This document shows positions 1-64,000 of a stretch of 64,000 bases of DNA, piece after piece. This stretch comes from Paenibacillus lutimineralis (GTDB lineage: Bacteria > Bacillota > Bacilli > Paenibacillales > Paenibacillaceae), in the NCBI RefSeq assembly GCF_003991425.1, contig NZ_CP034346.1:2951501-3015500 (forward strand), in the 5' to 3' direction. Within the stretch, counting starts at the first letter, position 1; each line of letters begins with the position of its first letter. The notes under the pieces were generated by a model. It was given only the letters and a program-made list of their open reading frames with translations. It was not told where the DNA came from and did no database searches. The translations under genes and the position numbers were made by a program.

Positions 1-790
1 TACGGCCCTGGCTGGTCTCGACCGTTCTCATTATCCTCAGCAGATCATTCAGTTTGATATAGAACGTGAATTTATGGGCGGCATCATTCAAGCTGAATAT
101 GTGCCTGTGTTAGGAGATTTGCGAACCAATCTAGAGGAGATTCTACGTTTATATCCCCATGAAGAACCAGTTCCTTTACATACGGCTACACCATATCATG
201 ATCCGCTTCCCGTCTTGGAATTTCTGTCTGTTGCTGAAGTCTGTCAGGCCGTTAGTGATATTATTCCGGAGAATACAATGATCTTTGCCGATGATGGAGC
301 TCATGGCTATCATGCTGTTCGCTGGCTGGATCTCAAGCCTGGTGTGAAGTTTTTCTTCGATTCTTATTTCGCCTCGATGGCTAACGCGATAGGAATGTCC
401 ATTGGCGCTAAGTTCGCCAACCGGGAACGGAACGTCATCTGTCTGACAGGGGACGGCTGTTTATTTATGCTAGGCTCTGAGATCAATACCTGTGTTGCTG
501 AGCAGCTTCCGGTTATATTTATCGTTATCAATAATGGACAATTAGATATGGCCTTGAAAGGAATGCAGCAGTTTACCGGACGAACGGATGGTACAATCTT
601 CAAGCAGCCCCTGGATGTGGCCGCCTATGCAGCCTCGATGGGCGCAAATAGTGCAAAGTGTTCCACACTTGACGATTTTAAGCAGGCACTTAAACAGGCA
701 CTCGCTTTGAACAAGCCATATGTCATTGATGTGATCGTTGATAAAGAAGAAATTCCATCCTCATTAGCACGAGCAATGAAGCTTGATTAA
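1..790 (+). CDS. Thiamine-diphosphate enzyme, acetolactate synthase-like, C-terminal part (5' truncated by window)
   Basis: The reading frame is open from base 2, so the gene begins left of the window. The visible part is the C-terminal pyrimidine/PP-binding half of a ThDP-dependent enzyme. The GDG...NN metal/diphosphate-binding motif is seen as TGDGCLFM followed about 28 residues later by INNGQ, and a Glu-rich entry segment (LEFLSVAEVC) precedes it. Family members are acetolactate synthase large subunits and 2-keto acid decarboxylases, which form or cleave C-C bonds next to a carbonyl in the cytoplasm. The substrate cannot be read from this half alone. The frame ends with a TAA at 790, and the next gene starts 57 bases on, possibly in the same transcript. 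The family call is firm and the exact enzyme is open. Confidence 0.85.
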   Translation, partial: TALAGLDRSHYPQQIIQFDIEREFMGGIIQAEYVPVLGDLRTNLEEILRLYPHEEPVPLHTATPYHDPLPVLEFLSVAEVCQAVSDIIPENTMIFADDGAHGYHAVRWLDLKPGVKFFFDSYFASMANAIGMSIGAKFANRERNVICLTGDGCLFMLGSEINTCVAEQLPVIFIVINNGQLDMALKGMQQFTGRTDGTIFKQPLDVAAYAASMGANSAKCSTLDDFKQALKQALALNKPYVIDVIVDKEEIPSSLARAMKLD

Positions 791-847
791 ATATTTCAGA
801 TTACATAACCATATTACAAATTCGAAATTACAAGGAAGGTGAAGGCA

Positions 848-1732
848 ATGTTGAGCGAGAGCAACAAGAACAGGCTGGAGCAAATGGTCCGTGAACACCA
901 GTTTGAACATGCGCTAGGTTATTTACAGGAGTCTGTACGCCAAGGTATTCGATGGTCCAAGAAGGAAATGGAGGATTATAGCGAATCAGGTGTCTCCCGC
1001 ATTGGCGGTGACTCGGATTTGCCATCAAGCGTGGAATGGCCGCTGGATTCTGAAGGTACTCCCATGACGTTCCTCGCTCAGCTGCGTCTGAGTGAATTAG
1101 CGGCTCAGGATGAGTCTTCACTGCTTCCAAAGGAAGGGATGCTTTATTTCTTTGTGGGGGTGGATGAGCCAGCCTACAATATTGAACATAAGGTGCTGTA
1201 TTTGCGAGATGAGGAGCTGAAAGAAGCTTATCGTCGGATGACTCCTGAAGAGACGTCGCAAGAGGAGAATTTCAAGGGTTACAAGTTGAAGGCCAGGTCC
1301 TCCATTGAGCCACCCAATTATGGTTATGTGGATTACGAGCTGCTGGAGGATGAGGAGCATGATTATGAGCAATATGAGGAGTTATGCTTCGAGTTGACTG
1401 AAGCGGACTCGGATGATCTTGCCGTCATGTTCGGTTACCCTGCGACCCAGCACGGGGATTGTGAATATGAAGCGGCGCTGCAAATGCTGACTGGTGCAAC
1501 GTACAATTATTCCGTGCAGGATGCGATGAAGCAAATAACTGCGCACTTGAAAGGCGATGTGCACAAGGCAGAGCAGGAGGTTCGAGATACGCTTCTGCTC
1601 CTTGCTCTGGACTCGGATCAAGATGTGGGGTTCTGCTGGTGGGACGCTGGAGAACTGCAATTTTTCATTCGCAAGGATGACCTACTGTCAGGGGATTTCT
1701 CACATACGTATTGCTCTTTATATTCGAGTTAA
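848..1732 (+). CDS. YwqG-like DUF1963 family protein
   Basis: This acidic cytoplasmic protein of about 294 residues resembles DUF1963 (YwqG) proteins. The recognisable core is the segment with GGDSDLPSSVEWP, followed by MTFLAQLRLSEL, and further on FGYPATQHGDCE and a C-terminal FCWWDAGELQFFI. These proteins have no settled biochemical role; some act as immunity or housekeeping proteins. A GTG at 839 is in frame but overlaps the ribosome binding site, so the ATG at 848, eight bases behind GGAAGG, is chosen. No domain suggests catalysis. The gene follows the ThDP enzyme by 57 bases, but no functional link is evident. Confidence 0.75.
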   Translation: MLSESNKNRLEQMVREHQFEHALGYLQESVRQGIRWSKKEMEDYSESGVSRIGGDSDLPSSVEWPLDSEGTPMTFLAQLRLSELAAQDESSLLPKEGMLYFFVGVDEPAYNIEHKVLYLRDEELKEAYRRMTPEETSQEENFKGYKLKARSSIEPPNYGYVDYELLEDEEHDYEQYEELCFELTEADSDDLAVMFGYPATQHGDCEYEAALQMLTGATYNYSVQDAMKQITAHLKGDVHKAEQEVRDTLLLLALDSDQDVGFCWWDAGELQFFIRKDDLLSGDFSHTYCSLYSS

Positions 1733-1930
1733 CGTTTTACTATAATTTGTAATTGTGATACGATATGAATCAGGAGATGTGCGAGAGGAGCATGGATTAT
1801 AATGGCAGGTACCCTCTAATGGTTAAATAATTGAATGGCCTTGTTGATTCCTTTTTTTGAAGGGGTCAATTGCCCATTTCTAATTAGACCATTATAGGAT
1901 CGCTGAATTCATGTGCTATAGATGCACCGA

Positions 1931-1962
1931 GCGAATACCAATCTATGGTGTTCGCTTTTTTT
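1931..1962 (+). terminator. Intrinsic terminator inside the leader of the SDR gene
   Basis: GCGAA-T-ACCA pairs with TGGT-G-TTCGC and is followed by seven T. It lies about 200 bases after the end of the YwqG-like gene and only 62 bases before the SDR start. It may therefore be a plain terminator of the upstream unit or an attenuator in the SDR leader. A short frame (ATG at 1802, stop after MAGTL) behind GAGAGGAG, and a possible TAATGGT/ACCATTA pairing upstream, make attenuation conceivable. Confidence 0.7.
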
Positions 1963-2023
1963 GTTGGTGCGCACCCATCTCCCATAGTACTTTGTTCGGC
2001 GTTTCCACAAGGAGATGCTAATC

Positions 2024-2800
2024 ATGAAAAGATTAATGAACAAAATCGCCATTGTTACTGGCGCTAGCCGGGTAAATGGTATTGGTACGGCTATTTGTAG
2101 AGAATTAGCCCAAGAGGGCGCAGATATCTTCTTCACACACTGGTCAAAGTATGATCGCCAAATGAATTATTTTATCGCAGATGATATGGTTTGGTCACAG
2201 CAACTGATGGAGGAGATCCGCGAGCTTGGAGTAAGGTGCGAATCGATGAAAATAGATCTTACGCTCCCCGATGCTCCAAAAATCCTGCTTGATGAAGTTC
2301 ACAAGAGATTAGGCTCACCCTCCATTCTTGTAAATAATGCAACCCATTCGGTAGATGTAGATTTTCGCTCCATTACGGCGGATATTCTCGATGCCCATTA
2401 TGCGATGAATGTGAGAGGAACTTGTCTGCTAATGGTAGAGTTCGCGCGACAAATCGAAGGGAAGCATGAGGGCCGAATTATAAATATGGTATCAGGTCAA
2501 GACAAGTCGCCAGAGCCTGGCAATTTGGCTTATGTGGCGACCAAGGGAGCTGTCTCTACCTTCACAAAGTCCGTTGCTATTGAACTAGCACCGCTTAAAA
2601 TTACGGTAAATGCTGTAGATCCTGGACCAACGGACAGTGGATGGATGTCTTATGCATTGAAGGAACATTTATTGCCGAAATTCCCTATGGGCCGCCTCGG
2701 AGAACCTAGAGATGCTGCGAAGCTAATCGTATTTCTAGCGAGTGAGGAATCGGAGTGGATTACGGGACAAATCATTCATTCAGACGGAGGCTTCTGGTAA
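2024..2800 (+). CDS. SDR family oxidoreductase (3-oxoacyl-reductase-like)
   Basis: A classical short-chain dehydrogenase/reductase of about 258 residues. It shows the N-terminal nucleotide-binding motif TGASRVNGIG, the structural NNAT motif, the catalytic Ser in the NMVSGQ strand and the YVATK active-site Tyr/Lys pair, then NAVDPGPTDSGW after the last beta strand. Such enzymes reduce or oxidise carbonyl/alcohol groups with NAD(P)(H) in the cytoplasm; the substrate is unknown. Three in-frame ATGs exist (2015, 2024, 2036). AAGGAG at 2009-2014 gives normal spacing only to 2024. An intrinsic terminator in the 5' leader suggests either a separate promoter downstream of it or attenuation. Confidence 0.88.
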   Translation: MKRLMNKIAIVTGASRVNGIGTAICRELAQEGADIFFTHWSKYDRQMNYFIADDMVWSQQLMEEIRELGVRCESMKIDLTLPDAPKILLDEVHKRLGSPSILVNNATHSVDVDFRSITADILDAHYAMNVRGTCLLMVEFARQIEGKHEGRIINMVSGQDKSPEPGNLAYVATKGAVSTFTKSVAIELAPLKITVNAVDPGPTDSGWMSYALKEHLLPKFPMGRLGEPRDAAKLIVFLASEESEWITGQIIHSDGGFW

Positions 2801-2846
2801 TCTAACGTGTTGTAATAACAGATCATGATTAAGAGAGGAATGGTCC

Positions 2847-5800
2847 TTGGCAGATGCTTCGCCAAATGACGATATGAAGAAGAACCATGTTGTTATATTG
2901 CTAATACTATTTATAGTAACTTTGTCCGGTCTGCGTATTTTGTGGATGGAGGTATCTCCTCAGCGGGCTCACATCTTCATTCAGAATGGTCAGTTGGATT
3001 TACGTGATTGGGATGCAGAGGACGGTAAAATCCTATTACTTGATGGAAAGTGGGAGTTCTACCCTTCACAATGGTTGATGGATGGGAAGTCGCTCCGAAT
3101 ACCGAACGGTACTCCCCTTAGATTTGTCGATATCCCCGGAGGCTGGAATAATGTGCTGAATTCCGAGGTGCCAACTCCATATGGCTATGGTTCTTATCGT
3201 TTGCGCATTCATGTGAATCCGTCGAAGGACATGAACTATAGTATTCGTATACCGAGTGTACGCACAGCTTCTGAGTTATACGTCAATGGTCGATTGCTAT
3301 CCAAATCAGGGCAGATTGGGGAGACAAAGGATAAATATACAGCTAAGAACCTCCCCTATTCCTCTACTTTTGCGGCAGATGAGAACGGTGTGATCGATCT
3401 GGTAATTCAGGCGGCCAACTATGTGGATAGCCGAAGCAGCGGGATTATTCGCTCCATTAAATTCGGTTCAGAAGCAGCTATTACTAGAGAAATGAAGCTT
3501 TCCATTTCAATGCAGTTCCTAGCAGTCATTATCTTTCTGATGCACTCGATTTATGCAATTCTGTTGTATTTGCTTGGGAACAAAGAGAGGCGTCTGCTTT
3601 ACTTTTCATTGCTGACCTTATGCATTACTCTCTCAAATGTACTAAGTAATGATGAGAAGCTGTTCCATCAACTATTCTATATGGGCGCTGGCTGGGATTT
3701 TCGGCTCTCTAATGTCTCATTAATGATCGGTGTCTATGCTTTGTTGGAGTGTACGAACCATCAGAAGCTTCGATATTGGAGAAAGATATATCCTGTTTAT
3801 AAGGTATTGATCTTAGGAACGGCTGTCGTTACGTTGTTTCTAGCCCCTCAACAGGTGATTATGCTCTTCCCAGTTTATTTTCTGCTGGGGTTTTCCGGTG
3901 CAGGGGTTGCGTTGGCTGCTATCTTTAAGCTAGTCAGCAAGGATTTCAAGAGCAATCTGCTGCTGTTGTCTTCTATTCTGGCACTGCTTCATCATGTCCT
4001 TTGGTCGTTATCCTGGCGGGATAGCGGTATGAGCTATGTTCATTATCCATTTGATCTGATTATTGCAATGGGATGCCTTGCTTCCGTATGGTTTAAGGAC
4101 TATTTCAAGATGCATGCGAATACCAAGGAGCTTGCTGCCACATTGCAAAGAATGAACGACCATAAGGATCAATTTTTGGCGAATACATCACATGAATTTA
4201 AAAATCCGCTGCATAGTATTTTGAACATGTCACAATCAGTATTAAAGAGGGAGCGTCATCTGTTGCAGGAGAGAAGCATCAAAGAGCTAGAAACAGTTCT
4301 CACAGTAGGGCGACGCCTCAGCTTGATATTAAATGACTTAATTGACGTAATGAGTTTGCGGGAAGGCAATCCACGTCTGCAGAAAAAGGCCATACGCCTT
4401 CAACCGGTCATCACTGGAGTCATGGATATGCTGCAATTTAATGCAGAAGTGAAATCCATTCATTTCGTAAATCAAGTTGCGGAAGATTTTCCCGCAGTCA
4501 TTGCGGATGAGAATCGGGTTGTGCAAATCGTCTTCAATCTACTACATAATGCTGTGAAATATACCCATGAAGGAACGGTCTCAATTCAAGCAACTGCCCA
4601 GGACGGTAGAGCATATATTGAGATTGCCGACACCGGGATGGGTATGGATGAGGACATGCTCAAGCGTCTATTTCGTCCCTATGAACAAGCAGCCTCGAAC
4701 GACACGATGATTGAAGGCGGTTTTGGATTAGGCTTGAGTATCAGCAAGCAGCTGGTTGAGCTACATGGAGGTAGGCTCAATGTATCGTCTATCCTCGGCC
4801 AAGGTTCCAAATTTACATTTTCGCTGCAGCTCGCGTCTGATGAAGCCAAGATAGAGAATGAAATCTATGCGATCCCTAATTCTTTCGCGCAGTTGGCAAC
4901 TGAACATATGCCTGCACTACATCAAGTCTCAGCCAGTCTGGAGAAAGAGGAGCTTACCCCGATAACGAACCCAACAGCTTCCGTTGAAATGAGTCGCGAG
5001 CGACCGATCATACTTGTCGTGGATGATGATCCCGTAAATCTGCAGGTGCTTGAAGCCGTTCTGCCGTACGAGGAGTATGATGCGACGATGGTAACTAGCG
5101 GCAAGGAAGCGCTGGCTGTACTGGATGCCAAGGAATGGGATCTGGTCATCTCGGATATTATGATGCCGCAGATGTCAGGTTATGAGCTGACACGAATTAT
5201 TCGCGAGCGGTTTACCCTTACAGAGCTTCCTGTCTTGCTCCTTACGGCAAGAAGCCAACCGATGGACATTCAATACGGTTTCTTGGCTGGGGCCAATGAT
5301 TATGTGACTAAGCCGGTGGAAGCTATCGAGATTAGATCGCGGATTGAGGCACTTGTTACGATAAAACAAAGTGTACAGGAGCAATTGCACTTAGAAGCTG
5401 CATGGCTGCAAGCGCAAATTCAGCCTCACTTCCTATTTAATGCGTTGAATGCTATCGCCGCTTTAAGCGACGTTAATCTGGATAAGATGCGTGATATGCT
5501 GGATCAGTTCAGCCACTTTTTAAGGCATAAGTTCAGTTTTCATCATATGGATGGGCTTGTTCCGATTGAGGAGGAGCTCAGTCTAGTGCGCTCTTATCTA
5601 TACATTGAGAAGGTTCGGTTTGATGAACGGCTAGAGGTGATTTGGCAGCTTGATGAGTGCGAGGGATTAAAGGTCCCATTCCTGTCGATCCAGCCTTTGG
5701 TTGAAAATGCGATAAGACATGGCATCATGAAGCGTACCCGCGGAGGCAAATTGATCATCCGGATTGCTGTCTATGAGTCGCATACCAAGATTACTGTCGA

Positions 5801-5987
5801 AGACGACGGGGTTGGTATGAATGAAGCTCAATTACAACGAATATTAGAGAGAAGGGCGGATCGCAGTTCGGGAGTTGGTCTGATCAATACGGATCAACGC
5901 TTAAAACGGCATTTCGGATCGGGGCTTCATATAGAAAGTGCGCTAGGCGAAGGGACAAAAGTTACTTATTATGTATACAACAGGTGA
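2847..5987 (+). CDS. Membrane hybrid sensor kinase with two histidine-kinase modules (7TM-DISM / HisKA / REC / LytS-type)
   Basis: Predicted 1046-residue signalling protein. Order: one N-terminal membrane segment (about 14-35); an extracytoplasmic jelly-roll-like region (about 40-210, LDGKWEFYPSQW and YGYGSYRLRIHV) typical of 7TMR-DISM receptors; several membrane helices (about 218-420); a HisKA dimerisation helix with phospho-acceptor His449 in TSHEFKNP; a HATPase domain (NLLHNAVKYTHEG, GFGLGLSI); a REC receiver with acceptor Asp770 in ISDIMMPQMSG; and a second kinase core of the LytS/YehU class with His861 in QPHFLFNALN and its own HATPase (PLVENAIRHGI, GVGLINTDQRL). The TTG start is supported by GAGAGGAA six bases upstream. 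No response regulator lies beside it, so its output partner is unknown. Family assignment of each module is firm; the signal sensed is unknown. Confidence 0.9.
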   Translation: MADASPNDDMKKNHVVILLILFIVTLSGLRILWMEVSPQRAHIFIQNGQLDLRDWDAEDGKILLLDGKWEFYPSQWLMDGKSLRIPNGTPLRFVDIPGGWNNVLNSEVPTPYGYGSYRLRIHVNPSKDMNYSIRIPSVRTASELYVNGRLLSKSGQIGETKDKYTAKNLPYSSTFAADENGVIDLVIQAANYVDSRSSGIIRSIKFGSEAAITREMKLSISMQFLAVIIFLMHSIYAILLYLLGNKERRLLYFSLLTLCITLSNVLSNDEKLFHQLFYMGAGWDFRLSNVSLMIGVYALLECTNHQKLRYWRKIYPVYKVLILGTAVVTLFLAPQQVIMLFPVYFLLGFSGAGVALAAIFKLVSKDFKSNLLLLSSILALLHHVLWSLSWRDSGMSYVHYPFDLIIAMGCLASVWFKDYFKMHANTKELAATLQRMNDHKDQFLANTSHEFKNPLHSILNMSQSVLKRERHLLQERSIKELETVLTVGRRLSLILNDLIDVMSLREGNPRLQKKAIRLQPVITGVMDMLQFNAEVKSIHFVNQVAEDFPAVIADENRVVQIVFNLLHNAVKYTHEGTVSIQATAQDGRAYIEIADTGMGMDEDMLKRLFRPYEQAASNDTMIEGGFGLGLSISKQLVELHGGRLNVSSILGQGSKFTFSLQLASDEAKIENEIYAIPNSFAQLATEHMPALHQVSASLEKEELTPITNPTASVEMSRERPIILVVDDDPVNLQVLEAVLPYEEYDATMVTSGKEALAVLDAKEWDLVISDIMMPQMSGYELTRIIRERFTLTELPVLLLTARSQPMDIQYGFLAGANDYVTKPVEAIEIRSRIEALVTIKQSVQEQLHLEAAWLQAQIQPHFLFNALNAIAALSDVNLDKMRDMLDQFSHFLRHKFSFHHMDGLVPIEEELSLVRSYLYIEKVRFDERLEVIWQLDECEGLKVPFLSIQPLVENAIRHGIMKRTRGGKLIIRIAVYESHTKITVEDDGVGMNEAQLQRILERRADRSSGVGLINTDQRLKRHFGSGLHIESALGEGTKVTYYVYNR

Positions 5988-6108
5988 GTAGTGTGTAAAA
6001 AGATGCCCTATAGCGGTCAATTTACAGGGTTTGAAGAGTCTTTAGCTTTTGCATGTGAACTACGGCGGATTGTTAATATCTATAGATTTATATTGGGGGC
6101 CTGTGACA

Positions 6109-7188
6109 ATGCAAAATATTGTTGATCGGCGTTTATTTAGTCAGCTTATTGCTGGTGAGAAGCCAGGGAAGCCCGAACAGGTTGTTAAACATTTGGGTGC
6201 TATGCAGGCACAGGACTATCATCAAGCTCTATGGGCAATCGGATTACGCATGCCATCGGGTACAGTTTCGGACATTGAGCAAAGCATTGCAGATCATAAA
6301 ATGATACTGACTTGGCCGATGCGAGGTACGCTGCATTTTGTGCCTTCGGAAGATGTAAAATGGACGTTGAAACTTTCTGCTTCGCGTACCCTGGCGCAAG
6401 ATAATCGAAGGCTGGAACAATTGGAGCTTAACCAGGGGATTATTCAACATGTCAGCCAGATAATCTATGACGTACTGTACGGGAACAAGCGGAAATCTCG
6501 GCCAGAACTTATGCAATTGCTGGAGGAAGAAGGGATCAGCACGAAAAACCAGCGGGGGTATCACCTGTTATGGTATATCGCACAATCTGGTTTGATCTGT
6601 CATGGGCCAAGGGAAGGGAAGCTTCAAACTTTTGTATTGCTGGATGAGTGGGCGCCGGATGCCAAAGAACTATCTATGGAAGAATCGATTGGTTTACTAG
6701 CTGAACGTTATTTTACGGGTCATGGGCCAGCTACGGTCCAGGATTTTGCTTGGTGGGCAGGCATCACGCTCTCAACTGCCCGGCAGGGGGTTGAAGCTGC
6801 AAAGCCCTGCCTGGTTTCGGAAAAAATAAAGGGTCAGGAGTACTGGGGGACCGAATCTTTGCTAGCCGGATCAATGGATGAAAGACCGAGTGTCTATCTG
6901 CTTCCGGGGTACGATGAGTATCTGCTCGGCTATAAGGATCGAAGTGCGGTATTAAGAACTGAATTTGCATCCCGCATTATCCCTGGTAATAATGGAGTAT
7001 TTATGGCGACGATCGTCATCGACGGTCATATCGCCGGCATATGGAAACGATCGATCAAGAATAAAGGGATAGATATCGAATTTGATTTATTTACTCCACT
7101 GGCAGACAGAGAAGAGAGCATCATCAAGGCTGCCGAACGATATTGCTCATTTATGGGGCTGCCTTTAGCTTCGACATCTTTTATTTGA
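6109..7188 (+). CDS. AlkZ/YcaQ-type winged-helix DNA glycosylase-like protein
   Basis: The 359-residue protein belongs to the winged-helix DNA-binding family that includes AlkZ and E. coli YcaQ, glycosylases that unhook bulky or crosslinked alkylated bases. The sequence shows the family hallmark QxQ at residues 33-35 within GAMQAQDYH, then WPMRGTLHFV, the central FAWWAGI and the C-terminal LLPGYDEYLLGY. In YcaQ the QxQ residues are catalytic, so activity is plausible. The start is ATG 6109 behind GGGGG at 6095-6099; GTG 6103 is an alternative. It stands alone between the kinase and a secreted protein. Function is inferred from the family and the motif. Confidence 0.85.
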   Translation: MQNIVDRRLFSQLIAGEKPGKPEQVVKHLGAMQAQDYHQALWAIGLRMPSGTVSDIEQSIADHKMILTWPMRGTLHFVPSEDVKWTLKLSASRTLAQDNRRLEQLELNQGIIQHVSQIIYDVLYGNKRKSRPELMQLLEEEGISTKNQRGYHLLWYIAQSGLICHGPREGKLQTFVLLDEWAPDAKELSMEESIGLLAERYFTGHGPATVQDFAWWAGITLSTARQGVEAAKPCLVSEKIKGQEYWGTESLLAGSMDERPSVYLLPGYDEYLLGYKDRSAVLRTEFASRIIPGNNGVFMATIVIDGHIAGIWKRSIKNKGIDIEFDLFTPLADREESIIKAAERYCSFMGLPLASTSFI

Positions 7189-7258
7189 AACATTATCAAA
7201 TCATCAACGTTTAATGTTTGATATGGTAAAAACAGTTACAAATGGGGGCGTGGTTAGT

Positions 7259-8641
7259 GTGTTGAAGGGAAAATTAAGTTATAAAGATCAACTTCTCCGG
7301 TATCTTATAGCAAGCATTGCAGTGGTGGTACTTACTGTGCAGGGGGTGGTCTTTGTGCTACCTACGCGGGCAAGTGCAGAAACAGCGGATGTATCGGTGC
7401 AAAATTGGTATTCCTATCCACGTATCACAGTTCCTGAGCTGAAACCTGTTTGGACGCTGCAGGTAGATAATTATCTTGATATGAATGAGCCCTATATTGG
7501 GAAACAGGCTATTGCTGAAGAGGGCAAAGTGTTCACATTCGCCGAGTCTAAGCTGATTGCCATTGATGCGAAAACAGGCAAACGACAATGGGCGTATGGA
7601 AAAGATCTGACACCTTATGTTATCTATTCTAAGGGAGTCATTTATGGTTTGTCAGGAGATCACAAGCCTTACGCATTGAACGCAAAGACGGGGAAAGTAA
7701 AATGGCAGTCAGATTCATCTACCTGGATCGATACGCGGTTACGCACGGAGTCATTGATCCCAACTGAAGATACGCTTTATGTGATTAAAGGGAGCACAAC
7801 CTTCGCATTTGATATGGCGACAGGCAAGCTGAAATGGAAAGTAGATGAGCCGCTTGCTGAAGGAAACGGAACTGCCTATCTGGAAGAGTCGGACGGTGTT
7901 GTGCTTAGGACCTTTTATGTACAAGGTGCGCTCACATCCATTCAGCTGAATGCTTATGATAAAAAGACGGGCGAGAAGATATGGAGCCATTTTGGTCAAG
8001 GGGAAGCTCTTCGAATTAAAGACGGTCTTGTGTATTCGGTTGATTACTATTCTCCACTGCTGTTTGAATATCAGTCTCAGCCTGATCGGAAGTTGTCGTT
8101 AAATATATTTAATCTAAAGACTGGTGCGAAGAAGGGAAACCGCGAATATAACTGGAAAATGCCTGGTGATCCTCCATATGAGTATGGGCAAATGGGCGTA
8201 TTTATGAGTGGAGACAAGCTGTACATTGATCAAGGCGATAAAGTGGCACAATACGATTTTGATCAATATAAGACTGGCGCGGCTCCTCTACAGACATTTC
8301 AACATCCTTATGGGGATGATTGGATGCTGCTCAACATCACCCAGGAACAGCTGATCTTCCAAGACAAAGTAACGTGGGACCTGAAGGGCATTAAGGCGAA
8401 TGGACAGGAGGTCGTATGGTCCGGCGATGCACCATTTTCACAGATTGACGTGTATGGCAAGGGAATGTACCGGGCGCAGCGAAATGGCACGCTCCTAACA
8501 ATTAATATGGTAACGACAATGCCAGTCTTTAGAGTAAGAACTGGAGTAGACTTGCATGAAAAGACACTAAAGACGGACGGAATGTTAATTATACAGGCCG
8601 AGGGTAAGCTTCTCGGTGTAAAGGTGCCAGCATCGCTGTAA
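7259..8641 (+). CDS. Secreted PQQ-like beta-propeller protein
   Basis: A protein of about 460 residues with a hydrophobic N-terminal segment (LIASIAVVVLTVQGVVFVL) ending in ASAE, a likely signal peptide. The mature part is built of repeats with the pattern AIDAKTGKRQW, ALNAKTGKVKWQ, AFDMATGKLKWK and AYDKKTGEKIW, the signature of eight-bladed PQQ/BamB-like propellers. It probably lies on the outer face of the membrane as a binding or scaffold protein; no catalytic residues are seen. Start choice is uncertain: ATG 7214 has no ribosome site, while GTG 7250 and GTG 7259 follow GGGGG at 7244-7248. GTG 7259 is preferred on spacing. A strong terminator follows. Confidence 0.82.
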   Translation: MLKGKLSYKDQLLRYLIASIAVVVLTVQGVVFVLPTRASAETADVSVQNWYSYPRITVPELKPVWTLQVDNYLDMNEPYIGKQAIAEEGKVFTFAESKLIAIDAKTGKRQWAYGKDLTPYVIYSKGVIYGLSGDHKPYALNAKTGKVKWQSDSSTWIDTRLRTESLIPTEDTLYVIKGSTTFAFDMATGKLKWKVDEPLAEGNGTAYLEESDGVVLRTFYVQGALTSIQLNAYDKKTGEKIWSHFGQGEALRIKDGLVYSVDYYSPLLFEYQSQPDRKLSLNIFNLKTGAKKGNREYNWKMPGDPPYEYGQMGVFMSGDKLYIDQGDKVAQYDFDQYKTGAAPLQTFQHPYGDDWMLLNITQEQLIFQDKVTWDLKGIKANGQEVVWSGDAPFSQIDVYGKGMYRAQRNGTLLTINMVTTMPVFRVRTGVDLHEKTLKTDGMLIIQAEGKLLGVKVPASL

Positions 8642-8697
8642 TATGCCGATAAGCGAATGCGTAGAATATATGGATAATACGTTCAAATGATTTTTTT

Positions 8698-8732
8698 AAA
8701 ACCACTGATCACGATTATCAGTGGTTTTTTTT
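8698..8732 (+). terminator. Intrinsic terminator
   Basis: AAACCACTGAT pairs with ATCAGTGGTTT around a six-base loop, followed by a run of T. It ends the beta-propeller transcript and insulates the ArsR promoter that begins 25 bases later. Confidence 0.92.
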
Positions 8733-8756
8733 ATATTGGGATTCTTGAATCGTGTT

Positions 8757-8811
8757 TTGACAAACCCTTAGACACTAGCTACAATTAAACCATTCAATAG
8801 ATCAATTGAAT
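8757..8811 (+). promoter_or_regulatory. SigA-type promoter and dyad operator of the arsR-rhodanese operon
   Basis: TTGACA at 8757-8762, a 17-base spacer and TACAAT at 8780-8785 form a near-consensus SigA promoter. Just downstream, ATTCAAT (8792-8798) and ATTGAAT (8805-8811) make a 7-7 dyad with a six-base centre, lying between the start site and the ribosome site. An ArsR-family dimer binding there would block its own promoter; this autoregulation is inference. Confidence 0.8.
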
Positions 8812-8829
8812 AGATGAGGGGTTTGGAAT

Positions 8830-9495
8830 ATGAATGAAAGAGAGTTTAAAGATGCGCTTTATCAGGAGTTTGCCCGTATTGGCAAATGTCTTTCTAGTCC
8901 AAAACGATTAGAAATATTAGATATCTTGACACAAGGATCGAAATCAGTAGAAGGGATATCCAAGCTTACTTCGATGTCAGTAGCTAACGTATCGCAACAC
9001 TTACAGACGATGCATCAGGCTAAGTTAGTTGTATCCAAGAAGCTAGGTAACTTTGTTTATTATGAGCTGGCAGATCCAGCTGTCATAAATTTTCTAGACA
9101 CTTTGCATGGACTCTCTGAACAACAATTAATTGAGGTACAACATGTTAAGTATGAATTCCTCGGTCAATTTGCGGATGTAGAGGGAGTATCTATGGAAGA
9201 ACTGCTGAAACGGATGGACTCAGGAGAAGTTACACTTCTCGATGTACGTCCCAAAGATGAATATGAAGCCGCCCATATACCCGGGGCAATTTCGATCCCA
9301 TTTGAAGAATTGGCTGAGCAGCTCGCTTCATTACCAGCAAGCACTAAGATCGTCGCTTATTGCAGAGGTCCTTATTGCTTGATGTCCTTTAGAGCTATTG
9401 AATTGCTAAAAGCCAATGGATACGATGCCGTTAGATTGGATAAAAGCGTTATGGATTGGAATAAATACATTGATAGGGGAGCGGTTGTGTCATGA
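8830..9495 (+). CDS. ArsR-family regulator fused to a rhodanese domain
   Basis: The 221-residue protein has an N-terminal ArsR winged helix (residues about 10-90; SPKRLEILDILTQG, then recognition helix SVANVSQHLQTM) and a C-terminal rhodanese domain (about 120-218; LLDVRPKDEYEAAHIPGA). The rhodanese active-site loop is CRGPYC, with nucleophile Cys178 present, so persulfide transfer or sensing is possible. The usual ArsR metal-binding ELCVCD motif is absent. Fusions of this type are thought to sense sulfur or redox state, not metal. A promoter and dyad operator sit directly upstream, and an MFS transporter and a TlpA-like protein follow. The sensing role is inference. Confidence 0.88.
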   Translation: MNEREFKDALYQEFARIGKCLSSPKRLEILDILTQGSKSVEGISKLTSMSVANVSQHLQTMHQAKLVVSKKLGNFVYYELADPAVINFLDTLHGLSEQQLIEVQHVKYEFLGQFADVEGVSMEELLKRMDSGEVTLLDVRPKDEYEAAHIPGAISIPFEELAEQLASLPASTKIVAYCRGPYCLMSFRAIELLKANGYDAVRLDKSVMDWNKYIDRGAVVS

Positions 9496-9531
9496 AAGTT
9501 GAAATTATATGAATTGTGGAGGAAATAATAT

Positions 9532-10830
9532 ATGTCGTCAGTACAATATACAACGAAACAACAGGAACATCTAACAAGCTATATCCATTCACCCGAAAAT
9601 CAACAAAAATTGTACCGTCGAACACTGGCAACGGTTATTTTCTCTCAAATTTTTGGTGGGGCTGGGCTTGCAGCAGGAATAACTGTGGGTGCTTTATTAG
9701 CTCAAGATATGTTGGGAACAGATAATTTTACTGGCGTCCCAACAGCTTTATTTACTCTGGGATCTGCTGTGGCCGCCTTTCTAGTAGGCCGCTTTTCTCA
9801 AAAATCTGGAAGACGTCTTGGACTTGGTTTAGGTTTTCTCGCAGGCGGGCTTGGAGCGATCGGAGTTGTAATATCTGCTCTTTTAAACAGTATTGTATTA
9901 CTTATGATATCACTTCTTATTTATGGCGCGGGTTCAGCCACAAATTTACAAGCACGTTATGCTGGTACTGACCTAGCTAATTCTAAGCAGCGAGCGACTG
10001 CCGCGAGTATGGCAATGGTATTTACGACATTTGGAGCGGTTGCAGGACCGAACTTGGTAGAGGTGACAGGACAGCTTGCATTTTCTATCGGAGTTCCCCG
10101 CCTGGCAGGTCCGTTTATATTGGCTGCGATCGCCTATTTTTTAGCAGGAATCGTTCTACTCTTGTTCCTTCGTCCCGATCCATTACTAGTGGCAAATGCG
10201 ATTACTGATCTGTCCAGTCATCATACTAATCCTTCTTCTGGTGTAGGAAGAGTAGATAGACAAGTAGGAAAACGCGGAATAATTATTGGAGCTGCAATCA
10301 TGATTTTGACTCAGATTGTGATGGTAGCCATCATGACAATGACTCCTGTTCATATGAAGCATCATGGACACGGATTAAGTGAAGTAGGATTGGTTATTGG
10401 TTTTCATATTGGCTCCATGTATCTTCCATCTCTAATTACAGGGGTTCTGGTTGATAAAGTTGGACGTATGATCATGGCGATCGCTTCGGGTGTTACTTTG
10501 CTTCTTGCAGGTGTGGTCGCTGCTCTGGCACCAGGTGACTCTTTGACCGTCTTAATCGTAGCGCTATCTCTATTAGGATTGGGCTGGAACTTTGGATTAA
10601 TCAGTGGTACGGCACTTATTGTGGATTCAACCTCGCCATCCAATCGAGCTAAAGTTCAAGGATCTGTTGACGTACTGATTGCATTGGCAGGTGCTTCTGG
10701 GGGAGCGTTGTCCGGTATTGTTGTTGCTCAATCTAGCTATGCTTTTCTTTCTTTTGCTGGAAGTATTCTTTCTCTTTTACTAATTCTAATGATGATATGG
10801 TTACAAAGAAAGAATAGATCGATTGGTTAA
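9532..10830 (+). CDS. MFS transporter of the ArsR-rhodanese operon
   Basis: A 432-residue integral membrane protein with about 12 predicted helices in two six-helix halves. Between helices 2 and 3 is the MFS motif-A-like GRFSQKSGRRLGLGLG, and an equivalent DKVGRMIMAIASG lies in the second half. A His-rich loop (MKHHGHG) precedes the latter. The start ATG is preceded by GGAGG. It follows the ArsR-rhodanese gene by 36 bases and is probably cotranscribed, so its substrate may be the compound that relieves ArsR repression. A drug, sulfur-compound or metabolite exporter are all possible. Confidence 0.85.
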   Translation: MSSVQYTTKQQEHLTSYIHSPENQQKLYRRTLATVIFSQIFGGAGLAAGITVGALLAQDMLGTDNFTGVPTALFTLGSAVAAFLVGRFSQKSGRRLGLGLGFLAGGLGAIGVVISALLNSIVLLMISLLIYGAGSATNLQARYAGTDLANSKQRATAASMAMVFTTFGAVAGPNLVEVTGQLAFSIGVPRLAGPFILAAIAYFLAGIVLLLFLRPDPLLVANAITDLSSHHTNPSSGVGRVDRQVGKRGIIIGAAIMILTQIVMVAIMTMTPVHMKHHGHGLSEVGLVIGFHIGSMYLPSLITGVLVDKVGRMIMAIASGVTLLLAGVVAALAPGDSLTVLIVALSLLGLGWNFGLISGTALIVDSTSPSNRAKVQGSVDVLIALAGASGGALSGIVVAQSSYAFLSFAGSILSLLLILMMIWLQRKNRSIG

Positions 10831-10904
10831 AAACTCATGTTTATGATGCTACAAATCATGAAGTCCATCATTGTTGTATAAAGGGGGCGATAGCACTGCC
10901 GAAT

Positions 10905-11891
10905 TTGCAACTTGGTACGTTTGTGCTGAATATTGAACTGTTAATTTATTTGATCTCGGGCATCGTTGGTGTTCTGGCAGTCCGTTTTCGGGAACGGGGA
11001 CGCCCGCAGAAAGAAATGCGCATATCAGAGGCTTGGAATGCGGTCTTTATATGGTTAATCGCTTGGAAGCTAAGCTTATTTCTGTTCGACCTCAAAGGGG
11101 TCATCAAGCACCCGCTTTCTCTAGTCTTCTTTAGCGGAGGGCTGAGAGGTGTTTTACTTGCGTCCATTGCTGCGCTAGCTTATCTATTTCTACGAAACTA
11201 TCGCCGGGCTGGAGGTCGGGAAGCGATTACGGTTGCGGTAACCTGGGGAGCCGGAATGGCAGCCGCTGCGTTCTTCGGTTTCATTGTATTTGATGATGCG
11301 GTCGGCATTGTCGAATATGTGGGACTTGCGGTGGCGGTTACTATACTTGCTTTCCTACTGAGCCCATCGCCCAAAATTGCTTCCCGGTCGCTCGGAATCG
11401 CACTTATCATTGTGATGCTAGGGTATACCGTTCTCAACTCGACGGGTGGCAATAGCGTTCGAATGGATCAAGCTGCTCCTGATTTTGAACTAACTGATTT
11501 GGATGGAAACACGATTCGGTTATCCGACTATCGCGGCAAAACCGTCGTAATGAATTTCTGGGCAACTTGGTGTCGTGTTTGTCAGGCTGAAATGCCTCAC
11601 ATGGAGAAGTTTTATCGCGAACAACAGAACGAGGACGTTGTTGTTCTTTCCATTAATGCAACAAGCCAGGAGAGAAGCAGTGATATTGTGGGGAATTACG
11701 TGGATAAAGAAGGGCTAAGCTTCCCTATCGTGTTGGACAAGAGTGGAGATGTGTTGAAAGAATATAATGTAACCGCGTATCCGACTACTTATATCGTCGA
11801 TCCTTCTGGCAACATCCGAGAGCAGTATTTAGGTGCGGTCAGCTATGAGAGCCTCAAGAAGGCGGCAAAACTGACGGATCAGGGCAACTAA
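10905..11891 (+). CDS. Membrane-anchored TlpA/ResA-type thiol-disulfide oxidoreductase
   Basis: The 328-residue protein has a hydrophobic N-terminal half (about 1-185, several membrane helices including IELLIYLISGIVGVLAV) and a C-terminal thioredoxin-fold domain (about 190-328) starting APDFELTDLDG. The redox motif is WCRVC (Cys223 and Cys226) in NFWATWCRVCQAEMPHMEKF, and the cis-Pro region is AYPTTYIVD. Such proteins reduce disulfides on the outer membrane face, for example in cytochrome c maturation. The membrane half should anchor it and could pass electrons across. The start is uncertain: TTG 10905 lies 17 bases from AAGGGGG, whereas a CTG at 10896 has ideal spacing. It is probably the third gene of the ArsR-rhodanese unit. 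Confidence 0.82.
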   Translation: MQLGTFVLNIELLIYLISGIVGVLAVRFRERGRPQKEMRISEAWNAVFIWLIAWKLSLFLFDLKGVIKHPLSLVFFSGGLRGVLLASIAALAYLFLRNYRRAGGREAITVAVTWGAGMAAAAFFGFIVFDDAVGIVEYVGLAVAVTILAFLLSPSPKIASRSLGIALIIVMLGYTVLNSTGGNSVRMDQAAPDFELTDLDGNTIRLSDYRGKTVVMNFWATWCRVCQAEMPHMEKFYREQQNEDVVVLSINATSQERSSDIVGNYVDKEGLSFPIVLDKSGDVLKEYNVTAYPTTYIVDPSGNIREQYLGAVSYESLKKAAKLTDQGN

Positions 11892-12040
11892 TAAGGCTAC
11901 AGTTCAATAATAACTAGAGTGAGTAAAATTCGATTATAGTAGAACATTCACAGGTTAACCTTTCATTACTTTGATAAGATAAAAGTTCAAATCTGTTGCC
12001 CTTCACTGCAGATGGGCCAAATTATAAGGAAGTGAACATA

Positions 12041-12799
12041 GTGGCGAATGTACCAAGTCGAAAAACAGGGATGCCTATATTCTCGCCAACGATAACTGAT
12101 TTTTGGCAGACGGAATTTTTGAATGGAGACGTTCTATATAGCGATGAAGTCTTTACTATCGCTATCAATCCGGACCTGGACGAGGACCGCCGGATCATGG
12201 TGCTTGAAACCATCGACGGCAGGGTTATGGTGGTCCTGACACCGGCGCTAGCTGAAAAAACAGCCCTCCATAAAAAACAAGGCCTGTCTGAAGAGACTTT
12301 TCGCCAGAAATTAAATGAAGCTGGAGTCTCCCTTCATGGCGCGGATTATTTATTTTATTTCTCGGAAGCCGATAAGAATGTAGTGCTGCAAGAAAACCTG
12401 GAAGGTGAATTACGCCGGTTAACAGGGCATGATCATGCAGTTTTCTCTAATTTCCAATCCTCCGCCTCGGAGCAAGACTTGGACGATGCTTATGTAGAAT
12501 TGGATCACTGGGCGGTGTTCGGTTCTTTTGAGCAGAATCGCCTAGTCAGCGCCGCCAGTATGTATCCTTGGGAGAATTCGAGAATTGCCGACCTCGGCGT
12601 ACTGACTCTGACATCCTTTAGAGGAAAAGGCCACGCCCGCAAAGTAGTGCGTTCAATAAGCAAATATGCCTACGGTCAGGGGTACGAACCCCAGTACCGC
12701 TGCCAACTCGATAATCTGGCTTCTGTATCACTGGCTAAAGCGGCGGGGTTGACGCTGTATGGAAAGTGGGATGTGGTTTCTCCCGACTCCATGAACTGA
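12041..12799 (+). CDS. GNAT family N-acetyltransferase
   Basis: A protein of about 252 residues whose C-terminal half carries a GNAT fold: VFGSFEQNRLVSAASM, the core strand IADLGVLTL, then the acetyl-CoA pyrophosphate loop TSFRGKGHARKVVRS and the last helices with YRCQLDNLASVSLAKAAGL. The N-terminal half (about 1-140) is less typical and may set acceptor specificity. The acceptor is unknown. GTG 12041 is chosen because AAGGA at 12026-12030 is 10 bases upstream; GTG 12032 is an alternative. Confidence 0.8.
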   Translation: MANVPSRKTGMPIFSPTITDFWQTEFLNGDVLYSDEVFTIAINPDLDEDRRIMVLETIDGRVMVVLTPALAEKTALHKKQGLSEETFRQKLNEAGVSLHGADYLFYFSEADKNVVLQENLEGELRRLTGHDHAVFSNFQSSASEQDLDDAYVELDHWAVFGSFEQNRLVSAASMYPWENSRIADLGVLTLTSFRGKGHARKVVRSISKYAYGQGYEPQYRCQLDNLASVSLAKAAGLTLYGKWDVVSPDSMN

Positions 12800-12872
12800 A
12801 GTCCGACTAGAAAGATGTAATGTCCTCAACAGACTGCAACGTGAAAATATCAAATACAAATGAGGTGAGACT

Positions 12873-13391
12873 ATGAAAATTACGGTTGTGGAGCATCATC
12901 CTGAGTGGAAAGAAGCGTATTTAAAGGAAGAGCGTGATATTCAAAATATTCTTCATAGTGAATTAGTGAATAGCTTTCACGTTGGTAGTACCTCGGTTCC
13001 CGGTTTGAAGGCGAAGCCTATTATTGATATCTTGCTTGTAGTTCGTGATATCAACGCTTTGGACCAATATTCCGTCCAATTTGAGCATCTTGGGTATGAA
13101 GTCATGGGAGAGTTCGGTATTCGTGGCAGAAGATATTTCCGTAAAGGGGGAGACAACCGGACGCATCACATTCATGCTTTCCAGTATGATCATATCCAGG
13201 AAATTGAGCGCCATCTCGCCTTCAGAGATTATCTGTGCCATCATCCTGAAATAGCGAAGGAATACGGTGAATTAAAGGATGAATTGGCGAAGAAATATCC
13301 AAATGATATCGAGAGTTATGGGGACGGAAAAGATGATTTTGTGAAGAAAGTAGAAAAACAAGCCTTGATCTGGCATTGGACTCACCGCTAA
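12873..13391 (+). CDS. GrpB/UPF0157 family nucleotidyltransferase-like protein
   Basis: A 172-residue cytoplasmic protein of the GrpB family, related to the nucleotidyltransferase fold. Seen are the N-terminal VVEHHPEWKEAYLKEE, the hallmark HVGSTSVPGLKAKPIIDILLVV (GS...D) and the helix LAFRDYLCHHPEIAKEYGELK. GrpB-type proteins are predicted to transfer nucleotidyl groups, and some are fused to dephospho-CoA kinase; the in vivo reaction is unknown. The ATG lies behind GAGGTGAG with good spacing. Confidence 0.88.
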   Translation: MKITVVEHHPEWKEAYLKEERDIQNILHSELVNSFHVGSTSVPGLKAKPIIDILLVVRDINALDQYSVQFEHLGYEVMGEFGIRGRRYFRKGGDNRTHHIHAFQYDHIQEIERHLAFRDYLCHHPEIAKEYGELKDELAKKYPNDIESYGDGKDDFVKKVEKQALIWHWTHR

Positions 13392-13512
13392 TAGGAGAAT
13401 TCTTGCAGGAAAACGGACAGGTATTAGAGGAATTACTAAAGGAAGTACAGAATAATATTCAGTAGGTGATTCCAAACAGTTCTGTTACTAGACGCTAAGG
13501 AGCGTGCGTGAT

Positions 13513-13926
13513 ATGCAAGAAAATTTATCAAATGAAGAGTCTGCATTGATCATGCAAAGTGTTCAGCATTTCTTACTAAAATTACGAGGAGAGCTTGAAG
13601 ACCCTTCAGATAAGGAGTTCCTCAATCACCAGATTAAAGTTGCTCAATCGGTATTCGAGAAGGTTCTTGATTTACGATTATCAGATGATGGCACGACGAT
13701 AAGTAGTGTTGGGGAAATCCCCGTAAAGGATATGGCTTTCAAAGCCAATTACACATACCATGGCCGAGATAAGAATACTAGAACAGGAAGTATTGTCGTT
13801 CAAGTGAGCCATAAGGCTTATGTGAAGCAAGCGGTTAAAGATCAACTTCACAAAGACCGTGGTTGGGAACCAGGATGGATATTTGTAGGTACGATTCAAC
13901 CCGTAGACAACAATGAAACAAAATGA
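13513..13926 (+). CDS. Conserved-looking hypothetical protein
   Basis: No family is recognised. The protein of about 137 residues has a helical N-terminal third rich in Glu and Gln, then a probable beta-rich region (ISSVGEIPVKDMAFKANYTYHG and TGSIVVQVSHKAYVKQAV), without signal peptide or membrane segment. ATG 13513 is chosen over GTG 13504 because AAGGAG at 13497-13502 is 10 bases from the ATG and one base from the GTG. It stands alone and ends before a terminator shared with the convergent nitroreductase gene. Confidence 0.6.
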   Translation: MQENLSNEESALIMQSVQHFLLKLRGELEDPSDKEFLNHQIKVAQSVFEKVLDLRLSDDGTTISSVGEIPVKDMAFKANYTYHGRDKNTRTGSIVVQVSHKAYVKQAVKDQLHKDRGWEPGWIFVGTIQPVDNNETK

Positions 13927-13983
13927 ATCGTAAGGATAGTCGCTGCAGATCTGTTTAGATTTATACTTTGGGGAAATACAACA

Positions 13984-14014
13984 AAAGCTGGCCAATAGGC
14001 CAGCTTTATTTTTT
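13984..14014. terminator. Terminator between convergent genes
   Basis: AAAGCTGGCC pairs perfectly with GGCCAGCTTT around AATA, followed by ATTTTTT on the plus strand. The minus strand has a shorter T tract, so it may serve both the hypothetical gene on the left and the nitroreductase gene on the right. Confidence 0.9.
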
Positions 14015-14035
14015 ATGCTAGATGGAGATGTGCTA

Positions 14036-14647
14036 CTATTCGATTCTCCCTTCATACACAAGTTCATTCAGCGGGCGGCGGCTGTTAGGGACTTCACGCT
14101 GTTGGACGCCTTCAGGCAGTAAGGATTTATCCCCATGATATCCAAGAGCGATAACGGCATGAATCTCGAAGTGATCTGGGATATTCAACATTTGTCTAGC
14201 TTTATTACGATCAATGCCTCCCATGGCATGAGTGACCATACCAAGCAACGTCGCTTGAATCGCCATCGAAGCCCATGCTGCACCTGCATCGAAAGCATGA
14301 GCGCCATTTGGATCGCCATTGTCTCTTAGTTTATCGGAAGCAACAACAATCAGAACAGGGGCAGTGGACACCCAGGTTAAATTGAATTCATTAATGAATT
14401 GATGGAATACGCTACGCTGCTCCTCCGTTTTAGCGACAACGAAACGCCATGGCTGATCATTAAAAGAAGATGGAGCCCAGTGTGCGGCATCCAACACCGT
14501 ATATAGATCTTGATCGCTTACTTCGCGGGTTGAAAAAGCGCGCGTTGACCAGCGATTCAGAAAGAGAGGGCTGACCGGATACTCGGAGACGCGTGTAGCC
14601 TGCACCTCCGCTGAAATTTCATTGACGATGGTTTGTACATTGCTCAT
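14036..14647 (-). CDS. Nitroreductase family protein
   Basis: The 203-residue protein is an FMN-dependent nitroreductase-fold enzyme. It has the N-terminal RWSTRAFSTREV motif that contacts the FMN phosphate, WAPSSFNDQPWRFVV, AGAAWASMAIQATLLGMVTHAMGG and the C-terminal ALGYHGDKSLLPE. Such enzymes use NAD(P)H to reduce nitro groups, quinones or other electron acceptors in the cytoplasm. GAAGGAGA precedes the ATG. It is monocistronic and convergent with the hypothetical gene on its left. Confidence 0.9.
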   Translation of the reverse strand: MSNVQTIVNEISAEVQATRVSEYPVSPLFLNRWSTRAFSTREVSDQDLYTVLDAAHWAPSSFNDQPWRFVVAKTEEQRSVFHQFINEFNLTWVSTAPVLIVVASDKLRDNGDPNGAHAFDAGAAWASMAIQATLLGMVTHAMGGIDRNKARQMLNIPDHFEIHAVIALGYHGDKSLLPEGVQQREVPNSRRPLNELVYEGRIE

Positions 14648-14830
14648 CTGAATATCTCCTTCCGAAGGTAATTTACTTTTCCAGTATATGTGACTTACTT
14701 AAACTTATCAAATTACTTTTTGAACTGTGGACTCTGAAAAGTAAAAAAATATAGTCCGAAGAAAGTTTCTTCGTATAAAATGAACTTTTACAACCTTAAC
14801 GGCCTCTTATCTATGAAAAGGGGAGTGAGC

Positions 14831-15364
14831 ATGAAGGTAAATCATCTTGTCAAACAAGCCCAAAAAGGCAACAAGGAAGCCTTATTACAACTAATCATGG
14901 CTGATAAGGACGCTTATTATCGTCTTGCCTATACATACATGGGGAACGAGCATGATGCCATGGATGCCATGGAGGATATGATTGTTACCCTGTATGAAAA
15001 AATTGATCAATTGAAAAAAGGGGAGGCCTTCTACAGCTGGAGTAAAACCATTCTCGTTAACCGGTGCAAAACATTGCTTCGTAAAAAGGATCGATTACTT
15101 CCACTAGAGAACGAGACAGAATCACTATTTGCTGCATTAACTGACGATAATCCCTATCGTGATGCAGAGTCCGAGATGAACATGGAGGTATTGCTATCTC
15201 ATCTTAACGCACATCAGCGTGAAGCGATTGAACTTCGTTATGTTCATGACCTTACGTATCAGACGATTGCGGATATAACTGGTGCACCGCTTGGAACAAT
15301 TAAATCGAGAATCTCGCAAGGAATTCAAAAGCTAGAGATTTTGATCGGAGGTGGATCGTTTTGA
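14831..15364 (+). CDS. ECF sigma factor (sigma-70 family)
   Basis: A sigma factor of about 178 residues with region 2 (YRLAYTYMGNEHDAMDAMEDMIVTLYEKI, then FYSWSKTILVNRCKTLLRK) and region 4 (LNAHQREAIELRYVHDLTYQTIADI...PLGTIKSRISQGIQKL). It directs RNA polymerase to stress promoters. ATG 14831 follows AGGGGAG by five bases; GTG 14825 is an alternative. The stop overlaps the start of the membrane anti-sigma gene by four bases, so the two should be translated together. This resembles sigma-V/M/Y-type systems controlled by DUF4179 proteins. Confidence 0.9.
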   Translation: MKVNHLVKQAQKGNKEALLQLIMADKDAYYRLAYTYMGNEHDAMDAMEDMIVTLYEKIDQLKKGEAFYSWSKTILVNRCKTLLRKKDRLLPLENETESLFAALTDDNPYRDAESEMNMEVLLSHLNAHQREAIELRYVHDLTYQTIADITGAPLGTIKSRISQGIQKLEILIGGGSF

Positions 15365-16638
15365 GAACGGTCGATAAGAAATTCGAGGAGTACAAACAGA
15401 ATCAGGTACAAGCTCCGTCAGATCTAGAGGGAAGACTTAGGGATGCATTGCAGCATGCTCCGGTAAAACAAAGAAAAGTAAATAAAACGGTGGTATGGAT
15501 ATCTTCAGTTGTTGCAGCACTTATTCTAATGGTCGGAGCTTATGAGTATCCTGCCCTGGCTTATTATTTCAATAAAGTCAGCTTGAACTCTCTAAGCTTT
15601 GCTGAGGTAATGGAGCAGGGGGTTGGCCAAAGGGTAGACAAAAGCCTAACACTTAATGATGGCACAGTTCTTACCATTAATGGTGTGATTGCAGACGATA
15701 ATGTATTTCGCATGTATTACACGATTGATCGACCTGCAGGTACTGAGTATACTGACGATGATTTTTTACGTTATAGCTTTGATCGAGTGCAAGGGTTCTT
15801 GACCCATTCCAAGTCGCTTGGAGGAGGCGGGTCTCCCGGCGAAGACAAGGGCCAGTTCATAGGAGAAAATGAATTCGAACCTGTAAGTCCATTTACTCGA
15901 GCTTTAACCCTTGTATTTAACGAATGGCTGGACAGTGGGGAGAAGGTATCCTATTCCATCTCCTTCGATTTTGAAGCGAATAAAGCGATGAAGAGTATCG
16001 TTAAAGAAAAACTATCAGAATCCATTGTGGTTGATAAAGGAACGATTCACTATGACTACATTACGGCTTCGCCTACCTCAACTATCGTGAAGGGGCATTA
16101 TGAACTCGAAGAGTATCCGAGATTTTCAGGAGAAACCAAGCTCTATATGAATGGAATAGAAGTTGGAAGGACGAGGGCAGAGGCACATAATCCGGACTTT
16201 TCGCTTCAATTTGATCCGTTTCCTACAGACCATGTTCAGTCCATTGAACTTGTGCTTGAAAATTTTGAAGGATACCATAAAATCAATGAGCCCATCTCGC
16301 TGGCATCACCGTCAGATCGATCTGTTAAAGTGGGTGATGAGAAGTTGTGGATTCGAAGCGTTACTAAAACCAAAACAGGCTATGATATCGTCATTGCCAG
16401 AAAACAGTTTACATTCTTGGAAACGGACAATTTAGCCATCCAGGCGGGGGGTAAAACAGTGCCTGTAGCTTCGATTTCCGAGGAACGTCCTTGGAACTTG
16501 AATAATGGCAATATCTTGTGGGAGCAGACATATTCTTTTAACACGGAGGACAAACCGGAATATCTAATTTGCGATGGATACCAATATATAAAAACCTACA
16601 ATAAGAAAATTTCGATTCCTGTAGATCGTAGAAAATGA
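15361..16638 (+). CDS. DUF4179 anti-sigma factor, single-pass membrane protein
   Basis: A 425-residue protein with a cytoplasmic N-terminal domain (about 1-42) for sigma binding, a single membrane helix (about 45-66; VVWISSVVAALILMVGAYEY) and a large extracytoplasmic region starting with the DUF4179-type sequence after YPALAYYFNKVSLNSL. The TTG start lies in the overlap TTGA with the sigma gene's stop, preceded by GGAGGTGG. By analogy, it holds the ECF sigma factor at the membrane until an envelope signal releases it; the signal is unknown. Confidence 0.85.
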   Translation: MRTVDKKFEEYKQNQVQAPSDLEGRLRDALQHAPVKQRKVNKTVVWISSVVAALILMVGAYEYPALAYYFNKVSLNSLSFAEVMEQGVGQRVDKSLTLNDGTVLTINGVIADDNVFRMYYTIDRPAGTEYTDDDFLRYSFDRVQGFLTHSKSLGGGGSPGEDKGQFIGENEFEPVSPFTRALTLVFNEWLDSGEKVSYSISFDFEANKAMKSIVKEKLSESIVVDKGTIHYDYITASPTSTIVKGHYELEEYPRFSGETKLYMNGIEVGRTRAEAHNPDFSLQFDPFPTDHVQSIELVLENFEGYHKINEPISLASPSDRSVKVGDEKLWIRSVTKTKTGYDIVIARKQFTFLETDNLAIQAGGKTVPVASISEERPWNLNNGNILWEQTYSFNTEDKPEYLICDGYQYIKTYNKKISIPVDRRK

Positions 16639-16777
16639 CATGTATATAGATAAATAAAGATATGAAAATGGTATTTGTGATAGATTGCAAGCTTACGCCG
16701 TATGGCATATGTCTTCGCCCCATTGGTATGCGTTATAATCAAAGCTAACAATCAGAATTAAGCATAGAGGTGTCGGT

Positions 16778-17656
16778 ATGGAAAATAAATTATTCGACCG
16801 CATCAAAGGCGGAATGTATGGTGTGGCTGTAGGGGATGCGCTGGGCGGAACGACGGAGTTTATGAATGCACGAGAGATTGAGGCAATGTACGGATATTTG
16901 ACGGAGATCATCGGTGGTGGGGTATGGCATTTGGAACCCGGGGAAGTGACCGACGATACGATGATGACGCTATGTGTGGCGGAAGGGATTCTTCAGGAAC
17001 CTCGAGAACCGAAGGCGGCGATAGGGCGTCTTTTCCTGGAATGGTATCAGTCGCGGCCCAAGGACATCGGAAACATCATCCGTCAAGCTTTTCAAAAATA
17101 TGAGGGAGACTGGTTCGAAACAGCCTTTATAGCACATATGGATCTGGGGCAAAGCGCTGGGAATGGCTCCCTTATGCGATGCCTGCCTGTAGCACTGGCC
17201 TACAAGGACTTAGTCGATATAGATAGGGTGACGGCTATGCAGTCACGGATGACGCATTATGATCCAAGGTGTGCCGAAATCTGTGTGATGTATAATCGAA
17301 TGGCTCATCATCTTCTGCAGGGGGAGAGTTTAAGAGCCACGATCCTGGCTGAGGTATCCGGAACTGAGTATGAAGACATTCATATAGCGAATCCGGATTG
17401 TCCGCCAAGCGGTTTTATAGTCCATACCTTCCGGTGGGTACTGCATATTTTGCTTCATTCATCAGATTTTGCGGACGTCGTACAGCAGGCAGCCAATCTA
17501 GGGGGAGACTCTGATACGATCGGCGCTATCGCAGGCGGGTTGGCAGGTATCCACTACGGATATGAAGGCATTTCGGCCCGATATGCGGAAGCGATCATAA
17601 TTAAGGAGAGACTGGATCGGGTCATTTCACAGTTATATAGGTTGAAAACGTCATAA
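16778..17656 (+). CDS. ADP-ribosylglycohydrolase family protein
   Basis: The 292-residue protein shows the hallmarks of the DraG/ARH family: GGMYGVAVGDALGGTTEF at the N terminus, the metal-binding VTDDTMMT, and the C-terminal LGGDSDTIGAIAGGLAG that completes the two-Mg2+ site. Members remove ADP-ribose from modified residues or hydrolyse related nucleotides such as ADP-ribosylated arginine. All canonical metal ligands appear intact. The start ATG follows GAGGTG. No ADP-ribosyltransferase is visible nearby, so the substrate is open. Confidence 0.92.
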   Translation: MENKLFDRIKGGMYGVAVGDALGGTTEFMNAREIEAMYGYLTEIIGGGVWHLEPGEVTDDTMMTLCVAEGILQEPREPKAAIGRLFLEWYQSRPKDIGNIIRQAFQKYEGDWFETAFIAHMDLGQSAGNGSLMRCLPVALAYKDLVDIDRVTAMQSRMTHYDPRCAEICVMYNRMAHHLLQGESLRATILAEVSGTEYEDIHIANPDCPPSGFIVHTFRWVLHILLHSSDFADVVQQAANLGGDSDTIGAIAGGLAGIHYGYEGISARYAEAIIIKERLDRVISQLYRLKTS

Positions 17657-17735
17657 CATAGCAAGACCGAGTATCCAATTCACTCCCCATAATTTTGTGA
17701 ATTAGGCAGTTGATAGAGCAGAGAGGGAAGTTAAA

Positions 17736-18683
17736 ATGAACAAAACCGAACGACAACTCGCCATTACGCTTGAACTGCAGCGGAATAAGGTGCTCAGGGC
17801 GGAAGATTTGGCGGCTCAGTTTGAGACGAGCGTGCGGACGATATACCGTGATATTCAAGCGCTAAGCGAAGCCGGGGTCCCGATCGTCGGAGCCCCCGGG
17901 CAGGGATATTCCCTGATGGAAGGGTATTTTCTGCCGCCTGTCGGCTTTACGGCAGAAGAGGCTGTAGCCCTGCTTATGGGAACGGATTTTATCGAGCAGA
18001 AGCTGGATGGCGAATACGTCTGCGCTGCCAAGGCGGCCAGGCGTAAAATCGAAGCGGTCCTGCCGGAGCAGGTGCGTGAAGAATCAGTGCTCGTACGGGA
18101 AACCATGCGCCTTATTCATGTTGGTGAATCGGTAGCTGGTTGGAAGGAGAAGGATTATCTTGGACAAGTACGACGCGCGATTCTGGAACGTCGGAAATTA
18201 AGTTTTACCTATCTGAAAAAGATTCCAGAATCGGATGGTAAACGTGAAAACAGGCGGGAGGTTGCTCCATACGGACTGGTGCTTGTTCAGGGAAACTGGG
18301 TGTTGATTGCAAGCTGTGATCTACGGCAGGATATCCGTCATTTCCGATTGTCGCGGATGAGGGAGCTTATCGTGTTGGAAGAGCGCTTTTCCATGCTGCC
18401 CGGGTTTGACCTGAGCCGATACCGCCCACCGGACGACCGTAACATTCGGATACGGGTTCGGGTGAATCCTGATATTGTCGACAAAATCGCCGAGAGCGCT
18501 AATTTTTATATGGAAGCGATGGAGGGGCGGAAGGATCATCTTCTGGTCACCTTTCGCGTTAGACATCCGGAAGAGTTATTGCCTTATATCCTTGGCTGGG
18601 GTGAAGATGTCGAGGTGTTGGAGCCAGAGACTCTCCGTATCCGCATTCGGGAAGTGGTCGAAAAAATACTAAAACGCTACTGA
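17736..18683 (+). CDS. YafY-type transcriptional regulator (HTH plus WYL domain)
   Basis: The 315-residue protein has an N-terminal DeoR-like winged helix (about 5-60; AEDLAAQFETSVRTIYRDIQALSEAGVPI), then a WYL ligand-binding domain (about 135-215; REVAPYGLVLVQGNWVLIASC and RHFRLSRMREL), then the C-terminal extension (YILGWGEDVEVLEPETL). WYL proteins sense small molecules or nucleic acids. It starts 80 bases after the ADP-ribosylglycohydrolase and is followed at once by a terminator and a DinB gene; its targets are unknown. Confidence 0.9.
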   Translation: MNKTERQLAITLELQRNKVLRAEDLAAQFETSVRTIYRDIQALSEAGVPIVGAPGQGYSLMEGYFLPPVGFTAEEAVALLMGTDFIEQKLDGEYVCAAKAARRKIEAVLPEQVREESVLVRETMRLIHVGESVAGWKEKDYLGQVRRAILERRKLSFTYLKKIPESDGKRENRREVAPYGLVLVQGNWVLIASCDLRQDIRHFRLSRMRELIVLEERFSMLPGFDLSRYRPPDDRNIRIRVRVNPDIVDKIAESANFYMEAMEGRKDHLLVTFRVRHPEELLPYILGWGEDVEVLEPETLRIRIREVVEKILKRY

Positions 18684-18710
18684 CATACTGTTGTCAGCAG
18701 CGTTTTTTTA
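18672..18710 (+). terminator. Intrinsic terminator overlapping the end of the WYL regulator gene
   Basis: AAACGCT-A-CTGACA pairs with TGTCAG-C-AGCGTTT and is followed by seven T. The left arm includes the last codons of the regulator. Confidence 0.9.
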
Positions 18711-18752
18711 TATTGGGAATATACCCATTATTGATGAGGAGTTGTTTACTTG

Positions 18753-19283
18753 ATGAGAAGTACAAAGGAAGCATTACAGGATTTTGAAGCGGCGGTAGAA
18801 CGATATTTACTTGAACTGGACAACCTCGAGTTGAAGCAGCTGCTTAAAAAAACGAACGAAGAGGAATGGTCTATTGGGCAAATGTATAAGCATTTGATTC
18901 AATCGGCGTTATTTATGCATTTACAACATGTCGACCAATGTTTGGCTGAAAGTAATGAAACCTTGGCCCATGAGGTAGAAAAAACGGAGCAAGGTAGGAC
19001 TGTATTCGAGCAAGGAAGTTTTCCGCCCATTCGGATCAGGGTCCCAGCTTCGCCGCAATACACCCCGCAGCAGCCAGAAAGCAAGAAAGAACTGATGGAA
19101 GGGCTACAAAGTGTGGTAGAGCGGATGAGACGAACGGAACCCGCTTTGAGTCAGGCATCTCAACGGCATAAGATTCTACATCCCGGATTCGGCGCGTTAA
19201 ACGCCAAAGAGTGGTTCTTGCTGGTAGAAATGCATTACCGGCATCACTTATTGCAGTTGGAACGTTTGAAAAGGGAGCTTTGA
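18753..19283 (+). CDS. DinB family protein
   Basis: A helical protein of about 176 residues of the DinB/YfiT-like metal-binding superfamily. His residues that usually chelate the metal are seen in IGQMYKHLIQSALF (helix 2) and in LLVEMHYRHHLLQLERL near the C terminus. DinB proteins include thiol-dependent transferases and damage-inducible proteins of unknown reaction. AGGAG at 18737-18741 lies 8 bases from TTG 18750 and 11 from ATG 18753; the ATG is given here. It is likely monocistronic. Confidence 0.85.
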   Translation: MRSTKEALQDFEAAVERYLLELDNLELKQLLKKTNEEEWSIGQMYKHLIQSALFMHLQHVDQCLAESNETLAHEVEKTEQGRTVFEQGSFPPIRIRVPASPQYTPQQPESKKELMEGLQSVVERMRRTEPALSQASQRHKILHPGFGALNAKEWFLLVEMHYRHHLLQLERLKREL

Positions 19284-19363
19284 ACTTGATCATGTCCAGT
19301 TTGTTAACTTATATAGATAACCCTAATACAAATGTAAGAACGAATGTGGCATAATATTCAGAG

Positions 19364-19407
19364 GAACCACCAAAGGATGAAAAATCCTGCAGGGTGGTTC
19401 TTTTTTT
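19364..19407 (+). terminator. Intrinsic terminator upstream of the MocR gene
   Basis: GAACCACC pairs with GGTGGTTC, with an inner AGGAT/ATCCT stem, followed by seven T. It sits 81 bases after DinB and 44 bases before the MocR start, so it either ends the DinB transcript or attenuates the MocR-ddl operon. Confidence 0.88.
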
Positions 19408-19450
19408 CTTGCGTGTCCTATGCCAGAATTATAGAAGGGGGCGATGAAGA

Positions 19451-20947
19451 GTGTTCCAGGATTTCAAGCTCGTTGACGACCGTCCGGTCGCGATACAAGT
19501 GAAAGAATACGTCAAACGTTTAATTATAAAAGGGGCGCTTCAAGCGGATCAGAAGCTGCCTTCTACAAGAGAATTGAGCGGATTGCTCAAAGTGAGCCGC
19601 AATACAGTCATTGCCGCCTATGAAGGGCTGGAGGATGACGGATATACGTATGCTATTCCTGGGAAAGGCAGCTACGTAGCAACAATGGTAACCAGGTTGG
19701 CTGAAGACAACGGTGATTCTGTTGGTTCCTCTGCCTGGCAGATTGACTGGAAGGCGAGAATGAACGAGTATGCCGGGTCGGCTGTAGAGCTGGATATGAT
19801 GAAGCAAGGCATCCGCGCCCAGAAAGGGACGATCTCGTTCACCAGCATTGCTCCGGATGAGCAATTATTCGATCTCGGAGATGTGAAGCGAGCCTTTATG
19901 GATCGGATGGCCATCGAAGGACAGGTGCTGCTGAACTATGGTTATGCCAAGGGTTATAAGCCGCTGATCGATTATCTGATGCGTTATATGGAGAATAAGG
20001 GTGTCGATATCAGCGGCAAGGATATGTTGATTACAAGCGGTTTTACTGAAGGCTTCGACATTGTCCTGTCTGCACTGCGTCCTTATGGACGCCGTGGAGC
20101 AGCCATTTGCGAGAATCCGACCCATCATACAGCCATCAAAAATTTGAAGCTGCAGGGGTTTGAGATTACCGGTATTCCGATGGAGCGGGACGGTATTGAT
20201 GTAGAGCAACTCGAGAAGGAGCTGCAAAAGCAGACGAACCACTTCGATCTGGCTTATCTAACGCCTTCCTATCACAATCCGACCGGGATTGTCATGTCGG
20301 CAGCCAAGCGTAGTGCCGTTGTGAAATTAATGATGCGATATCAGATTCCGGTGATTGAGGATGGATTCAATGAGGAACTTCGCTACTCAGGAGCGCATAT
20401 CGCACCAATAATTGCGACAGCAGGGCAAGGGAATGGTGTGATCTATATCGGAAGCTTCTCCAAGGTGCTATTCCCGGGTTTGCGGGTTGGTTGGGTGCTC
20501 GCGGATCGGGCACTGATTAACAATCTGGAGAGCATTAAGCGGGCACGCACGATTCATACATCAACGATCGATCAATCGATCCTATATCAATATTTACTGA
20601 ACGGGAATTTCGATAAATATGTCAAAAAAGCTCGAACAGAATATAAGCGCAAATACGAGCTGACGAAGGCATGCTGTGAAGCATATCTCCCTGAGACACA
20701 GCTGTCTGGCGACGGGGGCTTGCATTTGTTCCTTACCTTCCCATCAAAGATAGACACACATGAACTGCTGGAAGCTTGTACGGCACAAGGGGTTATTTTT
20801 ACACCGGGAGATAGATTTTTCATTCAAGAGGGAGAAGGGACAAATACATTGCGGCTTGGATTCTCACGAGTAACGGATGAGAATATCGTGCAGGGGATTC
20901 AGATCATCGGCGAGCAGGTTCGCGACCTTCTTAAGGGACAACGATAA
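19451..20947 (+). CDS. ddlR: MocR-type GntR/aminotransferase regulator, probable DdlR
   Basis: The 498-residue protein joins a GntR winged helix (about 15-78; LIIKGALQADQKLPSTRELS, VSRNTVIAAYEGLEDDGY) to a fold-type I aminotransferase domain (about 120-495) with the PLP lysine Lys338 in GSFSKVLFPGLRVGW. MocR proteins use PLP and an amino acid as effectors. A ddl gene starts 23 bases downstream, as expected for DdlR, the essential MocR activator of ddl described in Brevibacillus. The symbol rests on that context and is less certain than the family. The GTG start follows AAGGGGG. Confidence 0.85.
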   Translation: MFQDFKLVDDRPVAIQVKEYVKRLIIKGALQADQKLPSTRELSGLLKVSRNTVIAAYEGLEDDGYTYAIPGKGSYVATMVTRLAEDNGDSVGSSAWQIDWKARMNEYAGSAVELDMMKQGIRAQKGTISFTSIAPDEQLFDLGDVKRAFMDRMAIEGQVLLNYGYAKGYKPLIDYLMRYMENKGVDISGKDMLITSGFTEGFDIVLSALRPYGRRGAAICENPTHHTAIKNLKLQGFEITGIPMERDGIDVEQLEKELQKQTNHFDLAYLTPSYHNPTGIVMSAAKRSAVVKLMMRYQIPVIEDGFNEELRYSGAHIAPIIATAGQGNGVIYIGSFSKVLFPGLRVGWVLADRALINNLESIKRARTIHTSTIDQSILYQYLLNGNFDKYVKKARTEYKRKYELTKACCEAYLPETQLSGDGGLHLFLTFPSKIDTHELLEACTAQGVIFTPGDRFFIQEGEGTNTLRLGFSRVTDENIVQGIQIIGEQVRDLLKGQR

Positions 20948-20970
20948 CTAGAGACAAATGAGGTGTCATG

Positions 20971-21909
20971 ATGAAGATTGGTGTTATTATGGGCGGTATT
21001 TCCTCTGAGCGTGAGGTTTCGCTGCGGACAGGTCAGGAGATGATCCGTCATCTGGATCCTAATCGCTATGAGGCGGTCCCTATTGTCATTGATCAACGAG
21101 CGGACTTAATTGAACAGGTACAGGAAGCTGAAATAGATCTCGCGCTACTAGCTCTGCATGGTCAATATGGTGAGGACGGCACGGTACAGGGTGCGCTGGA
21201 GACGCTAGGGGTTCCATATACAGGCAGTGGCATTCTGGCAAGCAGTCTGTGCATGAACAAGCGGCTATCCAAGATGCTGCTTACGGCAGCGGGCGTAAAT
21301 ACGCCGACAGGTCTTTGCTGGCAGGGGATGGAGGATTATAATCCTCGGGCGGTGGAACGGATGGGCTATCCCGTAATTGTGAAGCCGAATACAGGGGGAT
21401 CGAGTATCGGCATCCAGCTCGTGCATCATGAGACCGAACTGCTGAAGGCTGTTCAGGAGTCCTGTGCTTTAGATCAGACGATCTTGATTGAATCTTACAT
21501 TCAAGGCATGGAGATTACCTGCTCGATTATTGATGGTGAGATGCTGCCGATTATCGGCATTCGTTCTGCTCATTCGGAGTGGTTCGACTACACGGCAAAA
21601 TATGAGGCTGGCGGTGCTGAGGAGAAGGTGATCGAGCTTCCTCCTGCTACCCATCAGCGTGTGCGCGAGGCGGCGCTTGCCAGCTATCAACTGCTGCAGT
21701 GCAACGTCTATGCCAGGGTCGATATGATCTTGTGTCAGGATATCCCTTACGTGCTGGAAGTCAATACTTTACCGGGAATGACCGCAGGTAGCCTACTTCC
21801 CAAGAGTGCGGCAGCGGCAGGGCTGACCTTTACACAGCTGCTGGATCGAATTATTTCCTGCTCGCTTCGGGAGCGGGGAGAGGAATGGGGGAAGCTGCAG
21901 CATGTATAA
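20971..21909 (+). CDS. ddl: D-alanine--D-alanine ligase
   Basis: The 312-residue cytoplasmic ATP-grasp enzyme condenses two D-Ala for peptidoglycan precursor synthesis. Seen are IMGGISSEREVSLRTG, HGQYGEDGTVQGALE, the ATP-binding VKPNTGGSSIGIQLV and the metal site RVDMIL...LEVNTLPGMT. The omega-loop FDYTAKYEAGG carries the KY pair of true D-Ala-D-Ala ligases; depsipeptide (VanA-like) ligases differ here. ATG 20971 is chosen because GAGGTG ends five bases before it; ATG 20968 is too close. It overlaps the next gene by eight bases. Confidence 0.95.
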   Translation: MKIGVIMGGISSEREVSLRTGQEMIRHLDPNRYEAVPIVIDQRADLIEQVQEAEIDLALLALHGQYGEDGTVQGALETLGVPYTGSGILASSLCMNKRLSKMLLTAAGVNTPTGLCWQGMEDYNPRAVERMGYPVIVKPNTGGSSIGIQLVHHETELLKAVQESCALDQTILIESYIQGMEITCSIIDGEMLPIIGIRSAHSEWFDYTAKYEAGGAEEKVIELPPATHQRVREAALASYQLLQCNVYARVDMILCQDIPYVLEVNTLPGMTAGSLLPKSAAAAGLTFTQLLDRIISCSLRERGEEWGKLQHV

Positions 21910-23134
21910 TGAAAAGAATGCAGGACAATTTTTGTCCTCAAGTGTACGGGACATTCGACCATCAGGAATCCGCGCTTTCTTTGATCTGAATGCGGCGGAC
22001 GGAGATACGATCGCTCTCGGAGTTGGGGAACCGGATTTCGTTACACCGGAAAAGGTACGTGAAGCCTGCATTCAGGCCTTGCGTGAAGGGAAGACAAAAT
22101 ACACCTCCAACGCTGGCTTGATGGAGCTACGCGAGGAACTCTCGTCTTATTTAGTTAACAGCTTCGCACTTTCCTATGACCCCTGTCATGAAATCTTCGT
22201 GACGGTCGGAAGCAGTGAGGCTGTGGATTTGGCGCTGCGGGCCGTGCTCGATCCGGGGGATGAGGTATTAATTCCGGCACCAAGCTATGTAGCCTATGAA
22301 CCGATCACCCATCTGCATAGCGGTAAAATTGTAGAGGTAACAACAAAGCCGGAGGAGCATTTCAAGCTGACACCACAATCATTACAGGCGGCGATTACGC
22401 CCCATTCTAAGGTTTTGATGCTTAATTATCCGAGTAATCCGACCGGATCAATCATGACAGAACAGGATTGGCAGCCCATTGCAGAACTCGTGGTCCAGCA
22501 TAATCTGGTGGTCATTTCGGATGAAGTGTATGCTGAGCTGACCTATGGCAGAAAGCATGTAAGTATTGCTTCCTTACCAGGGATGAAGGAGCGTACGATC
22601 GTTATTAGCGGTTTCTCCAAGGCGTTTGCGATGACAGGCTGGCGGGTAGGCTATGCTTGCGGTCCGCGTGAGTTGATAGCAGGCATGCTGAAAATCCATC
22701 AGTATACGGCCATGTGTGCTCCTACAATAGCACAGATCGCGGCTCTCGAATCATTGCGTTATGGTCTGGCCGCCAAAGATGAGATGATGGCGAGCTATAA
22801 TGAACGTCGCAAGCTGTTTGTAGCGGGATTGAATGCGATCGGGTTAACCTGTCGTGAACCTGAAGGAGCATTCTATGCATTTCCTTCTATTACATCTACA
22901 GGGATGTCATCGGAACAGTTCGCTCTACTACTACTGAAGGAAGCGAAAGTCGCAGTTGTGCCAGGTCATGTATTTGGATCGGGAGGAGAGGGCTTTATCC
23001 GCTGCTCATACGCAACCTCGCTCACTGATTTGGAGAAAGCGCTGGAGAGGATAGGAAGGTTTATGCAGACGAAAGAATTTCATTCTAAGAGCATCTCTCG
23101 GATTCTTAGAGACCAAACTTGCTCTTGCCTTTAG
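21902..23134 (+). CDS. PLP-dependent aminotransferase, class I/II, linked to ddl
   Basis: The 410-residue fold-type I aminotransferase has the substrate region LGVGEPDFVTPEKVREA, KYTSNAGLMELREEL, YPSNPTGSIM, and the PLP lysine Lys240 in SGFSKAFAMTGWRVGYACG. This resembles PatA-type enzymes acting on acidic or diaminopimelate-related amino acids. Its eight-base overlap with ddl implies translational coupling and a role in cell-wall amino-acid supply, for example making D-Ala precursors or acetyl-diaminopimelate; the substrate is inference. The extra C-terminal 25 residues (about 385-410) exceed the usual length. Confidence 0.88.
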   Translation: MYNEKNAGQFLSSSVRDIRPSGIRAFFDLNAADGDTIALGVGEPDFVTPEKVREACIQALREGKTKYTSNAGLMELREELSSYLVNSFALSYDPCHEIFVTVGSSEAVDLALRAVLDPGDEVLIPAPSYVAYEPITHLHSGKIVEVTTKPEEHFKLTPQSLQAAITPHSKVLMLNYPSNPTGSIMTEQDWQPIAELVVQHNLVVISDEVYAELTYGRKHVSIASLPGMKERTIVISGFSKAFAMTGWRVGYACGPRELIAGMLKIHQYTAMCAPTIAQIAALESLRYGLAAKDEMMASYNERRKLFVAGLNAIGLTCREPEGAFYAFPSITSTGMSSEQFALLLLKEAKVAVVPGHVFGSGGEGFIRCSYATSLTDLEKALERIGRFMQTKEFHSKSISRILRDQTCSCL

Positions 23135-23239
23135 GACTACAGAGAGATGTTTTGGATAATTTCAGGCGTAATGAAGTTGAATTTTCACCTTTTTAGATGA
23201 TGTATTATGGTAAGCATCCATACTCACTAGTCATCTTAC

Positions 23240-23276
23240 GAGAATCTTCCCATTCATTTGGGGAGATTCTCTTTTT
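23240..23276 (+). terminator. Intrinsic terminator after the ddl operon
   Basis: GAGAATCTTCCC pairs with GGGGAGATTCTC around an eight-base loop and is followed by TTTTT. The arm and loop resemble the terminator after the glycosyltransferase gene at 36867. Confidence 0.88.
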
Positions 23277-23405
23277 GGTATGAAGTAAATTACAACTGGG
23301 CTTAAGTCCGAGGGAAAGACTGGACTTGGGGTTATTCTGATCAAGGTCGAGCAATTGCTATACTTCTACGTGGATATACATACTCTTGAAAAAGGAGCTC
23401 CAATC

Positions 23406-24275
23406 ATGAAAATAAACTTTGGCGAATCACCTGCAAAAAGGCCAGGAGGGGAAAATGAACGTATTCGTTCTTCCAGGAGAGGACTTCTCGTTTACTTCGC
23501 TCTGCTCATCCCTCTCTCTATTCTTGGCTATGTTCTGGTGATGAAATCCCCAGGCTTTGTCCTGCTTCTGATGTGGGCACCGGGCCTGTCTTCCATCCTC
23601 ACCCGTTTACTGCTACGTGAAGGCATAGCGGATATTTCCTTGCGGATAGGCGGGCGGCGTACACTGAAGACTTTACCTATTATATTGCTGTTTCCGGTAG
23701 CTATTGGCCTGGTTGCCTACGGGCTTGCCTGGATTACGGGCCTGGTACAATACGTCACACCGGACACATACTTGAAGGCTCCACCTGCAGTTATATTCGT
23801 AGGGCTATTACTGGTGCAAATGATCTTTGGTACAGCAGCTGGCCTGATCGGCTGTGTCGGGGAAGAACTCGGATGGAGGGGCTATATGCTCACTCGGCTA
23901 ATCGATGCACGTGTTCCCTACCCGATGCTAATCAGCGGGATAGTCTGGGGATTGTGGCATCTTCCCTTGATGATTGCCGGGCAGTATTATTCCGGACCCT
24001 ATCCGGTACTCTCCGTATTTCTATTTATGCTCACAATTACATCCTTCGGTTATATCATTGGACGTCTGCGGCTAACAACCGGCAGCGTATGGCCAGCGAT
24101 CTTCCTGCATGCATCCTGGAATGCCGTGATCCAGAACATCTTCGATTTCTTCTCCCAAGGGGAGAATGTGCTGTTATGGACGGGAGAATCGGGGGTTTTA
24201 GTGGCTCTCTCCTTACTGGCTGCGGCATGGGTTATTTCGCGGAGACCGATGAACGTGAGGCAGCTCGGGTGCTGA
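23406..24275 (+). CDS. CPBP family intramembrane metalloprotease (CAAX protease/Abi)
   Basis: A protein of about 289 residues with eight or so membrane helices. The CPBP/ABI catalytic motifs are present: EELGWRGYML (motif 1, EExxxR), GLWHLP (motif 2, His) and FLHASWNAV (motif 3, HxxxN). In bacteria these proteins act in bacteriocin self-immunity, protein turnover or membrane processing. An AAGGAG six to eight bases before ATG 23406 supports that start over upstream in-frame ATGs. It stands alone, and the accessory patch begins just downstream. Confidence 0.9.
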   Translation: MKINFGESPAKRPGGENERIRSSRRGLLVYFALLIPLSILGYVLVMKSPGFVLLLMWAPGLSSILTRLLLREGIADISLRIGGRRTLKTLPIILLFPVAIGLVAYGLAWITGLVQYVTPDTYLKAPPAVIFVGLLLVQMIFGTAAGLIGCVGEELGWRGYMLTRLIDARVPYPMLISGIVWGLWHLPLMIAGQYYSGPYPVLSVFLFMLTITSFGYIIGRLRLTTGSVWPAIFLHASWNAVIQNIFDFFSQGENVLLWTGESGVLVALSLLAAAWVISRRPMNVRQLGC

Positions 24276-24364
24276 AAACCGACTTTTTTGAACACCTACT
24301 TTAAGAAAAAGGCTCTGTTTTCGTTAATTGTTGATTTTCGACCAAAAGAAAACCACCCCCTGAA

Positions 24365-24416
24365 TGAACTGCACCCCAATTGTTAGACACCATCTAACTA
24401 TTGGAGGTGCAGTTCA
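24365..24416. mobile_element. IS3-type terminal inverted repeats brought together (IS remnant)
   Basis: TGAACTGCACC followed by CCAATTGTTAGA on the left and the reverse complement on the right (one inserted base and one mismatch) form a 52-base palindrome with a five-base centre. The sequence resembles the terminal repeats of IS3-family elements, but no transposase lies between. Just upstream, GGCTCTGTTTTCG at 24311 also looks like an IS end. The assignment is by sequence style only. Confidence 0.55.
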
Positions 24417-24490
24417 GAAGAGGCGGTTTATCTAACCTAACGTTTTTCGTAGTTGGACAATTTTCATTTCATGGTTTGTATCATCTCGCC

Positions 24491-25033
24491 TTAATGACAA
24501 GCCTGCTCAAGTGTCTGGAGCACGGATAATAGCTCCTGCTTTAGTTCTGGATCCGTTATAATACCTTCTTTATTTAGTTTCAAAGTGATGTGCGGTATTA
24601 TCAATGTTCCTCTTTCTACAATCTCAGCATTCATCATTTTAAGTGTAAGCAGGAGTGAAGCATTAGCTTTATCACCGCCCATTGGAGATGGTGAGGCACT
24701 GATTATCGTTGTAGGTTTATTTATGAACTCGCCTGAAGATACGAGCCAATCCAAGGCGTTTTTTAACACACCAGGCACTCCATTCCCATATTCCGGTGTA
24801 CATATAAGCACACCATCTGCCTCCTTAATATGTGTCCTTAATTCTTTGACTGGAACCGGTTCTTCGACAGCATCGATGTCTTGATTAAAATGCGGCAGGT
24901 CGCCCAACCCGCCATAGATGGTAAATTTAACGTTCTCCTTGGCTAATCCGATGATGGCATTCATTAGTGCTTTATTCGAAGAGTTTTGACGAAGACTTCC
25001 CGAAATAGCCAAGATTTTAATTTCTTTATCCAT
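24491..25033 (-). CDS. NAD(P)H-dependent FMN reductase family protein
   Basis: The 180-residue flavodoxin-fold reductase begins with the FMN-binding ILAISGSLRQNSSNKALM and contains TPEYGNGVPGVLKNALDWLVSSGEF, the other FMN-contact loop, and SASPSPMGGDKANASLLLTLK. Such enzymes reduce FMN, quinones or chromate. It lies in the AT-rich patch, 113 bases downstream of the YdcZ-type transporter gene on the same strand, perhaps under the same Rrf2 control. The physiological substrate is unknown. Confidence 0.9.
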   Translation of the reverse strand: MDKEIKILAISGSLRQNSSNKALMNAIIGLAKENVKFTIYGGLGDLPHFNQDIDAVEEPVPVKELRTHIKEADGVLICTPEYGNGVPGVLKNALDWLVSSGEFINKPTTIISASPSPMGGDKANASLLLTLKMMNAEIVERGTLIIPHITLKLNKEGIITDPELKQELLSVLQTLEQACH

Positions 25034-25146
25034 TTAACATCATCCCATTTCTTCTGTGATTTGATTGTTCGAATTTGTGCTCTTCAATTATAATAATTGG
25101 CTATTCATTGCTGCTTGTGGGCAAAAACATAGTCTGGCGTATAAGA

Positions 25147-26091
25147 TTATATGAACTTAACAAATATTATTCCAATAATAGTCAATACTAGAGCGGCAAT
25201 TCTTCTACTATCAATTTTCCTTTTTTGTAAATTAAATATTCCAAACTGATCGATTATTACAGCCATAATCATTTGTCCCAATAGAAAAATCATAGTAGTT
25301 AGAACCGATCCAAGTGCAGGTAATAATACAATGTTACCTGTTACAATAAATATGCCGAATATACCTGCCATATATACCCAAACTGGAATACGTTTTTTCT
25401 GAGCGTCATACAAAGGAATCTCTAAGCGACGTTTAGTAATCAATATCAAAATAAGCAAAATAATCGCGCCAACAAAAAAAGAAATAAAAGTAGCACCTAA
25501 AAGAGAGTCCGTTGCAACGCGAAGTTTTCCATTAATAGCGGTTTGCAATGGTGGTAAAAACCCAGCTAAAACACCCATAATGATCCAGATTGATTTACTA
25601 TCTTTTTTCTTACTTTCTAATCCTTGAGTTAAATCTTTTTTCTTTTTAGGTTGAACCAATGAAATAGCCAAAATCATAATAATAGTCCCGATTATTCTAG
25701 TACTACTAATATGATAAGCTGGTACACCAAACCATCCGAAGTGATCGATTAGAATTCCTACAATCATTTGCCCAGTTACAGTTATTACTGTTGTTACTGA
25801 AGCACCTAGTTTTGAAAAAAGAATGATATTAGCAACATGAAAACCAATACCAGTTATGGCTCCACCGATAAAAACATACCATGGGTATGAAAAATCAATC
25901 CCAACACTGATTCCTCTAGGATTTACTATTAAATTAATAATGAGTAGTATAACCGACCCCAAAGAAAATGCAATGAACGAAGCTGTTAAAGGTGTTGTTG
26001 AATAAGAGCTTAAACGAGCACTTATAGATGCCTGAATAGGGAAAAGCATTCCCATAATTATTCCCATAATTAAAAAAAGTGCGATTTGCAT
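25147..26091 (-). CDS. DMT-family transporter, duplicated YdcZ (DUF606) domains
   Basis: The 314-residue membrane protein has about 10 helices arranged as two YdcZ-like repeats: residues about 1-148 (ALFLIMGIIMGMLFPIQASI...IIGTIIMILAISLV) and 166-314 (SIWIIMGVLAGFLPPLQTAINGKL...LTIIGIIFVKFI), joined by a charged linker (QPKKKKDLTQG). It is very AT-rich compared with the surrounding chromosome. The ATG follows GGAGG on the minus strand. It lies 93 bases downstream of an Rrf2 regulator and is probably controlled by it. The exported or imported substrate is unknown. Confidence 0.88.
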   Translation of the reverse strand: MQIALFLIMGIIMGMLFPIQASISARLSSYSTTPLTASFIAFSLGSVILLIINLIVNPRGISVGIDFSYPWYVFIGGAITGIGFHVANIILFSKLGASVTTVITVTGQMIVGILIDHFGWFGVPAYHISSTRIIGTIIMILAISLVQPKKKKDLTQGLESKKKDSKSIWIIMGVLAGFLPPLQTAINGKLRVATDSLLGATFISFFVGAIILLILILITKRRLEIPLYDAQKKRIPVWVYMAGIFGIFIVTGNIVLLPALGSVLTTMIFLLGQMIMAVIIDQFGIFNLQKRKIDSRRIAALVLTIIGIIFVKFI

Positions 26092-26184
26092 AAATTTGCC
26101 TCCATGTAATTTTTAATTCTAATAAGAGATTTAAAAGACTCTTTATATCCTTAATTCATTTAAAAATAAGAGTTGATTATATAT

Positions 26185-26571
26185 CTAGAGGTAAATGAAA
26201 TCTGATATTCTTTGATTTTTCAACTCTTCCTCCATTTTTTCCTCTGTAGAAAGCATTACTTTTTTTATAACACATTCTGAATGAGAATCTAAATAGCAAT
26301 CAAATAAAGCCGATTTACCTTCAATAGCATGTATGATGTTCAAGAATGAAATATCTTCCCAATTTTGACTAAGTGAATAACCTCCGTTGGCACCTGGAGT
26401 AGAATTAATCATTCCTTCCTTAACTAACTTGGTCAATGTTTTAGACAAGTACGTTGGAGAAACTTTCTGTCTCTCTGCTAACTCCTGTACACCAATCAGT
26501 TTATTTTTTGTGTCCATGGCAAGAAAAAACATGGTGTGAAGAGCATAATTTGTAGCTTTTGAATACTTCAT
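26185..26571 (-). CDS. Rrf2 family transcriptional regulator
   Basis: A 128-residue Rrf2 winged-helix protein: KYSKATNYALHTMFFLA, the recognition helix in KVSPTYLSKTLTKLVKEGM, the wing GANGGYSLSQ and a C-terminal dimer helix. Two Cys (FDCYLDSHSECVIKK) remain in the region that binds an Fe-S cluster or acts as a redox switch in NsrR/IscR, but the third typical Cys is missing, so a cluster is doubtful. Strong GGAGGTGAT before the ATG. It is likely the local regulator of the YdcZ transporter and FMN reductase genes. Confidence 0.87.
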   Translation of the reverse strand: MKYSKATNYALHTMFFLAMDTKNKLIGVQELAERQKVSPTYLSKTLTKLVKEGMINSTPGANGGYSLSQNWEDISFLNIIHAIEGKSALFDCYLDSHSECVIKKVMLSTEEKMEEELKNQRISDFIYL

Positions 26572-26662
26572 AATACGTGATCACCTCCAATTATAGACTT
26601 AACATATCCATAATAACCTCAATTGTATCGCTTTGTCTAATAGTTTTTTATTGTGGCTATAA

Positions 26663-27208
26663 TATTTAATTGGAAAAACAGCTGCATGTTACATACAAAA
26701 AGGTGGCTTATGTTTCTTGGACATCTCTACAACTGTAAAATTTCTTTGTAATCACTTGAAAACAAGCTCTACAATTTATACTCATTCTCTTGATAATGCA
26801 GAAGCACTATCTAACCACAACGAAGTTGATGTTTACCTTTTAGGGGGTAAGTTTAATCACGAAAATCGTTTTTTCTTCGATGTTAATTTGGCTTCTTATA
26901 TAAATGATATTTACTTTGATAAGACTTTTCTTGGTGCAGCAGCTATTCGAGAGGATGGTATCTATTTCTCTAACATTGAAGATGCAGTCATTAAACGTTT
27001 AGTGGCAAAACGATCAAAAGAGGTTATTTTACTGACTGACTCACAAAAATTTAATCGAATGAGTTCCTATAAAGGAATTGGTTGGTCAGATATTGACACC
27101 ATCATTACAAATGAGAATCTTCCAGATAACTTTAGACAACAAGTAGAGGAAAATAAGATTGAAATCAAGCTTATTCATGATTCTCCTCCTAATGGTACGA
27201 AGATTTGA
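26663..27208 (+). pseudogene. DeoR/GlpR regulator remnant lacking its DNA-binding domain
   Basis: The frame encodes only the C-terminal sensor domain of a DeoR/GlpR-type repressor: YLIGKTAACYIQKGG, FLDISTTVKFLC, VYLLGGKF, FLGAAAIREDGIYFSN and LLTDSQKFN. The N-terminal HTH of about 55 residues is absent; the frame opens only after a TAA at 26660. The intact homologue at 53868 aligns along this whole stretch. No ribosome site fits a start, although a TTG at 26717 could be used. It is AT-rich like its neighbours. It is a decayed gene, not a functional repressor. Confidence 0.85.
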
Positions 27209-27220
27209 ACATCAACGCTG

Positions 27221-27602
27221 GAAAAATATGATGTGGAGATCCATTCTCCTTACGAAGTATATTGTAACCCTGCAGCACTTAAAATCGTATATACAACAAG
27301 GGAGTTTCAACCTGATGGAGAAGCGTTTGACCAAACTTATAAATTTGTAGGACCATCTATCTCTTTACGATTAACGCAAGAAAGCTTCGAATTTACTGCA
27401 ATTAAAGGGAAAAGCCCAATATATATTTCACTGGGTTCAGTCTTTAACCAAGCAATTGATTCCGTGAAGCCGCAGATCATGCCTTAAGCCTTCCATCGTT
27501 CAAGGATCTGCTGTAAATATTAGAGAATCCTTGCGAAAATCAGGTAGATATCATCAAATTGTTGATGAGATTTTCAAATTTATAAGTCAATATCCTATCT
27601 AA
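27221..27602 (+). pseudogene. Macrolide-type glycosyltransferase remnant (internal deletion)
   Basis: Bases 27221-27486 encode a central glycosyltransferase segment (SPYEVYCNPAALKIVYTTREF, YKFVGPSISLRLTQ, IYISLGSVFNQA) closely matching the intact gene at 35661. Then, in another frame, 27504-27602 encodes the family's C terminus (IRESLRKSGRYHQIVDEIFKFIS). The N-terminal 170 or so residues and the nucleotide-sugar-binding region between the two pieces are missing. It is a clear remnant of a second MGT gene. It follows the DeoR remnant directly. Confidence 0.88.
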
Positions 27603-27711
27603 CTCCCTTAAAAAATTGCAAGTCATCTATAACCATTGTAGGATGGTCGGGACATGCATTTATTTGTATGTAAGCAAAATTTGCATTTCTATAAAGAAAG
27701 GGAGAGAATCT

Positions 27712-28524
27712 ATGTTTGTATGGAGCAATATATGGCGGGGAATGATGATTGGTACAGCGGACCTGATTCCTGGTGTTAGCGGGGGTACCATTGCAGTAAT
27801 TTTAGGATTCTATGATCGATTAATTCAATCAATTAGCGGATTTTTCAGCAAGGAGTGGAAGAAGCATCTCGGGTTTCTCATTCCGCTTGGCATCGGTGTT
27901 GTATCGGCCCTACTTATTCTAAGTCGGGTGATGAAATGGCTGCTCGCTAATCATGAACAGCCGACATTTTTCTTTTTTATCGGACTTATCTTAGGGATTA
28001 TTCCTTATCTCTATAAAAGTGCAGATGTAAAGCAGAACTTTAAAGCGATTCATTACATATTGTTTATTCTTGCAGCAATTGCTATTGCGTTAACAGGCTT
28101 ACTAGTGCCAGCTGATGCGCACAGCCATGTAACCATCGAACTAACTTTTATGAATGGGGTAGGCTTATTCGGAGCAGGGGCGCTTGCCAGCATGGCTATG
28201 CTGCTTCCAGGGATTAGCGGTTCCTTTGTCCTCCTACTGATCGGTGTGTACCCAATAGCAATAGGAGCTCTATCAACATTCAATCTGCCACTCATCGCAA
28301 TTATCGGAAGCGGCGTTATCTTTGGATTCATTCTAAGCAGCAAGCTCATTAAACATTTACTAGCCACTCATCCTAATATTATGTACGCTATTATTATTGG
28401 TACGGTTATAGGTTCCTTATATGTTATCTTTCCAGGAATGCCAACCGAGATCGCTACACTTGTAATCAGCCTGTTTGCCATGGTGCTTGGTTTATTTTGC
28501 TCACTAAAGTTAGGTAACAAATAA
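27712..28524 (+). CDS. DUF368 family membrane protein
   Basis: The 270-residue integral membrane protein opens with the family hallmark MMIGTADLIPGVSGGTIAVILGFYDRLI and has a second related motif, SMAMLLPGISGSFVLLLIGVYP, with about eight helices. DUF368 proteins have been linked to polyprenyl-phosphate (lipid carrier) flipping in envelope synthesis. ATG 27712 follows AAAGGGAGAG; longer in-frame starts give an implausible 32-residue extension. It is a single-gene unit. Confidence 0.85.
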   Translation: MFVWSNIWRGMMIGTADLIPGVSGGTIAVILGFYDRLIQSISGFFSKEWKKHLGFLIPLGIGVVSALLILSRVMKWLLANHEQPTFFFFIGLILGIIPYLYKSADVKQNFKAIHYILFILAAIAIALTGLLVPADAHSHVTIELTFMNGVGLFGAGALASMAMLLPGISGSFVLLLIGVYPIAIGALSTFNLPLIAIIGSGVIFGFILSSKLIKHLLATHPNIMYAIIIGTVIGSLYVIFPGMPTEIATLVISLFAMVLGLFCSLKLGNK

Positions 28525-28558
28525 TTGTAAGGAGCATGATAAACTGGAGGGATTGTTG

Positions 28559-29443
28559 GTGGGAAATTATAAATTGGTAAGTGACTATCGTAACAATAAA
28601 GATTTGAGAGCGAGTTTCAATGAATTAGCTATAAATTCGTTTGAAATAGATTTTCGAGGATGGTATAACAAAGGGTACTGGAATGATAAATACATTCCAT
28701 ATTCATTTGTTGATGGAGGTAAAGTTATCGCTAATGCTTCAATTAATAAAATATCAGTAGTTATTAAAGGCAAGACTTATAACGGCATTCAAATAGGAAC
28801 AGTTATGACAGATCATCGTTATCGTAGTAAAGGTCTAGCTAAGCAATTAATGTGGCATATTTTGCAATTATATAAGGACTCTTGCGACTTCATATACCTA
28901 TTTGCGAATAAATCTGTTTTAGATTTTTATCCAAAATTTGGTTTTACCCGGATTGATGAAAGTGAATATAGTTTAAATCTAGAAAAAAGCTCTATTAAGA
29001 GAAAAATGGATACAAGACTAAAAAAACTTACTATTGAAAAAGACCTTGCTCTACTTGAGAATTTCGCGAAAAACCGTTATATAAATTCAATGATATTAGA
29101 TGTTAAACATAATGAAGCGTTGCTGATGTTCTATTTCACAATAGTTTTTTCTGAAGTTATTTTTTATATAGATGATTTAGAAACCATTGTACTCATGGAA
29201 CATGAGGAAGAAACTTTGCATGTATATGATGTTATTTCACTAAATCAACAAAATATCGAGGCAGTTTTAGAAAATATTATTTTTGAATCCACGAAAAAAG
29301 TAGTTTTCCACTACACTCCTGCGTCTTTAATTGAAGGGATGGAAGTTATCACTATGCCAGATGATGACGATGCATTATTCGTCTTGTCAGATACGCCATT
29401 ACTGAATGGTAATTTTAAATTCCCAATAACATCACATTGTTAA
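28559..29443 (+). CDS. GNAT family N-acetyltransferase (Eis-like)
   Basis: A protein of about 295 residues with a GNAT domain in its first 150 residues: YSFVDGGKVIANASINKI, IQIGTVMTDHRYRSKGLAKQLMWHIL and IYLFANKSVLDFYPKFGF. The second half resembles the C-terminal acetyltransferase/sterol-carrier-like region of Eis-type enzymes only loosely. Gene is AT-rich. GTG 28559 is chosen because GGAGG at 28546-28550 is eight bases upstream; TTG 28553 and 28556 are alternatives. Acceptor unknown. Confidence 0.8.
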   Translation: MGNYKLVSDYRNNKDLRASFNELAINSFEIDFRGWYNKGYWNDKYIPYSFVDGGKVIANASINKISVVIKGKTYNGIQIGTVMTDHRYRSKGLAKQLMWHILQLYKDSCDFIYLFANKSVLDFYPKFGFTRIDESEYSLNLEKSSIKRKMDTRLKKLTIEKDLALLENFAKNRYINSMILDVKHNEALLMFYFTIVFSEVIFYIDDLETIVLMEHEEETLHVYDVISLNQQNIEAVLENIIFESTKKVVFHYTPASLIEGMEVITMPDDDDALFVLSDTPLLNGNFKFPITSHC

Positions 29444-29470
29444 GGTAAGAGCCAGGAGTAATTGATACAA

Positions 29471-29516
29471 GGGGTGAGCTAAGATACAGCTCACTCCTTT
29501 TTGCTAGCTAAATAAA
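29471..29516 (+). repeat. 46-bp terminator repeat, copy 1 (direct orientation)
   Basis: A hairpin (GGGGTGAGCT/AGCTCACTCC around AAGATAC), TTTTT and GCTAGCTAAATAAA. It terminates the GNAT gene. It is 45/46 identical to the reverse complement of 31914-31959. Confidence 0.9.
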
Positions 29517-29580
29517 TATATAGACGTTACACTATTTCACCGAAAAAGAGGATCTTACAAAAAAATTTAACGTCCATTTA

Positions 29581-30009
29581 TTATATCCCAAGCATGGGTA
29601 GATGCTTTCGAGTATGATAAGTGAGTGCCCATGCAATGCACTGTTTTAATTCGTCTACTGGGATTTCATCATTTTCAGCAAATACAATCGCTCGATTGCC
29701 TTCATAGTTGAATAAATCTCTATAAACTTCTTTAAAAGTATCAACTAGCTTTGTATTACAGTTAAAATATATGGCATATTGATCTGGGCTTGACTGTTTC
29801 CAGCCTATTCTAATTGTACTCCCTTTTTTTGTGATATAACTAGGCTCTCCCCATTTTAGCGTTTCATCCACATGATCAACGCCTTCTATCTCTACTGCCG
29901 TATCCAAAATTAACTGACGAAGCATCAATAGTCTCGACTGAATATGTTTAGGATACTGTTTAAATACTTCCTCCACCTTGGTATTTTCAATTACACTCAC
30001 ATTGATCAT
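29581..30009 (-). CDS. DUF1801 domain-containing protein
   Basis: The 142-residue protein resembles DUF1801 (YdhG-like) proteins: FKQYPKHIQSRLLMLRQLILDTA, VDETLKWGEPSYITKKGSTIRIGWK and YAIYFNCNTKLVDTFKEV, then a C-terminal LKQCIAWALTYHTRK. These small alpha/beta proteins are of uncertain function, some being phosphatidylethanolamine-binding or stress-related. It is transcribed opposite to the GNAT gene at its left and lies next to a GyrI-like gene on the same strand. Confidence 0.8.
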   Translation of the reverse strand: MINVSVIENTKVEEVFKQYPKHIQSRLLMLRQLILDTAVEIEGVDHVDETLKWGEPSYITKKGSTIRIGWKQSSPDQYAIYFNCNTKLVDTFKEVYRDLFNYEGNRAIVFAENDEIPVDELKQCIAWALTYHTRKHLPMLGI

Positions 30010-30083
30010 TCCTTTTTTAAAGTAACAAACTAGTCAACAGATATTGCAAAGCGATTCAAGTTGTCTGGTACAAACATTGGAAG

Positions 30084-30647
30084 CTAATTTATCGAAATAT
30101 AAATTTCTGCTTGTCCGTCCTCTGGATTAATATCACTGCTATAATATTCAAAATCACCAGTGAATGCTCGGTTACTGCCTGGCTGTTGTGACCACTGCCA
30201 AATATCAGCCCAAGTACGCCGCACCATCTCTATAATGGGTCCACGTTCTGTAACGAATACAGCATATTTTGCAGCAGGAACAGTAAATGCTTTTATCATA
30301 CTCAGGTTTTGAAGCTGTAACGCTTCCTGTATATGCACGCTGACCATTACTTCATAAAGTCCCGCATCTCCCTGTTCATAGTTGAAGTAACAGCTATAAT
30401 GACCATCCTCTTGTATATTAACACCTAGTTTCTTACCCATGTTTTGAGAATGGAACTGTTCAAATAATTTACCAATTTTGCCATCTTTGCTTTGTTCGGC
30501 TTCATTTGTTGTAACGGCACTAATTCCAGCTAACGTGAAGGAGGGTAATTCCTCAATTCGGGTAGGTTCAATTCGTTTTGTAGTCATTTTATCTTCAGAC
30601 GATGCATGTTTCCATTCAGTCATACTTTTTTGTTCGTTTTGTTTCAT
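30084..30647 (-). CDS. GyrI-like/AraC effector-binding domain protein
   Basis: The 187-residue protein carries a GyrI-like small-molecule-binding domain (about 28-187): RIEELPSFTLAGISAVT, GHYSCYFNYEQGDAGLYEVMVSV, FTVPAAKYAVFVTERGPIIEMVRRTWADIWQW and FTGDFEYYSSDINPEDGQAEIYISI. No DNA-binding part is present. Such stand-alone domains bind amphipathic ligands or act as hydrolases of cyclopropanes and similar; the ligand is unknown. The first 25 residues are charged and unmatched, so an internal start is possible. Confidence 0.85.
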   Translation of the reverse strand: MKQNEQKSMTEWKHASSEDKMTTKRIEPTRIEELPSFTLAGISAVTTNEAEQSKDGKIGKLFEQFHSQNMGKKLGVNIQEDGHYSCYFNYEQGDAGLYEVMVSVHIQEALQLQNLSMIKAFTVPAAKYAVFVTERGPIIEMVRRTWADIWQWSQQPGSNRAFTGDFEYYSSDINPEDGQAEIYISIN

Positions 30648-30739
30648 CCTTAATCATTCTCCTTATTATAGATTGAAACCAGTTTAAAACAACAAACCTG
30701 ACAACTGACTGTCAAGTTACTCATTTTTTTAAATATCTG

Positions 30740-30897
30740 CTATTTTATTCGCCAGACTAGCCAACCGCCATCCTCAACTGGCAAAAGTTCTTCAATGCCA
30801 AACCATTCTTCTGCTAAATGACGAGCCTCCTATTGAATAGTGAATGGGGGATACTGACGCTGATTTATCCATTCACCTATGATCGTAGTGATCGAGT
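30740..30897 (-). pseudogene. Unidentified gene remnant with internal amber codon
   Basis: On the minus strand an open stretch reads NYSITTIIGEWINQRQYPPF then TIQ, an in-frame TAG, and then EARHLAEEWFGIEEL, LPVEDGGWLVWRIK and a final stop. It looks like the C-terminal part of a real protein, but I do not recognise the family. The rest of 30648-31007 shows no gene. Confidence 0.5.
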
Positions 30898-31007
30898 AGT
30901 TAATTTTTGGTTATGCAATTCGCTACAGGAAATATCTTCTTGTCCATTTTTTATCAAAAACTTGGTATGGTAGAGAATAGCAAATGGATAAGAGGTGATG
31001 AGTTATT

Positions 31008-31904
31008 ATGATGAAGAAACGCTGTTTGTTCTGCGATGAGATTGTACCGACTAAATCGGAAGGCGATTATGATAGATATTTAGGCTGTTCCTGTTCACCG
31101 GACGGGTCCTATAGCTTACTAAGAGACAGTTACGAATCTATTAATTCGTTGCCACACCCTAAGAAGCGCAGCATGCTTCATATCGTATCGGCTTATCTCC
31201 GTGAGCAAACGGACCGCGATGAAGCAATCGTTCTCTCCGCCAACGATCTGGAGACGATTGTTAATGCTCCAACGATTCCTGTAACTATAGAGGATAAAGG
31301 AATCCGTCTACTGCAATATTTATATAGGCATTCTGATCGTGCAGGAGAATCCGTTGTCATTCATCCGCTCTCCAGCAATTATAATCTGACGTATTCCCCT
31401 AATCTGCAAGAGCTCGTATATATTATTGATAAATTAAGGAACGAGCAGCTTATCATCAGAGAAGGAACGAGCTTTCAACTTACGGAACAAGGATGGCACG
31501 AAGCGGCGGCAAGTGCCGGTGGCAAGAAGCTGAAGCCATGCACAATTCTTATCGCGAATGAGGAGAATTTGAGCATAGAATGGCAGGATAGAATATTACC
31601 GATTATCGAGCAATATGGTTATCTACCGCGGTTGCTTACACATGCAACTACAGGAAGACCTGACGGCGAAAAGTATTCCCAGGAGCTTATAGCGGACAGT
31701 AAATTGATTATCGCGGATTTAACGGGACAATCCCCTGAAGTGTATTTTGCAGCGGGATACGCAGTTGGTCTGAGCATCCCGGTGATTTGGAGTATGAACA
31801 GTCGTGATGCTGATACACTTCCAGTAAAAATAAAAGAGATCCGTCCAATCGTCTGGAACTCCGCAGAAGAGCTGATATCCATCCTCCAGCAGAGGTTAAG
31901 TTGA
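31008..31904 (+). CDS. Cys-cluster/winged-helix protein with nucleoside deoxyribosyltransferase-like domain
   Basis: No named family is certain. The 298-residue protein has an N-terminal Cys cluster (Cys6, Cys9, Cys27, Cys29) that may bind zinc, a middle helical region (about 50-170; VIHPLSSNYNL, LVYIIDKLRNEQLIIREGTSFQLTEQGW) with the look of a winged helix, and a C-terminal alpha/beta domain (about 180-298) with TILIANEENLSIEWQDRIL, LIIADLTGQSPEVYFAAGYAVGLSIPVIW. The last segment matches the nucleoside 2-deoxyribosyltransferase-like fold, but the Glu of the usual FExGYA or YELG motif is Ala (YFAAGYA). It may therefore bind nucleotide without cleaving it. It lies alone between the inverted terminator repeats. 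Confidence 0.75.
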   Translation: MMKKRCLFCDEIVPTKSEGDYDRYLGCSCSPDGSYSLLRDSYESINSLPHPKKRSMLHIVSAYLREQTDRDEAIVLSANDLETIVNAPTIPVTIEDKGIRLLQYLYRHSDRAGESVVIHPLSSNYNLTYSPNLQELVYIIDKLRNEQLIIREGTSFQLTEQGWHEAAASAGGKKLKPCTILIANEENLSIEWQDRILPIIEQYGYLPRLLTHATTGRPDGEKYSQELIADSKLIIADLTGQSPEVYFAAGYAVGLSIPVIWSMNSRDADTLPVKIKEIRPIVWNSAEELISILQQRLS

Positions 31905-31913
31905 TAGACGCAT

Positions 31914-31959
31914 TTTATTTAGCTAGCAAAAAGGAGTGAGCTGTATCTTAGCTCACTCC
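31914..31959 (-). repeat. 46-bp terminator repeat, copy 2 (inverted)
   Basis: The reverse complement of the terminator at 29471-29516, with one difference in the hairpin arm. On the minus strand it gives a hairpin followed by TTTTT and could end the HAD-phosphatase transcript 250 bases after its stop codon. Confidence 0.9.
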
Positions 31960-32209
31960 ACTACTTGCCTTAATGCCATGTTTTTATAGCAAATTTTCAT
32001 TTAATACAGAACTTTATCCTTATGATATCCGAACATTAGGCGATACACAAAGAGAATTGAGACATACATTCAATTTATAATTATCTTAAGAGGCCACAAA
32101 AGAAATTAAAGAACCTGACGCTGGTTGAGTACCGGCACCAGCTTGCAGCTTAAGGTCTTTTTTCAATGTCCAGAAAATGGGGTCTTGACCCTCATCGGAA
32201 TGGCTTCTT

Positions 32210-33013
32210 TTATTTATCTAATAGCTGGTCTATCGCATCCAGCACAGCTTCGGCATTATTCGAACCGATCTGATATTTCGCCGTCCTCTTTACAAGTTCA
32301 CTTGCATGTTCCATCGCATAGCTATAATGTACATGCCTTAACATTTCAGCATCATTGCCACTATCTCCAAAAGCTGCTGTCTTATCGTCCGCAACCTGCC
32401 ATCTTTGCTGAAGAAGCTGAATTCCATGCGCCTTATGAATGCCCGTTACAATAATATCCACATCCCCATAACCGCATGATACGGCCGTAACTTCTTCCCC
32501 TAACTCATGGTTCAGGTTCACAAGTGCTTGATCCAGATCTTCAAGTGGGAAACGAAGGGCAAATTTAAACAATTGATCTTCAATAGACGTTAGATTCTCT
32601 ACTCTCTTTAAACGATGGTAATATTGTTTCGAATAGTTATAATAGTCATCTGATTCATCATGCCGCATGTAAGCACTTTGTTTGCCGCATAATGCAATGT
32701 TCGAGGAAGGGTAGTGTTTTAGAAGCTCTAGTGTCTTCGCAATCGTCTCATCCGACATTCGGCCTGTGAACACTTCCTCTTTTCCGTCTATAATATAAGC
32801 GCCATTCTCCGCAACAAAAGCAATTTCATGCTCAATTTCAGGAAAAAACGACCGCAGCTGATAATATTGATTTCCGCTAGCCACAACAAACCGAATGCCT
32901 TTTGCTTTCATCTGTGCATATTGTTCCAGAAAGCGATCTCGATTATAATCCTTATGGTCATTCAGAAACGTGCCATCCATGTCTACGGCGATGATTTGTA
33001 CATCCATATTCAA
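32210..33013 (-). CDS. Cof-type HAD-IIB phosphatase
   Basis: The 267-residue HAD hydrolase has motif I AVDMDGTFLND (Asp nucleophile and Asp+2), motif II in VASGNQYYQLRSFF, motif III Lys in HKAHGIQLL and motif IV AFGDSGNDAEML, with a cap of the Cof (IIB) class between. It dephosphorylates small molecules such as sugar phosphates. It is encoded 16 bases downstream of an MFS gene on the same strand; that pair is divergent from a LacI regulator, so a sugar-phosphate or sugar-transport role is likely. MFS pairing is context; the substrate is unknown. Confidence 0.9.
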   Translation of the reverse strand: MNMDVQIIAVDMDGTFLNDHKDYNRDRFLEQYAQMKAKGIRFVVASGNQYYQLRSFFPEIEHEIAFVAENGAYIIDGKEEVFTGRMSDETIAKTLELLKHYPSSNIALCGKQSAYMRHDESDDYYNYSKQYYHRLKRVENLTSIEDQLFKFALRFPLEDLDQALVNLNHELGEEVTAVSCGYGDVDIIVTGIHKAHGIQLLQQRWQVADDKTAAFGDSGNDAEMLRHVHYSYAMEHASELVKRTAKYQIGSNNAEAVLDAIDQLLDK

Positions 33014-33029
33014 TTCCTCCTCATATTCA

Positions 33030-34220
33030 TTAATTTATAGTCACGTTCGATTGATTACGATAGAATCTGCCGATACCTAGCAGCAGTATGATCAAATAGA
33101 TCGCCGCAAAGCCAGCCATATACCACAGCGCAGACACTATACCTGAATGGTCCATCGAATATCCAATCAGTGCAGGGAAGACCGCGGCTCCAAAACCGGC
33201 AAAAGCTGTAATTAGACTGGTAACGAGACGCGTCATACCAGGCAACGTATGATTCGCATATACCATGGTGATCGAATAAACACCAGACATCGTGAAGCCC
33301 ATTAGGATGACTAGGATAAAGCCGACGACAGCATCCCTAGATAACGCAAACAGGACGATCACTACGAGGGTGCCGAACATACTCCAGCGCAAATAACTCG
33401 CATAATTTACTTTTCGAATAATCCAACCTGTAGCAGCCCTGCCAATCACCATCGCTATCCAGAACAAGCTAATACTTAACGAGGCGTAGTAAGGGATAAC
33501 CTCTAAATGATTCAGGAAGATGGAGGACATGAAATGATTCAGGCTCCCCTCAATCCCACTGTAAATGAAAATCAAGAAGACGAATGCGAAGAGAATGTAG
33601 CGCTTCATCTGCTTAGTCTTGAACATGGGTGGCGGGGCAATGTCGGCATCCAAAGATTTCGCGCCTTCCGTTTCCTCCTTGGTAAAAGAGATGAAGCCCC
33701 ATATGACTGCCATAATGATTCCAAGACATCCTGTCACGAGGAAGGAATACCGCCAAGCCTGATTCGCAATCAATACACTAGCGATGAGTGGCATACAGAG
33801 CGCACCGATCCCGAACGAGACCTCAAGATAACTCATCACCACAGCTCGACGGCCCACGAATACTTCCATCATCAATGTCGCAACAACACACTCGATTGCT
33901 GCTGTACCGACACTATTCAAGAAATTTAATGCCACAACCCAGCCGAACGGCGGAAGTGACCATACACTGAACTGCGCAATCGCAATGACGATCGCAGAGA
34001 GAGCGAGTACATATTTTTCCTTTTTCAATACTTTCATGAGCCATGCCGAAATTGGCACGCCCATAATAAAGCCGACTGCACTCACGAATACCATCTGCCC
34101 GCCAACCGTATAAGATTGCTCATAGTGAGCAAGCAATTGCGGCATCACAGAACCGATCGTTGTAATGACAAGTCCTGCTAGAAAATACAATGAATACGAA
34201 GCGAACGCAAAGGTTCTCAT
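33030..34220 (-). CDS. MFS transporter paired with HAD phosphatase and LacI regulator
   Basis: The 396-residue protein has about 12 membrane helices, with MGVPISAWLMKVLKKEKYVLALSA in the motif-A position, GWVVALNFLNSVGTAAIECVV and the second-half GRAATGWIIRKVNYASYL. Its gene is divergent from lacI-type gene 34375 across a 154-base region holding a TGAAA/TTTCA palindrome, and the HAD phosphatase gene follows. Sugar or sugar-related solute uptake is the likely role; this is inference. Confidence 0.88.
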   Translation of the reverse strand: MRTFAFASYSLYFLAGLVITTIGSVMPQLLAHYEQSYTVGGQMVFVSAVGFIMGVPISAWLMKVLKKEKYVLALSAIVIAIAQFSVWSLPPFGWVVALNFLNSVGTAAIECVVATLMMEVFVGRRAVVMSYLEVSFGIGALCMPLIASVLIANQAWRYSFLVTGCLGIIMAVIWGFISFTKEETEGAKSLDADIAPPPMFKTKQMKRYILFAFVFLIFIYSGIEGSLNHFMSSIFLNHLEVIPYYASLSISLFWIAMVIGRAATGWIIRKVNYASYLRWSMFGTLVVIVLFALSRDAVVGFILVILMGFTMSGVYSITMVYANHTLPGMTRLVTSLITAFAGFGAAVFPALIGYSMDHSGIVSALWYMAGFAAIYLIILLLGIGRFYRNQSNVTIN

Positions 34221-34277
34221 GCCTTAACCTCCTTCTAGAAATAGGGATCATCCTGCTGGTATTTTCATTGTAAAGAA

Positions 34278-34291
34278 TGAAATGCGTTTCA
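34278..34291. promoter_or_regulatory. LacI/CcpA-type operator in the divergent region
   Basis: TGAAATGCGTTTCA is a near-perfect 14-base palindrome (TGAAA...TTTCA) midway between the MFS and LacI-type start codons. It fits both an operator of the LacI-type regulator and a catabolite-repression cre (12 of 14 positions). Confidence 0.75.
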
Positions 34292-34374
34292 GGTCAAGCA
34301 TTCAAAACCATATTTCAAAAAAAGAAATCAGCATCTTACAATGATTCCGAATATGCAGAAAGAAGGGGATCCTT

Positions 34375-35358
34375 ATGGCGAATATCAAAGATGTCGCTAG
34401 AATGGCAGGTGTCTCGATTGCAACCGTATCCCGCGTTCTCAATGAGTATCCTTATGTCGCCAAGGACAAGCAAGAAAAGGTTATGGCGGTTATCAAGGAA
34501 TTGAATTATTCGGTGAATGGCAACGCGGTAAAGCTAAGCAAAGGCAAGACAAATACCATTGGTGTCATTGTCCCGTATAACAATAACTCTTGTTATGACG
34601 AACTCATTAACGGCATTCTGAAGAAAGCGCATGAGCTGCATTATCAAGTTCTCCTGCTGCCCTCGTATTATGAGAACGTCATAGAGAGAGACTATCTTAC
34701 CTTATTGAAAAAGAAAATGATCGATGGAATCCTACTCACTTCACATACACTTCATCCTGAGCAGATCTTAGCCTTGTCCGAGTGGGGGAAAGTCGTATGC
34801 TGCGAGGCTTGCCCCGTCGAGCTTATCCCGTCTGTGTTCCCAGATCGATTTGCAGCGTATAACGAAGTCTTCACTTATTTCAAGAACAAAGGCTATAAGC
34901 GGATACATTTCACATCGGGGAGAGACTTTCAATCGAGTCCTAGCACGCGATTACGTATTCAAGCGTATCAAGAAACCATCGCCGAAGCGTATGAAAGTCA
35001 GTTCTTCGACCAGTGCTTCGACTATCAAGATGGGAAAAGAGTTGGAGACCTCATGTTTCGAAATTCGACCGTCCCGGATGCGATTTTTACGAATGGAGAT
35101 GAAGTCGCTGCAGGAATTATAGCTTCCGCCCAGACACACGGCTATAGTTACCCGCAAGATTTCGAGATTATTGGCGAGGAGAATACGCCATTAAGTGAAA
35201 TATTAGGTTTTCCGAGTGTGGATTATCATCAGACTGCAATTGGCGAGCAAGCTGTCTCGTTATTACTAAGCGATGAATATGCTCGAATTCAGGTTCGACA
35301 TCAACTCAACTTCAGAGCTCGAACAGAAGCAAGTGCGTTGTCCCGTTGTCCTGGATGA
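34375..35358 (+). CDS. LacI family transcriptional regulator
   Basis: The 327-residue regulator has the LacI N-terminal HTH (ANIKDVARMAGVSIATVSRVLNEYPYVAKD), the hinge helix (YSVNGNAVKLSKGKT) and a periplasmic-binding-protein-like sensor (about 60-327; TNTIGVIVPYNNNSCYDELING, FTNGDEVAAGIIASAQTHGY). It probably represses the divergent MFS-HAD operon in the absence of its ligand, a sugar or sugar derivative. A good GGGGAT ribosome site precedes it. Confidence 0.92.
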   Translation: MANIKDVARMAGVSIATVSRVLNEYPYVAKDKQEKVMAVIKELNYSVNGNAVKLSKGKTNTIGVIVPYNNNSCYDELINGILKKAHELHYQVLLLPSYYENVIERDYLTLLKKKMIDGILLTSHTLHPEQILALSEWGKVVCCEACPVELIPSVFPDRFAAYNEVFTYFKNKGYKRIHFTSGRDFQSSPSTRLRIQAYQETIAEAYESQFFDQCFDYQDGKRVGDLMFRNSTVPDAIFTNGDEVAAGIIASAQTHGYSYPQDFEIIGEENTPLSEILGFPSVDYHQTAIGEQAVSLLLSDEYARIQVRHQLNFRARTEASALSRCPG

Positions 35359-35451
35359 GCGATAACGAATTAATTTAATGAATGAAAAGAACCCCGGAAT
35401 GGAAACCTAAGGAAGTGGTATACATTTCTTTTCCGGAGGAGGATATGTGCT

Positions 35452-35556
35452 ATGGCTAACCAGAAGAGAAGAAAGGAAGCTGCCTGGAAGTCTCGGAAGC
35501 AAGAACAGCATCCTCATGGCAAGATCAAATCGTTAAAGGAATTGTCCAGCGAATAG
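35452..35556 (+). CDS. 34-residue basic small protein
   Basis: ATG at 35452, eight bases after GGAGGAGG, opens a 34-codon frame: MANQKRRKEAAWKSRKQEQH then PHGKIKSLKELSSE. It has about 11 Lys/Arg and is strongly hydrophilic. No family is recognised. A perfect terminator follows its stop codon by 31 bases, so it is a complete transcription unit in the gap before the glycosyltransferase gene. Whether it is expressed is unknown. Confidence 0.6.
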   Translation: MANQKRRKEAAWKSRKQEQHPHGKIKSLKELSSE

Positions 35557-35586
35557 GAAAAGAGAAGTATACTTCATGCATGACGA

Positions 35587-35618
35587 AGACTGCCGGAAAT
35601 TCCTCCGGTAGTCTTTTT
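35587..35618 (+). terminator. Intrinsic terminator of the small basic ORF
   Basis: AGACTGCCGGA pairs with TCCGGTAGTCT (one G-T) around AATTCC, followed by TTTTTG. Confidence 0.9.
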
Positions 35619-35660
35619 GTGCAATAATGTTTCTACAAGAGTTTAAAGGGAGCGATTGAT

Positions 35661-36851
35661 ATGGCGCGTGTGTTATTTATTAATGGCGGGTCGGAAGGAC
35701 ATATTAACCCAACGATTGGGGTGGTACAGGAGCTTATATCACGTGGCGAAGAGGTCGTGTACTTCTGTATAGAAGCTTTCCGTGAGCGGATGGAGAAGAC
35801 GGGGGCGATAGTTCGAACCTTTGACGATCAGAAGTTTATTAAAGCTTTTATCTCAGGCGGTAGAAATTATTTACTCGAAAGAATCAACGGGCTTTTACTT
35901 ACAGCCGATATCGTTATCCCTAGTGTTCTTGAACAAATTAAGGGGGAGCATTTTGATTATATCATCCATGACTCCATGTTCGGCTGTGGACGGCTCATCG
36001 CTCAAATTCTTAAGCTGCCGGCTATTAGCTCGTGCACTACTTTTGCCGAGACCGAAGCCTCCGTTAATCAGACACTAGAATCGTTTATGACAGAAGCTCC
36101 TGCAGAGATCGTTAGACCGATCCAAGATAAATTTCAAAGTCTGACGGAGATGGTGAAGGATAAATATGGAGTAGAGACTCCATCGCCTTACGAAGTGTAT
36201 TGTAATCCCGCTCCAATGACCCTAGTATATACAACCAGAGAGTTTCAACCCAAGGCGGGATCATTCGATTCATCTTATAAATTTGTTGGACCATCCATCT
36301 CTGCACGGTTCAATCAAGACAGCTTTGACTTTACGGAGATTAAGGAGAACAGCTCCATTTATATCTCGCTGGGAACCGTCTTTAACCAAGCCGTGAATTT
36401 CTATCAGCTCTGTTTCGAGGCCTTCAAGGACACGAATCATACGATTATCATGTCTGTCGGCGATCGAGTCCAGATATCTGACCTAGGGGACATTCCTAGT
36501 AATTTCATCGTGAAAAATTATGTTCCGCAAACAGATGTACTTCAATATGTGAAGTTGTTTATTACCCATGGCGGGATGAATAGTACCCATGAAGGACTCT
36601 ATTATGGCGTACCACTCATTGTCATTCCACAAAGTGCGGATCAGCCAATCATTGCTGAGCAGGTGGCGCATATTGAAGCGGGCATGAAGTTACAAATGCA
36701 GTCCTTACCAGTAGATCAACTCCGTGCGGCGGCAGATCATGTGCTGAGCCAATCCACCTTCAAAATGGCTGCTGCAAGGATGAAGGATTCTCTACGATCC
36801 TCTGGTGGGTATCGTCAGGCGGTGGACGAGATTATCAATTTTATAAGCTAA
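35661..36851 (+). CDS. Macrolide family glycosyltransferase (MGT)
   Basis: The 396-residue GT1-type glycosyltransferase begins VLFINGGSEGHINPTIGVV, and its C-terminal nucleotide-sugar site reads LFITHGGMNSTHEGLYYGVPLIVIPQSADQPIIAEQV. It most likely adds UDP-glucose to a macrolide, flavonoid or other small hydrophobic acceptor, as in the MGT/YjiC group. It is flanked by terminators and is monocistronic. A heavily deleted paralogue lies at 27221. Confidence 0.9.
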   Translation: MARVLFINGGSEGHINPTIGVVQELISRGEEVVYFCIEAFRERMEKTGAIVRTFDDQKFIKAFISGGRNYLLERINGLLLTADIVIPSVLEQIKGEHFDYIIHDSMFGCGRLIAQILKLPAISSCTTFAETEASVNQTLESFMTEAPAEIVRPIQDKFQSLTEMVKDKYGVETPSPYEVYCNPAPMTLVYTTREFQPKAGSFDSSYKFVGPSISARFNQDSFDFTEIKENSSIYISLGTVFNQAVNFYQLCFEAFKDTNHTIIMSVGDRVQISDLGDIPSNFIVKNYVPQTDVLQYVKLFITHGGMNSTHEGLYYGVPLIVIPQSADQPIIAEQVAHIEAGMKLQMQSLPVDQLRAAADHVLSQSTFKMAAARMKDSLRSSGGYRQAVDEIINFIS

Positions 36852-36866
36852 ACGTCCAGAACATCA

Positions 36867-36897
36867 ATCTTCCCATCAGTTGGGGAGATTTTTTTTT
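36867..36897 (+). terminator. Intrinsic terminator of the glycosyltransferase gene
   Basis: AATCTTCCC pairs with GGGGAGATT and is followed by nine T. Confidence 0.9.
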
Positions 36898-37080
36898 ATA
36901 AACCCTTGAGTACAACCTCCTATCTGCTTCATATGCCTATTCATGGTCCAATCGGTATGGGAATAAAGTCTAATGTTTATTTTTTTATCCATTTTTGAGT
37001 GTAAATGATCGGTTTGTAAGGTATGATTATCCACGATAGAAATTAGGAATTCCAAATGTAACGGGATATGGAGGTCATCG

Positions 37081-38733
37081 ATGAGATATTCGGTAATAGG
37101 TACGATGTTGGCATTATTGTCTATTTTCTTACTGGTGAGTTGTAATGGGGCCCAACAATCGCAAGCTACAGACCTCAGCTTAGCAGGGAGCTGGGAGCTT
37201 GTCGACGATTCCCCATCCTTAGGTTGCTTCTCCGAATTGAAATTTCTAGATAATCCCGTTTCTAAGCGTGACCCGGTATCTGTGCATGAAACAACGGGAG
37301 ATACGACGAAGATTTGGATTGGTGAATATGAGATGGAGGGTAACGATATTCGGGTTATGTTGCATGAGCCCCAAGCGGATCCATTCATCATGACACCCGA
37401 TTATAACGGTAATGAATTAAAGCTCCAGTACGAATGGAACCAGGCAAATCTAGTCTGCTCGTACAAGATTTCCTCTGATTCACACTCAGATCCAAGCGAA
37501 GCCCAATCCGAAAATAACAGCGTTATAGATAACGCTCAAACACCTCCCTTAACAGACGAAGAAATATTAATGGGACCCCCAGGTCGCTTTGCCGATCCTA
37601 ATTATGATGCGAAAACGGTTGAAGAGGCTCTTGATCAATTATCGAATGATATGACGGCCGATGAATATATGGAAGAGTTACTCCTCTTATTGGCTGAAGA
37701 CTATCGTACTTACGTCACAACCTTTAACAACTTTGATACCGGAATTAAGGTAGATAATGAACGGCCTGACGGCGGGATTACATTACCTCCAAGCAAGAAA
37801 TTGCACATTTCGATCTTACTTGATGCCAGCGGCAGTATGGGGTCGAAGATTAAAGGAATATCCAAGATGGATTCAGCCAAAGAGGCGATTCAGAGCTTTT
37901 CCGAGAAATTACCTGAAAATGCAGAGGTATCTGTGAGAGTATATGGCCATAAAGGATCAGGAAGCCAAAAAGATAAGGAGCTCTCCTGTAAAAGTACGGA
38001 AGAGATCTTTCAAGGTCGGGGTGACCAGGCAGATCAGATCAAAACGGTGCTCGAAAGTGTCAACCCAGCTGGATGGACACCTATCGCAAATGCGTTAGAT
38101 TTGGTAAAAGAGGACATCGATCCGGAGACAACCGATTCCGTGGTCTACGTAGTCAGTGACGGCATTGAAACCTGTGGCGGTGATCCGGTGAAAGTAGCCA
38201 AAGAACTCAATCAGTCCAAGGTGAAGACAGTTGTCAATATCATTGGCTTTGATGTGGATCATGAAGGACAGAAGCTGCTGCGACAGGTTGCTGTCTCCGG
38301 TGGTGGAGAGTTTACTTCTGCTGATGACGATGAGTCACTCAAGAAGATTCTAGATAAAGCCTATGAGAAATTACGAGGCGAATGGGTCAGGTGGAAAGAA
38401 GAAGGGGAAGGAGATGCCAATACTCAAAAGGAGAAAAAACAGGGGGAGCTCAATGTGACCCGGGAAGTAATGCAAAAATATGCTGTACAGGAATATGATC
38501 ATCTTCAAGCTGCACTGAAGTATTTGGAGACGAAATACGGCAAGTCGTTCCCACGCCACGAAATCTATATGATGAGTACAAATCGCAAAAATTTCCTCTG
38601 GCAATATGCCCGCGATAAAGGAGCAGAATTATATAAAGAGGTTACGAATAACGGGAAACAGGTTTATGAAGATATAAAAGAAGAAGGAGACAAGAACATA
38701 GAGGATCTAAATCAGAAAAAGAACAATAATTAA
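37081..38733 (+). CDS. von Willebrand factor type A domain lipoprotein
   Basis: A 550-residue lipoprotein: hydrophobic signal ending LLVSC (lipobox, Cys21), a short N-terminal beta region (about 30-125; DLSLAGSWELVDD), a linker rich in Asp, and a vWA domain (about 235-440) with complete MIDAS residues: DASGSMG, GWTPIA and VVSDGIETCGGD. The C-terminal tail is highly charged and helical (EVTNNGKQVYEDIKEE). It is anchored to the outer membrane face and probably binds a protein ligand in a metal-dependent way. Partner and role are unknown; the gene is alone. Confidence 0.88.
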   Translation: MRYSVIGTMLALLSIFLLVSCNGAQQSQATDLSLAGSWELVDDSPSLGCFSELKFLDNPVSKRDPVSVHETTGDTTKIWIGEYEMEGNDIRVMLHEPQADPFIMTPDYNGNELKLQYEWNQANLVCSYKISSDSHSDPSEAQSENNSVIDNAQTPPLTDEEILMGPPGRFADPNYDAKTVEEALDQLSNDMTADEYMEELLLLLAEDYRTYVTTFNNFDTGIKVDNERPDGGITLPPSKKLHISILLDASGSMGSKIKGISKMDSAKEAIQSFSEKLPENAEVSVRVYGHKGSGSQKDKELSCKSTEEIFQGRGDQADQIKTVLESVNPAGWTPIANALDLVKEDIDPETTDSVVYVVSDGIETCGGDPVKVAKELNQSKVKTVVNIIGFDVDHEGQKLLRQVAVSGGGEFTSADDDESLKKILDKAYEKLRGEWVRWKEEGEGDANTQKEKKQGELNVTREVMQKYAVQEYDHLQAALKYLETKYGKSFPRHEIYMMSTNRKNFLWQYARDKGAELYKEVTNNGKQVYEDIKEEGDKNIEDLNQKKNNN

Positions 38734-38761
38734 CGGATTTCAGACGATTACATCAAAAGTT

Positions 38762-38797
38762 CGCATTTGAGCCGGTAAGGCTTATGCGGGCTTCTTT
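38762..38797 (+). terminator. Probable terminator of the vWA gene
   Basis: CGCAT-TT-GAGCC pairs with GGCTTATGCG with a bulge, followed by a T-rich tract. Weaker than the others. Confidence 0.55.
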
Positions 38798-38860
38798 GTT
38801 TGTCTTTTCTTACGTGGTGTAGTTTATATACAAAATAATCCGAAAAATTTTCTGATGCAA

Positions 38861-38887
38861 TGTCGATTCTCTCTACCGTCGTTCGTT
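38861..38887 (+). promoter_or_regulatory. Candidate ECF42-type promoter of the DHFR-like/YciI/sigma operon
   Basis: TGTCGA at 38861-38866 and CGTT at 38884-38887 are separated by 17 bases. TGTCGA is the -35 element described for ECF42 sigma factors, and the sigma gene of this operon is of that class, so autoregulation is plausible. The -10 match is only partial (CGTT for CGTC). The start codon of the first gene is 100 bases downstream. Confidence 0.55.
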
Positions 38888-38989
38888 GTCTAGATAACAG
38901 CGAAGTTTGGCGAGGCACGGATGAAGAACATCCGAATACACGCGACGCTAGAAATCAACCTTATGACAAGGAAGGACGGAGATCAGGTT

Positions 38990-39556
38990 ATGGGAAAAAT
39001 CATTATGCAGCAATTCGTCTCATTGGATGGAGTTATGCAGGCGCCAGGCGATCCGAATGAATACGAATATGGAGGCTGGCAAATGCCATATGTAGGCGAG
39101 GAACACTTGGAACTGATTGTTGAACAGGCCCATGCGGTGGAAGCGCTCTTGCTCGGACGCAAAACGTACGAGGGTTTCGCGGCCTCATGGCCGTCAGCGA
39201 CTGGCATGCGAGGGCTGGCCGATCGGATGAACCAAATGGCGAAGTTCGTCATGTCGAGAAGCTTAAGTCAGGCAGAGTGGAATACTTCGATCATTCTCGG
39301 TGAGGCGGCTGAAGAAGCAGTGAAGCTCAAGCAGCAATTAAGCGGAGATTTGCTCGTCGTTGGCAGCGGCGATCTCGCCCAAACTCTGATGAAGCATAAG
39401 CTCATCGATGAATATCGACTCTGGGTTCACCCGGTGATTTTGGGCTATGGACAACGATTGTTCAGAGAGGGTAATGAGAGAGCGTCAATGTGCCTCATCG
39501 ATGTCAAGACATTGAAATCAGGTGTCGTTATTTATACTTACGAGCCTGAGAAATAG
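38990..39556 (+). CDS. Dihydrofolate reductase/RibD C-terminal family protein
   Basis: A protein of about 188 residues of the RibD C-terminal/DHFR-like fold: KIIMQQFVSLDGVMQAPGD at the start, LLGRKTYEGFAASWPSA (NADPH-phosphate contacts) and LLVVGSGDLAQTLMKHKLIDEYRLWVHPVILG. These proteins are likely NADPH-dependent reductases of unknown substrate and are common beside ECF42-type sigma genes. ATG 38990 follows a GGACGGAG-type site. It is the first gene of the operon. Confidence 0.9.
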   Translation: MGKIIMQQFVSLDGVMQAPGDPNEYEYGGWQMPYVGEEHLELIVEQAHAVEALLLGRKTYEGFAASWPSATGMRGLADRMNQMAKFVMSRSLSQAEWNTSIILGEAAEEAVKLKQQLSGDLLVVGSGDLAQTLMKHKLIDEYRLWVHPVILGYGQRLFREGNERASMCLIDVKTLKSGVVIYTYEPEK

Positions 39557-39591
39557 AGATTAAAAATATAAACGAAGAGGAGATATATACG

Positions 39592-40404
39592 ATGTATTCA
39601 GTTATTTCAAAAGATGGCACATCCATTGCCTATGATCGAGTTGGTCAAGGACCATCACTAATATTTGTAGCGGGAGCATTTAGCTACCGCAAATTTCCCG
39701 GACAGGTGCAAATGGCCAACCTGTTGTCAGAGCATTTCACCGTCTACAATTATGATCGCCGCGGCCGTGGCGATAGTGGAGATGCATCAGCCTATTCGAT
39801 TGAGTGTGAGATCGAAGATCTTCAAGCGATGATTGATGAAGCGGGGGGCTCGGCTCTTGTGTGGGGATTATCATCCGGGGCGATTCTAGCCCTGCAGGCC
39901 GCGGCGAGGGGGGCGAATATTCAGAAGCTTGCTCTTCATGAACCCCCCTTTGTCGTTGATGATGCTGGTCATAAACCGCCGAAAGACTTCGCCAAGCAAG
40001 TGTCCGCCCTTATGTCCTCGAATCGCCGGAGCGAGACGGTTAAATATTTTATGACCAAGGGAATGGGGGCGCCTTCATTTGTAGTTAGCATGATGCGGGT
40101 CATGCCGGGCGTGTGGTCCAATCTAACATCGCTTGCTCATACACTGCCTTACGACGCGGCCCTTTCCGATGGATATATGAATGGCAAGCCTCTACCTCAA
40201 AAGCTGTGGGATACCGTTAAGATGCCAACGCTTGTCATTGAAGGAACTGAAAGCCCGGTGGCGCTACGCCATGCTGCCCACGCATTAGCGGATGTACTTC
40301 CGAATGCAAGGCTGCTGAGTAAGAAAGGCCTCGGTCATACGAAAAAGCTCAATACGAAGCAGGTTTCATCCGAGCTCGAAGCGTTCTTTAGTACTAAATC
40401 ATAA
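39592..40404 (+). CDS. Alpha/beta hydrolase
   Basis: The 270-residue alpha/beta hydrolase shows DGTSIAYDRVGQGPSLIFVAG, the RRGRGDSGD loop and the nucleophile elbow GLSSGAILALQAA with Ser in GxSxG. The acidic residue is in LVIEGTESPV and the His in KGLGHTKKLN. It hydrolyses an ester, amide or related bond; acceptor unknown. GAGGAGA precedes the ATG. It lies 35 bases after the DHFR-like gene and belongs to the same operon. Confidence 0.9.
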   Translation: MYSVISKDGTSIAYDRVGQGPSLIFVAGAFSYRKFPGQVQMANLLSEHFTVYNYDRRGRGDSGDASAYSIECEIEDLQAMIDEAGGSALVWGLSSGAILALQAAARGANIQKLALHEPPFVVDDAGHKPPKDFAKQVSALMSSNRRSETVKYFMTKGMGAPSFVVSMMRVMPGVWSNLTSLAHTLPYDAALSDGYMNGKPLPQKLWDTVKMPTLVIEGTESPVALRHAAHALADVLPNARLLSKKGLGHTKKLNTKQVSSELEAFFSTKS

Positions 40405-40423
40405 TCACAGGGAGGAAATAAAT

Positions 40424-40534
40424 ATGATTATCAAGAAATCTAATTCAGCTGTGATACGATGGCTTCTGCTAGGTCTCGGCTCCCGCCACAAAATTGAGAA
40501 CGGAAGCTCTTCAGGTATAAATGAATCAATCTAA
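40424..40534 (+). CDS. 36-residue small ORF within the sigma operon
   Basis: ATG 40424 is eight bases after GGGAGG and opens a 36-codon frame: MIIKKSNSAVIRWLLLGLGS then RHKIENGSSSGINESI. It has a hydrophobic stretch but no recognised family. Its strong ribosome site argues that it is translated, either as a small gene or as the start of a gene truncated before 40534. The next gene's ribosome site follows at once. Confidence 0.5.
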   Translation: MIIKKSNSAVIRWLLLGLGSRHKIENGSSSGINESI

Positions 40535-40548
40535 GGAGAGATCGACTT

Positions 40549-40983
40549 ATGAGATTTATGATGATTGTAAAAGCAACAACCGATTCGGAGGCAAGGGTTA
40601 TGCCTAGCCAAGAACTGATTGATGCGATGCAGAAGTATAACGAAGAATTGGTGAAGGCCGGTGTGCTGCTAGCAGCCGATGGTCTAATGCCTAGCTCAAG
40701 CGCAATCCGGATTTCTTATCCGGAGCCTGGAGCCAAACCGAAATTGGTGGACGGTCCGTTTACGGAGTCCAAGGAGCTAATCGCCGGATATACGTTAATC
40801 GAGGTTAAATCGAGGGAAGAAGCGGTCGAATGGGCGCTGCGCATGCCTGATCCACATGGATCTGGACAAGGGGAGATTGAGCTTAGGCAAGTGTTCGAAG
40901 TCGAGGAATTGATGGATAATCCCGATACACTGGCCAAAGAAGCAACGCTCCGTAGGCAGGTTGAGGAGCAGAAGAAAGCGTGA
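40549..40983 (+). CDS. YciI family (DGPF domain) protein
   Basis: The 144-residue protein has the YciI-like ferredoxin fold: MRFMMIVKATTDSE, VDGPFTESKELIAGYTLIEVKSREEAVEWALRMPDPHGSGQGEIELRQVFEVEEL. The DGPF motif gives the family its name. Neighbouring ECF42-type sigma genes are typical for DGPF proteins. Role unknown; possibly a hydrolase or sensor of the sigma system. Its stop overlaps the sigma start by four bases (GTGA). Confidence 0.9.
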   Translation: MRFMMIVKATTDSEARVMPSQELIDAMQKYNEELVKAGVLLAADGLMPSSSAIRISYPEPGAKPKLVDGPFTESKELIAGYTLIEVKSREEAVEWALRMPDPHGSGQGEIELRQVFEVEELMDNPDTLAKEATLRRQVEEQKKA

Positions 40984-42245
40984 GTTCTGCTCAGACACAT
41001 CGAACCATTGATGCGATATGGCGGATGGAATCGGCGAAGCTTATTGCAGGGCTGACACGAATGGTGAGGGATGTGGCCCTCGCGGAGGATTTGGCTCAGG
41101 ATGCGCTGCTAATCGCCCTAGAACGTTGGCCGGAGACCGGCATTCCAGACAACCCTGGGGGATGGCTGATGACGACCGCGAAGCGCCGAGCCATTGATTT
41201 TATGCGCAGGAACAAGCTGCGCGATCAGAAATACGGTGAGATTGGTCGCACGGCGCCTTTATATACAGAGGATGATGTAGATCAAGCTTTGGATGGGGAG
41301 ATCAGTGATGATCTCCTACGTCTGATCTTTATGACTTGTCACCCGGTACTATCCCAGGATGCTCGGGTAGCCCTAACGCTTCGTCTATTGTGCGGTCTGA
41401 CTACGGATGAGATTGCCCGCTCTTTCCTTGTAGCGGAGTCTACGGTTGCTCAGCGGATTGTTCGAGCGAAGAGAACCCTTAGCGCCGAGAAGGTCCCTTT
41501 TGAGGTGCCTACCGGGGAGGAATTGAATCAGCGTATGGCTGCGGTACTTGAAGTCATTTATTTGATGTTCAATGAAGGGTATTCCGCGACTTCTGGGGAA
41601 CATTGGACTCGGCCCCTGCTATGTCAGGAAGCACTTAGACTGGGACGGATTCTGGCTGAGATCGCACCTAATGAACAGGAAGTTCATGGTCTGGTTGCCT
41701 TGATGGAGATTCAAGCTTCGCGTCTGAAGACAAGGATTAACGCGAAGGGAGAACCAATCCTGCTTATGGATCAAAATCGCGCAAAGTGGGATCAGCTGCT
41801 AATTCGCCGTGGTATAACGGCGTTAGAGCGGAGCCGAAAGCTAGGAAGGCCGCTAGGCCCTTACTCTCTACAGGCAGCAATATCGGCTTGTCATGCCGAG
41901 GCGCGTTCCGCAGCTGAGACGGATTGGATCCGTATCGCGGCTCTTTACGAAGCGCTTGCCAGATTATCGCCTTCGCCTATCGTGGAGTTGAACCGGGCGG
42001 TTGCGATATCGATGGCATTTGGACCCGCCTTCGGATTGCAGATCGTTGACGAGTTGAACAAGGAGCCTTCCTTAAAGGGATACCACTTGCTCCCCAGTGT
42101 TCGAGCTGATTTGCTTGCAAAACTGGGCAGGTATGATGAAGCCCGGTCAGAATTCGAACGCGCTGCATCGATGACGCGGAATACCCGTGAGCGTGAGCTG
42201 CTGCTTCAGCGGGCAGCCGATTGTGAATCGGGTACATATCAATAA
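40980..42245 (+). CDS. ECF42-like sigma factor with C-terminal TPR-type extension
   Basis: The 421-residue protein has sigma regions 2 (ALAEDLAQDALLIALERWPETGIPDNPGGWLMTTAKRRAIDFMR) and 4 (FMTCHPVLSQDARVALTLRLLCGLTTDEIARSFLVAESTVAQRIVRAKRTL) in the first 190 residues. A 230-residue C-terminal helical extension follows (VIYLMFNEGYSATSGEHWTR... LNRAVAISMAFG). Length, extension and DGPF neighbours match ECF42 sigma factors, which have no anti-sigma partner and rely on the extension. The GTG start overlaps the YciI stop. It likely reads its own operon's promoter. Confidence 0.88.
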   Translation: MSSAQTHRTIDAIWRMESAKLIAGLTRMVRDVALAEDLAQDALLIALERWPETGIPDNPGGWLMTTAKRRAIDFMRRNKLRDQKYGEIGRTAPLYTEDDVDQALDGEISDDLLRLIFMTCHPVLSQDARVALTLRLLCGLTTDEIARSFLVAESTVAQRIVRAKRTLSAEKVPFEVPTGEELNQRMAAVLEVIYLMFNEGYSATSGEHWTRPLLCQEALRLGRILAEIAPNEQEVHGLVALMEIQASRLKTRINAKGEPILLMDQNRAKWDQLLIRRGITALERSRKLGRPLGPYSLQAAISACHAEARSAAETDWIRIAALYEALARLSPSPIVELNRAVAISMAFGPAFGLQIVDELNKEPSLKGYHLLPSVRADLLAKLGRYDEARSEFERAASMTRNTRERELLLQRAADCESGTYQ

Positions 42246-42288
42246 TTATGGATCATGTCGATCATGAGGTTGAAGGGAGAACCCTAAT

Positions 42289-42720
42289 ATGCGATTTATG
42301 CTCATAGTAAAAGCGAATGGATTCTCGGAGACTGGGATCCATTACAGTCAGGAATATGTGGAAGCCATGAAGGTATATAAGAGGTCTTTGGTTAAAGTCG
42401 GCGCGCTTCTGACTGCCGAAGAGCTTAACCCTAGTTCCAGGGGAATCAGGATATGTTATCCGCCGGATGGAGGGCAGCCGAAGATACAAGCGGGCCCTTT
42501 TCCAGTAGATCAAGAACTTGTTGCCGAATTTGTAGTGATCGATGTAAAAACAGAAGAAGAGGCCCTGGAATGGGCAATTCGGATGCCGATTCCAACGGGC
42601 CTAGAGAGTACAATCGAGCTCAGAAGTCTCCAAGAAAACGTAGATTCTCTATCAGAGCCTGGTATACATGCCTTGGAGGCTGACTTGCTGGATTATCTGC
42701 ATATGTTAAGAAAATTATAA
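42289..42720 (+). CDS. YciI family (DGPF-type) protein, second copy
   Basis: A 143-residue paralogue of the protein at 40549 with MRFMLIVKANGFSETGIHYS, RGIRICYPPDGGQPKIQAGPF and VVIDVKTEEEALEWAIRMPIPTGLESTIELRSLQ. The central DGPF is replaced by AGPF here. It follows the sigma gene by 43 bases with GAAGGGAG as ribosome site, and ends just before the convergent gntP gene. Confidence 0.85.
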   Translation: MRFMLIVKANGFSETGIHYSQEYVEAMKVYKRSLVKVGALLTAEELNPSSRGIRICYPPDGGQPKIQAGPFPVDQELVAEFVVIDVKTEEEALEWAIRMPIPTGLESTIELRSLQENVDSLSEPGIHALEADLLDYLHMLRKL

Positions 42721-42725
42721 CTGCA

Positions 42726-44072
42726 TTAGATGACCAAGCTTAGCAATAGAATAACTCCTAAGCCAGCTACAGATATGATCGTTTCAAGTAAAGTCCAGGT
42801 CGCAAAAGTCTCTTTCATGCTTAAGCCAAAGTATTCCTTGAACATCCAGAAGCCGGCATCATTCACATGCGAGGCAATGACACTGCCGGCTCCGGTTGCA
42901 AGGACGACTAGAGCCAGGTTCACGTCAGTTTGTCCTAACATAGGAAGGACCAGACCGGTAGTCGTTAAGGCGGCGACCGTAGCAGACCCCAAGGAAATAC
43001 GCAAAATGGCAGCAATGATCCAGGCAAGCAGAATTGGCGACAATGAAGTTCCTTGGAATAGCTCAGCTACGTAGTCGCCAACGCCTCCATCAATTAATAC
43101 TTGCTTGAAGGCTCCGCCTCCGCCAATGATCAACAGCATCATCCCAATGTTGGAGATCGCAGTAGCGCAGGATTCCATGACGTTCTTAATAGGAATCTTC
43201 CTTGCCAATCCCATAGTATAGATCGCGACTAATAAGGAGATCAACATGGATACATCCGCGTTACCTATGAATCCGATGCCTTTGATTAGAGCATTTTCGT
43301 TGAATCCTATCGTTTTTTGCAGCAAAGTAATCAACGTACCGATAGACATGAGAATAACGGGCAGCAAAGCGGTAAAGACACTAATTCCAAACCCAGGTGT
43401 GTCTTCAAGTTTAAATACTTTTTGTTCGCCTAAGGAACGTATATCACCCGTTTTTGTAAATGCTTCGGGTACCAGCCGTTTAGCTAGCTTCGTAAATAAT
43501 GGACCAGCAATAATAACCGTTGGAATAGCTACAATTAATCCATATAGCAATACATGGCCAAGGTTCGCTCCAAGTTCACCGGCAATCGCTGTTGGTCCTG
43601 GATGCGGCGGTAAAAATCCATGCGTTACAGACAGAGCTGCGCCCATGGGAATACCAAGATACAGGATAGAAACCTTCAATTCTCTTGAAATAGCAAAGAT
43701 AATTGGAATTAATAATACTAAACCTACTTCAAAAAATAAGGCAATACCAATAATAAACGAGGCGGTCACGACAGCCCATTGAATATTTTTCTCACCGAAT
43801 TTGTTCACAAGGGTCATAGCGATGCGTTGGGCACCACCGGAATCGGAGAGCAGCTTCCCTAGCATCGCACCAAGTCCAAAAATGAGTGCTAAGTGGCCTA
43901 GTGTTCCACCTAATCCCGACTCAATCGTTGTTACTATTTTGTCTAGCGGGATGCCAAGTGCTAAAGAAACACCGAAGGACACAATAATCAATGATACGAA
44001 GGTGTTTAATTTAAAGAACATAATTAAAATCAGTAATGCGACTATCCCAATTGCTACAATGACTAATGGCAT
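42726..44072 (-). CDS. gntP: Gluconate:H+ symporter
   Basis: The 448-residue membrane protein with about 12-14 helices belongs to the GntP family. Motifs include FGLGAMLGKLLSDSGGAQRIAMTLV, GFLPPHPGPTAIAGELGANLGH and the C-terminal ASHVNDAGFWMFKEYFGLS, all typical. It imports gluconate with protons for phosphorylation by the gluconokinase whose gene lies 33 bases upstream in the same transcript. Expression should depend on the operator at 45884. Confidence 0.93.
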   Translation of the reverse strand: MPLVIVAIGIVALLILIMFFKLNTFVSLIIVSFGVSLALGIPLDKIVTTIESGLGGTLGHLALIFGLGAMLGKLLSDSGGAQRIAMTLVNKFGEKNIQWAVVTASFIIGIALFFEVGLVLLIPIIFAISRELKVSILYLGIPMGAALSVTHGFLPPHPGPTAIAGELGANLGHVLLYGLIVAIPTVIIAGPLFTKLAKRLVPEAFTKTGDIRSLGEQKVFKLEDTPGFGISVFTALLPVILMSIGTLITLLQKTIGFNENALIKGIGFIGNADVSMLISLLVAIYTMGLARKIPIKNVMESCATAISNIGMMLLIIGGGGAFKQVLIDGGVGDYVAELFQGTSLSPILLAWIIAAILRISLGSATVAALTTTGLVLPMLGQTDVNLALVVLATGAGSVIASHVNDAGFWMFKEYFGLSMKETFATWTLLETIISVAGLGVILLLSLVI

Positions 44073-44105
44073 CGTAATATCCCCTAACTGCTTAGATTAG
44101 TTGTC

Positions 44106-45638
44106 TTAGATTAAGCTTCTCTGATAATCGGTAATTCGCGTATATTCATCTGTTAATACTCTTGATAGGCTGATGAATACCGGAAGTAACTGTCTATATT
44201 CTTTTACTGCTTCTTCTGTTGGGGTGTGTCTGTAAGTACTGCCAATCATTTGCTTAACAATCTCAAAAGATTCAATTTGTCCTGTAGCGTAGAGACCTAG
44301 TATACATGCCCCTAGGCAAGAACTTTCGTAGCTTAAAGGTACAACGACTTCGGATTCGAAAATATCGGACATCATCTGCCGCCATACCTCGGATCTTGCA
44401 AAGCCTCCAGTTGCTTGAATTCGGGTTACCGGCCCATCCATGCACTCGGTTAAGGCTAAGAACACGGTATATAAGTTATAAATAACCCCTTCCAAAGCAG
44501 CGCGAATCATATGCTCTTTTTTATGCGACATGGCTAGACCAAAGAATGAGCCGCGAACTTTAGGATTCCATAGTGGGGCACGTTCACCGGCAAGATAGGG
44601 GTGAAATATAAGTCCGTCTGCTCCGGGTCTTACACGCTCAGCAATTTTGGTTAATACATCGTAAGGATCAATTCCTAGTCTTTTGGCCGTCTCCACCTCG
44701 GAAGAAGCAAGCTCATCACGAATCCAACGGAGAACCATACCTCCATTGTTAACAGGTCCGCCAATGACCCAATGTTTTTCCGTTAAGGCATAACAGAATA
44801 TTCTTTCTTTTTCATCGGTTTGCGGCTTATCAATCACGGTTCGAATCGCTCCGCTTGTCCCGATAGTAACGGCAATCTCTCCTTTTCCAATCGCATTTAC
44901 ACCTAGATTAGACAGCACACCATCACTGGCTCCAATGACAAATGGAGTCTGCGGATCAATACCCATTCTTTGGGCTAGGGCTTGATTGCAATTGCTCAAG
45001 ACTTGGGTGGTCGGCACGAGTTCAGACAATTGATCACGCGTAATACCGGCAATATTTAATGCTCCTTCATCCCAATCTAACGTGAATAGATTCATCATAC
45101 CCATGCTCGAGGCAAGGGAGTGATCGATAACATAGCGGTCAAATAATTTTTTGAAGATATATTCTTTGATTCCGATATATTTTTTCGCTTTAGCCGCGAT
45201 CTCAGGCCGATCATTCACGATCCAGGTTATTTTACTTAACGGAGACATGGGGTGGATAGGAGTGCCTGTACGTCTATAGATTTCATGGCCGTTCAATTCC
45301 TCTTTAATCTTCTGAGCCCATGCTTCACTGCGATTATCCGCCCAGGTAATACAAGGTGTCAGCGGCAGATCGCTGTCATCCATTGCAATAACACTATGCA
45401 TAGCACTGCTAAATGAAATAAATGCCGGTTGCTTATCAGGATGGTGTAACGTTATGTTCGAAGTCCCCTGTAATACGGCCTGAAAAATCTCTTCCGGATC
45501 TTGTTCCGCTGTGGACATGTCCGGTGTATGCAGAGGGTAACCAATATTCTCTGTTTGAATGACTTCACCTTGATCGGTGAACAATACCGCTTTGGTACTT
45601 GTGGTGCCAATATCTACACCTAACATGTAGCTACTCAT
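44106..45638 (-). CDS. gntK: Gluconokinase (FGGY family)
   Basis: The 510-residue FGGY kinase starts LGVDIGTTSTKAVLFTDQG (phosphate loop 1) and has TPCITWADNRS, GASDGVLSNLGVNAIGKGEIAVTIGTSGAIRT and the ATP-site TGGFARSEVWRQMM. It phosphorylates gluconate to 6-phosphogluconate. It is the first gene of the gnt operon after loss of gntR and is followed by gntP. The start ATG lies 12 bases behind AAGGAG, a little wide; an internal ATG at residue 5 is possible. Confidence 0.93.
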   Translation of the reverse strand: MSSYMLGVDIGTTSTKAVLFTDQGEVIQTENIGYPLHTPDMSTAEQDPEEIFQAVLQGTSNITLHHPDKQPAFISFSSAMHSVIAMDDSDLPLTPCITWADNRSEAWAQKIKEELNGHEIYRRTGTPIHPMSPLSKITWIVNDRPEIAAKAKKYIGIKEYIFKKLFDRYVIDHSLASSMGMMNLFTLDWDEGALNIAGITRDQLSELVPTTQVLSNCNQALAQRMGIDPQTPFVIGASDGVLSNLGVNAIGKGEIAVTIGTSGAIRTVIDKPQTDEKERIFCYALTEKHWVIGGPVNNGGMVLRWIRDELASSEVETAKRLGIDPYDVLTKIAERVRPGADGLIFHPYLAGERAPLWNPKVRGSFFGLAMSHKKEHMIRAALEGVIYNLYTVFLALTECMDGPVTRIQATGGFARSEVWRQMMSDIFESEVVVPLSYESSCLGACILGLYATGQIESFEIVKQMIGSTYRHTPTEEAVKEYRQLLPVFISLSRVLTDEYTRITDYQRSLI

Positions 45639-45672
45639 GATGTTGTTCTACTCCTTTAGTTAACATTTGCAT

Positions 45673-45870
45673 CTATATTAAAATAAAGCTTTCCATTACA
45701 GACTTTAAATTATTCCAAATCCTATTTTCATAGGCCAGCTCCATAGTTTCTCACGGATGGAGGGAGGAGCGCCTTACTGAATTGAAAACCAGTAGTCATT
45801 TTTCTCGTACAAAATGGCACCGCTTTCTTTATTGCCGGAAATAATTAATCAGTTTTGATGACACCAACCT
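45673..45870 (-). pseudogene. gntR: Decayed gntR (gluconate repressor) between operator and gntK
   Basis: Minus-strand pieces match GntR of Bacillus as I remember it. Near the promoter: LIISGNKESGAILYEK then FSIQ, an in-frame stop and PPSIREKL (compare IISGxxESGxILSE and SPIREAL in the winged helix). Nearer gntK: RIWNNLKSVMESFILI and a TAG at 45675 (compare IWNNLKPVMESFILL of the sensor domain). The sensor domain in between is mostly deleted, and frameshifts and stops interrupt the rest. The position, between the GntR operator and gntK, is exactly that of gntR in the ancestral gnt operon. Confidence 0.85.
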
Positions 45871-45883
45871 CACCATCAACAGT

Positions 45884-45927
45884 ATACTTGTATACAAGTA
45901 TTATACTCTGGATTGTTCATTATGCAA
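45884..45927 (-). promoter_or_regulatory. gnt promoter with GntR operator and possible cre
   Basis: ATACTTGTATACAAGTAT (45884-45901) is a perfect 18-base palindrome identical to the operator known for B. subtilis GntR. On the minus strand TTGCAT (45922-45927), 16 bases, and TATAAT (45900-45905) make a SigA promoter whose -10 box overlaps the operator edge. TGCAAGCGTTTTAT at 45923-45936 resembles a catabolite-repression cre (11 of 14) over the -35 box. Confidence 0.88.
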
Positions 45928-45977
45928 GCGTTTTATTATTGAGATAGGAGAAAATATGCATTCACTGAAATTAGATC

Positions 45978-46009
45978 TTGACCCTCAAGCATACTTGAGG
46001 GTTTAGAAT
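45978..46009 (+). promoter_or_regulatory. MerR-type promoter/operator
   Basis: TTGACC (45978-45983) and TAGAAT (46004-46009) are separated by 20 bases. Between them CCCTCAAG (45982-45989) and CTTGAGGG (45994-46001) form a perfect eight-base dyad. The over-long spacer carrying a dyad is the hallmark of promoters twisted into shape by MerR regulators. It should control the merR-SMR operon. Confidence 0.85.
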
Positions 46010-46023
46010 AAGATGAGGAGAGG

Positions 46024-46818
46024 GTGAGGGATCTGTATAGCATTGGGCAAGTATCTAAAAGAAGCAATGTCTCCATTAGTACGCTTCGCTATTATGATGA
46101 AATAGGCCTCTTAAAGCCAGCAGAAGTGAATGAATCAGGCTATAGATATTACTCAGATAAGGAGCTGATTCTGCTGCAGCATATTGCTGCATTAAAAGAG
46201 ATTGGGTTTACCTTGAAAGGCATTAGAAATTTACTATTATCTGGAGAGGATACGGATGAGGGATCGCTCAAGTCATTTTATAAAATTGAACTGGAGGCCA
46301 TTGAGGAGAAGAGAAGAAAACTGGATGTATTAGAGAAACTGTTGATTACCGCTAATCATGCGTTTGAGTTGAAGGGCAAGGCAGACCCGGATGACATCCT
46401 CATGTTTATAAAGGCAATTCAAACTCCGCCAAACATCAGAGAGGCCTTTCTTACGGAACATTTTACAGATAGAGAGATAAAGATCATTAAAAGTTTGCCG
46501 GATTTAAGCTCGAATGATCCCAAGACCGCTCAATGGATTCAGTTAATTCGGATGGCGGCGAAACATATCGACGAAGAGCCTTCTTCTGAAATTTCACAGA
46601 GGTTGGCAAAACAATTTTTCGAGATTTCTATGGAATGGTTCGATCAAGACGAGAAGCTTATCGATAAGTATTGGACCCTAATCCGGCCTGAAGAAGGGAT
46701 GGAAGAGAAGGTGTATGGGCTAGATCGCAAAGTGATGGATTACATCGATCGTATTGTAGATTGGTATTTAGCTGTAAATGTACAGGAGGAAAATCGGTTA
46801 AATGAACAAAAAAATTAA
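46024..46818 (+). CDS. MerR family regulator with TipAS-like C-terminal domain
   Basis: The 264-residue protein has the MerR HTH (YSIGQVSKRSNVSISTLRYYDEIGLLKP) and coiled-coil dimer helix (about 75-115), then a helical C-terminal domain (about 130-264; REAFLTEHFTDREIKII, EISMEWFDQDEKLI) resembling the TipAS drug-binding domain. The gene follows its own MerR-type promoter. Its end overlaps the first SMR gene by 17 bases, so it probably activates the exporter on binding a toxic compound. The GTG start is close behind GAGGAG; the spacing is short. Confidence 0.87.
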   Translation: MRDLYSIGQVSKRSNVSISTLRYYDEIGLLKPAEVNESGYRYYSDKELILLQHIAALKEIGFTLKGIRNLLLSGEDTDEGSLKSFYKIELEAIEEKRRKLDVLEKLLITANHAFELKGKADPDDILMFIKAIQTPPNIREAFLTEHFTDREIKIIKSLPDLSSNDPKTAQWIQLIRMAAKHIDEEPSSEISQRLAKQFFEISMEWFDQDEKLIDKYWTLIRPEEGMEEKVYGLDRKVMDYIDRIVDWYLAVNVQEENRLNEQKN

Positions 46819-47149
46819 AACGATGAGTGAGAGCAGAGCGTGGGGTTACGTGATCTTGGGCGGATTGCTGGAAATTATATGGGCCAGTGGATTTAAATAT
46901 GAGAGTGTTCCTAGTATAGTCGTACTCATCTCTCTTCTACTTAGTTTCGAATTAATCATAAGCGCGGCCAAAATACTTCCGGTGGGAACGGTGTACGCCG
47001 TATTCGCAGGAATCGGAACGTTGGGGGCCACCGCTGTTGAGATTATATACTCGGGTGGTAGCGTAAGTATGTTAAGAGTTGCATTTATACTTCTATTGCT
47101 CGCATGCATCATTAGCTTAAAGTTGACTAGCAGAGGGGGAAGGGGATAA
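46802..47149 (+). CDS. SMR family transporter subunit A
   Basis: The 115-residue protein has four membrane helices with the SMR signature GGLLEIIWASGFKY (Glu of helix 1 that binds proton and drug), YAVFAGIGTLGATAVEIIYS and a C-terminal helix. It overlaps merR by 17 bases and the next SMR gene by one base, typical for heterodimeric SMR pairs such as YkkCD or EbrAB that export toxic cations. The substrate may be a drug or guanidinium-like compound. Confidence 0.9.
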   Translation: MNKKIKTMSESRAWGYVILGGLLEIIWASGFKYESVPSIVVLISLLLSFELIISAAKILPVGTVYAVFAGIGTLGATAVEIIYSGGSVSMLRVAFILLLLACIISLKLTSRGGRG

Positions 47150-47463
47150 TGGCATGGCCACTGCTCATAGCGGCTGGATTGCTTGAAGTCATTGGTGTAA
47201 TTGGAATCAAGCGGGTAGCTGAAAGGAACAATTTCACGAATAATCTACTCATGGTGATTAGTTTCCTGGCTAGCTTCCTATTGCTTGCTGAAGCCATGAA
47301 GACCATCCCGTTGGCAACCGCTTATGCGGTGTGGACAGGAGTCGGAACGGTGGGGGCAGCCATCGTGGGAATGATCTGCTTCCATGAGTCCAAGAGTTGG
47401 ATGCGAATGATCACCATGATAGGCATTATTTTATCGATTGTTGGGTTAAAAGTTGTGGGGTAA
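47149..47463 (+). CDS. SMR family transporter subunit B
   Basis: The 104-residue partner of the preceding protein, with four helices: LLIAAGLLEVIGVIGIKRV (Glu in helix 1), LATAYAVWTGVGTVGAAIVGMICF and the C-terminal helix ending VGLKVVG. The ATG shares a base with the TAA of subunit A, so translation is coupled. The pair should form an antiparallel heterodimer. Confidence 0.9.
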   Translation: MAWPLLIAAGLLEVIGVIGIKRVAERNNFTNNLLMVISFLASFLLLAEAMKTIPLATAYAVWTGVGTVGAAIVGMICFHESKSWMRMITMIGIILSIVGLKVVG

Positions 47464-47589
47464 AGTGCATATCTACAGTAGGAAATAGTTGTTCATGTCA
47501 TAAAACAAATCTTATCCAAGTTAAGAACACAATCAGAATAAATTGATCCACATATAATATGATCATCTTCATGATTGGAGGTGATCATA

Positions 47590-47796
47590 TTGACTCTAAT
47601 TGAGATCCGCCATTTTGCTAGACGGCATGTTGGCCGGCGTCGGCGTGTAATTATAGTGCTCAGGTCAGGAAGGCGTCTAGAAGGAGTTATTGTCTTTGTT
47701 GGGCTCCTCTCTCTTATTCTTCGTATGAGAGTTAGAGGAGTGTTTGTAAGACGGAGAATTTTCTTTAGAGATATTGTTCGAATTGAATTAGTATAA
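47590..47796 (+). CDS. 68-residue Arg-rich protein, possible Sm/SH3-like fold
   Basis: TTG 47590 follows GGAGGTGATC and yields a 68-residue protein of extreme basicity (HFARRHVGRRRRVIIVLRSG, FVRRRIFFRDIVRIELV). The alternating hydrophobic pattern V-x-LRSGRRLEGVI...LSLILRMR...DIVRIEL is what an Sm/SH3-like beta barrel would show; this is a guess, not a match to a named family. A hairpin may overlap the ribosome site. A strong bidirectional terminator follows. Confidence 0.6.
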   Translation: MTLIEIRHFARRHVGRRRRVIIVLRSGRRLEGVIVFVGLLSLILRMRVRGVFVRRRIFFRDIVRIELV

Positions 47797-47801
47797 AGAA
47801 T

Positions 47802-47847
47802 AAAAAAACGTATTCCTACAAATCTTTGTGGGAGTACGTTTTTTTAT
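47802..47847. terminator. Bidirectional intrinsic terminator
   Basis: AAAAAACGTATTCCTACAAA pairs with TTGTGGGAGTACGTTTTTTT; there is a T run on each strand. It ends both the Arg-rich ORF and the convergent flippase gene. Confidence 0.92.
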
Positions 47848-47924
47848 TCAAAAAAACGAAGATGTAAATTATTGTTAACGGAGCGATAGCCACGTAACGT
47901 GACCTCTGTGTGTTACGAAAAAAA

Positions 47925-49433
47925 TTACGTGTGCTGTTGGCGATACCTTATTAACATATAGGTACAAACCAGTAAAATATACAGGAACATACCAGGCAGA
48001 GTGGAATAAATTCCCCAATCGATCAACGAGCTGATTGATCGGGTTACAGAAGCAGTAGGGACTAGGACAACCAGGAAGATCAATGTATGTAACAGTAACC
48101 TACCTAAATTCATCCCACTGACAACTTTCTTTAAACCCATTATATTAATCGTAGTTATGATGAATTCCATGAGTAGAATTCCAATAACCGCTCCGATGAT
48201 ATGCAGACCTTTTAAAGGGATGAACGAATAATGACACAATGCAGCGATGAAAATACCAATTATTGTTCCAATCAAGCTTATTTTATTGTTGCCTTGCGAC
48301 CAGAGAATGCTAGTTGTAATTTCTCGTAGACCCACAACTAAAGGAATGATAAATAACCATTGAATTAGTTCTGCTGCTTCTGGTGTTTTGAAGAATACCT
48401 GTGAGAGTTCGTCCTTATAAAACCATAAAAATATACAGGAAGCGATGCCCCAAATCCAAACAATTTCAAGTGCTTCTCTACTTCTTGCATTAAATTGTCC
48501 AATATGTCGTTCTTTCCAGGCTATGACTAGCTTCATCGTAATCGTATGCGATATCGCCGAAGTCACAATAGTCGGCATATATACTATTAAAATAGCCATG
48601 CCCGTTAATAGACCATACATGGCAGTTGCCTGTGATGAGTCATAACCGGCTGTTTGAAGTCTCGATGGGATAATAATGGCGTCAAGCATGTCAGAGAAAG
48701 GAACCAGCAATCGGGTCATTGCAATCATGAAGGAGCATCTAATAAACCAAATACTATCTGTAATTCTAGAACGTGATCGGGGAGGAGGAGAATAACTCAC
48801 CACATGTTCTTTTTTCGTATGAAGAGTAAATAGTAACAAACTGACAAATGCAGCAATTCCACCAAGCGCCGTTCCGATTTGACTTATTCCAGCTGCAAAC
48901 ACCATACCCTGAGGCATTAGAAGCCAGGCAATGGACAACATAAGTACGACCCGTACAGCCTGTTCAATGATTTCTGATACGGCTATTACCGTATAACATT
49001 CCAGACCTTGAAGGTACCCCCGAAGCAAGCTTAATAAAGGAACCACAAATAGGGCAAGAGATAGAGGGCGTATGAAGAAGGACAAATCAGGATTGCCTAG
49101 CCATGCTGAGATATGCTGCGAATAGCCAATCGAAATTAAGCATATCGATGCTCCCACAAGAATAAACACGACAGACAGACGTTTGAACCAAACCCAACCA
49201 AGGGCATTCTGTTCTGCCGTGTATAAAGCCAGAGCGGTAGGTACACCACCTGTGATTAGCATGAATACAAATCCATAATACGAGTAGGCCATCTGAAACA
49301 ACCCTATACCTTCAGAACCCACCATTCGAGTCAATATAATCCTGCCTATTAGTCCTATGGCTTTTACCAAGGTAATTGCACCGAGACGGATTCCAACCTG
49401 CCTTATGATGGGTGGTATATTCACTGTTCTCAC
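47925..49433 (-). CDS. SpoVB/MurJ-like oligosaccharide flippase (MOP superfamily)
   Basis: The 502-residue protein has about 14 membrane helices of the MVF/SpoVB group: IRQVGIRLGAITLVKAIGLIGRIILTRMVG, GIGLFQMAYSYYGFVFMLITGGVPTALA and LRGYLQGLECYTVIAVSEIIEQAVR. Such proteins flip lipid-linked wall precursors across the membrane; SpoVB acts in spore cortex synthesis. Whether this copy acts in spores or in vegetative wall synthesis cannot be told. It ends at the shared terminator. Confidence 0.88.
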   Translation of the reverse strand: MRTVNIPPIIRQVGIRLGAITLVKAIGLIGRIILTRMVGSEGIGLFQMAYSYYGFVFMLITGGVPTALALYTAEQNALGWVWFKRLSVVFILVGASICLISIGYSQHISAWLGNPDLSFFIRPLSLALFVVPLLSLLRGYLQGLECYTVIAVSEIIEQAVRVVLMLSIAWLLMPQGMVFAAGISQIGTALGGIAAFVSLLLFTLHTKKEHVVSYSPPPRSRSRITDSIWFIRCSFMIAMTRLLVPFSDMLDAIIIPSRLQTAGYDSSQATAMYGLLTGMAILIVYMPTIVTSAISHTITMKLVIAWKERHIGQFNARSREALEIVWIWGIASCIFLWFYKDELSQVFFKTPEAAELIQWLFIIPLVVGLREITTSILWSQGNNKISLIGTIIGIFIAALCHYSFIPLKGLHIIGAVIGILLMEFIITTINIMGLKKVVSGMNLGRLLLHTLIFLVVLVPTASVTRSISSLIDWGIYSTLPGMFLYILLVCTYMLIRYRQQHT

Positions 49434-49504
49434 CCCAACCTATCCAACTTGTCCATTAAATATATGAGAAGGATCAGGTAAGTATGTGTTAACTGAATCA
49501 ATTG

Positions 49505-50608
49505 TTAATCACGAATTTGGATGAGAATATATTTAGTTGTCTTGTCCCAGCCCAGATCGAACGGAGCTCTGAAGCGATCTGCCGTGTGAGAATTGACCAG
49601 AGGGTAGCCATGATCATCGAATCCTGTCACAATTGAGAAATGATCGACATCATTTTTTAAGACATGTGCGATTAAATCCCCCTCCTTAAGTTTACCTATA
49701 GCACCATAAGGTTGCGCATCCGTTTGTTTCATCAATTCTGGAAAGAAATCCGTTGTAATAACGCGACCATAACCTGAGTAGAGAATAAAATTTTTGAGAG
49801 CATCCGTTTGAACCCATGTCCTGCTTCCGCCATTTGGATAATGGTATCTCCATGGCCCTCGCATCGGTAATCCACCGCCTTCTTCTGGATCACCAAGCGC
49901 TTGGGAAACAAAGTTAGTACAGTCTCCACCGTGATTATTGTAACTTTTGTATTTTCGATTGTACTTTCCATTGTTGCCTGCGCCCCAGGCCAGACCGGCG
50001 TATTTATCCGCATAAGCAACGGCAGCCTTTCGCCTATATTTTTTGCCATCTTGGGCAACTTCTCGGTCAGGGGAATCGACGGGAACGCCGGAGGGAATCA
50101 GACTCGGGTTTTCCTCCAAAGGATCTAGATACCATTCCTTCCATACAATCCAGTGATCGCCTATCTTCTTTAACGTGATAGCATGCCAAGTTCCCAGTCC
50201 GAACCACTGAGCAGAAGAAGGATGATTATTATAGCTGTAGGATATTTTCTGTGAATGGCCGAGAGAAACAACAGCTACATTTTCTCCGATCCTGACCCTG
50301 GTCACGCGAATTTTGGATTGGGAATTGACGATCTTCATGTTTCTTTTCTTGGCCCAAGAATGCAGGTAGAGCTTGCGGTCAACTTCCATCTTATAAGCTC
50401 TACGGCTTAACAAATGCTTATTGTCATAGAAATCCGCTAATTTATTGTCTCGATCCGCTAAATAATCAGATTTATTCGTAAAAAGATTATTTAGTATTTG
50501 CTTTATTTCATTCTCGGCAGTAATGGTTGCTGCCTCTGCTGAGTTATGTGGACCATACATCATCAAAATAATGCAGGAGAGCAGCATCACAGCAGTCCAT
50601 TTTTTCAT
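49505..50608 (-). CDS. Secreted Amidase_6 domain protein
   Basis: The 367-residue protein has a signal peptide (MLLSCIILMMYGPHNSAEA) and a C-terminal Amidase_6 domain (about 195-365). It shows RKAAVAYADKYAGLAWGAGN, the catalytic Cys region NHGGDCTNFVSQALGDPEEGGG, and a His in VDHFSIVTGFDDHG with LVNSHTADR after it. The domain is a papain-like peptidoglycan amidase/endopeptidase. It is common in spore formers, where some copies work in spore wall remodelling. It lies 71 bases upstream of the flippase gene on the same strand. Confidence 0.88.
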   Translation of the reverse strand: MKKWTAVMLLSCIILMMYGPHNSAEAATITAENEIKQILNNLFTNKSDYLADRDNKLADFYDNKHLLSRRAYKMEVDRKLYLHSWAKKRNMKIVNSQSKIRVTRVRIGENVAVVSLGHSQKISYSYNNHPSSAQWFGLGTWHAITLKKIGDHWIVWKEWYLDPLEENPSLIPSGVPVDSPDREVAQDGKKYRRKAAVAYADKYAGLAWGAGNNGKYNRKYKSYNNHGGDCTNFVSQALGDPEEGGGLPMRGPWRYHYPNGGSRTWVQTDALKNFILYSGYGRVITTDFFPELMKQTDAQPYGAIGKLKEGDLIAHVLKNDVDHFSIVTGFDDHGYPLVNSHTADRFRAPFDLGWDKTTKYILIQIRD

Positions 50609-50722
50609 TTTTTCCCCTCATCAGTTTTGGATTTTATTTTGTACCAATTATAATGTCCCCAAAGACTGAAGTAATATGAGCATGTAGACCAGAAGTAACA
50701 ATTGGTTAAATCTATCGCGATA

Positions 50723-51829
50723 TTATGGACTCTGGAGCGTTAGGGAAGTCTCTGCAACCTCGACTCCATTCACGAGAAGTACAATCTTGTGATTACCAGG
50801 ATAATGGCGTCGTGTGGTCAAATTAGCCCAGCTATGCCTTCTTGCCCCAGTGAGACGTATACCTCCAGATACGGTTTTATCGGAGAGCAGAAATAATTTG
50901 CGCGACGGTTTCCCGCTTGCCTTAATGAAGTAAATCCCGTACTCAATACGAATATGTAGTGATTCACCTCCACGGACATCAAGGCTATACTGTATTTCGC
51001 AGCTATCACCAATCATAAGAGTCGAGGGCTGTACAGAGATTGAAGCTGACGTGGTAAGTGGAACTTCCTCTGTAGAGCTCGCGTAGCCAAATAGCTCCAT
51101 TACTTCAGGATTTGCTTTGCGGATCAATGTGCGGCAGCCGTGCCTTATGATCCAATCCGTATCAGGATTATCTCCGATCCAGCGACGTGCAGTTGCAATC
51201 ACCAAGGCGGGATTGTCCTTCGCTATATCGTTGAGGTTATTAGCAACGCTTTTGCGCACATACAGGGAAGGGTCCGCCTTGAGCAACTCAAGGATCGACA
51301 ATACCGAAGCGGGATCCTCCTTAAACATCGATAGTGCCTGTCCCCAGGGAAGACGTGGGCGGCAGCCTTCACTAGCAAGCCGCCTCACATGCTCACTGGA
51401 ATGCTCAGCCCATATATCCATCTGATGCATCGCCCGTTCCGGGTCAGACAGAATAAATGTCCTTATGGCGAATTCAGCGGACGATTTTTGCGTAAAGTTC
51501 TCTAATGCGTTCATAGAGAGCTCCCAGTGCTGTTCCTCCCGACCATATACTTCTACAAAGTCCGGAAAGAAAAGATAGGGAAAACCAATGCAGCTGTCCG
51601 CAATGGCATACAAAATCTCCAACGCGGCGGCATAGTCATTTGGCAGATAAAGCCCAAGCTTCTCGGAAATCCGCCGTGTCCGGGCTTTAAGCGGAAGCGT
51701 ATCCCATGCATCATCCATCACTGCCGCTACAAATGCCGTAGTATCAAAAACGCTATAAGCGGATTGAACCTTTTTACTAAAATCTAATAAAAATTCCTCA
51801 TTATAAATATCTTTTAATAATTCCGCCAA
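50723..51829 (-). CDS. DNA alkylation repair protein (AlkD-like HEAT repeats)
   Basis: The 368-residue protein is an AlkD-family HEAT-repeat DNA glycosylase: FTQKSSAEFAIRTFILSDPERAMHQMDIWAEHSSEHVRRLASEGCRPRLPW, DPSLYVRKSVANNLNDIAKDNPALV and DWIIRHGCRTLIRKANPEVMELFG. It excises positively charged N3/N7-alkylpurines without flipping the base. The C-terminal 110 residues (after about 255) form an extra beta-rich domain (SISVQPSTLMIGDSCEIQYSL). It stands apart from the AlkZ-type gene at 6109; both act on alkylation damage. Confidence 0.9.
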   Translation of the reverse strand: MAELLKDIYNEEFLLDFSKKVQSAYSVFDTTAFVAAVMDDAWDTLPLKARTRRISEKLGLYLPNDYAAALEILYAIADSCIGFPYLFFPDFVEVYGREEQHWELSMNALENFTQKSSAEFAIRTFILSDPERAMHQMDIWAEHSSEHVRRLASEGCRPRLPWGQALSMFKEDPASVLSILELLKADPSLYVRKSVANNLNDIAKDNPALVIATARRWIGDNPDTDWIIRHGCRTLIRKANPEVMELFGYASSTEEVPLTTSASISVQPSTLMIGDSCEIQYSLDVRGGESLHIRIEYGIYFIKASGKPSRKLFLLSDKTVSGGIRLTGARRHSWANLTTRRHYPGNHKIVLLVNGVEVAETSLTLQSP

Positions 51830-51928
51830 TGTATATCCTCCTTCAACGTGAGCACAGATCGCTTTATGTCTTTGTGCTAACTATTTCCGAATTTTATCAG
51901 ATATAATCTGACAGCAGTATGGCATGTT

Positions 51929-52090
51929 ATGCGCGATGAACGCAAATCTAAGGTTTGCAACGGAACTTGTCCGATCTGCAACAGCACAAGAATTAAACTG
52001 TTATATCCACGTGCGAAGACGAATGGTACGGTAGTGACCGTCTGCAAGAAATGTTCCAAAGCAGACCAGAACAAACTAGATGCGGTGTAA
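51929..52090 (+). CDS. 53-residue zinc-ribbon protein
   Basis: ATG 51929 opens a 53-codon frame with Cys10, Cys14, Cys17, Cys39 and Cys42 arranged as CNGTCPIC...CKKC, the pattern of a small zinc ribbon, with a basic central stretch (RIKLLYPRAK). No SD is obvious (the bases before are GTATGGCATGTT), so expression needs support. It ends before a stem (CGCACG/CGTGCG) and a terminator. It is shorter than usual annotation cut-offs and would be missed. The role is unknown; nucleic-acid or protein binding is likely. Confidence 0.65.
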   Translation: MRDERKSKVCNGTCPICNSTRIKLLYPRAKTNGTVVTVCKKCSKADQNKLDAV

Positions 52091-52117
52091 CGCACGATTG
52101 CCGTGCGTGAGGAAGGA

Positions 52118-52150
52118 GGCCTGCCCTAATTGGGACAGGCCCTTTTATTT
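52118..52150 (+). terminator. Intrinsic terminator of the zinc-ribbon gene
   Basis: GGCCTGCCC pairs with GGGACAGGCC around TAATT, followed by CTTTTATTTTG. Confidence 0.88.
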
Positions 52151-52228
52151 TGTTGGCTTGCCAAGCAAGAGGGTCTAATGATGTAATAGATTTAAACATT
52201 GTTTTTCCTGGAAAATGGGGGGATAACC

Positions 52229-53254
52229 TTGAGTCATATGCATCGTATTCACTGGTTCGACCAACGTATTCGTGAGGGAAAGTATCCGAATAGTGGTCAT
52301 ATTGCTGAACAATTCGAAATCTCGAGACGTCAGGCGCAGCGTGATATCGAGTATATGGCATCTTCATTGCGGGCCCCACTTCTCTATATCGCACGTCATC
52401 GTGGGTATTGTTACGAGGATAAGACGTATGTACTGCCGCATCTTTATATGACGGAAGAGGAACAGAAGGTGCTGAAGTATCTCACTTATCGCTATCGTCA
52501 GTATGATTATGACAATGGGGAGACCATTCAACGCATTGCTCATGTACTCGACCGTTTTACAGCTGGTAATAAGGATGATACGAGCAGCAGATTGCCGCAA
52601 TTTGAACTGAATCCTCGGATTATTCAGAATTTTGAGAAACTGTCGCAGGCGATCAAAGAGGCTGCAAAGGTCGACCTCATTTATCTAGACGATAAAGGGG
52701 GGCCGCAGCATGCTCGCATGTACCCGCTGCAATTCATCTCCCGCTATAATGCGGACTATGTTGTTGTCTATTGTGAACTCGAACGCCAGTAGCTTATGCT
52801 GCGGCTCGATAGATTGCTGCAGGTGCAGGTATTGAAGGAGAGGTTTGAGCTGGAATTTGCTATGGATATGGATGCCGTGAACACGCACTATACTCCCCGT
52901 CGAAAACCCTTTGTGGCCTGCGTAATTCTAGCTAATCCTCGTACCGGAGAGTCCTGGTACGGATATCGTATTGTTGCACGGAATGAACTTGAATATGAGG
53001 TAGAGTTCTACGATACAGAGGCATTTCTACAGCATTTGCTGACAACACCATGGGTATCGCTAAAATCACCGAAATGGCTGCGTCAGAAGCTGATGGTACG
53101 TTGTCAGCAGACGATTGAACGATTGCTAGTGTCACTCAAACCCCATTTTAACATGAAGGTTTTTTTGAGTGTCTACTTGAAGGGGATAATACCACTGGTT
53201 AAGTTCCGGTGGCAGCTTTTTGGTAAAGTTTTTTCTATCCGTCCATCAAAGTGA
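52229..53254 (+). pseudogene. WYL regulator split by an in-frame amber codon
   Basis: TTG 52229 follows GGGGGG by six bases. The first part has an HTH (HRIHWFDQRIREGKYPNSGHIAEQFEISRRQAQRDIEYM) and the start of the WYL domain (MYPLQFISRYNADYVVVYCELERQ). A TAG at 52790-52792 then stops it. The same frame continues without loss into the rest of the WYL domain (MLRLDRLLQVQVLKERFE) and the C-terminal extension (WLRQKLMVRCQQTIERLL). The intact protein would have about 310 residues. The final 35 residues to 53254 read past the normal end. Loss of function by a nonsense mutation is the simple explanation. Confidence 0.85.
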
Positions 53255-53263
53255 GTCTTGAAC

Positions 53264-53356
53264 AAACTTTCTGTTTCTGTTAGATTGTTTTCCTATTTAT
53301 GCTTAGTTCACCCGTCAATGTTGACCCCAACAATAGGGTAGCGCCTGCAATTTGGA
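53264..53356 (-). pseudogene. EamA/DMT transporter C-terminal fragment (duplicated tail)
   Basis: The minus strand reads QIAGATLLLGSTLTGELSIN then RKTI and a stop, nearly the same as the end of the decayed transporter at 56033 (QIAGAALLLGSTLIGELSTN). Nucleotide similarity covers about 90 bases. Only the last helix and tail remain. A similar GxACCAGC hairpin lies just before it, as at 55961. Confidence 0.85.
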
Positions 53357-53410
53357 GTATAATTAAGGTTGATGATGTAAAAGGGATCATAGGCGGTTTA
53401 TATCACATAA

Positions 53411-53551
53411 GGTAAAAAGAACGATTCATTTACTGTTCAAATGAAACCTCAAGAGGGATGGCAGCCAATGCCAGGTAAATTATGGATGAAAACTTATTTG
53501 TTGAATTGCGACATAAAATTGTTCGATGAGCAATTACGGATAGACTTATAG
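53411..53551 (+). other. Short open stretch of unknown nature
   Basis: In the 600-base gap before the DeoR gene one frame reads SFTVQMKPQEGWQPMPGKLW then MKTYLLNCDIKLFDEQLRID and a stop. It has no good ribosome site and no recognised family. It may be the tail of a lost gene. Confidence 0.3.
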
Positions 53552-53577
53552 TGGGAATGAATTGAATAAGAACAAAC

Positions 53578-53638
53578 CAAGACCAAATTGAAGGACAAAT
53601 ATGTCTTTTACTTGGTCTATTTTTTTTGCTACAATTCC
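53578..53638 (+). terminator. Intrinsic terminator in the gap before the DeoR gene
   Basis: AGACCAA pairs with TTGGTCT, with an inner GGACA/TGTCT stem, followed by ATTTTTTTT. Confidence 0.75.
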
Positions 53639-53781
53639 TAACTCTAGTCCCAACAAAAAACAGAAACCATCGAGATCAATGGTATGTATACGTATAGAAA
53701 TAAGAACTAAAGTGATGACTTTAAGTATCGGTCCGATGCAAGCACTGATTACCGGTAAATTCTAAGTAAATGATCGAAAAA

Positions 53782-53849
53782 ACTTATAACCACTTATTGT
53801 TTTTTATATATGACTTATATATACTTATAATTAGTTTTAAAATACTTAA
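53782..53849. promoter_or_regulatory. Helically phased ACTTAT repeats upstream of deoR-nagA
   Basis: ACTTAT-type hexamers start at 53782, 53792, 53813, 53823 and 53844 (the last is ACTTAA). The steps are 10, 21, 10 and 21 bases, all close to whole turns of DNA. DeoR-family repressors bind direct repeats on one face, so this looks like the operator of the downstream DeoR regulator. The promoter is probably within it. Confidence 0.7.
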
Positions 53850-53867
53850 ACAAGGAGTGTGCCCAAT

Positions 53868-54650
53868 TTGTTTCAAGAGGACAGATTATTGAAAATACTT
53901 GATTACTTAAAACAAAAAAAATCTATGAGTGTTGGTGATATATGTTCGTTCTTTCAAGTGTCGCGAGATACGGCGCGCAGAGATATTGTAAAATTAGTTC
54001 AAGAAGGAGTTGTTGTTCGAACGCACGGAGGGGTAGCCTTGCCTGAACTGCAAAAGGAGCTATCTTCTTATCAAGAACGTCTCATTGATGAATCTACCAG
54101 CAAAAACTATATTGGCGAGCATGGCGCTAAGCTGATTCGGGATCATGAGACTGTATTCTTGGACGTATCTACGACCGTACAATTTGTTGCGGAACATATT
54201 CAAGCGAAACAGATAACAGCGGTTACGCATTCCATTGATAATGTAGGAATTCTCTCCAAGCGCGAAGATCTGAGCATCTACGTGCTCGGCGGCTATCTGC
54301 ATACCCGAAATCGCTTATTATACGGACCTTCTGTCATTGATAAAATTAGTGAAATTCGTGCCGACAAAGCGTTCATCGGAGCGACAGCAATCCAACCTGA
54401 CGGACTCTATTATCCATATGAAGAAGATGTCCGGGTGAAGAGAGAAATGGCCCGGCGGTCGGATCAGGTCATCCTTGTAGTGGATCATACAAAATTCACG
54501 GTGAAATCGAGGTTCAAGTTAGACTTTGACTACGTGGATGTTATTGTAACCGATCAATCCATACCAGTCGAAATGAAAGAAATGTTAAATCACAAAAATA
54601 TTACAATTATAGAGTGTCAGACAAATTACCAACAGGACGGAGTTGAGTAG
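53868..54650 (+). CDS. DeoR/GlpR family transcriptional regulator (of nagA)
   Basis: A protein of about 260 residues with a DeoR HTH (LKILDYLKQKKSMSVGDICSFFQVSRDTARRDIVKLVQEGVVVRTHGGV) and a sensor domain for phosphosugars (VFLDVSTTVQFVAEHI, VYVLGGYLHT-like, FIGATAIQPDGLYYP, VVDHTKFT). TTG 53868 is preferred because AGGAG at 53853-53857 is ten bases away; GTG 53859 is one base away. The stop is two bases before the nagA start, so it should regulate nagA in response to an amino-sugar phosphate. A truncated relative is at 26663. Confidence 0.9.
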   Translation: MFQEDRLLKILDYLKQKKSMSVGDICSFFQVSRDTARRDIVKLVQEGVVVRTHGGVALPELQKELSSYQERLIDESTSKNYIGEHGAKLIRDHETVFLDVSTTVQFVAEHIQAKQITAVTHSIDNVGILSKREDLSIYVLGGYLHTRNRLLYGPSVIDKISEIRADKAFIGATAIQPDGLYYPYEEDVRVKREMARRSDQVILVVDHTKFTVKSRFKLDFDYVDVIVTDQSIPVEMKEMLNHKNITIIECQTNYQQDGVE

Positions 54651-54652
54651 TA

Positions 54653-55819
54653 ATGAATAACAAAATAATTCAACATGTAAATGTACTGCTTCCACATCAA
54701 ATACTTCCTTCCGCAACGGTCTGGATCGCCAACGGAAAGGTGGAGAGAATAGAAACGCAAGAGCTTAAAAAATTCGAAGATGGTTATGAACCTATTGATG
54801 GCAAAGGGATGTGGCTCATACCAGGGATGATTGATGTTCATATTCATGGGGCCAATGGCTATGACATGATGGATGGAACCGAGGCAAGTATTCAAGAAGT
54901 ATCACGCGCTTGTGCTGCAACCGGATGCACCTCATTTCTAGCGACATCCGTGAGTTCGACGATGGAAGATCTTTTGAATATGATTCACAGCGTAAAATTT
55001 ATGATCGGACGTGAACAAGGGGCAAGGATCGCTGGCATTCACTTGGAGGGGCCTTATTTGAATCCGAGGCGCAAAGGGATGCAGAACGAGAAATATCTTC
55101 GCCATCCCAACCTTGAAGAAATGAAGCTAATTTTTCAGGAAGCGGGTTCACTCATTAAAATGGTAACGATAGCTCCAGAATTGCCTGGGGGCTTGGAGCT
55201 CATTTCCTTTCTAAAAGAACAGGATGTTGTGATTGCCATTGCTCACTCTGACGCCACATACGAGGAAGCAAAGCTGGCTTTTGCAGCTGGCGCGAGTCAT
55301 GTGACACATTGTTTTAACGGCATGAGACCGATTCACCACCGAGATCCCGGACTGATCGTAGCCGCATTCGAAGAACCGCATGTAAGTCTGCAAGCAATTG
55401 TCGATCAAGTCCATCTTCATCCAGCGATTATCCGATTGATGCATCGTCTCAAAGGGCCGGAAGGCATGGTGCTAATTACGGATGCGCTTCAGGCGATGGG
55501 ATTGGGCGATGGTAATTATATTTTTGGTGGCCACCATGTCACTGTATCCGAGGGGATTGCAAGGCTAGCGGATGGCACCTTAGCATCGAGTACCGTGACG
55601 ATGAATGAAGCGTTACGACTGACAGTCGTTAACGGAATTTCGATGACGGATGCTGTGCACATGGCTTCAACAACGCCCGCTCGTATTCTAGGGCTTCCTC
55701 ACAAAGGAAAAATCGAGGTAGGCTACGATGCGGATTTAATCCTGTTGGATGAGAGGTATCAAGTGCAATGGACTATGATTGAGGGTGAACTTCTTCGAAC
55801 GGAAACTTGCAATATTTAG
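54653..55819 (+). CDS. nagA: N-acetylglucosamine-6-phosphate deacetylase
   Basis: The 388-residue amidohydrolase shows the metal-binding motif PGMIDVHIHGANGYD, HLEGPYLNPRRKG, AIAHSDATYEEAKLAF, THCFNGMRPIHHRDPG and ITDALQAMGLGDG, all expected of NagA. It removes the acetyl group from GlcNAc-6-phosphate, feeding GlcN-6-P to glycolysis or wall synthesis. The ATG follows the DeoR stop directly. nagB and the PTS genes are not in this window. Confidence 0.95.
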   Translation: MNNKIIQHVNVLLPHQILPSATVWIANGKVERIETQELKKFEDGYEPIDGKGMWLIPGMIDVHIHGANGYDMMDGTEASIQEVSRACAATGCTSFLATSVSSTMEDLLNMIHSVKFMIGREQGARIAGIHLEGPYLNPRRKGMQNEKYLRHPNLEEMKLIFQEAGSLIKMVTIAPELPGGLELISFLKEQDVVIAIAHSDATYEEAKLAFAAGASHVTHCFNGMRPIHHRDPGLIVAAFEEPHVSLQAIVDQVHLHPAIIRLMHRLKGPEGMVLITDALQAMGLGDGNYIFGGHHVTVSEGIARLADGTLASSTVTMNEALRLTVVNGISMTDAVHMASTTPARILGLPHKGKIEVGYDADLILLDERYQVQWTMIEGELLRTETCNI

Positions 55820-55848
55820 GCTAGATGAATAAATCATGGAGGATTTAT

Positions 55849-55956
55849 ATGAAGCCGAACTTGCTTTTTGTTGTACGTGAGGAGCTGTCATCATATCGTC
55901 CGTACCGTCTCGTAATTAATCTATATTTAGCCGCCTGGCTTAGTAGCATGAAATAA
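55849..55956 (+). CDS. 35-residue small ORF after nagA
   Basis: ATG 55849 follows GGAGG by five bases and encodes 35 residues (MKPNLLFVVREELSSYRPYR then LVINLYLAAWLSSMK). It has a hydrophobic C-terminal half. The family is unknown. It may be a small membrane-active peptide or the start of a gene interrupted by the hairpin that follows. Confidence 0.4.
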   Translation: MKPNLLFVVREELSSYRPYRLVINLYLAAWLSSMK

Positions 55957-55960
55957 CAAA

Positions 55961-55999
55961 AACAAGCTGGTGATGGGCGAGTACCGGCACCAGCTTGTT
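55961..55999 (-). terminator. Intrinsic terminator of the decayed EamA gene (minus strand)
   Basis: AACAAGCTGGTG pairs with CACCAGCTTGTT around a 15-base loop, with TTTTTG following on the minus strand. The loop GAGTACCGGC also occurs at 32120. Confidence 0.75.
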
Positions 56000-56032
56000 C
56001 ATTATATCCTTCGTCTGCAATTAAAGTCTTGG

Positions 56033-56620
56033 TCAATTCTTTAGGTTAACTTTCTGTTTCTGTAAGATTCTTTTTCTATTTGTGCTTAGTTCACCTATTA
56101 ATGTTGACCCTAACAATAGGGCAGCGCCTGCAATTTGGATTAGAGTCATCTTTTCGCCTATAACAAGAGCTGAAATGAATAGTGAAGTTAATGGATCGAT
56201 ATAACTTAATATAGCAATGCTCTGGCCTTTTAGTCCTCCCATTCCAGAAAAGAACAGGTAGAATCCAGCAGTGTTAAAATAACAGAATTTCCAGTTACTT
56301 GAGTTAAATTGAACCCCTCTGTTAAAAGAACGTAAGGCAAAAGCATTAAAAGAGAAACTACTAATTGGACAAGCGTGTTTTCCAGCCCATTCATATCTGG
56401 GATAAATTTATTAACAAGGGTCAGAATTGCATAGAAAACCGCAGCTATCAGCCCGTAGAAGATACCAAGCAAGTGATGTCCGGTAGTTTCCGCTGCTGTA
56501 CATAATTAAATACAATCCGAAAAGGGCTGCACCTACACAAATCTTTTTTGAGTGAAAGTTTTTCCTTCAATACAATAGGTGATAACATAATGACTAGATG
56601 ATGAATGTGAGGATTGATAT
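56033..56620 (-). pseudogene. EamA/DMT transporter, decayed by several frameshifts
   Basis: Minus-strand pieces in different frames make up an EamA-type 10-helix permease: LSPIVLKEKLSLKKIC, GAALFGLYLIMYSSGNY, LLGIFYGLIAAVFYAILTLVNKF, LVQLVVSLLMLLPYVLL, FSGMGGLKGQSIAILSYIDPLTSLFISALVIGEKM and the C-terminal LIQIAGAALLLGSTLIGELS. Breaks near 56240 (a deletion before the FSGMGG segment) and at 56470-56540 disrupt it; its N-terminal half is missing. A duplicated tail is at 53264. Confidence 0.85.
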
Positions 56621-56626
56621 CGTATT

Positions 56627-57196
56627 ATGCTCGAGAATAAATTTTTGCGGGATGATTTTATCGTAATAACAGGTGGGCCTGGTGCCGGTAAAACAACTCT
56701 GCTATATGAAATACAAAAAAATGGCTATAGCTTCGTTCCGGAAGTCGCGAGGGAAATTATACAAACACAGGTCTCTGCTAATGGTGATGCTTTGCCTTGG
56801 AAAAATACAACGAAATATCGTGATTTAATGCTAAATGAATCTATAGAAAGCTATCTTTTGGCATTAACCCACCCACTAGAGCAAAAGTTGTTTTTTGACA
56901 GAGGTATTCCAGATACCTTGGCCTATTCCAATTTAATAAACATTCCTATTTCAGAAAAACTAGAATCAGAAGCTCGAAAATACAGATACAACAAACAAGT
57001 TTTTATTTTACCTCCCTGGGAAGAAATATATATAACCGATCATGAAAGAATTCAGGATTTTGAAGAAGCAGTGGCAACTTATAAAATATTGGTTGAAACT
57101 TATAAACAGCTTGATTATGAACTTATTGAAGTACCCAAAATAAGTGTCAAACAACGAGTAGACTTTATTCTACATAGAGTCGGAGTTTGGTCCTAA
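56627..57196 (+). CDS. AAA_28 family ATP-binding protein (NadR/thymidylate-kinase-like)
   Basis: The 189-residue P-loop protein has Walker A GGPGAGKTTLL (about 18-28), PEVAREIIQTQV, the Walker-B-like FFDRGIPDTLAYSNL and the C-terminal ITDHERIQDFEEAVATYKILVE. AAA_28 ATPases are small kinase-like proteins; the substrate is unknown. It starts next to the decayed transporter end and is followed by a GNAT gene 23 bases on. Confidence 0.87.
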   Translation: MLENKFLRDDFIVITGGPGAGKTTLLYEIQKNGYSFVPEVAREIIQTQVSANGDALPWKNTTKYRDLMLNESIESYLLALTHPLEQKLFFDRGIPDTLAYSNLINIPISEKLESEARKYRYNKQVFILPPWEEIYITDHERIQDFEEAVATYKILVETYKQLDYELIEVPKISVKQRVDFILHRVGVWS

Positions 57197-57219
57197 ACAT
57201 ATTAATCGGAGGATAGAGC

Positions 57220-57624
57220 ATGGATACTATATGTTTTACAAATGAGCCCCCTAAGGATTTTGGGCAATTACTTTCCCTGTATGAATCATTAGGATGGAAT
57301 TCTCTTAATTTATCTAGTGATGATTTGAAACAAATGTGCAATCAAAGTTGGTACGCAATTTATGCTTTCAAAGATCAAAAATTAGTGGGGATGGGGCGTA
57401 TTATTTCAGATGGAGTGATTACTGGAATTATATGTGGATTGTGTGTACTGCCGAGTTATCAGTCCAAAGGGATTGGCAAAGAAATGCTGAATCGAATGAT
57501 TGAGCATTGTGAACAAAATCGTGTAATACCCCAACTTTTATGTACAGAAAACTTGGAACCCTATTATGAGTCTTTTGGGTTCAGGAAATTTACCGTTGGA
57601 ATGACAAGGAATATCATTCGATAA
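57220..57624 (+). CDS. GNAT family N-acetyltransferase (134 aa)
   Basis: A compact GNAT: WYAIYAFKDQKLVGMGRIISDG, then ITGIICGLCVLPSYQSKGIGKEMLNRMIEHCEQ (acetyl-CoA pyrophosphate loop QSKGIGKEM) and the final LEPYYESFGFRKF. It acetylates an unknown amine. GGAGG precedes the ATG; it is likely cotranscribed with the AAA_28 gene. Confidence 0.9.
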   Translation: MDTICFTNEPPKDFGQLLSLYESLGWNSLNLSSDDLKQMCNQSWYAIYAFKDQKLVGMGRIISDGVITGIICGLCVLPSYQSKGIGKEMLNRMIEHCEQNRVIPQLLCTENLEPYYESFGFRKFTVGMTRNIIR

Positions 57625-57712
57625 CTTCCTCATTAAACAGAGTGGAATGAGTTGTGCTAAATGGCATGAATTGAATTATTAAAATAATCCGAATTATTGA
57701 GCAGGTGATGTT

Positions 57713-58456
57713 ATGCTGATAGAACACAATAATCTTGAAGAATATCGGGACCCGATTAATTATGATCTTGAATTTGGCGGCGAGATTGATAAATACAATT
57801 TCTATCTTGAACTTGCTAAATTAAACCCGGGAGAAGTTTTAGAACTTGCATGTGGTACAGGATTAGCAACAATACCTTTATCAAAATTAGGGATTAATAT
57901 AACTGGGGTTGATATTTCTTCAGCAATGCTTGAATATGCGCGGGTTAAAGCTCAAGGTTTGCCTGTTACTTTTATTGAAGGTGATGCTCGCACATTTGAG
58001 TCAGACAAGCGTTTCTCTATGATATATTTAACAGGAAATGCTTTTCAGGCATTTTTGAGTGATGAAGATCAAATAGCTTTACTCAAAACGGTTTATAAGC
58101 ATTTAGAACCAGGTGGGGTATTTGCATTCGAAACACGCAACCCGCTGGGAACGGATCTATCAAATCAAGAGGAAACAACTTGGGGGCAATTTCTCGATAT
58201 GGATGGGACTACTGTCAAGGTATCTGGAACTCAAACTTACGATGCAAGAAATCATACCATGCACTGGGTCACCTTCCGTGATTGGGGATATAAGAAAACT
58301 ACTTCTCGAATTGCATGTCGTTTTACTGACAATGATACCCTTAAGTCTTTGTTAACTAGCCATGGCTTTAATATTGAAAACCAATATTCAGACTGGGATA
58401 AAACAGAGTTCTCTCCTAAATCCTCTTCCATTATTAGCGTTTGTAGAAAATGTTAG
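57713..58456 (+). CDS. Class I SAM-dependent methyltransferase
   Basis: The 247-residue enzyme has the motif I loop VLELACGTGLATIPLSKLGINITGVDISSAMLEYA, motif II-type VTFIEGDARTFES and LTGNAFQAFLSDEDQIALLKTVYKHLEPGGVFAFE, as in small-molecule methyltransferases. The acceptor is unknown. Its ATG follows GCAGGTG. Confidence 0.9.
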   Translation: MLIEHNNLEEYRDPINYDLEFGGEIDKYNFYLELAKLNPGEVLELACGTGLATIPLSKLGINITGVDISSAMLEYARVKAQGLPVTFIEGDARTFESDKRFSMIYLTGNAFQAFLSDEDQIALLKTVYKHLEPGGVFAFETRNPLGTDLSNQEETTWGQFLDMDGTTVKVSGTQTYDARNHTMHWVTFRDWGYKKTTSRIACRFTDNDTLKSLLTSHGFNIENQYSDWDKTEFSPKSSSIISVCRKC

Positions 58457-58498
58457 AACTGCTGCCAAAGCATCCTAGAAAAAAGGGAGAATATAATC

Positions 58499-59008
58499 AT
58501 GAACAACAGAGAGTTTGATAAAATCTTTGCAATTATGGAGGCCTCATTTCCTGAAAGTGAACGAAGAACTTATGCTAGACAGAAGGAATTGTTGGCTGAT
58601 CCGCATTACCGTCTTATAACGGAAACGAATAGCAATAATCAATTGATCGCTTTTCTGGCGACATGGGAATTTCCGTTGTTCCGGTTTGTTGAACATATTG
58701 CTGTCGATCCGGCAACGCGTGGAAGTGGCATAGGTGGAAAACTAATGGCTGCGTATATCGAGGAGTCATTAAAGCCCATTCTATTAGAGGTGGAATATCC
58801 TGACACGGAAATGGCGCAGCGGAGAATAGGCTTCTATGAGCGACTGGGTTTTCGTCTCAATCCTTTCGAACATGTGCAGCCTCCTCTTCAGAAAGGGCAG
58901 CCTGATTTACCGCTCAAGATAATGAGCTATCCTCAAATTCTCACGGAGGAAAAGTTTGCCCTTTACCAAGAAATCTTGTATACAAATGTGTATAAGTTTG
59001 TTAGTTAG
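58499..59008 (+). CDS. GNAT family N-acetyltransferase (169 aa)
   Basis: The 169-residue GNAT shows ESNNQLIAFLATWEF, the loop VDPATRGSGIGGKLMAAYIEES, and LLEVEYPDTEMAQRRIGFYERLGF. Acceptor unknown. It begins 43 bases after the methyltransferase gene, perhaps in the same transcript. AAAGGGAG precedes its ATG. Confidence 0.9.
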   Translation: MNNREFDKIFAIMEASFPESERRTYARQKELLADPHYRLITETNSNNQLIAFLATWEFPLFRFVEHIAVDPATRGSGIGGKLMAAYIEESLKPILLEVEYPDTEMAQRRIGFYERLGFRLNPFEHVQPPLQKGQPDLPLKIMSYPQILTEEKFALYQEILYTNVYKFVS

Positions 59009-59130
59009 GAGGTGTTCCCTCCAATTACATAATGTACGCTTAAAAAACGTGATAATCTGTTTTATTTGGGAATTTAAGTGTATCTTTTGCAATTACTATA
59101 TGGATTTCAAGTCTCTTTGCCGAATAGCAT

Positions 59131-59332
59131 ACTTATTCACTTACTCGAAACTGCAAAAATACACTTATTTACTGGAGAATCCCTTGAAATTAGAAAATAG
59201 CTGCGTACACGCACTTATTTTCTAACTTAGGCTTCAATATGGAGAAAATTCATCCCAATAGGTGTATAAATGCAGTTATATGCAGCATTAACGCTTATAA
59301 AAGCCGGTTTAGTTGTAAATAAGCACTTATTT
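59131..59332 (+). repeat. AT-rich intergenic region with repeated (C/G)ACTTATTT motifs
   Basis: CACTTATTT occurs at 59162, 59212 and 59324, with ACTTATT at 59131 and an inverted relative (AAGTGTATCTTTTGCA) at 59075. No gene is visible from 59009 to 59460. The motifs look like a decayed dispersed intergenic repeat; there is no CRISPR-like regularity. Confidence 0.45.
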
Positions 59333-59461
59333 TCTTATTTCACTACGTTCGTCCAATGTCCAATGCGTTATTAATTATCGACTATTTCATCGGGAATCAC
59401 TGGTCCAAGCGATTTTTTAATGGGAGACCCTTGATCTGATGCTGTCTAAAGCAGACTATGC

Positions 59462-59638
59462 ATGATGTGGGAAGAAGCGGCACGACTGCTGGGTACCTCC
59501 GAAGGATGCGCTTCGATTAACAAGATAATCGATCTATTCAGTGAAGCAAAAGCAACAGAGGCAAAAGCGATCCAAGCGCTCAAGTACCTGATGCGGGAGA
59601 CGATCCAAAATCGGTTCCACGATATTGGACTACGTTAG
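59462..59638 (+). other. 58-residue ORF remnant of unknown origin
   Basis: ATG 59462 opens a frame reading MMWEEAARLLGTSEGCASI then NKIIDLFSEAKATEAKAIQA and LKYLMRETIQNRFHDIGLR. No ribosome site precedes it. It may be the C terminus of a lost gene. Low confidence. Confidence 0.3.
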
Positions 59639-59667
59639 GGGAGGGCAAAAGAAAGAATAAGCTGGCT

Positions 59668-59705
59668 AATAAAAGCTGCCGCGGTCTCGGGACTGCGGCA
59701 GCTTT
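59668..59705 (-). terminator. Intrinsic terminator of the glycosidase gene (minus strand)
   Basis: AAAGCTGCCGC pairs with GCGGCAGCTTT, with a T tract stronger on the minus strand (CTTTTATT). It ends the convergent glycosidase transcript 41 bases beyond its stop. Confidence 0.8.
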
Positions 59706-59745
59706 CGTAATATTCTATTCTTGCAACAGACAAGTAAGCCGCCGT

Positions 59746-61731
59746 TTACACAAGCTCTAGCACGACCATCTGATGATTCTCTAAATAAGGAACCGTGTAG
59801 TTAATTTCGCCGTACTCTCCGGCCATATACGTAAGCTCCTCCATAGAGGGGGCCAGATAAACCCGCTTGATTGATGCGAAAGTAGGGAGACGCAAGCTGA
59901 CGGCAACGTCCTGCAGCGGTACGATGTCCTCGATGACTTCAACACGCCCTTTCAGCACAGGGGAGGCATATAATAAATGATTGATATAACGATTTCCCTC
60001 CGCTTGATATTGGAGCGTAGCGATGCCTCGAGCCGGCAAGTCGCAGCGCAGTGACGGCCGCGGCAACAGCCGGGAAAGAGCGTGTAATACCATCTCCTTT
60101 AGAATGAGGTGGCCATTGTCTGCATAGTCGCCAAATACATTCCAGGCGATATAGATGCCGTTCTGGCTTTCGATCATACCAGGTCCGTTATCCTCCCCGG
60201 CACTTGGGGTATGCAAATGCGAACTGAAGGTAAAGACGTCGCGGTTGAAATACGGATTCTCCCGTCGACCAAGCGAACGGCCTCCGTTCAGTTCCACCAG
60301 CTGTCCTTCTCCGTACATGACAAACGAAGCGGGCAGAAGGGAGCCAGGAGGGAAGTCCGGATGAAAATAAGACGGCTGGTACGGGTTGGTACCTTTCCAG
60401 TCCAATCCCAGTTCAAGCATAAACGTATCACCGGCCACATTTAAGCCCGAACGCCCCGTGGCCAGAACTTTTCCCCCGTTAGCTGTAAATATGTTGAGGG
60501 CATCTCTCAATTCCGACCATACCGGTACCTCATCCGGTAGAATCAACACTTTGTAACGGCTGAAATCCGCTTCGACATCCACGATGTCGTACAGATAATG
60601 ACCTTCGGTCAGAATTCGTACTGCTCCTGCATCAGCCAGATGGGTTCGTTCGTCCTTCTCTTGGGCGTCCGGGCAAGCCACCCGAGCTGCTTCCAGCGAC
60701 AAGACGGCGATGTCTGCCACGGATGAAGTGCCTCGGCACCACGGCTCTTTCGCTTCTACTTCAGCATAGGCGGCACCGATCAGGGCATAGGTTGCCTCAT
60801 CCATCAGTCCCGACGGATGAAGCTGGTCGCCGATCGAACATTTGGCACCGTGGGCCAGACTAAGTGCCGTCTCGAACCGCAGCGCGTTCGGATGCTTGTA
60901 CCCGCCGAATTCGCCCCATGAGGTGTGGAATTTGCCCGTCATGCCCAGATAGTCCATGCCCAGCGACTGGACGTAGCGCGCCGAAAGCGGAAAGTGATCA
61001 TAGCCCCAGCCCCCGGTCGGCAGCGATTCAAGCTCCAGATGGCTGTTGACATGAGCAAGATCACGGCGGCCTCGCAGCTGATGACTGCTGTTATGAAAGA
61101 CCGGAAGGCCGGGCTTGACAGCATCGATAGTTTCCCGCACTCGCCGGGTATAGTTCAGGTAAGTACGTTCGCCCAAGGCGGCAACGGCTGCTTCGTCGCG
61201 CGGATCCTGTCCGGTCTCCCGAAGCGCGGCCACGCAATACTGGCATCGGCATTCGCGAATCCCGACGATGTCGAGGAAGATGCCGTCCGCATCATAGTTG
61301 GAGACGACTTCATGGATTTGGGCCAGCAGGATGTCCAGGTAAGGCGTATTGAAGCAAAATTCGTGGTAGCCTGGCGTCATGAAATCTCTCACCCAGCGTG
61401 TTCGATCCTCTGCATCACGGATTAGCCATTCGGGATGGCGCCTGGCCAGCTTTTCGTCGAGGCCTGCGGAGAGGTACACGGGGGTTTTGACGCCGATTTC
61501 ATGAGCGGCGTCTATCATTTCGCCGAGTAGATCGAACGAGAGATGCGGATGCATCGTATTAGCTTCACTGGGATGGTAAGCCCAGCCGTGATGGCATTTC
61601 GAAAAGATTGTAATCGAATCAACATGCCCGATGCGCAGCATATTCTGGAACTGTGATCTGGAAAACTGGCTTCCGATGCCCAGGATGGCCTCAGAAGTAT
61701 GAAAGTCGAGATGAACTTGACGAAAACGCAT
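59746..61731 (-). CDS. GHL6/GH42-like glycoside hydrolase with trimerisation-like domain
   Basis: The 661-residue protein has an N-terminal TIM barrel (about 1-330; VHLDFHTSEAILGIGSQFSRSQF, KCHHGWAYHPSEANTMHPHL, DADGIFLDIVGIRECRCQYC). This is followed by a beta-galactosidase trimerisation-like domain (about 340-570; YKVLILPDEVPVWSELRDALNIFTANGGKVLATGRSGL) and a beta-sandwich end. It resembles the GHL6 group of putative glycosidases; substrate not known. It is divergent from an AraC regulator over a 133-base gap and is probably its target. Confidence 0.87.
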   Translation of the reverse strand: MRFRQVHLDFHTSEAILGIGSQFSRSQFQNMLRIGHVDSITIFSKCHHGWAYHPSEANTMHPHLSFDLLGEMIDAAHEIGVKTPVYLSAGLDEKLARRHPEWLIRDAEDRTRWVRDFMTPGYHEFCFNTPYLDILLAQIHEVVSNYDADGIFLDIVGIRECRCQYCVAALRETGQDPRDEAAVAALGERTYLNYTRRVRETIDAVKPGLPVFHNSSHQLRGRRDLAHVNSHLELESLPTGGWGYDHFPLSARYVQSLGMDYLGMTGKFHTSWGEFGGYKHPNALRFETALSLAHGAKCSIGDQLHPSGLMDEATYALIGAAYAEVEAKEPWCRGTSSVADIAVLSLEAARVACPDAQEKDERTHLADAGAVRILTEGHYLYDIVDVEADFSRYKVLILPDEVPVWSELRDALNIFTANGGKVLATGRSGLNVAGDTFMLELGLDWKGTNPYQPSYFHPDFPPGSLLPASFVMYGEGQLVELNGGRSLGRRENPYFNRDVFTFSSHLHTPSAGEDNGPGMIESQNGIYIAWNVFGDYADNGHLILKEMVLHALSRLLPRPSLRCDLPARGIATLQYQAEGNRYINHLLYASPVLKGRVEVIEDIVPLQDVAVSLRLPTFASIKRVYLAPSMEELTYMAGEYGEINYTVPYLENHQMVVLELV

Positions 61732-61864
61732 GTATGAACAGCCCCTTTAGTGGTAGATTAGAACGATTTCTTGTGTTCAATGTACCTCTTTTACAGGGGC
61801 GCAACCAGTGATAATATAAACTTTAAATAGCACAAAACGGACTTATAGATTGGAGAGAATCGAC

Positions 61865-62779
61865 GTGTATTGTCTGGAATTTGCCATTCCGCCACTGCCG
61901 CAATTCTTAATGGCAGGACATGCCGTATGGAAGCCGGGAGACCAGCATTTCGCCCGCGTCTTTGGCGTATACGACCTGCTTCTGGTAACGAGGGGAACGC
62001 TCTATATGACGGAAGAAGAGATGGAATACGAAATTGGCGCAGGAAAGATGCTTGTACTGGAAGCAGGGCTGCCACATTTCGGGCATCGATCCTGCTCGGA
62101 GGATACGGAGATTTATTGGGTGCATTTCGTCCATGGACATCCGGCGGCGCACATCCGGCAGGAGGATATTCCTTGGTCGACCTTGCTGTCCAAAGGCACG
62201 AACGAGGATGTCGAGCCATCCTCGCAGCAGCGGATGTACTTGCCGAAATTCGCTGCCGTCGATGTGCAAAGCTTAGAGCCGCTACTGCGTGAGTTGGATG
62301 ATATCCACAATGGGTTAAATGTAGAAACTGCACTTCGGCTCCATCTCTTGCTGGCCGAGCTGTTCGCGGCACTGCAGGCAGAATGTGTGCGGACGTTCGA
62401 ACCGGAGCCATCCTTAAGGCTGGCCAGGGCTGCCGTAGCGTATTTGAACGAACATTGGAGGCAGTCGTTTCAACTTGCAGAATTGGAGGCAAGCCTTCAT
62501 TTCCAGGCCAATTACATCACGAGATGCATGAAGAGGCATATCGGCAAAACCCCGCTGCAGTATGTACTGCACCTGCGTCTGGAGGAGGCCAAAAAACTGC
62601 TGGGCGGAACAGTGCTTGGCATTTCCGAGATCGCGGAAAAGGTAGGAATCCGCGATCCCAACTATATGATACGTCTGTTTACATCCAAGCTGGGCATGAC
62701 GCCTGGGGCGTATCGGCTGATGCTTCGTCAGAGGAAAGGAGAGGAAGCTTCCGGGGCGCAGGAACAAAATGACGGATGA
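61865..62779 (+). CDS. AraC family transcriptional regulator (of the GHL6 operon)
   Basis: A protein of about 304 residues with an N-terminal cupin (about 10-150; GDQHFARVFGVYDLLLVTRGTLYM, YEIGAGKMLVLEAGLPHFGHRSCSEDTEIYWVHFVHG) and a C-terminal double HTH (about 205-295; FQLAELEASLHFQANYITRCMKRHIGKTPLQYVLHLRLEEAKKLLGG, IRDPNYMIRLFTSKLGMTPGAYR). It probably activates the divergent glycosidase gene in response to a sugar. GTG 61865 is preferred because GGAGAG is seven bases upstream; TTG 61850 is an alternative. Confidence 0.9.
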   Translation: MYCLEFAIPPLPQFLMAGHAVWKPGDQHFARVFGVYDLLLVTRGTLYMTEEEMEYEIGAGKMLVLEAGLPHFGHRSCSEDTEIYWVHFVHGHPAAHIRQEDIPWSTLLSKGTNEDVEPSSQQRMYLPKFAAVDVQSLEPLLRELDDIHNGLNVETALRLHLLLAELFAALQAECVRTFEPEPSLRLARAAVAYLNEHWRQSFQLAELEASLHFQANYITRCMKRHIGKTPLQYVLHLRLEEAKKLLGGTVLGISEIAEKVGIRDPNYMIRLFTSKLGMTPGAYRLMLRQRKGEEASGAQEQNDG

Positions 62780-62822
62780 TACAGAGAATACAATCGCATT
62801 CTTACATGATTTGCGTGTCCAC

Positions 62823-63002
62823 TTATAAGAAAAATCTAAACAGGCAAAAAATCAATACCATTATTCCAAAGGCAATAAGTAAACTGGCGGAGTCCCATAA
62901 TAATTCCTTTAGAGTGCCGGCTCCCATTTTTTGCTTCTCTTCATGCCGCTGCTTGTGTACATGGGGATCGTATTGTCCAGGTGGGTTGCGAAAATCATTC
63001 AT
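62823..63002 (-). CDS. 59-residue small membrane protein
   Basis: On the minus strand ATG 63002 follows AAAGGAGAAG and encodes 59 residues: MNDFRNPPGQYDPHVHKQRH, EEKQKMGAGTLKELLWDSAS and the membrane helix LLIAFGIMVLIFCLFRFFL. The His-rich polar head and single C-terminal helix are clear. No family is recognised. It is divergent from the cache regulator and just below the size usually annotated. A longer plus-strand frame covering the same bases is a shadow. Confidence 0.75.
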   Translation of the reverse strand: MNDFRNPPGQYDPHVHKQRHEEKQKMGAGTLKELLWDSASLLIAFGIMVLIFCLFRFFL

Positions 63003-63193
63003 AAGGTTCTTCTCCTTTCTGCTTCATATTGCTGGATATCTATTTGAAACTAGAAAGCGGATCACAAGGGGAGGAAATAGAGGATTCAAACCGCATCACC
63101 CGTTCTAATGATTATGCCCTGATTATAGACTTCCTTCAATCTCATCTCTATAATAGGAGAAACATAAATGAAATCGCTTACAAGGGAGGTGCT

Positions 63194-64000
63194 ATGAAAA
63201 TTCGTTCCGGCAATTATTACACCCGTCTCTTAATGTATAGTCTGCTGATTGGCTCTATTCCAGTGATTATAGTTGGAATTATATCATATTACAAAGCTTC
63301 CTCGATCGTTCAGGACAAGGTGAACCAGAGCAGCATGGCGACACTTCAGCAGACTCAACTTCGTGTGGAGCAAACGCTCAAGACGATCGATCATTCGATT
63401 ACGCAGTATATTAGCTCGCCTCTTGTGGTGAATGCCATGTCGCTCCCTTATTCAGCAGAGCACTATCAGGTTTATAGTGAAATGTACCAGAACATGGTGC
63501 GCAGCCAAACCTTCGAGCTAACCATAAACAATATGACAGTATTGAATTTAAAAGGGCAATGGGGCGTCGACAACAACAATATTTTTACATTCGACGATGT
63601 GTTGAATCTGGATCATCTTCTCGGGTATGAGAAGCTGCCTTCATTTTCTGTTTGGGTAACGGACGAGGACAAGAGTTCGCCAAGTATTAGTCTCGTGAAA
63701 AAAATCCCGCTGAATTCGCTGAAAGCCGACGGATTGGCTATCGTGACTATCGCTGAATCGCAGTTGGCCAACCTTCTGGCGGCCGACAACCAGCTTGGCA
63801 GCATTATGGTTATGGATCAAGATTACCAGCTATTGTCCCGAAGCGATCAGAAAATACAGCAATCCGGCTTGGAGCAGCTTGTGGCTGAGATGCAGAGGCA
63901 AAGTGAAACGGAAGGGCAATTCAACATTGAGCTGGATGGAGATAATACCAGCGTGATCATTCGCAAGTCAAGTTATAATGGCTGGACTTATGTCTCCGCT
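63194..64000 (+). CDS. Membrane-anchored cache-domain regulator, 5' part (AraC or kinase type)
   Basis: The gene is cut by the right edge after 269 codons. It starts MKIRSGNYYTRLLMYSLLIG with a membrane helix (about 13-32), then an extracytoplasmic cache-like sensor region (about 35-265; VNQSSMATLQQTQLRVEQTL, MYQNMVRSQTFELTINNMTV) typical of Paenibacillus AraC-type regulators and histidine kinases that control sugar-uptake operons. Which of the two follows cannot be told. ATG 63194 lies behind GGGAGGTG. It is divergent from the 59-residue membrane protein. Confidence 0.82.
   Translation, partial: MKIRSGNYYTRLLMYSLLIGSIPVIIVGIISYYKASSIVQDKVNQSSMATLQQTQLRVEQTLKTIDHSITQYISSPLVVNAMSLPYSAEHYQVYSEMYQNMVRSQTFELTINNMTVLNLKGQWGVDNNNIFTFDDVLNLDHLLGYEKLPSFSVWVTDEDKSSPSISLVKKIPLNSLKADGLAIVTIAESQLANLLAADNQLGSIMVMDQDYQLLSRSDQKIQQSGLEQLVAEMQRQSETEGQFNIELDGDNTSVIIRKSSYNGWTYVSA

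Follow-up and report, generated by a model that had tools for sequence, protein, structure and literature searches.

The gluconate operon of Bacillus subtilis, gntRKPZ, has the gene order gntR-gntK-gntP. In one study, the gnt operon of this species is cited as an example of a CcpA roadblock, with two CcpA sites, the gntR-1 cre at -41 and the gntR-2 cre (TGAAAGCGGTACCA) at +148 inside gntR (PMC3463425). Passages of another study describe two functionally redundant gluconate repressors in Corynebacterium glutamicum, GntR1 and GntR2, which are FCD regulators of the GntR type serving gntP, gntK and gnd (PMC2230225). Neighbor regulators move together with the operons that they control and are often lost, as stated in passages of Price et al. 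(2008, PMC2395238). Those passages contain no case in which the operator outlasts such a loss to serve a resident relative. Frequent loss of travelling regulators and redundant gluconate repressors are known, and the new element reported here is their combination with a graded series of decay.

The locus described here lies in the window, a stretch of 64,000 nucleotides from Paenibacillus lutimineralis (contig NZ_CP034346.1, positions 2,951,501 to 3,015,500). The minus strand between 45648 and 45936 carries a gnt promoter, a GntR operator and a decayed gntR, which are followed by intact gntK and gntP. Like B. subtilis gntRKPZ, the locus has this gene order, an operator at the promoter and both cre positions; unlike it, the gntR of the window is a pseudogene, and an intact gntR as first gene is absent. 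The gnt operon here, probably a borrowed one, has lost its gntR and kept its operator, and GntR2, a repressor homologue resident in the genome, most likely now works the switch.

The promoter is of the sigma-70 type, with a -35 hexamer TTGCAT (45922..45927, minus strand) that has the same letters in two related genomes, G031 and Paenibacillus sp. D2_2. A 16-bp spacer separates it from the -10 hexamer TATAAT (45900..45905, minus strand). The GntR operator ATACTTGTATACAAGTAT (45884..45901, minus strand) is a perfect 18-bp palindrome that shares 2 bp with the -10 hexamer; a preliminary description of this DNA had reported a perfect operator overlapping the -10 box. It is the single exact copy in the whole genome of 6,497,679 bp (one contig). 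Part of the operator and the next 2 bases together form the exact 16-mer TTGTATACAAGTATAC (45882-45897, minus strand). The operator 18-mer was found in no article in a literature search, and among the titles and beginnings of abstracts listed no article was recognised as describing this state of a kept operator and a lost gntR. Downstream on the same strand, gntK (44106..45638) encodes a gluconate kinase of 510 aa and gntP (42726..44072) a gluconate permease of 448 aa. Both are intact neighbours and exceed the cut-offs of their NCBIfam models, TIGR01314 and TIGR00791, respectively.

Decay of gntR, proposed in the preliminary description, was confirmed. Three-frame translation recovers the GntR fragments named there, with stops and frame changes, and the interval between operator and gntK contains no ORF of at least 50 aa. 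In a tblastn search with an intact GntR as query against a 1.56-kb stretch, to which the E values refer, residues 160-181 (IWNNLKSVMESFIL...) matched at 73% with an E of 5e-6, which is significant, and with an in-frame stop (45655..45720, minus strand). Residues at about 31-44 (IISG-NK-ESGAIL; 45809..45845, minus strand) matched at 71%; this piece alone is below significance (E 0.09) and is supportive beside residues 160-181. A search of the whole genome with GntR also returned the window locus, with residues 155-181 at an E of 0.0024 and a stop inside. The helix-turn-helix-like piece PPSIREKL (45733..45769, minus strand), comparable to RSPIREAL, is a plausible GntR remnant, probably of the recognition helix, judged by translation and collinearity with G031, its alignment being weak. 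The former gntR end (45648..45658, minus strand) contains TAAAGGAGTAG, a probable ribosome-binding region of gntK. Plasmid records searched with the gntR remnant gave no match.

Such decay is rare among close relatives of the operon. Among the best 80 of 374 public loci found by a close gntK, an intact gntR of at least about 240 aa occupies this exact place in 78. The two exceptions are both decayed, namely Paenibacillus sp. D2_2 (locus L035, genome G030), which is the nearest relative with a gntK 93% identical to that of the window, and P. wynnii (locus L060, genome G264). The latter forms a pair, hereafter the wynnii pair, with genome G237. The operator is matched at 18/18 positions in D2_2 and in G031, and at 17/18 in G264 and in G237.

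A search of the genome for a gntR paralogue, which the preliminary description had suggested, found an intact GntR2 of 224 aa, which is 43% identical to GntR across 218 aa (E 8e-57). This is the sole close GntR relative in the genome. It is encoded between gnd and gntK2 in a native gluconate operon, gnd-gntR2-gntK2, in which gnd and gntK2 exceed their NCBIfam cut-offs. The operon adjoins genes that we take to be gidA, trmE and yidC. GntR2 carries the PF00392 (GntR HTH) and PF07729 (FCD) domains, both over cut-off, and these together with its gnt neighbourhood place it in the FadR/FCD subfamily. Its best NCBIfam match is TIGR03338 with 115 of 271.5 bits; its ligand is left unnamed because it passes no NCBIfam cut-off. 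In the HTH, 36/60 aligned residues are identical between GntR2 and B-type GntR, and SRSP[IV]REALK is retained. Within the genus, GntR2 has a match at E 1e-10 in 38/39 genomes and a close match (60% or more) in 35.

GntR-type HTH matches number 28 in the genome, 22 of them over cut-off, and FCD matches only two. A true GntR ortholog elsewhere in the genome was rejected, as the next intact match after GntR2 reaches 27%. Another regulator could act on the operator instead, for example the second FCD-domain GntR at 1.147 Mb, which is the sole FCD match besides GntR2; FadR-type sites have a common core, according to passages of PMC4494728. This is the least probable of the explanations considered, and we give it hardly any weight, as that protein is 27% identical to GntR, has LldR as its best NCBIfam match (below cut-off), has neighbours that look like a glycolate/lactate oxidase set and has no nearby 16-mer site within 1 mismatch.

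A 16-mer that is the inferred site of GntR2 links it to the window operator. The pattern TTGTNNACAAGTATAC occurs upstream of gnd or gntR2 in 28/30 genus loci, with a TA centre in 27. TTGTATACAAGTATAC itself is found upstream in 27/30 GntR2 loci, and TTGTGTACAAGTATAC in one more; the two loci without an exact site are those of the window's own genome and G031. Mononucleotide shuffles gave zero copies of the GntR2-type site. The window operator includes an exact TTGTATACAAGTATAC, which also occurs in 58/80 B-type loci. A tolerance of 1 mismatch gives only two sites in the own genome, the gnd promoter with that mismatch and the window operator without any; at 2 mismatches there are 6 sites, compared with 7 in a reversed-pattern control. 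Native sites of the wynnii lineage have the sequence TTGTCGACAAGTATAC, with one extra change in G237, and a single mismatch is present in the B-type operator of both G264 and G237. A further copy lies downstream of gntR2 in 17/30 loci, with a CG centre in 14 of those; TA-centred upstream and CG-centred downstream sites (L156-L185) are possibly a graded pair. An operator-like AACCTTGCATACAAGTAT inside the end of GntR2 is coding and was taken as chance, reversed-pattern controls being similar at 2-3 mismatches. The common 16-mer suggests that GntR2 may bind the window operator and would then be released from it by gluconate. A specific repressor-operator pair across two operons is thereby predicted.

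The preliminary description had also argued for a recent loss of gntR, and this was rejected. Among the relatives met, G031 is the closest, with identities of 97% for GntR2 and 98% for GntP, and its copy of the operon has the exact operator, a decayed gntR, a gutted gntK (402 bases from ATG to gntP start instead of 1566) and an intact gntP. The central gntR deletion of the window is continuous with that of G031; the common junction rests on continuous homology, and block coordinates are noisy in the low-similarity middle. At gntP fourfold sites, 149/230 are identical between window and G031 (65%), that is, 35% differ. Because the two share the central deletion at this divergence, the operator has long outlived its repressor. 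An N-terminal deletion common to window and D2_2 was considered and dropped, since G031, the sister of the window, retains that part.

Constraint on the operator was assessed against the same sites, of which 118/222 (53%) are identical between window and D2_2. Promoter and operator together match the window at 58/59 positions in G031 and 53/59 in D2_2. All pairs of window, G031 and D2_2 agree at 18/18 of the operator-side bases that follow the -10; fourfold identity in these pairs is 49-65%. The stretch from operator to cre, with 20/36 against G031 and 15/36 against D2_2, is no better conserved than fourfold sites. Fourfold sites may give too high a neutral divergence for window and G031, since even the dead gntR tail is identical at 111/146 positions (76%) in this pair, and promoter function could hold part of the conserved block. 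These comparisons indicate that the gntR loss is not recent and that the operator is constrained past the -10.

The same data bear on the possibility that the operon is constitutive, with the operator unbound and kept through its overlap with the -10 and transcription start or because too little time has passed. The 2-bp overlap, the lack of a close GntR ortholog besides GntR2 in the genome search and the similarity of even the dead tail to that of G031 are in its favour. However, 18 unchanged bases past the -10 in three genomes, a deletion old enough to be common with G031 and a GntR2 homologue with the same inferred site all make it unlikely. The preliminary description had offered constitutive expression or control in trans. 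Control in trans is possible, and constitutive expression is now the less likely branch because an intact GntR2 is present in a native operon and its inferred 16-mer lies inside the window operator.

The favoured explanation, capture of the switch by GntR2, would proceed as follows. A Bacillaceae-type gntR-gntK-gntP operon would have entered a host already having gnd-gntR2-gntK2, in which GntR and GntR2 would read nearly one operator. Beside GntR2 the operon's own gntR would have been redundant, and it is proposed to have decayed for this reason. Selection would have held the operator in place, since GntR2 would now repress the gntK-gntP promoter when no gluconate is there and release it with gluconate. 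The arrangement is comparable to that of GntR1 and GntR2 in C. glutamicum, where both regulator genes are intact; in the genome described here the operon has lost its own, and only the resident homologue survives. If this is correct, 'repressor lost' need not equal 'regulation lost'.

The distribution of gntP gives such coupling a role. The window gntP is the only gntP match of its genome at E <= 1e-60, and G030 and G031 likewise have one match each at E 1e-60. Other species of the genus, for example G003 and G018, have their own gntP2 in a gap of about 1.6 kb between gntR2 and gntK2; in the own genome (G000), G030 and G031, the gntR2-gntK2 spacing is about 50 bases, with no gntP between. Coupling would matter because the only gntP lies here and gnd and gntR2 lie in the other operon; uptake and downstream steps are split over two operons and would therefore need joint control. 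The permease is not indispensable in the genus, since 17/39 genomes show no gntP at E 1e-60. The argument is weaker in the wynnii pair because its native operon carries its own gntP2, which is intact in G264 and cut short with a stop in G237. The G237 gene (L285 6013-7107) matches from about residue 62 on, with the stop inside, and the B-type gntP of that genome is intact.

Window-type gntK was found in 20/394 family genomes, with gntR decayed in 4 and intact in 16; this gntK-based scan is blind to cases such as G031, in which gntK is gutted. All 4 decayed carriers have GntR2 (42-44%). A GntR2-like protein (40-41%) is present in 7/16 intact carriers, all of genus g4, and gntK2 lies beside its gene, within the flanks, in 5 of these 7. 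In the other 9/16 intact carriers a threshold of E 1e-20 gave no GntR2, though one of the nine genomes is only 72% complete. Decay thus occurs in 4/11 genomes with GntR2 and 0/9 without (one-sided Fisher 0.068, with relatives that are not independent). Since gntR persists in the 7 genomes that have a GntR2-like protein, the association between GntR2 and gntR loss is weak. A resident homologue seems to permit the loss without being sufficient for it.

The gntR lesions differ between D2_2, window/G031 and the wynnii pair. A quick GntK tree of 76 rows (24/73 inner branches open) contained all of L035-L069, every third locus from L070 to L114 with three others, 14/19 family loci besides window and D2_2, and 8 native GntK. 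In this tree, the wynnii pair is apart from window/D2_2, whose sisters are G295/G297 with intact gntR. Owing to the separate branches and different lesions, at least two and probably three independent losses of gntR have occurred. The window gntK is grouped among Bacillaceae rows, and within the genus a window-type gntK (93% or more) occurs in 2/40 genomes, plus the decayed one of G031, the others being 69% or less. This patchy distribution and a placement in a tree dominated by another family suggest that the Bacillaceae-type gntR-gntK-gntP operon was probably acquired horizontally. A search for the empty site in G003 and G018 gave matches only inside gntP and gntK (66-89%).

Among the surviving gntR pieces is one at the position of the intragenic cre of B. 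subtilis, a point missed in the preliminary description. The intragenic cre position AGAAAGCGGTGCCA (45815..45828, minus strand) agrees with 12/14 positions of B. subtilis gntR-2 and lies 74 bases after the operator start, compared with about 151 in B. subtilis, with two changes. It matches the cre consensus at 13/16, a score equalled by another stretch in the same scan. The upstream cre position ATAAAACGCTTGCA (45923..45936, minus strand) overlaps the -35 and is a weak match to the cre consensus (13/16). In intact gntR (78 genes thinned to 61), synonymous constraint is strongest, among 207 five-codon stretches, at the IESGT codons over the intragenic cre. The piece is retained in all five remnants (window, D2_2, G031, G264 and G237), and its block at 45809..45845 is 34/37 identical between window and D2_2, compared with 53% at fourfold sites. 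The dead piece may thus persist as a roadblock site for CcpA, partly eroded. Such retention is graded as possible because the site is altered (by two changes in window and also in G031, by one in D2_2 and, in the wynnii pair, by an insertion of 6 bases), its score is equalled elsewhere and other gntR pieces also survive.

The remnant could alternatively be kept for its RNA or peptide, either because its translation is coupled to that of gntK or because it yields a short leader product. The D2_2 remnant (L035 3781-4008) can be read in frame over 75 codons up to a stop that overlaps the start of gntK, and the sequence from the gntR end to the gntK ATG is identical in window and D2_2 (23/23). We consider this very improbable, as the frame is broken in the window and in G264/G237, and the tail between the cre position and the ribosome-binding site is identical to D2_2 at 56/139 positions.

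A broader extension of the GntR2 explanation is tentative, and we put it at somewhat below even chances. The foreign operon would have been captured by a resident repressor homologue two to three times, the dead gntR would be kept only as regulatory DNA (operator and intragenic cre), and the operon would be shrinking to a single permease that serves the resident gluconate regulon. The loci would then form a natural series of foreign-operon wiring, from intact carriers through a dead repressor to G031, which retains promoter, operator and permease.

Some further observations were made at these loci. A MerR-type gene and two small multidrug-resistance genes (SugE-like, below cut-off) lie at 46024-47463, divergent to the gnt promoter; none of these is among the matches listed beside the operon in G031. 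The native gntK2 of G030 (L283 5822-7347) is in two frames with a change near residue 419/420, perhaps through a true frameshift or through an assembly error in this genome of 93% completeness. Two records, L113 and L089, named Chryseobacterium sp. ISL-80 and Paenibacillus sp. FSL R5-0490, respectively, have a gntK 82% identical to that of the window; L089 groups with Cytobacillus firmus in the tree, and L113 is outside the tree. Because their gnt loci are Bacillaceae-like, these records may be mislabelled or contaminated.
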